IMG/VR virus record: IMGVR_UViG_3300028843_000060
Location: 1-22,668 of that record
Reading direction: 5' to 3' (one strand)
DNA: 22,668 bases
Origin: a virus
The stretch's first letter is position 1; the number at the start of each line of letters is the position of its first letter. The notes under the pieces were generated by a model. The model saw nothing but the letters and a program-made list of their open reading frames with translations. It ran no database searches and had not been told where the DNA came from. The translations under genes were made by a program, and so were the position numbers. This document shows positions 1 to 22,668 of this stretch, piece by piece.

Positions 1-540
1 AATGCTTCTGGTAAGGAAGAACTTGATGATTTAACAGAATTTGCAAGGGAAGCTGCACGTCAAATAGAAAACGGCTTTGCTGACTTCTTCTTTGATGCCA
101 TGCAGGGTAACTTCGATAACATGGGTGATTCATTTAAGAAGACTATCGATAGAATGGTAGCGAACTTCTTAGCATCAAAATTGGCTGGATTCTTATTCGG
201 TGATTTTGGTACATCATCCGGTTCATTAGGTGGTGTTGTTGGTCAAGGTGTTGCCGCATTCCAAGGATTCTTTGCTGATGGTGGTAATGTAGTAGCTAAT
301 AGACCATTGATGGTAGGTGAACGTGGACCTGAATTGTTCGTACCTAATACGTCTGGCACTATAGTTTCTAACGACACTATAAATAATAACAGTAGTGGTG
401 GTGGAACGATTAATCTCACAGTAAATGCTTTAGATAGCAAAGATGTTATTTCGAAATTAGAAGAAATCAAACGTCCATTAACCGAAATGATTAACGGAAC
501 TAACCAAATTTATGGTCTTCAAAACGGAGCAACGATTTAA
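1..540 (+). CDS. Tail tape measure protein, C-terminal end (partial)
   Basis: The frame is open from the first base, so the gene begins outside the window; about 179 residues are visible. Tape measure proteins fill the tail tube and set its length. The supporting feature is the segment GRP/RPLMVGERGPELFVPNTSG at about positions 300-359, a C-terminal motif common in lambda-type and GTA-type tape measures, preceded by a Gly/Ser/Ala-rich hydrophobic stretch (LAGFLFGDFGTSSGSLGGVVG) and followed by a short coiled-coil-like end. The stop codon overlaps the next start by one base (TAATG). The position directly ahead of DUF2460 and DUF2163 genes is the expected one. Confidence in the family is high although the bulk of the protein is not seen. 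Confidence 0.85.
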   Translation, partial: NASGKEELDDLTEFAREAARQIENGFADFFFDAMQGNFDNMGDSFKKTIDRMVANFLASKLAGFLFGDFGTSSGSLGGVVGQGVAAFQGFFADGGNVVANRPLMVGERGPELFVPNTSGTIVSNDTINNNSSGGGTINLTVNALDSKDVISKLEEIKRPLTEMINGTNQIYGLQNGATI

Positions 541-1145
541 TGGCTTTTCAAAACGAACTTTTTCCATCAGTTAAACTGGTACACGGTGTAGCTAAGTCAA
601 TACTTGACCCTGTTGCGATAGTGTCTAATGGGAACACAGAATACAGAATCAAACGTAATAGGTATGAACGTTATCAATGGCTCATACCTTCTAACAACAT
701 CACTGATGAAGATAAGGTAACCATTTCCGGCTTCTTAGCTGACAAGGATTATGCGTTAGATTCCTTCAAGTTTCAAGACCCAGATTTACCAAGATTAGAT
801 AATGCTAAATTAGGTTATGATAATGCCTCTGATTGGTTTTTTAACATTCCTTACGATGAAAACACCCCAGGTAAACATAGGGTGTTCCATTCAGATAATC
901 TGGTGGTTACTGTTGATGGTGGTCCCGCACCATTTGGGTGGAGTCTTGCAACGAATTCCAGCGGTAACCCTGTTATACACATCACCTCAGTTTTTGATGG
1001 GAGTGATGTGAGAGTAACAGGCGACATTTACTTTGTTGTCCGCTTAGATTCTACAATAGGTTGGTCTATTAAAGCTGTTGATGGTGTTAACGAACCTACA
1101 ATAGTAGGTTATTCCGAGCTTAAACTTATTGAGGTTTTTGAATAA
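540..1145 (+). CDS. DUF2460-family distal tail protein (GTA gp12-like)
   Basis: This 201-residue protein begins MAFQNELFPSVKLVHG and contains the run NRYERYQWLIPSNNIT, matching the pattern of DUF2460 proteins, which are about 200 residues long and form the distal tail ring that joins the tail tube to the hub in GTA-like particles. The segment around residues 108-170 (HRVFHSDNLVVTVDG) corresponds to the conserved middle part of the family. The start is fixed by the one-base TAATG overlap with the tape measure gene, which suggests translation by reinitiation. Identification rests on recognised sequence pattern and on gene order; no search was run. Confidence 0.82.
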   Translation: MAFQNELFPSVKLVHGVAKSILDPVAIVSNGNTEYRIKRNRYERYQWLIPSNNITDEDKVTISGFLADKDYALDSFKFQDPDLPRLDNAKLGYDNASDWFFNIPYDENTPGKHRVFHSDNLVVTVDGGPAPFGWSLATNSSGNPVIHITSVFDGSDVRVTGDIYFVVRLDSTIGWSIKAVDGVNEPTIVGYSELKLIEVFE

Positions 1146-1993
1146 TGAGAAACATTTCTGCTGGCTTAAAGTCCGCTATAATGTCCGGTAAGATTGCTAA
1201 CCTTGTGAAAATTACAAGAGCTGATGCTACTATTTACACTTACACTGACCATGATGCAACCTTAAATGTTGGTGGGTTAGACTATGAACCTGCTCCTGGC
1301 TTGCAACGATTAAGGCTTGAAAGTACCACTGATAATAAAGTATCGAATCAACAATTTGCTGCTGGTTGGTTAAACTTTGAAAGTAATGATTTACATGAAG
1401 GATTATTCGATAATGCTGAAGTGGAAGTAATGAAAGTCGGGTGGGATGATTTAGCTGCTGGATTCATAACAACATTCTACGGTAATTTAGGTATTATTCA
1501 ATGGACAGATGATGGTTTTAAAGCTGATGTTCATTCAATAACACGTAAATTAAACAGGAACTTTGGTATTACTACTACAGCATCATGTAGACATAGATTG
1601 TTCGACCCCGCAGATGTTTCATCGACTGGACTATGTGGTATAAATAAAGGAACATTCACTTACACTGGAACAATTTCATCAATCGTCAAAGATAGATACA
1701 GATTTGAGGTTACAGGCACTTTCCCAACAACACAGAACTATGTGGCGTTCGGAGAGTTAACGTTCACTAGCGGGCTTAATAACGGCTTAGTTTATGAAGT
1801 ATCTAAGCATGATGTAGGTGCATTTACTGAATTTGAATTAATGATACAAACAATAAGAGCGGTAGCAGTAGGTGATACATTCACGGTAACCGCAGGATGT
1901 GACAAAGCTTTTGGAACATGTAAAAATAAGTTTGCTAATGGTGCTAATTTTGGTGGTATGCCTCACATACAATCAGAGATACAATTCAGATAA
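1145..1993 (+). CDS. DUF2163 / BR0599-type tail hub protein (GTA gp13-like)
   Basis: This 282-residue protein has the two-part structure of the family: an N-terminal DUF2163 domain (roughly 1-145) and the C-terminal BR0599-type domain (roughly 190-280), ending in GCDKAFGTCKNKFANG followed by NFGGMPHI. Four cysteines, C148, C164, C252 and C259, lie at the positions that in the GTA hub protein bind an iron-sulfur cluster, so this protein may also carry one; that is inference from family knowledge. It would sit at the tail tip between the distal tail ring and the gp15-like hub. Start and stop both use one-base TAATG overlaps with the neighbours. A T4-late-like TATAAATA at 1639-1646 inside the gene is probably chance. 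Confidence 0.85.
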   Translation: MRNISAGLKSAIMSGKIANLVKITRADATIYTYTDHDATLNVGGLDYEPAPGLQRLRLESTTDNKVSNQQFAAGWLNFESNDLHEGLFDNAEVEVMKVGWDDLAAGFITTFYGNLGIIQWTDDGFKADVHSITRKLNRNFGITTTASCRHRLFDPADVSSTGLCGINKGTFTYTGTISSIVKDRYRFEVTGTFPTTQNYVAFGELTFTSGLNNGLVYEVSKHDVGAFTEFELMIQTIRAVAVGDTFTVTAGCDKAFGTCKNKFANGANFGGMPHIQSEIQFR

Positions 1994-2427
1994 TGGCAAC
2001 ACGCAAAACGATACTAAAACACGCCAAGACGTGGTTAGGGACACCATACCAACACCAAGCAATGGTTAAAGGTGTGGCTGTTGATTGTGCTATGTTAATA
2101 GCTGGTATCGCTAAAGATTGTGGTATTAAGATTGACTGTAAGAAGATACCACCATACACAACACAATGGTTTCTTCATAACAGGGAAGAATTGTTGAAAG
2201 ACATTATGGTGAATTTAGGTTTCAAAGAGATACCTTTAAAGGACGCAAAAGCTGGTGATGTATTAGGTTTCAAATACGGTAGGGTTATGAGCCACTTAGG
2301 TATTAAATCTACCAATGATAAATTGATACAAGCATCAGCGGAAACTAACATGGTTACTGAATCGCATTATGATGACATGAAATCACACCTTATAGCCGCT
2401 TATAGGTTCCCAAATGGTAAACTATGA
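1993..2427 (+). CDS. NlpC/P60 cysteine peptidase of the tail tip (GTA gp14-like)
   Basis: A 144-residue protein. The N-terminal run KTWLGTPYQHQAMVKG followed by VDCAMLI is the NlpC/P60 signature, with C32 as the likely catalytic cysteine; the histidine in MSHLGI (residue about 99) fits the second catalytic residue. Such tail-tip peptidases cut peptidoglycan cross-links during DNA entry. The length matches the short GTA gp14 type with no extra binding domain. The start is given by the TAATG overlap with the DUF2163 gene. Position between DUF2163 and the gp15-like hub is exactly as expected. Confidence 0.86.
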   Translation: MATRKTILKHAKTWLGTPYQHQAMVKGVAVDCAMLIAGIAKDCGIKIDCKKIPPYTTQWFLHNREELLKDIMVNLGFKEIPLKDAKAGDVLGFKYGRVMSHLGIKSTNDKLIQASAETNMVTESHYDDMKSHLIAAYRFPNGKL

Positions 2428-2440
2428 TGATTGGATTTTA

Positions 2441-2560
2441 ATGTCTGATGATGAACGTGAAGAGTGGGCTGAAGACATAAGAAAGGGAGTTGAAGAAGTT
2501 GAAAGAAATAGTGAAATACTCGATAGAGTGGTTGAATCAAACAGACAAGACCAACGATGA
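2441..2560 (+). CDS. Possible 39-residue acidic protein
   Basis: An ATG-started frame of 39 codons (MSDDEREEWAEDIRKGVEEV...) that begins 13 bases after the NlpC/P60 stop and overlaps the next small gene in another frame by about 60 bases. The composition is strongly charged and helix-forming, as in a short coiled coil, and looks like real protein rather than random sequence. No good ribosome binding site is seen upstream. It could be a real small gene, a coupling ORF for the next one, or part of one former gene broken by a frameshift with the 2499 frame. Function unknown. Confidence 0.35.
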   Translation: MSDDEREEWAEDIRKGVEEVERNSEILDRVVESNRQDQR

Positions 2561-2702
2561 ACTTAGAGTGTTGGTCTATAGGAGACATAAATTAATAGAA
2601 CCTAAGTGTGGATGCTACGGTAAACGAATTTACAACAAACTTAAAAACAAGAATCTAATCAAAGAATTGGAAGAACAAATAGACGAATTTATTGGAGCAT
2701 AA
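2499..2702 (+). CDS. Small basic protein, unknown
   Basis: About 67 residues, Lys-rich, with a CGCYGKRIYNKLKNKN segment that could hold a small metal site or simply bind nucleic acid, and a helical C-terminus (KNLIKELEEQIDEFIGA). No ATG exists in the open part of this frame. The TTG at 2499 is chosen because GGAG at 2486-2489 lies nine bases before it; the TTG at 2490 would abut that site. The stop codon is directly followed by the ATG of the tail hub gene at 2703. It lies inside the tail-tip block at a place where GTA-like clusters normally have no gene. Confidence 0.6.
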   Translation: MKEIVKYSIEWLNQTDKTNDELRVLVYRRHKLIEPKCGCYGKRIYNKLKNKNLIKELEEQIDEFIGA

Positions 2703-3311
2703 ATGTCACAGTTAATAATACCATCAGCGGGAGCATTGTTAGGCTCATACTTCGGACCAACAGGTTCCAGTATTGGTTGGGCTATAGGTTCCATGTTATC
2801 AGCTCAAGACGAAACTATTGCTGTTGATAACACAACACAGATTGGTGATTTAAGAGTTCAGACAAGCGAATACGGTGTACCCATACCCACGGTAATAGGT
2901 AAGCAACGTGTAGCTGGTAATGTTATTTGGGCTGAAGAAAAGGTTCCCCATGTAGCAACAACTGATAGTGGTGGTTCCAAAGGTTCCCCAGTAGTAACAA
3001 CATCAACAACATCTTACACAATCTCATTAGCTATTTTACTATGCAAAGGTACAATCTTGGGTGTTGATAAGATTTGGGCTGATGGTAAATTAATCATAGA
3101 TTCAACAAGTTCAGTTGAAAAACTGATAGGTACATTGTATCTTGGAACAGACACACAAAATCCTGATAGTTACATGGAAGGTAAGTTAGGTGCTGGTAAT
3201 GTTCCTGCTTATAGAGGATTATCATACATGGTATTAAAAGATGTAGACTTAGGTGCATCAGGTAGAATCCCAAACTTCACGTTTAGGGTATTAAAAGAGG
3301 GGTTAATTTAA
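2703..3311 (+). CDS. N-terminal part of gp15-like tail hub / host specificity protein
   Basis: This 202-residue protein reads as the first domain of GTA gp15 / rcc01698-type hubs. It has a Gly-rich hydrophobic N-terminus (AGALLGSYFGPTGSSIGWAIG), then GDLRVQTSEYGVPIPTVIGK, a VWAEEKV-like segment, SYTISLAILLCKGTILGVDKIWADGKLI and PAYRGLSYMVLKDVDL. In related phages these residues continue directly into the rest of a hub of about 1000 or more residues. Here the frame stops at 3311 and the remainder of the hub is found in the gene at 4547. The stop overlaps the next start by one base. The protein therefore probably assembles with the 4547 product as a split hub. Confidence 0.8.
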   Translation: MSQLIIPSAGALLGSYFGPTGSSIGWAIGSMLSAQDETIAVDNTTQIGDLRVQTSEYGVPIPTVIGKQRVAGNVIWAEEKVPHVATTDSGGSKGSPVVTTSTTSYTISLAILLCKGTILGVDKIWADGKLIIDSTSSVEKLIGTLYLGTDTQNPDSYMEGKLGAGNVPAYRGLSYMVLKDVDLGASGRIPNFTFRVLKEGLI

Positions 3312-4543
3312 TGTGGCAATTTAATAGGTTATTAGATGGAACAGCTACAGACCCAAAAGATTTACTGTTTGATGGTAGGTATGTTGTAGTATTAACTTCT
3401 GTTGACATGAGATTCTTTGACTTCAAAGATTACATAGCACCAGATAATTTACCTTATGGTGTTCCAGAAGTTGCAAACACCGACACGTTAATAACTAATA
3501 AGAACATCACCATGCCAGTAGCAAAAAGCTATGCGTTTGGTGGTAGTCAATTCGTATTCTTAGATAATCACTTCTTCATCATTAACAATGTGGTATTCAA
3601 TACCATCTTGAAGATAGATACTGCTGGTAATTTAGTTGACACCATCATTACACCCGAAACGATGAATTCGAACTTAGCTGTTGTTAATGGTAATCTATGG
3701 TGTACTTCTTTCAACAAGCTTGATTCTTTAGACGAACAATACTTATACTCATTAAATTCTGCTGGTAATCAATTAACTAAGACCAGAATACCAAGACGAC
3801 ACCAAGCTGAAGAAAGATACTTAGAAACAGATTACAACGGTCATGTGTTGGTAACAGAATTTAATGAATTAAGCGTTTCTAAGTTTAACCATGTTACAGG
3901 TGCTTACGTTTCTAACATAAGAGTTTCAAGAGAACCTTATTACCTCAAAACATTATCAGATAGAACAGTGTTCGTAGCTTCAACAGATAGTTCATTCGAC
4001 CCAGAAACACCAAGATGGATTGTAAGTGGTGGTTCAACAGATGTTTCACCAATTCAACCTTATGACACAGGTATACTATCAACAATAGACACGATTCTTG
4101 ACGCTCAGTTAACGAACTACGAAACCTTGGGTAAATGCTTAGGTATTGCTGAAGATGGTGCTGGTGACATGTGGATGACCACAGAACGAGTATTGGATGG
4201 AGTTAAGAGTTTATACAGAATAACATTATCAAACGATGAAGTTAAGATGACTAATTCATGGACACTTACAGAACCTTCATCGTCAAGACCACTTGATTAC
4301 AACATCACTGAAACACATTTAAAGAGTGTTGACTTCAGAAAGTCTATCAGAACACACCCTTTCACCTATCAAAAATGGGATGGAACAAACATAGTAAATG
4401 TGTCGGTTCCAGCATTCCATTTTTTCATAAGTGGTTCACATTTACAAGGGCATGAAATGAATGAGTTATACAACACTCAGAACATTTACACGAATTCAAC
4501 AACTATGGTATCTACGGGTAATCATAGTTACATAGGAGATTAA
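3311..4543 (+). CDS. Predicted beta-propeller protein inserted in the tail hub locus
   Basis: A 410-residue protein with repeated strand-turn patterns typical of YncE/NHL-like propellers: FDGRYVVVLTSVDMRFFDF, LKIDTAGNLVDTI, AVVNGNLWCTSFNKL, LYSLNSAGNQLTKTRI, DYNGHVLVTEFNELSVSKFN, LKTLSDRTVFVAST, and AEDGAGDMWMTTERV. No signal peptide or membrane segment is seen. It starts at a TAATG overlap with the hub N-terminal gene and ends three bases before the hub C-terminal gene, so it is co-translated with both. A structural role at the tail tip, perhaps receptor binding, is inferred from position. The exact family was not recognised. Confidence 0.62.
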   Translation: MWQFNRLLDGTATDPKDLLFDGRYVVVLTSVDMRFFDFKDYIAPDNLPYGVPEVANTDTLITNKNITMPVAKSYAFGGSQFVFLDNHFFIINNVVFNTILKIDTAGNLVDTIITPETMNSNLAVVNGNLWCTSFNKLDSLDEQYLYSLNSAGNQLTKTRIPRRHQAEERYLETDYNGHVLVTEFNELSVSKFNHVTGAYVSNIRVSREPYYLKTLSDRTVFVASTDSSFDPETPRWIVSGGSTDVSPIQPYDTGILSTIDTILDAQLTNYETLGKCLGIAEDGAGDMWMTTERVLDGVKSLYRITLSNDEVKMTNSWTLTEPSSSRPLDYNITETHLKSVDFRKSIRTHPFTYQKWDGTNIVNVSVPAFHFFISGSHLQGHEMNELYNTQNIYTNSTTMVSTGNHSYIGD

Positions 4544-4546
4544 TTA

Positions 4547-7048
4547 ATGAGCTTATGTCCATTACCAGATGCAAGTGGTGCCACATCACAACCTGCTGGC
4601 GTATTAACTACACCTAATCCAGTTAACGTCAATGAAGATTGTAATGTAACAGGCACTAACATTGTTACAGGTTCAGGTGATGATACAGTAACAGAAGTTA
4701 TCTGCACAGGACCACCTGGACCTCAAGGTAATAAAGGTGACCCAGGTGTTGGTATTGATGGTGCTTGTGGTAAAGGTTTCGATTGGGAAGGTGATTGGGT
4801 TGACACGACTGGTTATTTTTCCCAAACTGATGTTTGTAATGCCTCTACTGTAGAACATAATGGTATCGCTTATGTGTGTATTTTAACTCACACTGCTGAT
4901 GGTGCTATAGATGAACCAGCGATAGGTACTGATTGGGGAACCTATTGGGACATTTTTGTTGGTCAAAGTGGTAGTGGTGGAACAGGTGATGTTAAATGGC
5001 AAGGTAATTGGGTTTCAACATTCCAGTATGAACCAGATGATTTTGTAACACATAATGCTTCTTCTTACATGTGCATAACTTCACATTTTTCAACTGATGA
5101 TACAGAACCAGATGAACAAGATGATTATGAAGGTGGTGAAAACTGGCACTTAGTTTCAACAGGTTTGGAAGATTACCTTACCTGGACTGACACTTTTGAC
5201 AACTTTTTCGATTGGGTAACTGACATAGACGAATGGGGGTTTGGTGATTGGTTACAGGTCATTGCTGGTGTAGCATTAGGTGCTGGTGTTGTTTGGGCTG
5301 GTATAAAACTATTAGATGCTTTTGATAGTGATGGTTCAGATAACGGTACAGGTGAAAACGCAGACCAAAGATTCACTTCTTTCAACGGTTCAGATGGATA
5401 CAACGGTGCTTTTACTAATCCACTATTACCAGATGTTGTGGCTGATTTATGTCAACTTGCTGGTATTAGTTATGACGTATCAGAATTACCAAATGAGGTA
5501 ATACATTCAAGCTTTGGTCGTATAACAACTATCAATAGTATCATTGAACAACTTGCTTTGATTTATCAATTCGATAGAGTTGAAAGTGGAACAATCATAA
5601 AGTTTATTCCAAAGGACAAACCACCAGTTAAAGAATTATTCTTAGATGACTTGGGTTATTCCCGTGATGGATTAGGTGAATCACCTTTCACATTTAAAAG
5701 ATTCCAAGGTATAGATTTACCAAGGGCTGTTAAGATAACGTATTTAAGTGAAGGTAATAACTACAACACTTTTACACAGGACACACGTTTTCAGAATTTT
5801 ACTGATGGTAATGATGTAAACTTGACGGTTTCAATGTCATTAGACGATACTAAAGCTAAAGAGATTACAGAAATAATCTTAAAGAATGCTCATTTAGAAC
5901 AAATGAACTATGGTTTTACTGGTTCTTATGACCAAATTGAATTGGAAGCTGGTGATGTTATTATAACACCCGCAGGTAACATGCGTATTACTAGAATTGT
6001 TGAAGCTGATGAAGGATTAGTTAACTTTTTATGTACTGATGCTTCTAACAATGATTCAACTTACACGGTTTCAGATTCTACGGTTTCTGTTCCTGAAACG
6101 CAGACTAATTTACCACCAGTTGTGGTGTTTAGTGATGCTTTCTTCTTAGATTTACCAGCACTATCATCAGATGATAACAAACCACGTTTACACGCTGCTG
6201 TTCATGGTTATGGTCAAGCTGGTTGGACAGGTGCATCAATTTACAAGTCGGTTAATGGTGGTTCAAGTTACACATTAGTAGCTAATACTGAATCAGAATC
6301 TACGTGGGGTAAAGTTGTTATAGCAACACCTACTACACCAACATGGCAAACATTTGACGATACGACTACAATAACTGTTGAATTAAAAACCGGAACATTA
6401 GCTTCTGTAGCTGACATTGATTTATACAATGATAGTAACAGGTGTATGATAGGTTCTGAAATGATAGCGTTCGGTACAGCAACGTTAATAGCTGCTGATA
6501 CTTATGAGCTGACCCATTTATTAAGAGGTCGTCAAGGCACTGATTGGGCTATAGGAACGCATGTTGCTGAAGAACCTTTCATCTTATTGAATGATTCATT
6601 AGTTGAACTACCTTATGATGCTGCTGATAGAGCAAAACCCGTATTGTATAAAGTTGTAAGTGCTGGTTCATCATTAGATGTAACAACATCATCAACAATT
6701 ACACCTTATGGAATTAACTTTGTTCCTTGGACTCAAATGAATCCTGCTGGAATCAAACAAACCAACAACGATTGGGAAATCAGTTGGACTGAACGCAACA
6801 AATTTGCTGGTGATGGTTTAGATGATTACCGTGAAATAATTAAAGATGAAGATTGGGCTGGCTGGACTGTAGTAATCTTAGACGGTGCTACACAAAAACG
6901 TGTTATCAATGTTCAGAAAGCTTCTTACACGTATAAAGCTGCTGACCAATTGAATGATTGGGGTGTAGTTCAAGGGAACATCACTGTTAAGATTTTAGGT
7001 CGCTCTAAAGTTGTTGGTGGTGGTTACTCATTAGAATACACGTTTTAA
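4547..7048 (+). CDS. C-terminal part of gp15-like tail hub with collagen-like, CBM-like and membrane-like insertions
   Basis: This 833-residue protein has a mosaic layout. Residues 55-72 are a short Gly-X-Y collagen-like run (GPPGPQGNKGDPGVGIDG). Residues about 78-139 and 148-206 are two copies of a CBM5/12 (ChiC-like) fold pattern, W-x-G-x-W ... Y/D ... V-x-H-N ... Y-x-C ... H ... W. Residues about 236-256 are hydrophobic (LQVIAGVALGAGVVWAGIKLL) and could cross or insert into a membrane. From about 290 onward it matches the gp15-type hub (DVVADLCQLAGISYDVSEL; ELTHLLRGRQGTDWA near 660-675) and ends with an FN3-like domain (WEISWTERNKFAGDGLDDY). GGAG eight or nine bases upstream supports the ATG. 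The hub N-terminal domain is missing and is encoded at 2703-3311. Confidence 0.8.
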   Translation: MSLCPLPDASGATSQPAGVLTTPNPVNVNEDCNVTGTNIVTGSGDDTVTEVICTGPPGPQGNKGDPGVGIDGACGKGFDWEGDWVDTTGYFSQTDVCNASTVEHNGIAYVCILTHTADGAIDEPAIGTDWGTYWDIFVGQSGSGGTGDVKWQGNWVSTFQYEPDDFVTHNASSYMCITSHFSTDDTEPDEQDDYEGGENWHLVSTGLEDYLTWTDTFDNFFDWVTDIDEWGFGDWLQVIAGVALGAGVVWAGIKLLDAFDSDGSDNGTGENADQRFTSFNGSDGYNGAFTNPLLPDVVADLCQLAGISYDVSELPNEVIHSSFGRITTINSIIEQLALIYQFDRVESGTIIKFIPKDKPPVKELFLDDLGYSRDGLGESPFTFKRFQGIDLPRAVKITYLSEGNNYNTFTQDTRFQNFTDGNDVNLTVSMSLDDTKAKEITEIILKNAHLEQMNYGFTGSYDQIELEAGDVIITPAGNMRITRIVEADEGLVNFLCTDASNNDSTYTVSDSTVSVPETQTNLPPVVVFSDAFFLDLPALSSDDNKPRLHAAVHGYGQAGWTGASIYKSVNGGSSYTLVANTESESTWGKVVIATPTTPTWQTFDDTTTITVELKTGTLASVADIDLYNDSNRCMIGSEMIAFGTATLIAADTYELTHLLRGRQGTDWAIGTHVAEEPFILLNDSLVELPYDAADRAKPVLYKVVSAGSSLDVTTSSTITPYGINFVPWTQMNPAGIKQTNNDWEISWTERNKFAGDGLDDYREIIKDEDWAGWTVVILDGATQKRVINVQKASYTYKAADQLNDWGVVQGNITVKILGRSKVVGGGYSLEYTF

Positions 7049-7054
7049 TAAATA
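7047..7054 (+). promoter_or_regulatory. Near match to the late promoter motif
   Basis: AATAAATACT overlaps the hub stop codon, one base different from TATAAATAC, 21 bases before the ATG at 7076. It is in the only sizeable gap of the tail block, so a weak late promoter for the fibre genes is possible. Confidence 0.3.
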
Positions 7055-7075
7055 CTGAAAAGATAAGGAAACATA

Positions 7076-7303
7076 ATGGCAACAACTACTAATCTCGACC
7101 TAACTTACATTGAGACAGGTCAAAAAGATAAAAGCACAACAATCAACACCAACATGGATTTGATAGATGCTTTACCACAATACCTCGGTGAACTTGCTTC
7201 TGACCCTGCAATTGTTGGCGTGTCTTACGGTTCAACTTATTACAACACAGGTTCTTCTAAGCTTAAAGTTTTGAAGACTGATGACACATGGATTAATACA
7301 TAA
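7076..7303 (+). CDS. Small phage structural protein, unknown
   Basis: This 75-residue protein begins MATTTNLDLTYIETGQKDKS and ends with a GSTYYNTGSSKLKVLKTDDTW segment, a pattern often seen in small proteins placed next to phage tail fibres (N-terminal 'N-x-N-x-D-x-I-D' helix followed by 'YYNT..KLKV' strands). AAGGA about seven bases before the ATG is a clear ribosome binding site. The stop overlaps the following fibre gene by one base. A near match to the late promoter motif (AATAAATAC) lies 21 bases upstream. A role as fibre adaptor or head decoration is possible but not shown. Confidence 0.65.
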   Translation: MATTTNLDLTYIETGQKDKSTTINTNMDLIDALPQYLGELASDPAIVGVSYGSTYYNTGSSKLKVLKTDDTWINT

Positions 7304-8628
7304 TGGCTTTAGCAACGAACACAACAGAAGGTGACATAGCATTAGCTGGTGATTTGAATGGGAATGTAAATTCACCATCATTGACCACTACTGGTGTGGT
7401 TCCCAATACGTATGCGAACGCTAAGATTGTAGTGGATGCAAAGGGTAGAATTATCCATGCTGAAGCTATGAGTGATGCTGACCGTGATGCTTTAGTTGAT
7501 GAAGCCCTATCACCACCAAACACATTCCCCGATGCTACTAATTCATCTAAAGGTATTGCACAGGTGGACGACACTGAAACACTAACCATAAGTGTTGATA
7601 GTATTGTAGGGTTTGATGAAACTACACTAACACACTCTTCTTCCACACTCAAAGGAATACTTAGTGTTCCTTATGGGACAGGACTGGTAATGAACAACGG
7701 TGTTCTTTCTACAGACCATGAGACGATGTATGATACAGCAACTAATTCGTCCAAAGGTATTCTAAGAGTAAATCCTAATTATGGTTTAACGTTGAATAGT
7801 GGCGTTGTTGGGTTTGACACCACCCAATTAATAGATAGTGAAGTGTACAGGAAAGGCGTTGTCCAGATAGATGACACTAATGGATTAAGTATAACTGCTG
7901 GTGTGTTGGGTCTTGATACATCTACACTACCAGATGCAACATCAGCAGCTAAAGGTATTGTCCAAATAGATGACACTAATGGATTAAGTATAACTGCTGG
8001 TGTATTGAGTTTTGATACATCTACACTACCAGATGCAACATCAGCAGCTAAAGGCGTTGTCCAGATAGATGACACTAATGGATTAAGTATAACTGCTGGT
8101 GTGTTGGGTCTTGATACATTGTCCGATGCAACAACAACATCTAAAGGTGTGGTTCAAATAGATGATACTAATGGGTTGGCTATAACTGCTGGTGTATTGG
8201 GTGTATCTCCAGCCACAAACACAACTTTCGGTACAGTGAAGTCTACCGACATTAACAACATAACAATAACTGCTGGTGCTATAGATGTTGGTACAAACGT
8301 GATTCAGAAAGACCAGAATTATGGGGCGATAATCCAGTCAGAGAATACAAATTATACGACAACAAACACCTTAACCCCAGATTTTGAAAATTTTTCATTT
8401 TACGAAATTGATAACCCAGATTTCATAATAACGATTAATAACCCAACATCTATACCAACAAAGGGTATTGTGGTTGTTGTGAAAATCATTAATTCTAGTA
8501 TTTTATCTATGGATACGGATTACATTTCAAACAACATCAATGCTGTGTTGCTTGGTGTTAACATTTTACTATTAGAATCCACTGGGACAAAAATTAAAGC
8601 GTCCCTAATAACAGATTTTCCAACATAA
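7303..8628 (+). CDS. Repeat-containing tail fibre protein A
   Basis: 441 residues. The N-terminal part (MALATNTTEGDIALAGDLNGN ... TTGVVPNTYANAKIVVDAKGRI) is the widespread phage fibre motif 'AGDL-x-G ... G-x-Y ... VD-x-KGRI'. Residues about 76-333 are eight repeats of roughly 28-34 residues with core DATSAAKGIVQIDDTNGL and S/LITAGVL. The last repeat, SPATNTTFGTVKSTDINN, is nearly identical in DNA to the last repeat of the following gene. The C-terminal ~100 residues are unique and probably form the receptor-contacting tip. The start lies in a TAATG overlap. Fibre trimer assembly is inferred from family knowledge. Confidence 0.75.
   Translation: MALATNTTEGDIALAGDLNGNVNSPSLTTTGVVPNTYANAKIVVDAKGRIIHAEAMSDADRDALVDEALSPPNTFPDATNSSKGIAQVDDTETLTISVDSIVGFDETTLTHSSSTLKGILSVPYGTGLVMNNGVLSTDHETMYDTATNSSKGILRVNPNYGLTLNSGVVGFDTTQLIDSEVYRKGVVQIDDTNGLSITAGVLGLDTSTLPDATSAAKGIVQIDDTNGLSITAGVLSFDTSTLPDATSAAKGVVQIDDTNGLSITAGVLGLDTLSDATTTSKGVVQIDDTNGLAITAGVLGVSPATNTTFGTVKSTDINNITITAGAIDVGTNVIQKDQNYGAIIQSENTNYTTTNTLTPDFENFSFYEIDNPDFIITINNPTSIPTKGIVVVVKIINSSILSMDTDYISNNINAVLLGVNILLLESTGTKIKASLITDFPT
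7528..8302 (+). repeat. Tandem coding repeats in fibre A (8 units)
   Basis: Eight direct repeats of about 87-102 bases. The central units are nearly identical at DNA level, for example the stretch starting ACATCTACACTACCAGATGC occurs at about 7919 and again 99 bases later. The outer units have diverged. The pattern suggests expansion by recombination within the gene. Confidence 0.85.
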
Positions 8629-8637
8629 GGAACAAAA

Positions 8638-9978
8638 ATGGCTTTAGCAACAAATACCGCTACAGGTACAATAAAATTAGCTGGTGATTTAGCTGGCAAT
8701 AACGATGCAACCGCACCAGAATTAACATCCACTGGTGCCATCTCTGGTGAATACTACATACCTATCATAACCGTTGATGATAAAGGTAGGATAACTAACA
8801 TTGCTTCGACTGACTCGACAACCGTTATACCGTTTTTACCTGATGCAACTAATTCATCAAAAGGTATTGTTCAGATAGATGATACTAATGGATTAGTCAT
8901 AACTGCTGGGGTATTGAGCTTTGATACATCTACACTACCAGATGCAACATCAGGAGTTAAAGGTGTTGTCCAAATAGATGACACCAATGGATTAGTCATA
9001 ACTGCTGGCGTATTGAGCTTTGATAATTCGTTATTAGACCCTTTACCAGATGCAACATCAGGAGTTAAAGGTGTTGTTCAGATAGATGATACCAATGGAT
9101 TAGTCATAAGTGGTGGTCAATTATCATTTAACTTATCTGCCTCGTCAATACAAGATGCAACATCAGCAGCTAAAGGCGTTGTCCAGATAGATGATACCAA
9201 TGGATTAGTCATAAGTGGTGGGGTATTGAGCTTTGATACATCTACACTGCCAGACGCAACTAATACAACTAAAGGTATTGTCCAAATAGATGACACTAAT
9301 GGATTAGTCGTAACTGCTGGCGTGTTGAGCTTTGATACATCTACACTACCAGATGCAACATCAGCAGTCAAAGGTATTGTCCAGATAGATGATACCAATG
9401 GATTAGTCATAAGTGGTGGCGTGTTGAGCTTTGATACATCTACACTGCCAGACGCAACTAATACAACCAAAGGTGTGGTTCAAATAGATGATACTAATGG
9501 GCTTACGGTAGCTGCTGGAGTATTAGGTGTATCTCCAGCCACAAACACAACTTTCGGTACAGTGAAGTCTACCGACATTAACAACATAACAATAACTGCT
9601 GGTGCTATAGATGTTGGCACAAACGTAGCATTAAAAGACCAAGACAACGCTTTCACTAAAACCCAAAGTGTAGCGGTTAACACGTTAACTTATAGTGCGA
9701 ACATAACTCCTGATGGTGCAGTATCCAATGTTATGGAAGTTACTCTAACAGGTAATACGACATTAGAAAATCCGACCAATTTAATAGCTGGTGCATTCTA
9801 TAGTGTTCAGATAACACAAGATACCACAGGTTCAAGAACTATGGGTTACGGGACAGCGTTTAAGTTTAAAGGTGGGGTCACACCAACACTTTCTACAGCG
9901 GGTAATTCTATCGACATACTTACATGTATTTCTGATGGGACTAATTTGTATTCAACATTAACAAAGGATTTATCATAA
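8638..9978 (+). CDS. Repeat-containing tail fibre protein B (paralogue of A)
   Basis: 446 residues, clearly a duplicate of the preceding gene: same N-terminus (MALATNTATGTIKLAGDLAGN), same GRI motif, eight repeats of the DATxxxKGxVQIDDTNGL type, and the same closing repeat SPATNTTFGTVKSTDINN. The C-terminal domain from about residue 331 (SVAVNTLTYSANITPDGAVSN ...) is unrelated to that of fibre A, so the two genes share stalk and anchor but carry different tips. AAGGA before the ATG is a good ribosome binding site, nine bases after the stop of fibre A. The stop overlaps the next gene by one base. A pair with different tips may widen receptor range. Confidence 0.75.
   Translation: MALATNTATGTIKLAGDLAGNNDATAPELTSTGAISGEYYIPIITVDDKGRITNIASTDSTTVIPFLPDATNSSKGIVQIDDTNGLVITAGVLSFDTSTLPDATSGVKGVVQIDDTNGLVITAGVLSFDNSLLDPLPDATSGVKGVVQIDDTNGLVISGGQLSFNLSASSIQDATSAAKGVVQIDDTNGLVISGGVLSFDTSTLPDATNTTKGIVQIDDTNGLVVTAGVLSFDTSTLPDATSAVKGIVQIDDTNGLVISGGVLSFDTSTLPDATNTTKGVVQIDDTNGLTVAAGVLGVSPATNTTFGTVKSTDINNITITAGAIDVGTNVALKDQDNAFTKTQSVAVNTLTYSANITPDGAVSNVMEVTLTGNTTLENPTNLIAGAFYSVQITQDTTGSRTMGYGTAFKFKGGVTPTLSTAGNSIDILTCISDGTNLYSTLTKDLS
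8839..9627 (+). repeat. Tandem coding repeats in fibre B (8 units)
   Basis: Eight direct repeats of about 87-105 bases, homologous to those of fibre A; many units share stretches such as GTCCAGATAGATGATACCAA. The last unit (9526-9627) is almost identical in DNA to 8206-8302 of fibre A, which points to recent duplication or gene conversion between the two genes. Confidence 0.85.
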
Positions 9979-11087
9979 TGTTTTCACAATCAATGTTTTT
10001 CGAGGATGAATTGACCCAACAACCGCCTATAGGGACTTTAGTTTCTACTGGTGATAATGAGTTCGGTGAATTAGGGTTAGGTGATGTTGGCACCTACCTC
10101 GTGTGGACTCAGGTAGAAATGTTAGATTTCATTTCCATTAGTTGTGGATTTGAACACTCTATAGGTATCAAAACAGACGGCACTTTATGGTGTTGTGGTA
10201 TTTTAGAATACGGTGGTGCGGGAGGTGGGTATTCACACACCTTTATACAAATAGGAACCGACACAGATTGGGATAATGTGTCAACTTACGAATACTCCAC
10301 TATGGCTATCAAAACAGATGGCACTTTATGGGGTGCCGGACTAACACAAGATGGTGGTATAGGTGTACCACCGTATCCTGATTTTGGGACACAAAAAACC
10401 TTTTTACAAATAGGAACCGACACAGATTGGAGTGTTGTAGATGCTAATCATCATCGCGCTATGGCTATCAAAACAGATGGCACTTTGTGGGGTACAGGGC
10501 TGAACAATTACGGACAACTTGGACTGAACGACCTGATTGATAGACATGAATTCACTAAAATAGGAGCGGAAACTGATTGGGAGCAGATAAGCATCGGGAG
10601 TTTACACACGATAACCAAAAAAACAGATGGCACAATTTGGTCTTGTGGTAATAATTCAGCATTCCAGTTAGGGCAAAATAACAATACTAATCTTTCTATT
10701 CTCACTAAAATAGGAACCGACACAGATTGGGATAAGGTTGAGTGTGGTAACGCGCATAGTATTACCACGAAAACAGACGGTACTTTATGGACTTGCGGCT
10801 CAAACGATGGCGGTCAGTTAGCATTAGGCGACTTTAATACGAGAAGTGTTTTGGAGAAGGTGGGGATAGCCACAGATTGGGTTAAAATTTATGGTGGCTA
10901 TAGTTCTACTATAGTAATCAATAGCGGTGGAGGGTTGTACGTGGCTGGTGGTGATGGTTTTGGTCGGTTGGGTTTGGGTGGTGGGTCGAATTACAATAAT
11001 TTGGAAAAAATTGGTGATGATGATGATTTTTCCATAGCGTCTGCTGGTAGCGAACATAGTATGGCGATTAAAGGTTCGTTATTATAA
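9978..11087 (+). CDS. RCC1-like seven-bladed propeller protein, probable receptor-binding structural protein
   Basis: 369 residues. Seven copies of the RCC1 blade signature can be read: VSTGDNEFGELGLG, WCCGILEYGGAGGG, WGAGLTQDGGIGVP, WGTGLNNYGQLGLN, WSCGNNSAFQLGQN, WTCGSNDGGQLALG and YVAGGDGFGRLGLG, separated by IGTDTDW-D/S and xAIKTDGTLW segments. The protein ends HSMAIKGSLL, the strand needed to close the ring against the N-terminal LVSTGD, so the propeller looks complete. Repeat DNA is highly similar between blades (ATAGGAACCGACACAGATTGG-like stretch three times). No signal peptide is visible. It overlaps the fibre B stop by one base and is overlapped by the next gene, so it belongs to the fibre operon. 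The receptor-binding role is inferred. Confidence 0.78.
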   Translation: MFSQSMFFEDELTQQPPIGTLVSTGDNEFGELGLGDVGTYLVWTQVEMLDFISISCGFEHSIGIKTDGTLWCCGILEYGGAGGGYSHTFIQIGTDTDWDNVSTYEYSTMAIKTDGTLWGAGLTQDGGIGVPPYPDFGTQKTFLQIGTDTDWSVVDANHHRAMAIKTDGTLWGTGLNNYGQLGLNDLIDRHEFTKIGAETDWEQISIGSLHTITKKTDGTIWSCGNNSAFQLGQNNNTNLSILTKIGTDTDWDKVECGNAHSITTKTDGTLWTCGSNDGGQLALGDFNTRSVLEKVGIATDWVKIYGGYSSTIVINSGGGLYVAGGDGFGRLGLGGGSNYNNLEKIGDDDDFSIASAGSEHSMAIKGSLL

Positions 11088-11614
11088 TGGCTATAACAAA
11101 ACAACTATTTGAAAGAACGGGTGCTTCAACACACACTGAACTATCTAACATCAACTTCAAGTCTTCTGGCTTACAAGCTGACGCGTATTACCTTTACACG
11201 GTAAACCGTCCAGATGTGGATGGTGCGCAGCAAATGCAATCATCCTATACCAAAGTAGTCTATGCTAAGGTATCTGGCACCTATGGGCGTATAGAACGTC
11301 CACGTTGGCAGATTAACGCACCAGATTTGATAAGTAGTGATAAAGTACATTTGATGGTGGGGATGCGTAGTGCTTACACACAACCTACAGAGTCAACTGA
11401 TTACACATTAACTAACCTTAATGAACCAAAATACCTGTTCCCTAATACTGCTACATCATTAGGTGCGACAAGTTATCAGAAAGTGTGGACAGCAAACCAA
11501 ACCTTCTATACTAATTATTTGGTATTGCAAGTGTTAGTTGAAAAAGGTGGTGATGCTGAATTCTTAAACTCTCAACAATTCGAAGTTAAATTCGAATACG
11601 ATGTGTACGAATAG
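11087..11614 (+). CDS. Unknown protein at the end of the tail fibre operon
   Basis: A 175-residue protein beginning MAITKQLFERTGASTHTELS. It is rich in predicted strands (YYLYTVNRPDVDGAQQM, TKVVYAKVSGTYGRIERPRW, NYLVLQVLVEKGG) and ends QFEVKFEYDVYE. It has no signal peptide, membrane segment or motif that I recognise. The TAATG overlap with the RCC1-like gene places it in the same operon, so it is most likely a virion component of the tail tip or fibre. It is the last rightward gene before the small-gene cassettes. Confidence 0.6.
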   Translation: MAITKQLFERTGASTHTELSNINFKSSGLQADAYYLYTVNRPDVDGAQQMQSSYTKVVYAKVSGTYGRIERPRWQINAPDLISSDKVHLMVGMRSAYTQPTESTDYTLTNLNEPKYLFPNTATSLGATSYQKVWTANQTFYTNYLVLQVLVEKGGDAEFLNSQQFEVKFEYDVYE

Positions 11615-11646
11615 CATTGCCTAAAATTATAAGCAACATCATAAAC

Positions 11647-11665
11647 AATTAAACAGTGTTTAATT
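11647..11665. repeat. Palindrome AATTAAAC-N3-GTTTAATT, copy 1
   Basis: Perfect 8-base arms around AGT. The first of four near-identical copies in the window. This copy has no T-run after it and lies about 87 bases before a sigma70-type -35 box, so an operator or other protein-binding role is more likely than a terminator. Confidence 0.7.
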
Positions 11666-11724
11666 TATAACTTACAACAACTTACACGGTATCAGCGTTC
11701 TCGTAGCGGCAAACTGGTACCAGC

Positions 11725-11743
11725 AATTAAACAACGTTTAATT
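11725..11743. repeat. Palindrome AATTAAAC-N3-GTTTAATT, copy 2
   Basis: Perfect 8-base arms around AAC, followed by TATTTTTCTT and then, eight bases on, the -35 box at 11752. The position suits an operator upstream of the promoter or an AT-rich terminator for the fibre operon. The same arrangement recurs at 12203-12221. Confidence 0.7.
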
Positions 11744-11751
11744 TATTTTTC

Positions 11752-11802
11752 TTGACATTCCAATAATAGGTGTTATACTTAACACTCTTATTATTTTTGG
11801 AG
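11752..11802 (+). promoter_or_regulatory. Sigma70-type promoter and shared leader, unit 1
   Basis: TTGACA at 11752-11757, a 16-base spacer, and TATACT at 11774-11779. The leader contains TTTTTGGAGATTTA, with GGAG at 11799-11802, seven bases before the ATG at 11810. From 11771 to 11807 the sequence is identical to 14241-14277, so promoter and leader were copied as a block. Confidence 0.82.
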
Positions 11803-11809
11803 ATTTATT

Positions 11810-12208
11810 ATGAAAGTTATTACTTTCACGTTACTATTAATTACATCAACCCTCACTTTTGCTGCTCCTACTAAGATAGCCACTATCTGTAATCAGCTTC
11901 AACATGCTACGGAATTACAAATAGAAGCATTCAATGACACTAATGCGAATAAAATGGTGGTCGGTGATTCTGCTTTTGTTATGAATACATTTAAGTCTGG
12001 TGATGATTACCTTATTGGGTTAGTCACTGGTGATGAATCATGTCATAACATGTTGGTTGGATTAATCACACCAAACAAATCATTTGCTGTTAGTTTAAGT
12101 AAAGCTGATGAAGTTAAATTTGAAGGCACATTATTGAAAGTGCTTTTGATGGAAGGTAAATTTGTGATGATTTACATCAAAGCTTCTAAACAAACCTTAG
12201 TAAATTAA
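11810..12208 (+). CDS. Exported small protein, unknown (accessory gene)
   Basis: 132 residues. The N-terminus MKVITFTLLLITSTLTFA followed by AP is a clear Sec signal peptide with probable cleavage after TFA, giving a mature protein of about 114 residues in the periplasm or outside. Two cysteines, C27 and C78, could form a disulfide. The rest is mixed strand/helix without a motif I know. It has its own strong promoter and ribosome binding site and no structural neighbours, so it is a typical phage accessory gene possibly expressed early or in lysogeny; exported accessory proteins of this kind often change the host surface or block superinfection, but that is only a possibility. The stop lies inside the palindrome at 12203. 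Confidence 0.72.
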   Translation: MKVITFTLLLITSTLTFAAPTKIATICNQLQHATELQIEAFNDTNANKMVVGDSAFVMNTFKSGDDYLIGLVTGDESCHNMLVGLITPNKSFAVSLSKADEVKFEGTLLKVLLMEGKFVMIYIKASKQTLVN

Positions 12209-12221
12209 ACGTTGTTTAATT
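12203..12221. repeat. Palindrome AATTAAAC-N3-GTTTAATT, copy 3
   Basis: Arms extend to nine bases (AAATTAAAC / GTTTAATTT, 12202-12222) around GTT, followed by ATTTTTCTT. Because its centre is GTT, the core is the exact reverse complement of copies 2 and 4. It contains the TAA stop of the exported-protein gene and lies eight bases before the -35 box at 12230, so it could act as operator, weak terminator or both. Confidence 0.72.
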
Positions 12222-12229
12222 TATTTTTC

Positions 12230-12287
12230 TTGACATTCCAAAAATTTAGTATAAACTCTTAAGTTCTTATTAAATTTTTGGAGATTT
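12230..12287 (+). promoter_or_regulatory. Sigma70-type promoter and shared leader, unit 2
   Basis: TTGACA at 12230-12235, 16-base spacer, TAAACT at 12252-12257 (the weakest -10 of the four units). The leader contains TTTTTGGAGATTTACA with GGAG seven bases before the ATG at 12291. The -35 and its flanks (TATTTTTCTTGACATTCCA) are the same as in unit 1. Confidence 0.7.
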
Positions 12288-12290
12288 ACA

Positions 12291-12359
12291 ATGTTAGTTA
12301 CATTCGATAAACTTAGTGATGTCATTAATGACCAACTGATTGAACGTGGTATCACATAA
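12291..12359 (+). CDS. 22-residue leader peptide
   Basis: An ATG-started frame of 22 codons (MLVTFDKLSDVINDQLIERG plus IT) placed at the optimal distance from the shared leader's GGAG. Its TAA overlaps the ATG of the next gene by one base (TAATG), and that next gene has no separate ribosome binding site. The short peptide therefore probably serves to bring ribosomes to the 87-residue gene, or is itself a microprotein; an amphipathic helix is plausible. Confidence 0.6.
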   Translation: MLVTFDKLSDVINDQLIERGIT

Positions 12360-12622
12360 TGGTGGAACATTACAACAAAAAATACTTTTGCCCGATAACC
12401 ATTGAAGATGTGGATTCGGTTAAGATTAACCGTAACCTTGTTAAGATGACGTTTTTATGGTCAAGAACCAACACGGGTGAGCTTGGGACAGATGAACTAT
12501 TAATCAATACTTCTATTGTCCCAAACAGACCTATAATTGAACCTGAAGTTGATGAAGATGTTATGTGGTCAATTTTCGAATGGTTCGATGCTAACCGACA
12601 GGTGAACTTTCTTTCTTTTTAG
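12359..12622 (+). CDS. Small protein, unknown, coupled to the leader peptide
   Basis: 87 residues (MVEHYNKKYFCPITIEDVDS ... VMWSIFEWFDANRQVNFLSF). Predicted strands in the first half, an acidic segment (IIEPEVDEDVMW) and an aromatic C-terminus. No motif is recognised. Translation is likely to depend on the 22-codon frame in front of it. The last 32 bases overlap, tail to tail, with the end of the leftward holin-like gene, so the two operons converge here and may interfere with each other. Function unknown. Confidence 0.6.
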   Translation: MVEHYNKKYFCPITIEDVDSVKINRNLVKMTFLWSRTNTGELGTDELLINTSIVPNRPIIEPEVDEDVMWSIFEWFDANRQVNFLSF

Positions 12623-12827
12623 ACATTATTTTATTAATGCTTCTATTACCTATCACGGTTACACAGAATAAAGTCCAAAGATTAGCATCAATGGGCTGCT
12701 GTGTAACCGTGTGATAGATAAACGCTGCACACAACATAAGATAACCCAAAACACTAAAAGCCTTAGTGTGACTTATCGTGTTGGTTTTCTGGTCTACAAA
12801 AATAAAATTAGTTAATACTTTTAACAT
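12591..12827 (-). CDS. Small membrane protein, possible holin (DUF2644-like)
   Basis: 78 residues. The N-terminal part (VLTNFIFVDQKTNTISHTKAF) precedes one clear membrane helix (FSVLGYLMLCAAFIYHTVT, about residues 24-42) and a second hydrophobic segment (ANLWTLFCVTVIG, about 48-60), ending in a basic tail KIMSKKKES. Size, helix layout and position after an endolysin fit a phage holin or a DUF2644-like membrane protein. The start lies four bases after the stop of the preceding leftward gene, with GGGA as a weak ribosome binding site. Holin function is inferred from topology and neighbourhood only. Confidence 0.6.
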   Translation of the reverse strand: MLKVLTNFIFVDQKTNTISHTKAFSVLGYLMLCAAFIYHTVTQQPIDANLWTLFCVTVIGNRSINKIMSKKKESSPVG

Positions 12828-12831
12828 AATG

Positions 12832-13053
12832 TTAGTCCCATTTAATGTAAGCTAAAATCTTTTTATCATCACCTTTCCTGGTGGTGTAGTTAGCCATTGT
12901 CATCATACCAGTGTGACCATGATCATCATCAAAACTTTCTTCTGTAAACCCACTGAGCAAGTTACCTTTCTTAGCCCAAATAGGTTTACCATCACTTCGT
13001 AAATTATCGTTAGCTGTAGGCACGTCTTGTCCACCCATTCCGGTATTTTGCAT
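12832..13053 (-). CDS. Unknown protein in the lysis cassette
   Basis: Up to 73 residues (MQNTGMGGQDVPTANDNLRS ...), ending MTMANYTTRKGDDKKILAYI plus KWD. The first ATG lies inside the end of the endolysin gene (44-base overlap) and has no clear ribosome binding site; the ATG at residue 6 (13038) is an equal candidate. No signal peptide or membrane helix, so it is not a spanin. A His/Asp cluster (DDDHGHTG) could bind metal. It sits between endolysin and holin-like gene, so it is co-expressed with them. Function unknown. Confidence 0.5.
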   Translation of the reverse strand: MQNTGMGGQDVPTANDNLRSDGKPIWAKKGNLLSGFTEESFDDDHGHTGMMTMANYTTRKGDDKKILAYIKWD

Positions 13054-13507
13054 AAGCTGGTTTGTTACGAATCAATCCTTCATAAAAAGCAAACTGTTCA
13101 TCTTTATACTGTTCTAAGATGCAGCCAGCATTTTCAGAATTGGTCATACCGATAGTCTGATTACCAATTAACCCATCAATCACACAATCAAGACCCATAG
13201 CAACTAAAGACTTCTGAAGAAGCTTCACGGCTCTACGATGACCACAATTTACAGCGGTATCAAAGACTTTAGCTGATAAAGCTTTATTGTTTATTTCATT
13301 ATAGTGACCTTTCATCCAATACTCAGTGTAATAAATTTCAATTGCTCGGTCAACAGTCATGTTTCTGATGTCTTCTGCTGGGTGAGCACGTTTACTAATA
13401 CCAAAATTTGTTTCTCCACCTGCATCCACCTTATCCCACACGTATCCACCTTCATTGACCAAAACTTTCTGAACTGCTGAATTAAAATTTTCACTGTATT
13501 GTCTCAT
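13010..13507 (-). CDS. Endolysin, GH108 N-acetylmuramidase type
   Basis: 165 residues from the ATG at 13507. It contains the GH108 signature EGGY (E19, the likely catalytic acid) followed by VDAGGETNFGISKRAHP, then EYWMKG and SAKVFDTAVNCGHRRAVKLLQ, and a short C-terminal peptidoglycan-binding part (DGLIGNQTIG ... YRNGWTRRA). Such enzymes cleave the glycan backbone of peptidoglycan and release the phage. No signal peptide is seen, so it should need a holin. A GTG at 13519 would add four residues (MIYY), but AAGAG would then abut the start; ATG 13507 is preferred. It is transcribed leftward against the flanking genes, with both a sigma70-like and a TATAAATA promoter candidate upstream. Confidence 0.85.
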   Translation of the reverse strand: MRQYSENFNSAVQKVLVNEGGYVWDKVDAGGETNFGISKRAHPAEDIRNMTVDRAIEIYYTEYWMKGHYNEINNKALSAKVFDTAVNCGHRRAVKLLQKSLVAMGLDCVIDGLIGNQTIGMTNSENAGCILEQYKDEQFAFYEGLIRNKPAYAKYRNGWTRRAYS

Positions 13508-13564
13508 GTAGTAAATCACTCTTATTGTGTTGTGTCATTATTAGCTTATTAAGTTATTCTAATC

Positions 13565-13572
13565 TATTTATA
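13565..13572 (-). promoter_or_regulatory. T4-type late promoter candidate for the lysis genes
   Basis: Minus-strand TATAAATA (followed by GATTAG), 57 bases before the endolysin ATG. It is the only exact minus-strand TATAAATA I found and it lies directly ahead of the one leftward operon, whose products are needed late. Confidence 0.55.
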
Positions 13573-13590
13573 ATCATGAAAGTGGATTAA

Positions 13591-13618
13591 TTTATAAATA
13601 AATGTTGACAATTGTAAA
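13591..13618 (-). promoter_or_regulatory. Leftward sigma70-type promoter candidate
   Basis: On the minus strand, TTTACA (complement of 13613-13618), a 16-base spacer, and TATAAA (complement of 13591-13596). It faces away from the rightward promoter at 13605 and shares the palindrome at 13603-13620, so one bound protein could cover both -35 boxes. Confidence 0.5.
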
Positions 13619-13620
13619 CA
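13603..13620. repeat. Operator-like palindrome TGTTgACAATTGTaAACA, copy 1
   Basis: 18-base inverted repeat, eight of nine pairs matching (mismatch at positions 5/14), covering the -35 box of the rightward promoter and the candidate leftward one. An identical 18-base copy is at 14220-14237 over another promoter. No such element occurs at units 1 and 2. Confidence 0.72.
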
Positions 13621-13657
13621 ATGTGGTAGACTGGTGTTTCTTTATTAAATTTTGGAG
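13605..13657 (+). promoter_or_regulatory. Sigma70-type promoter and shared leader, unit 3
   Basis: TTGACA 13605-13610, 16-base spacer, TAGACT 13627-13632, leader TTTTGGAGATTTACAAG with GGAG at 13654-13657, nine bases before the ATG at 13667. The -35 box is inside the palindrome at 13603. Confidence 0.75.
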
Positions 13658-13666
13658 ATTTACAAG

Positions 13667-14218
13667 ATGTTGAAGTTCGAACATAAATTAAGAATCAAGA
13701 CCAACCCAAGAATCAATGAAGCTATTAAAGCTTTAGAAGTCGGCTGCGCTATTTTACAGAAGGATAAGGGTATTGGCTCATTTACATTTAGAGTGTCCAC
13801 CAATGCTGGTTATAGTTCTAGAAAGGGCGGGTATTGTGATAGTGACAAGGATGGTAATGTTACGGTGACTATCAATTTATCAACCATTCTAATGTGTGGT
13901 AGCAATTTTAATAGCATTCTTAAAACGTTGGGTCATGAATTACGACACGCTTTACAATTCAACATGCGTTGGCTCGAATACGATAACCATAAATGGCATG
14001 GGGTAAAGTATAAGCGCATAGGTAATGCTCAAGCCATTAAAGATTACTATAAAGGTAAAGAGTCTTTATGTTATTACAGTAACACGGCTTATTACAATAG
14101 ACCATGCGAACAAGATGCACGTAAATTCGAAAACAGATACCGCAACACTATTAAGAATCATCCAGACTTCGCACCGTATAAACACCTTTTACGTAAAGGT
14201 AAAACTTATTTTAAATAA
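13667..14218 (+). CDS. Putative zinc metallopeptidase (HExxH) accessory protein
   Basis: 183 residues. HELRH at 90-94 preceded by a hydrophobic segment (NSILKTLG) is the HExxH zinc site, and CEQDARKFE at 147-155 gives E148 as the likely third ligand, the arrangement of small gluzincin-like peptidases. No signal peptide, so it would act in the cytoplasm. Lys/Arg content is high. The ATG at 13667 is chosen over an in-frame TTG at 13652 because that TTG overlaps the GGAG itself. It has its own promoter and palindrome. It may process a host or phage regulator, but no target is indicated; HExxH-containing ImmA-like proteins differ in having an attached HTH, which is not seen here. Confidence 0.7.
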   Translation: MLKFEHKLRIKTNPRINEAIKALEVGCAILQKDKGIGSFTFRVSTNAGYSSRKGGYCDSDKDGNVTVTINLSTILMCGSNFNSILKTLGHELRHALQFNMRWLEYDNHKWHGVKYKRIGNAQAIKDYYKGKESLCYYSNTAYYNRPCEQDARKFENRYRNTIKNHPDFAPYKHLLRKGKTYFK

Positions 14219-14219
14219 A

Positions 14220-14237
14220 TGTTGACAATTGTAAACA
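14220..14237. repeat. Operator-like palindrome TGTTgACAATTGTaAACA, copy 2
   Basis: Identical 18-base copy of 13603-13620, beginning two bases after the metallopeptidase stop and covering the -35 box of unit 4. Two copies in front of adjacent genes suggest control by one repressor. Confidence 0.72.
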
Positions 14238-14273
14238 ACCTGTTATACTTAACACTCTTATTATTTTTGGAGA
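14222..14273 (+). promoter_or_regulatory. Sigma70-type promoter and shared leader, unit 4
   Basis: TTGACA 14222-14227, 16-base spacer, TATACT 14244-14249, then the block 14241-14277 identical to unit 1, with GGAG eight bases before the ATG at 14281. It starts immediately after the preceding gene. Confidence 0.82.
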
Positions 14274-14280
14274 TTTACAA

Positions 14281-14745
14281 ATGAGCAATTCAATTAGTAA
14301 CGCAGTTAACAATGTCCGTATAGGTTCTAAATCTATAACAACATTAGAACATCGCAAGAACATTGCGCTATTATACGATACGTATCGTGGGATAGTGGGG
14401 GATGGGATGTACAAGATGCACTGTGATACCACGTACCCGCATTTACCAACTATCATGGTTGGTAGATGCACTATCCGTCATAATGGTACTTTAATAGATA
14501 AGCAGAAGGATTGCACCATCAAGCTTCACCCTATTTTCGTTGATAACGGAGCTATTGTCGATTACGATGACGCTTCTGATGATTCTATGGCTTATTTAGT
14601 GCGCGTGATAGTCCAGAAAGGGTATACCCTTTACGGTAACACGATTATACGCACTTCACCCACCAACATCGAATTTATAGCTTTGGTGTCTAATGACGAT
14701 AGCGGTGAAGAGTTCCATTTACCTATTGATTTACTAATAGCATAA
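14281..14745 (+). CDS. Unknown protein behind the unit 4 promoter
   Basis: 154 residues (MSNSISNAVNNVRIGSKSIT ...). The middle (MVGRCTIRHNGTLIDKQKDCTI) and end (YGNTIIRTSPTNIEFIALVS) read as strands and the C-terminal half is acidic (DYDDASDDS, NDDSGEEFHLPID). No known motif, signal peptide or membrane helix. The strong promoter and leader shared with three other small genes imply that it is produced together with them, probably early. A hairpin with short T-run follows ten bases after the stop. The acidic surface might suggest DNA mimicry, but nothing specific supports that. Confidence 0.65.
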   Translation: MSNSISNAVNNVRIGSKSITTLEHRKNIALLYDTYRGIVGDGMYKMHCDTTYPHLPTIMVGRCTIRHNGTLIDKQKDCTIKLHPIFVDNGAIVDYDDASDDSMAYLVRVIVQKGYTLYGNTIIRTSPTNIEFIALVSNDDSGEEFHLPIDLLIA

Positions 14746-14754
14746 TTTTTAACT

Positions 14755-14778
14755 AAGCCCCCCAAAGTTGGGGGCTTT
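14755..14778 (+). terminator. GC-rich hairpin, leaky terminator or attenuator
   Basis: AAGCCCCC (14755-14762) pairs with GGGGGCTT (14770-14777) around a seven-base loop. The T-run is only TTT. Just 17 bases separate it from the next ATG, too few for a separate promoter, so read-through must feed the downstream operon or a promoter lies further upstream. Confidence 0.75.
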
Positions 14779-14795
14779 AACCATAGGAGCCTATC

Positions 14796-15251
14796 ATGGC
14801 TGATTCAACAATACTATCTATTAGGGTAGACGATAAAGACAAAGAGACTTTCGCTCAACTTTGTCGCACTAGAAAGCAAAAAGCTGGTGTCGTATTCAAC
14901 GAATTACTTAATAAACTAATAGAAGATGAAAAAATGAAACCCTTAAATGCTTTAACAATTAATAATGAAAAACAATTAGCAACAGTTTTAGCATCACTTA
15001 GAACGAGTTACGTTCATAATGATACTTCAGAAAATGGCGTAACATTTACTATAAACGGCATAGAAATAACTTATTTATTTTTCAGTGTGTTTGATGGTGT
15101 TTTAATTGCTGATGGTGCAGGTTATGCGATTGATGGTAGTAGCGATTTAGAATACTATGAATTTGATGAATTAGTAAATTATGAAAATTTCACTGAATTT
15201 TTAAATGTAGAAATTCAACGTCAATTATTTGAAAAATTTGGGGTATCATAA
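14796..15251 (+). CDS. Ribbon-helix-helix-type protein with extra C-terminal domain
   Basis: 151 residues. Residues 4-44 (STILSIRVDDKDKETFAQLC ... VVFNELLNKLIEDEK) have the strand-helix-turn-helix spacing of CopG/MetJ-like ribbon-helix-helix DNA-binding domains. The C-terminal ~100 residues (TVLASLRTSYVHNDTSENGV ...) are acidic and not recognised. GGAG (14786-14789) lies six bases before the ATG. It is the only clear small DNA-binding repressor candidate in the window besides the broken antirepressor, so it is a candidate binder for the palindromes at the small-gene promoters. That link is inference. Confidence 0.62.
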   Translation: MADSTILSIRVDDKDKETFAQLCRTRKQKAGVVFNELLNKLIEDEKMKPLNALTINNEKQLATVLASLRTSYVHNDTSENGVTFTINGIEITYLFFSVFDGVLIADGAGYAIDGSSDLEYYEFDELVNYENFTEFLNVEIQRQLFEKFGVS

Positions 15252-15625
15252 TGCCAAGAAAACCAATTGAGTCACTTCAGAACATTGATTCGTTCGTTAC
15301 GACTGTGGTAAACAAGAAAGAAGTTTATTTTAAGGGTAATAACAACAGACCCACATCATCCTTCAACGATTTAAAAGCTTATGCTGAATCACATGAAGGA
15401 TTTGTTGCTACCACATTGACGGTTTTAAAGATTAATCCATCACGAATAATTTATAAGATGCGATACGATGCAACAAATACTGAAGTTGAATTTAGAATAC
15501 CTTCCAGACAAGATAGACGAATCACTAATGTTGTTGAAGTTGGTAAGCATTACGCTGTTCTTTATCATCGGACTTCTTATAGACCTGACGGTATTGAATG
15601 GCACATTGTTATACCTTATCACTAA
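15251..15625 (+). CDS. Unknown protein coupled to the RHH gene
   Basis: 124 residues, basic (MPRKPIESLQNIDSFVTTVV ...), with an N-terminal helical region and a strand-rich second half (SRIIYKMRYDATNTEVEFRI, HYAVLYHRTSYRPDGIEWHI). TAATG overlap with the RHH gene implies coupled translation and perhaps a shared role. No signal peptide or known motif. Confidence 0.6.
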   Translation: MPRKPIESLQNIDSFVTTVVNKKEVYFKGNNNRPTSSFNDLKAYAESHEGFVATTLTVLKINPSRIIYKMRYDATNTEVEFRIPSRQDRRITNVVEVGKHYAVLYHRTSYRPDGIEWHIVIPYH

Positions 15626-15627
15626 TC

Positions 15628-15635
15628 TATAAATA
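15628..15635 (+). promoter_or_regulatory. T4-type late promoter candidate
   Basis: TATAAATACAG in the only gap between these genes, 30 bases before the ATG of the GIY-YIG-like gene. The flanking AATC before it is also found at 19395. Confidence 0.6.
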
Positions 15636-15665
15636 CAGTTCTAATCACTTAAAAGAATCGTATTA

Positions 15666-16058
15666 ATGGAATCACATTGGCAAATAGATGAAGTCGCTGA
15701 AAATGCAGTGGGCTTTGTCTACGTCATCATTAACAAGCTTAACAAAAAAACGTACATTGGTAAGAAATTCTATTATTCTACTATACGTAAGAAGCCTTTA
15801 AAGGGCAAAAAACGTACCCGTGTGATAACTAAAGAATCGAATTGGCGTACGTATTGTTCGTCTAGCGATTACGTCAAAGCTGACATTAAAAAATACGGTA
15901 AAGAAAACTTCACCTTTAAAATCATAAAATCTTATGATAATAAAACTAAAGTAAATTATGCAGAATTGGAATTACTGGTAAAAAATGATGTGCTTGATGG
16001 TTCAGATAAGTGGTACAACGGAAACATCTTAGGTAAGTATTTCAATGGACAAGTATAA
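15666..16058 (+). CDS. GIY-YIG endonuclease, SegE-like
   Basis: 130 residues. GFVYVIINKLNKKTYIGKKF (residues 17-36) is the GIY-YIG core in the altered form seen in SegE-type phage endonucleases; the arginine in SNWRTYCSSS and the glutamate in NYAELELL fit the catalytic Arg and Glu. It lacks the DNA-binding modules of larger homing endonucleases, so it is a free-standing nuclease, which may act as a homing endonuclease or in genome competition. It follows a TATAAATACA motif, with a weak AAAAGA ribosome binding site. Its stop overlaps the next start by one base. Confidence 0.75.
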   Translation: MESHWQIDEVAENAVGFVYVIINKLNKKTYIGKKFYYSTIRKKPLKGKKRTRVITKESNWRTYCSSSDYVKADIKKYGKENFTFKIIKSYDNKTKVNYAELELLVKNDVLDGSDKWYNGNILGKYFNGQV

Positions 16059-16267
16059 TGGCAGAATTTAACAGAAGAAGAATTTTTTCAGATTTCAGAG
16101 CTAAAACCAGAAATCTTAAACGTGATAACCGAGCCGGAACCGAGCTACATCAACTACAGACTGAATTGTGTTGGAGGGTACACGAACATGACATGGCACC
16201 ATCAATTTTAAATGCGGAACACTGTTCTAATTTCATTCATCGTCTTGGATTGATGTTTGCCTCCTGA
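16058..16267 (+). CDS. Possible small protein, reading frame uncertain
   Basis: An ATG frame of 69 codons starting in a TAATG overlap with the endonuclease gene. Its sequence (MAEFNRRRIFSDFRAKTRNL ...) is Arg-rich and does not look fully natural in the first two thirds, while the last part (SILNAEHCSNFIHRLGLMFA) does. In the endonuclease frame, directly after its stop, 50 codons remain open and read as plausible protein (QNLTEEEFFQISELKPEILN ...), ending at 16211. So the true gene may use the other frame, be frameshifted, or be dead. No motif is seen. Confidence 0.35.
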   Translation: MAEFNRRRIFSDFRAKTRNLKRDNRAGTELHQLQTELCWRVHEHDMAPSILNAEHCSNFIHRLGLMFAS

Positions 16268-16469
16268 TTTAACTACAATTTTAAAAACATCTGAATACAT
16301 CTATAGTATTCAACCAGATTTGAATGGTACCAATTTTTCAGTTTCATGGTGCGACAATAAATTTATTAGACATTATTCGTCTATTGCGGTAAGATTGTCA
16401 GCTCAAGCAACCGAAACCAAGTTCATCTTTGAACTTAAACAAAAGGTAGAAAACGATGGTAACATCTAA
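16257..16469 (+). CDS. Small unknown protein
   Basis: About 70 residues from a TTG at 16257 (PPDLTTILKTSEYIYSIQPD ... FNFSVSW-like strand pattern, then a helical end). No ATG is available near the start, and the upstream in-frame stop at 16251 limits the choice. It overlaps its neighbours by 11 and 14 bases, as usual in a tight operon. Function unknown. Confidence 0.5.
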   Translation: MPPDLTTILKTSEYIYSIQPDLNGTNFSVSWCDNKFIRHYSSIAVRLSAQATETKFIFELKQKVENDGNI

Positions 16470-16659
16470 AGAAGAAGTAATAGATACACTAATTATGTTG
16501 GTAGTGTGGGGTAAGCAGACTAATGATGAAGAAATGGTTATGCTATGCACACGCAAGATAGCCAGATTATCTGGTTCAACTAACATAGATGCACTAATTA
16601 AGGAATGGGAATCCAGAAGTAAACCAAAACGCAAAGGAACTGCTAAGAATGGCACGTAA
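16456..16659 (+). CDS. Small helical protein upstream of the sigma factor gene
   Basis: 67 residues, mostly helix (SKEEVIDTLIMLVVWGKQTN ... ARLSGSTNIDALIKEWES) with a basic tail KPKRKGTAKNGT. It overlaps the genes on both sides, including 11 bases with the sigma factor gene, so translation is coupled. In T4, late transcription also needs the small coactivator gp33; a small partner next to the gp55-like gene is worth noting, but I see no sequence resemblance that would name it. Confidence 0.6.
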   Translation: MVTSKEEVIDTLIMLVVWGKQTNDEEMVMLCTRKIARLSGSTNIDALIKEWESRSKPKRKGTAKNGT

Positions 16660-17053
16660 GAAGAATTATCTCAATAACAGGGATTTGGTAGACGAAACAA
16701 TTATCAGTCAACAGCAAGGACGTATGACCGATAAATTAGCAAGGATGCTGATGGTTCTATGTGAACGTTATAAGAAATCATCCCAAGGAGATTTTACCCG
16801 CTACACCTATTTTGATGAAATGAAGTCTACAGCAATGGAAAACTTAGTCAAAACAGCTTACAAAAAATTCGATTCAGAAAGATTCAGCAACGCATTCGCA
16901 TTCTACACCCAATGTATTCATAACTCATACCTTCAATACCTCAACTATGAAAAACGTCATAGACGTATACGTGATGCTCTTATTGTAGACTTTGGTTTGA
17001 ATCCATCAGATTCATTTATGGAAGAGTATAGGGAAAAACTTGACATTGGTTAA
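16649..17053 (+). CDS. T4 gp55-like late transcription sigma factor
   Basis: 134 residues. The layout agrees with T4 gp55 and its relatives: KKNYLNNRDLVDETI at the N-terminus (T4: YNYVNNKELLQAI), LARMLMVLCERYKKS, then FTRYTYFDEMKSTAMENLVK, KKFDSERFSNAFAFYTQCIH and NSYLQYLNYEKRHRRIRDAL, which corresponds to the region-2 core (T4: ...[24 protein letters not shown]). It is shorter than T4 gp55 (185) and lacks the C-terminal tail that binds the sliding clamp. It would direct host RNA polymerase to TATAAATA promoters, and five TATAAATACA motifs are present in this window. It ends a run of overlapping small genes; its stop lies next to the palindrome at 17052. Confidence 0.85.
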   Translation: MARKKNYLNNRDLVDETIISQQQGRMTDKLARMLMVLCERYKKSSQGDFTRYTYFDEMKSTAMENLVKTAYKKFDSERFSNAFAFYTQCIHNSYLQYLNYEKRHRRIRDALIVDFGLNPSDSFMEEYREKLDIG

Positions 17054-17070
17054 TTAAACAACGTTTAATT
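17052..17070. repeat. Palindrome AATTAAAC-N3-GTTTAATT, copy 4
   Basis: Perfect 8-base arms around AAC, overlapping the last two bases of the sigma factor stop codon, as copy 3 overlaps a stop codon. A half-copy (AATTAAAC-ATC-GTTA) lies at 18475-18489 directly before the gene at 18503. The 17071-17163 stretch that follows shows no strong promoter. Confidence 0.7.
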
Positions 17071-17163
17071 TAAACTTCTTGCTATTTTCCAGACCCAGTG
17101 ATAAATTAAAAAGGTGTTAGCAATCGCTGGCATGAATTTTAACCAAAATGAACGGGGTTCATA

Positions 17164-17873
17164 ATGGAATTAGTTACATTGAGCGACACTCAGAAAATGT
17201 CATCCCTCGAAATCGCAGAATTATGTGGTAAACGTCACAATGACGTTACCCGCGACATCAGAAAAATACTCAAAGAAGCTGGTATTGAAGGTGCGCAATT
17301 TTGCGCACCTTGGAAATTACCTTCAGGTCAAACATCTACAATTTACCAAGACGTGAATGTGATTTGGTAGTAAGCGGGTATTCAGTACCTTATCGTCTTA
17401 AAATTATCGATAGGTGGCAAGAGCTTGAACGCTCTGGGTCACTACCAGACTTCACCAATCCTGCTATAGCGGCAAGAGCATGGGCTGACGCTGTTGAAGG
17501 GTTACAAAACGCTGAACAATCCAATCTGCTACTACGGGTGGAAATAACTGAAGATTTACCATTAACAGATTTAGGACGTGCTGTTATTAAGTCCGATACC
17601 ACTGTTACGGTAGAAGAATTCGCAAAGCTTATGGGTATCAAAGGTTTTGGTCGTAACAAGATGTTCAACTTCTTACGTCAACAGTTTATCTTAATGAACA
17701 CAGCAACATCACAACCCTATCAGAAGTATCTTGATGCTGGTTGGTTTAAGCTTGCTGTTAAAGATTCTGAACATCGTACAAGCAACCAGACATTAATCAC
17801 AGGTAAGGGCATCAGCAAGCTTAGAATGGTGTTAGCTGAATTCTATCCAGAAGTAGTGAATCTGGTTACCTAA
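17164..17873 (+). pseudogene. Rha/Ant-type antirepressor, interrupted by a frameshift
   Basis: The first frame (17164-17370) gives MELVTLSDTQKMSSLEIAEL followed by CGKRHNDVTRDIRKILKEAG, the Rha N-terminal domain, up to SGQTSTIY. The protein then continues in another frame (open to 17873) as IYNLPRRECDLVVSGYSVPY, RLKIIDRWQELERSGSLPDF, and a C-terminal ANT-like DNA-binding domain (EEFAKLMGIKGFGRNKMFNF ... DAGWFKLAVKD). Joining the two parts gives a normal antirepressor of about 235 residues, with a change of -1 or +2 near 17337-17346. No classical slippery heptamer is seen there. A perfect hairpin is located just upstream (17289-17312). It may be a mutated gene, a sequencing error or programmed frameshifting. 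GGGG six to eight bases before the ATG serves as ribosome binding site. Confidence 0.75.
17289..17312 (+). repeat. Perfect hairpin inside the antirepressor gene
   Basis: AAGGTGCGCAA (17289-17299) and TTGCGCACCTT (17302-17312) form an 11-base inverted repeat with two bases between, or a 10-base stem with a four-base loop in RNA. It ends about 30 bases before the apparent frameshift. Confidence 0.8.
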
Positions 17874-17896
17874 TCGATAGGCAATAGAACACTCAG

Positions 17897-17936
17897 AGAG
17901 TCGTATGTGATAACTATACATTAACGGCTCTTTTTC
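17897..17936 (+). terminator. Intrinsic terminator after the antirepressor gene
   Basis: AGAGTCGT (17897-17904) pairs with ACGGCTCT (17924-17931), one U-G pair, with an inner ATGT/ACAT pairing and a run of T at 17931-17935. It lies 23 bases after the antirepressor stop. Confidence 0.75.
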
Positions 17937-17978
17937 CTTATGCTCTTAATGATTAAGATTTTAAAGGTATAGGATTTA

Positions 17979-18005
17979 TAATTGATTTAAGATTAATTGA
18001 TTTAA
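17979..18005 (+). repeat. 12-base direct repeat pair
   Basis: TAATTGATTTAA occurs at 17979-17990 and at 17994-18005, separated by GAT, giving a 15-base period. It could be a pair of protein-binding sites such as terminase or replication initiator sites. Confidence 0.7.
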
Positions 18006-18342
18006 AAAGAAGTATACTTTATCAGTTATGCTTTCAAGGTATGTTAATCCTACTGTAGCACCACAGTTATCAGCTAAGTTATAGCTGTAAATAATCACGT
18101 TTATCTGTTTATGATGTAGTTCAATCTACACAAGGGACGACTCTCAAACCCCTTACACTTCTTAGTTTGTTATTTACTCGTTGAAGCAATCAGTTAACCA
18201 CATGTTTCGAGTTGTTTGTTATGGCAACAGGTAATTAATCCGTTCCAGTGTTGGTAGTCAAAATGCAAGCACTACATCGTTAAAGGTTGCTTCTTTGGAG
18301 TCATAGCTCAACAAGTTAAATAACGTTATACTTATAGTTTCT

Positions 18343-18350
18343 TATAAATA
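18343..18350 (+). promoter_or_regulatory. T4-type late promoter candidate for the small terminase unit
   Basis: TATAAATACAA in non-coding sequence 152 bases before the GTG at 18503. A transcript from here would carry the 18409-18464 hairpin in its leader and end at the terminator at 19343-19380. Confidence 0.55.
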
Positions 18351-18408
18351 CAAGATTAGTATGTTACCAATTACTTATAAAACAGTAAAGCACTTTCAAT
18401 AAAATAAA

Positions 18409-18464
18409 TTGTTGGTGATTTAAGGTGTGTTTAAGCTTCAATAACTTAAAACCTACACCAACAT
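18409..18464 (+). repeat. Long imperfect hairpin before the terminase operon
   Basis: TGTTGGTG at 18410 pairs with CACCAACA at 18456-18463, and an inner AGGT...TTTAAG pairs with CTTAAAACCT, around the loop CTTCAATAA. No T-run follows, so a structured leader or DNA-level recognition site is more likely than a terminator. Confidence 0.6.
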
Positions 18465-18502
18465 ACCATAAATTAATTAAACATCGTTAGGAGTTAAATT
18501 TA

Positions 18503-18814
18503 GTGGATAGATACACGTTAAGGAACAAGTATGTAATGTGTCGTTTGTTTCAGGAGCAACTTACACGAACTGAATACCCAAAAAAACGTAGATTTGGTTG
18601 GTCTATAGAACTTACTGAAAAGCAACACCAATACATTATAAGGAAATACAGATTACATGATAAACATTACCGTCAAGTTATTTTAATAAATTACGAGCTT
18701 CATTTACTTAGAATCTTCGATAAACCATGTTTATTCATTTCAGGTATTTACAAGCCAGAATCCTTTTTAGAGATAAAAGATAAATACGTACAAGAATTAA
18801 AACAAATAACATGA
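18503..18814 (+). CDS. Small basic unknown protein
   Basis: 103 residues (MDRYTLRNKYVMCRLFQEQL ...), rich in Arg, Lys and Tyr, with mostly helical pattern and a strand pair near FDKPCLFISGIYKPESF. The start is GTG, supported by GGAG nine bases upstream. It overlaps the small terminase frame by an ATGA junction if the upstream ATG at 18811 is used. DNA binding is possible from its charge, but no motif is recognised. Because it directly precedes the terminase genes, a role in packaging is conceivable. Confidence 0.6.
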   Translation: MDRYTLRNKYVMCRLFQEQLTRTEYPKKRRFGWSIELTEKQHQYIIRKYRLHDKHYRQVILINYELHLLRIFDKPCLFISGIYKPESFLEIKDKYVQELKQIT

Positions 18815-18834
18815 ATTTTATCAGGGATAACAAC

Positions 18835-19239
18835 ATGGCAACATCAAAGCACTATCAACCTAATCCAAAGAAAAACTTAACAGACAAAGAACGTAAACAA
18901 ATCGAAACTATGGCTGAAATGGGATTACGACCTGCTCACATGGGAGCAATCTTAGGATTCACCAAACAATACTTTTACAAGCTTATACAACGTGATGACG
19001 CTACAAGATTAGCGTATGAACGTGGTAAAGCCAATGGAACTATGACCGCTGTTAAATACTTAGTAGATAACATGAAGGAAGGTTCCGAAAAATCATTACA
19101 TTTTTGGCTTAAATTTATGGGTGGTTATAATCAAGATGACGATTTTGAAACTTGGGAACAACTTGAAGCAGAAAGATTACGGGAAAAAGAACAAACCAAC
19201 GACTTACCATCAGGTTTCAAATTAGAACTTATAAGTTGA
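18835..19239 (+). CDS. Probable terminase small subunit
   Basis: 134 residues from the ATG at 18835. Residues about 14-55 (NLTDKERKQIETMAEMGLRP ... AILGFTKQYFYKLIQRD) form a helix-turn-helix of the kind found in small terminases, followed by a helical oligomerisation-like part (TMTAVKYLVDNMKEGSEKSL, HFWLKFMGGYNQDDDFE) and a charged tail. AGGG eight bases before ATG 18835 supports this start; an in-frame ATG at 18811 overlaps the previous stop (ATGA) and would add eight residues. The small subunit recognises the packaging site and loads the large subunit, whose gene lies 760 bases on. Family assignment is by pattern and context. Confidence 0.7.
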   Translation: MATSKHYQPNPKKNLTDKERKQIETMAEMGLRPAHMGAILGFTKQYFYKLIQRDDATRLAYERGKANGTMTAVKYLVDNMKEGSEKSLHFWLKFMGGYNQDDDFETWEQLEAERLREKEQTNDLPSGFKLELIS

Positions 19240-19253
19240 CAACATTAGCAAAG

Positions 19254-19380
19254 TATAATACACTAACCATGTATTTTAAATTAGCGTTCATGATGGAAAT
19301 AAAAAGAACCCAAAAGTAAATCTCCAAAGTTTATAAAGGGTAAGAGGGTATCACCGTTTAGGTTTTACCCTCTTTTTTTT
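19254..19380 (+). ncRNA. Candidate small RNA or 3'UTR with anti-leader sequence
   Basis: A TATAAT at 19254-19259 (no good -35 at normal spacing; TTGACA is only 12 bases upstream) could start an RNA near 19266, ending at the terminator at 19380, about 115 bases. Positions 19316-19328 read GTAAATCTCCAAA, the exact complement of TTTGGAGATTTAC, the ribosome binding region of units 2, 3 and 4 (12 of 13 in unit 1). With unit 3 the pairing extends to 18 bases with one G-U. The RNA could also be the 3' end of the terminase mRNA. On the minus strand the same bases look like a decayed copy of the leader, which is the rival explanation. Confidence 0.4.
19343..19380 (+). terminator. Strong intrinsic terminator
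   Basis: AGAGGGTA (19343-19350) pairs perfectly with TACCCTCT (19366-19373), with an inner ACC/GGT pairing, followed by a run of eight T to 19380. It separates the small terminase unit from the unit that starts at the late promoter candidate 19399. Confidence 0.88.
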
Positions 19381-19398
19381 GTCTGTCATAAACCAATC

Positions 19399-19406
19399 TA
19401 TAAATA
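19399..19406 (+). promoter_or_regulatory. T4-type late promoter candidate for the terminase/portal unit
   Basis: TATAAATACAT, 28 bases before the ATG at 19435 and 19 bases after a strong terminator. The context AATCTATAAATACA is the same as at 15625-15637. Downstream genes are packaging and head genes, which are expected to be late. Confidence 0.65.
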
Positions 19407-19434
19407 CATTTTTAAAAATAGATGGATAAAATTA

Positions 19435-19713
19435 ATGAAGTATCGCAAAAACCCAGTCGAAATTGACGCATTGGAATGGGATGGGACAAACCATGCTCTG
19501 ATGTATAGATTCTTAGAAGATGATAATGGCTACTTAACTACAGAAGGTAAAAACTTCTACATAGACCATAAACGCATAGTCGGAGGTTTAATCATTAGAA
19601 CCTTAGAAGGTGAACACGTTGCCACTATAGGTGATTTCATCATAAAAGGTGTAGATGGTGAATTTTACCCATGTAAACCAACAATCTTTAATAAAACTTA
19701 CACTAGATGTTAA
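19435..19713 (+). CDS. Conserved small phage protein (GDFIIKGVDGEFYPCKP type)
   Basis: 92 residues. The beginning (MKYRKNPVEIDALEWDGTN) and the end (GDFIIKGVDGEFYPCKPTIF plus NKTY) follow a pattern found in many phage genomes ('YRKKPV.IEA..W.G' ... 'GDWIIKGV.GEFYPCKPDIF'), a family without known function that often occurs near terminase or replication genes. The protein looks like a small strand-rich fold. It is the first gene of the late unit behind 19399. The stop overlaps the next start by seven bases. Confidence 0.75.
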   Translation: MKYRKNPVEIDALEWDGTNHALMYRFLEDDNGYLTTEGKNFYIDHKRIVGGLIIRTLEGEHVATIGDFIIKGVDGEFYPCKPTIFNKTYTRC

Positions 19714-20006
19714 TAGACTTCGATACATTCAACTGTCGTGACACTGATCCATTCAAATACGATAAAATTTGTAAAATACAAGAACACAATAATCCAAAAC
19801 GACCTAAATTTTTTTACACACCATCTTCAGCAACACATAACATTATGCAAATAGCTATGGTTTATGGGATTACAGAAGATCAAGTTTTTAAACTATGTTC
19901 GCACAAAAATAAACCAGTATCTAAGATTGCTGTCAAAAAGTATTACTTCTTAAAAGAAAAATGGATAGGTAGAACTTATAGAGAAATAGGGTTTGATAGT
20001 GATTAA
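19707..20006 (+). CDS. Small putative DNA-binding protein
   Basis: 99 residues (MLIDFDTFNCRDTDPFKYDK ...). The segment IMQIAMVYGITEDQVFKLCS reads as a helix-turn-helix, and VKKYYFLKEKWIGRTYREIG resembles short DNA-contact modules seen next to phage homing endonucleases. Basic overall. It overlaps both neighbours and ends inside the large terminase start. Function uncertain. Confidence 0.55.
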   Translation: MLIDFDTFNCRDTDPFKYDKICKIQEHNNPKRPKFFYTPSSATHNIMQIAMVYGITEDQVFKLCSHKNKPVSKIAVKKYYFLKEKWIGRTYREIGFDSD

Positions 20007-21288
20007 AACATTAAATGTACTATCACATCAAAAACTATTTCTTGAAGACTACACGACACGTCACTTAGCTTTAGTTGCTGGTTATGGCTCCGGGAAGACA
20101 TTTGCATTCTGTCTTAAAGCTTTAGACATGGCATCAAGGAATGTTGGCTACATGGGTGTCTTAATGGAACCAACAAATACTATGTTGGAAGAAACACTAT
20201 TCCCTATGTGGGAACAAATCTTAGAAGATAATGGTATACCTTACACCGTTAAGAGAACATCACCTCGTAGATACACCTTATACTTCGATACAGGTAAAAC
20301 CATAATCTCAATGAGGTCTGCTGAAAACTATGCCAGAATCGCAGGTTTGAACCTTGCATTTGTAGGTATCGATGAAATGGACACTATAAAACCATCAATA
20401 GCTGATCTATGTTGGAAACAATGCCAAGCTCGGATAAGAAAGGGTGATGTAAGACAACTGTTCACAACTTCAACACCAGAAGGTTATGGGTTCCTTTATA
20501 ATCACTTTGAAAAGAATGGACATAAGAAAGGTAGACGTTTAATACGAGCAAGAACACAAGATAATCCATTCTTACCAGATGATTACATTGAAGACCTGTT
20601 AAATACATACCCACCAGAGCTTATTAAAGCTTATTTAAACGGTGAATTTACTAACCTTACCCAAGGTGTAGTGTATCCATCATTTAACCGTTACGAGTCT
20701 CACACTGAATACGATTTTGAATGGGTGTTACAACAAGAGAAACTTCACCCACATAATTCTAAGTTCAAATTACACATTGGGCAAGATTTTAATGTTGGAA
20801 AGTGTTATTCAGGAATACACATAATAATCAATAACATACCGTATGCTATTGCAGAATTAGAAAACTCTAAGAACACTGAACATGTGATTCAAAGAGTTCA
20901 AGAACTGTATCCTGATAGAACCATAATCTTTTACCCTGATAGTTCAGGTAAGAATGAACGTTCCAATGCTTCACAAACTGACATAACCTTATTAAAGAAT
21001 GCTGGCTTCCATACTGATTACCCTACCAAGAATCCTTTCATCAGGAACCGTGTAGGCTCAGTAAACGCGCGTTTACTGAACGCAAAAAATGAAAGGCGTT
21101 ATTTTATAAATACACATAAATGTCCAACATTAACAGAGTCGTTTGAACAACAAACGTATGACAAAACAGGAATGCCAAACAAGGCTAATGACGTTGACCA
21201 TCCTTTAGATGCGTGTGGATACTTTATACATCGTAGATACCCATTGAAGAAAAACAACATCAGAAAAATACAATTAACAGGAATGTAA
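19999..21288 (+). CDS. terL: Terminase large subunit
   Basis: 429 residues from the GTG at 19999, chosen because AGGG lies eight bases before it; a TTG at 19993 is the alternative. ATPase domain: Walker A GYGSGKT (residues 28-34), Walker B LAFVGIDEMD (119-128), coupling motif TTSTPEG. Nuclease domain: first Asp in GQDFNVGK (about 263), second in FYPDSSG (about 314) and third in DHPLDACGY (about 400-408), the RNase-H-like acidic triad. The enzyme cuts the DNA concatemer and drives it into the head through the portal encoded next door. The start overlaps the previous gene by eight bases and the portal gene starts one base after the stop. A TATAAATACA occurs inside at 21105. Confidence 0.92.
   Translation: MIKTLNVLSHQKLFLEDYTTRHLALVAGYGSGKTFAFCLKALDMASRNVGYMGVLMEPTNTMLEETLFPMWEQILEDNGIPYTVKRTSPRRYTLYFDTGKTIISMRSAENYARIAGLNLAFVGIDEMDTIKPSIADLCWKQCQARIRKGDVRQLFTTSTPEGYGFLYNHFEKNGHKKGRRLIRARTQDNPFLPDDYIEDLLNTYPPELIKAYLNGEFTNLTQGVVYPSFNRYESHTEYDFEWVLQQEKLHPHNSKFKLHIGQDFNVGKCYSGIHIIINNIPYAIAELENSKNTEHVIQRVQELYPDRTIIFYPDSSGKNERSNASQTDITLLKNAGFHTDYPTKNPFIRNRVGSVNARLLNAKNERRYFINTHKCPTLTESFEQQTYDKTGMPNKANDVDHPLDACGYFIHRRYPLKKNNIRKIQLTGM
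21105..21112 (+). promoter_or_regulatory. TATAAATACA motif inside terL
   Basis: Fifth TATAAATACA copy (TATAAATACAC), within the coding sequence, 177 bases before the portal ATG. It could raise expression of the portal and later head genes, or be chance; it codes for YFINTH. Confidence 0.35.
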
Positions 21289-21289
21289 C

Positions 21290-22612
21290 ATGCCTATAAA
21301 TTCAGAACACCCAACGTATAACATTAGTAGAGCTATCGAAACTGAAGATGCTTATAATGAAAACGTTAAGCAAGAAAAATACGTAGCAAAATTAGCAGAC
21401 CAAACGACCGCAAAATACAATCAATACTTAGACCGTGGAATTTACTTCAATGTAACATCACGAACAACATCAGCAATTATTGGGACAGTATTAAGAAAAG
21501 ACCCCATTACAGATGATTCTTTTCAAACAGTAGATGAATTATCAGAAAGAGAATTATTATCTGATTTATTGAAAGGTTTATTACTTCGTGGTAAAGCTGG
21601 TATACATACCGATTTTGATGAAGAAGCTAATAGTGCAGTAATGATACCTATCAATGGTAATAACATTGTCAACTGGCGTGATGATGGCACATTGGTAGTA
21701 TTGAAAGAGGGATACTATGTTGAAGATAAAGACGACAAGTATAAGCTTATAGCAAAAACAAGATACCGCGAACTGTTCTTAGATGAAGGAACTTACACAG
21801 TTCAATTGTGGGAACAAGAAGGTGGTATCAACAGCTATAAATTTGTCAAGGTTGGGGAACCAATGGTACCAACAGTAAAAGGTATCCCATTAGATTACAT
21901 TCCATTTGAATTCATTAATCCATTTGATACAACAAGTGATACTTATTCGCCTGTTCTATTTAACTTAGCACAGATTAACGTATCACACTTTAGAACATCT
22001 GTAGACTTAGAACACATTGCACATTTTTCAGCATTACCACAACCTTGGATTGCTGGGGATTTTCAAAGTTCAGGTGATGCAGATGAACAACCCGTTAAAG
22101 TTTTAATAGGTTCAGACCAAGTATGGCATTTGGCACCAGAATCAAAAGTTGGTTATTTGGAATTCTCTGGTATTGCTATTGATAGTGTTGCTGACATTTT
22201 AAGACATAAAGAAGAACAGATGTTAGCTGTTGGTATTAGATTACTAAGCAATAAGAATGCTGTCGAATCTGCTGAAACCATCAAGATTCGTTCTAATACT
22301 GAAAATGCTACATTGTTATCAATGACATTAAGTATTGAAAGTGCGGTTCAAAATTCATTAGAAACTGTTAACCTTTGGAACGGTGTTGCAGAAGAACCAT
22401 TATTCTCAATGAGTAAAGACTTCGTACCTGCACAGATAGCACCAGAAGAAATTACAGTTCAATTACAACTATTGAACGAAGGTAAGATTTCACAAGAAAC
22501 GTTCTTAGAAAATCTAAGTGCTGGTGAGATAATCCCATCAGTTGAAGAAGAAGTTGACCGTTTAAATTCTACTACTGTGGAAGGTCAGAACGTTGATAAC
22601 TTAGATTTATAA
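21290..22612 (+). CDS. Portal protein, DUF4055 family
   Basis: 440 residues. The N-terminal part (NEN-V-K ... EKYVAKLADQTTAKYNQYLD, RGIYFNVTSRTTSAIIGTVL, RKDP) is the typical DUF4055 opening, followed by LLKGLLLRGKAGIHTDFDEE, the conserved WRDDGTL region and FRTSVDLEHIAHFSALPQPW. DUF4055 proteins are encoded directly after the large terminase and are taken to be portals. The C-terminal part (EEITVQLQLLNEGKISQETF) is a helical stalk-like region. It starts one base after terL, with CAGGA upstream. The C-terminus is acidic. Portal function is from family knowledge and gene order. Confidence 0.85.
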   Translation: MPINSEHPTYNISRAIETEDAYNENVKQEKYVAKLADQTTAKYNQYLDRGIYFNVTSRTTSAIIGTVLRKDPITDDSFQTVDELSERELLSDLLKGLLLRGKAGIHTDFDEEANSAVMIPINGNNIVNWRDDGTLVVLKEGYYVEDKDDKYKLIAKTRYRELFLDEGTYTVQLWEQEGGINSYKFVKVGEPMVPTVKGIPLDYIPFEFINPFDTTSDTYSPVLFNLAQINVSHFRTSVDLEHIAHFSALPQPWIAGDFQSSGDADEQPVKVLIGSDQVWHLAPESKVGYLEFSGIAIDSVADILRHKEEQMLAVGIRLLSNKNAVESAETIKIRSNTENATLLSMTLSIESAVQNSLETVNLWNGVAEEPLFSMSKDFVPAQIAPEEITVQLQLLNEGKISQETFLENLSAGEIIPSVEEEVDRLNSTTVEGQNVDNLDL

Positions 22613-22615
22613 ATA
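22608..22615 (+). promoter_or_regulatory. T4-type late promoter candidate before the next head gene
   Basis: TATAAATACAT overlapping the portal stop codon, 35 bases before the ATG at 22651. Same extended motif as at 15628, 18343, 19399 and 21105. Confidence 0.6.
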
Positions 22616-22650
22616 CATTCAATAACAACAAAGTAGAAGGTCTACAATAA

Positions 22651-22668
22651 ATGTTAAATTTTAAAGAA
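22651..22668 (+). CDS. Start of the next gene (partial)
   Basis: ATG followed by five codons (MLNFKE) to the window edge. AGAAGG ten bases upstream is a fair ribosome binding site. By gene order a head maturation protein, scaffold or capsid gene is expected here, but nothing of it is visible. Confidence 0.5.

Follow-up and report, generated by a model that had tools for sequence, protein, structure and literature searches.

Does the gap in front of the terminase operon of this phage encode a small RNA that acts in trans on a group of distant genes? The window, i.e., the whole stretch of DNA analyzed here, is a 22.7-kb IMG/VR virus fragment, and the question is raised by a 13-nt sequence, GTAAATCTCCAAA (19316-19328, + strand). 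As an earlier note on this DNA had pointed out, it is the exact reverse complement of the ribosome-binding leader of three genes and matches that of a fourth at 12 of 13 positions. It is located in a 195-bp gap, within about 145 bp of which it is enclosed by a promoter and a terminator. On one side of the gap is an ORF (18811-19239), the product of which has a weak PHROG similarity to a DNA-binding protein and is probably the small terminase, judged by its position. On the other side is the terminase operon, with its first ORF at 19435, terL at 19993 and portal at 21290.

The 13-nt complement and its predicted target leaders

The complement and the four leader copies are as follows.

19316..19328, + strand: exact 13-nt complement of the common leader at the ribosome binding site (sequence match)
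11796..11808, + strand: target leader 1 (12/13), before ATG 11810 of a 132-aa protein with a signal-peptide-like N-terminus
12277..12289, + strand: target leader 2 (exact), before ATG 12291 of a 22-aa ORF
13651..13663, + strand: target leader 3 (exact), before ATG 13667 of a 183-aa SprT-like protein with an HExxH-type motif
14266..14278, + strand: target leader 4 (exact), before ATG 14281 of a 154-aa unknown protein

All four copies lie directly 5' of these ATGs, and the stop codon of the 22-aa ORF overlaps the start of an 87-aa ORF at 12359. When up to two mismatches are allowed, no further complement site is found in the window beyond the four leaders (0.93 expected by shuffling). The contiguous pairing of 18 bp with one G-U pair reported for the leader at 13667 is real, and extra pairs follow past a 1-nt bulge. 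This bulged pairing of 23 bp is not significant once the core is fixed, and pairing past the 13-nt core is no better than that of shuffled flanks (p = 0.35 summed over the targets; 0.10 for 13667).

RNA-RNA interaction prediction, which had been proposed as a check, ranks the four leaders first to fourth among 31 start regions, with predicted co-folding gains between -14.4 and -17.8, whereas the other start regions average -6.3 (sd 1.8). When the hairpin arm that carries the complement is compared with 8960 40-nt tiles from both strands, the leaders rank 1, 2, 3 and 5, the 5th being tied at -22.0. Such complementarity to the translation starts of distantly encoded targets is what is expected of a trans-acting phage small RNA. 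A second target via the 5' arm of the RNA, the start of gene 14796, appeared strong in one duplex run but only about 11th in the whole-window scan, and it was not retained.

A minus-strand cassette (12591-13519) encoding a GH108 endolysin and a small membrane protein is situated among the leader genes, and a minus-strand motif, TATAAATAG, is found at 13565 (- strand) 5' of the endolysin gene. The region 7303-9978 (+ strand) contains two adjacent ORFs with many internal repeats of about 99 nt, probably of tail-fibre type, followed by an RCC1-repeat protein at 9978-11087. Operator-like palindromes of 21 bp, AATTAAACAACGTTTAATTTA, are present at 11725-11745, 12201-12221 and 17052-17072, with a variant at 11647-11667. 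They precede the anti-repressor gene as well as early-type promoters and are probably binding sites of a repressor. The anti-repressor gene (Ant/KilAC) is split into two overlapping frames, 17164-17370 and 17301-17873 (+ strand), which match consecutive parts of one PHROG profile, suggesting a frameshift, a sequencing error or a programmed shift.

A putative promoter-RNA-terminator unit

The elements around the complement are listed below.

19236..19264, + strand: sigma-70-type promoter TTGACA-17-TACACT of the putative small RNA (consensus match)
19271..19381, + strand: putative small RNA of about 110 nt, ends predicted; two hairpins, fold z-score -2.6
19308..19341, + strand: hairpin with the anti-Shine-Dalgarno CUCCAAA in its loop; -6 kcal/mol, loop residues 66-100% unpaired
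19342..19380, + strand: intrinsic terminator with a 9-bp closing stem, an apical 3-bp stem and T8; -18 kcal/mol, z -4.8

These matches support the compact unit of promoter, RNA and terminator that the earlier note had envisaged, with the anti-Shine-Dalgarno predicted in an exposed hairpin loop, while several of its details are changed. The TATAAT at 19254 is present, but it is just 12 nt from the TTGACA at 19236, and TACACT (19259-19264), 17 nt away, is the better -10. The terminator is indeed downstream of the complement, although not with T8 at a distance of 15 bases: its stem begins at 19342, 13 nt past the core, and T8 begins at 19373. The predicted length of the RNA is revised from about 115 to about 110 nt (19271 to about 19381). 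In the window, the terminator is the strongest hairpin preceding a run of at least 6 T.

A promoter and an intrinsic terminator of its own in an intergenic region, recognized here only as sequence matches, are characteristic of a trans-acting phage small RNA. The UUUGGAG of the leaders pairs with the CUCCAAA loop, and in this respect the loop is complementary to the ribosome binding site as in C4 RNA. Two features count against the small-RNA reading: TACACT matches only 4 of 6 positions of the -10 consensus, and about half of the 13-nt core is within the hairpin stem. Neither an Rfam family nor a tRNA was found in the window. A small peptide is unlikely to be translated from the RNA, because the first ATG (19269) is at or before the predicted start and the other ATGs have no visible Shine-Dalgarno sequence.

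Promoter classes and timing of expression

An exact TTGACA followed at 16-18 nt by an acceptable -10 is found five times in the window, always on the + strand and never on the - strand (2.8 expected by shuffling, both strands), and these five promoters are those of the four leader genes and of the putative small-RNA unit. The ORF at 16649-17053 (+ strand) encodes a T4 gp55-like late sigma factor (E about 1e-20 to PHROG late sigma families; E 6e-4 to T4 gp55 in PDB), and the T4-late-type motif TATAAATACA has five copies on the + strand, at 15628, 18343, 19399, 21105 and 22608, and none on the - strand (0.26 expected, both strands). The gp55-like factor and these motifs define a separate late promoter class. 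Two of the motifs flank the element.

18343..18352, + strand: TATAAATACA 5' of ORFs 18503 and 18811; possible start of a late transcript sharing the terminator at 19373
19399..19408, + strand: TATAAATACA of the terminase operon, a T4-late-type promoter motif directly past the terminator

The putative RNA is most likely, like its targets, a member of the early class transcribed by host RNA polymerase, because its promoter type is common to the four targets and the late class is separate, with one copy of its motif past the terminator. The earlier proposal, which ties synthesis of the RNA to transcription of the terminase unit, therefore finds no support, since the promoter is of host type and the terminase operon lies beyond the terminator with its own TATAAATACA at 19399. 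The accompanying timing, late expression silencing early genes, is revised accordingly and could be kept only if a late transcript from 18343 ran as far as the same terminator.

The motif at 18343 is within a stretch of about 630 bp (17874-18502) without any ORF of at least 60 aa, and the one at 15628 is ahead of a gene for a SegE-like GIY-YIG homing endonuclease (15666-16058, + strand). The terminase and portal of this phage, which has a gp55-like late sigma factor and T4-late-type motifs, match siphovirus-type families.

Comparison with known antisense RNAs and search for relatives

There are some phage RNAs with which the putative RNA can be compared. C4 antisense RNA of P1 and P7 has loops that complement the ribosome binding site and block translation of a phage gene, ant (PMC5320573, PMC12197685). 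It folds into three stems and matures from a longer transcript (PMC5320573). The sar RNA of P22 is a small phage antisense RNA, which pairs with ant mRNA and blocks translation initiation (PMC12197685). VpdS of VP882 and PreS of lambda are phage-encoded trans-acting small RNAs favouring phage replication; both work with Hfq, with VpdS acting on mRNAs of host and phage alike and PreS targeting host dnaN (PMC12197685). Like C4, the putative RNA has a loop complementary to the ribosome binding site and a predicted block of translation. On the other hand, C4 is released from its precursor by RNase P, whereas the putative RNA would be transcribed independently from a promoter of its own, end at its own terminator and act on four separate genes. 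It matches no Rfam family, and the C4 covariance model has no match in the window among hits up to E = 5; it is not a member of the C4 family. It resembles sar as a predicted small phage antisense RNA blocking translation initiation. While sar is encoded opposite its single target, the element here is 5-7.5 kb distant from its four predicted targets. Unlike VpdS and PreS, it has as predicted targets a set of phage genes under one leader.

Megablast against phage records detected no relatives of the window. Searches of IMG/VR with the terL, portal and tail proteins found no relative covering the element region among the matches listed, where the best terL relative is 44% identical in the alignment. 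The leader and its complement are absent from all 85 terL-region loci listed (831 kb). Searches of GTDB genomes with terL and with the SprT-like protein likewise gave no relative. Pattern scans of IMG/VR for the leader, the promoter-leader and the antisense with a T run gave no matching promoter-leader set or antisense unit among the matches listed, which are Shine-Dalgarno sites or in coding sequence contexts. The sole close relative found, L345, is 81% identical in a protein and 84% identical in DNA, but it stops at window position about 5947 and so does not reach the element. L345 has a TATAAATACA (L345:2367) 5' of a predicted tail gene.

Alternative explanations

The window has 56 pairs of exact inverted matches of at least 12 nt, most of them inside genes; lengths of 12-16 nt are frequent. 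Such matches are thus common, and the 13-nt match counts solely through its location. This abundance favours a reading in which the 13-mer arose by chance or is all that can still be recognized of an inverted leader copy. Promoter and terminator would then have ordinary roles, namely to end the transcript from upstream and to shield the late terminase operon. The flank complementarity at the shuffled level is in line with this, as are the approximately 2.8 exact-TTGACA promoter-like sites expected by chance, and a terminator separating the 18811 gene from the late promoter would be sensible by itself. However, the match hits the single element common to four ribosome binding sites, between a promoter and the strongest terminator of its kind, with the anti-Shine-Dalgarno in the loop. 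A complement of at least 13 nt to any leader that spans GGAG arose only 8 times when the 195-bp gap was shuffled 20,000 times, and the exact 13-mer did not occur in 200 shuffles of the window. The decayed inverted copy, already considered in the earlier note, is kept here as one form of this reading, but similarity to the leaders is undetectable outside the core. Since the identity there is at background (14-17/40 upstream vs 11-15 for unrelated cassettes) and the minus strand is without promoter or start codon at the leader position, nothing points to an inverted copy of greater extent. Coincidence or relic is nevertheless a possibility of considerable weight.

The antisense sequence might instead be produced mainly as a 3'-UTR-type small RNA, the 3' end of a late transcript from TATAAATACA at 18343 over the 18503 and 18811 genes, in which case late transcription would silence the four early genes and the timing first suggested would be preserved. 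The gp55-like late sigma factor and the over-represented, exclusively + strand motif, with one copy at 18343, are consistent with such a transcript, and no terminator was found between 18343 and 19373. We regard this origin as unlikely, however: with a host-type promoter right in front of it, the RNA need not be processed from a long mRNA, and no processing site is known. It is very improbable that the element is a cis-acting leader or attenuator, by which a terminase operon started at 19236 is regulated through read-through of the terminator. Promoter, hairpin and terminator do lie ahead of the 19435 ORF and point the same way, but a separate late motif lies past the terminator, the predicted folds revealed no alternative pairing as an antiterminator, and the complement to the leaders at the ribosome binding sites would be left unexplained.

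Proposed mechanism and significance

The best explanation, to which we assign a probability of about 0.45, is that 19236-19381 is the gene for a trans-acting, C4/sar-like antisense RNA on the common leader. According to this model, host RNA polymerase would transcribe from about 19271 to the T8 terminator, and the resulting RNA of about 110 nt would not be translated. The whole 13-nt complement of the 5' leader of the four genes would lie in the first of its hairpins, with CUCCAAA exposed in the loop. After contact of the loop with the Shine-Dalgarno sequence, the A/U stem would open to form a duplex of 12-14 bp over the Shine-Dalgarno sequence of each mRNA, and binding of the 30S subunit would presumably be blocked. 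As the putative RNA and its targets have the same promoter class, the early regulon might be under a built-in brake or a delayed shut-off in trans.

The phage antisense RNAs that have been reviewed mostly hit one phage gene (C4, sar, OOP) or host networks. Here, one copied promoter-leader cassette might, tentatively, put a set of phage early genes under a phage small RNA, and any gene gaining the cassette would join the set. If true, early expression could be timed in a simple, modular manner by a single RNA against a leader common to several phage genes. It would also provide a search recipe for other phages: a repeated leader at ribosome binding sites, the reverse complement of which also occurs, enclosed by a promoter and a terminator.
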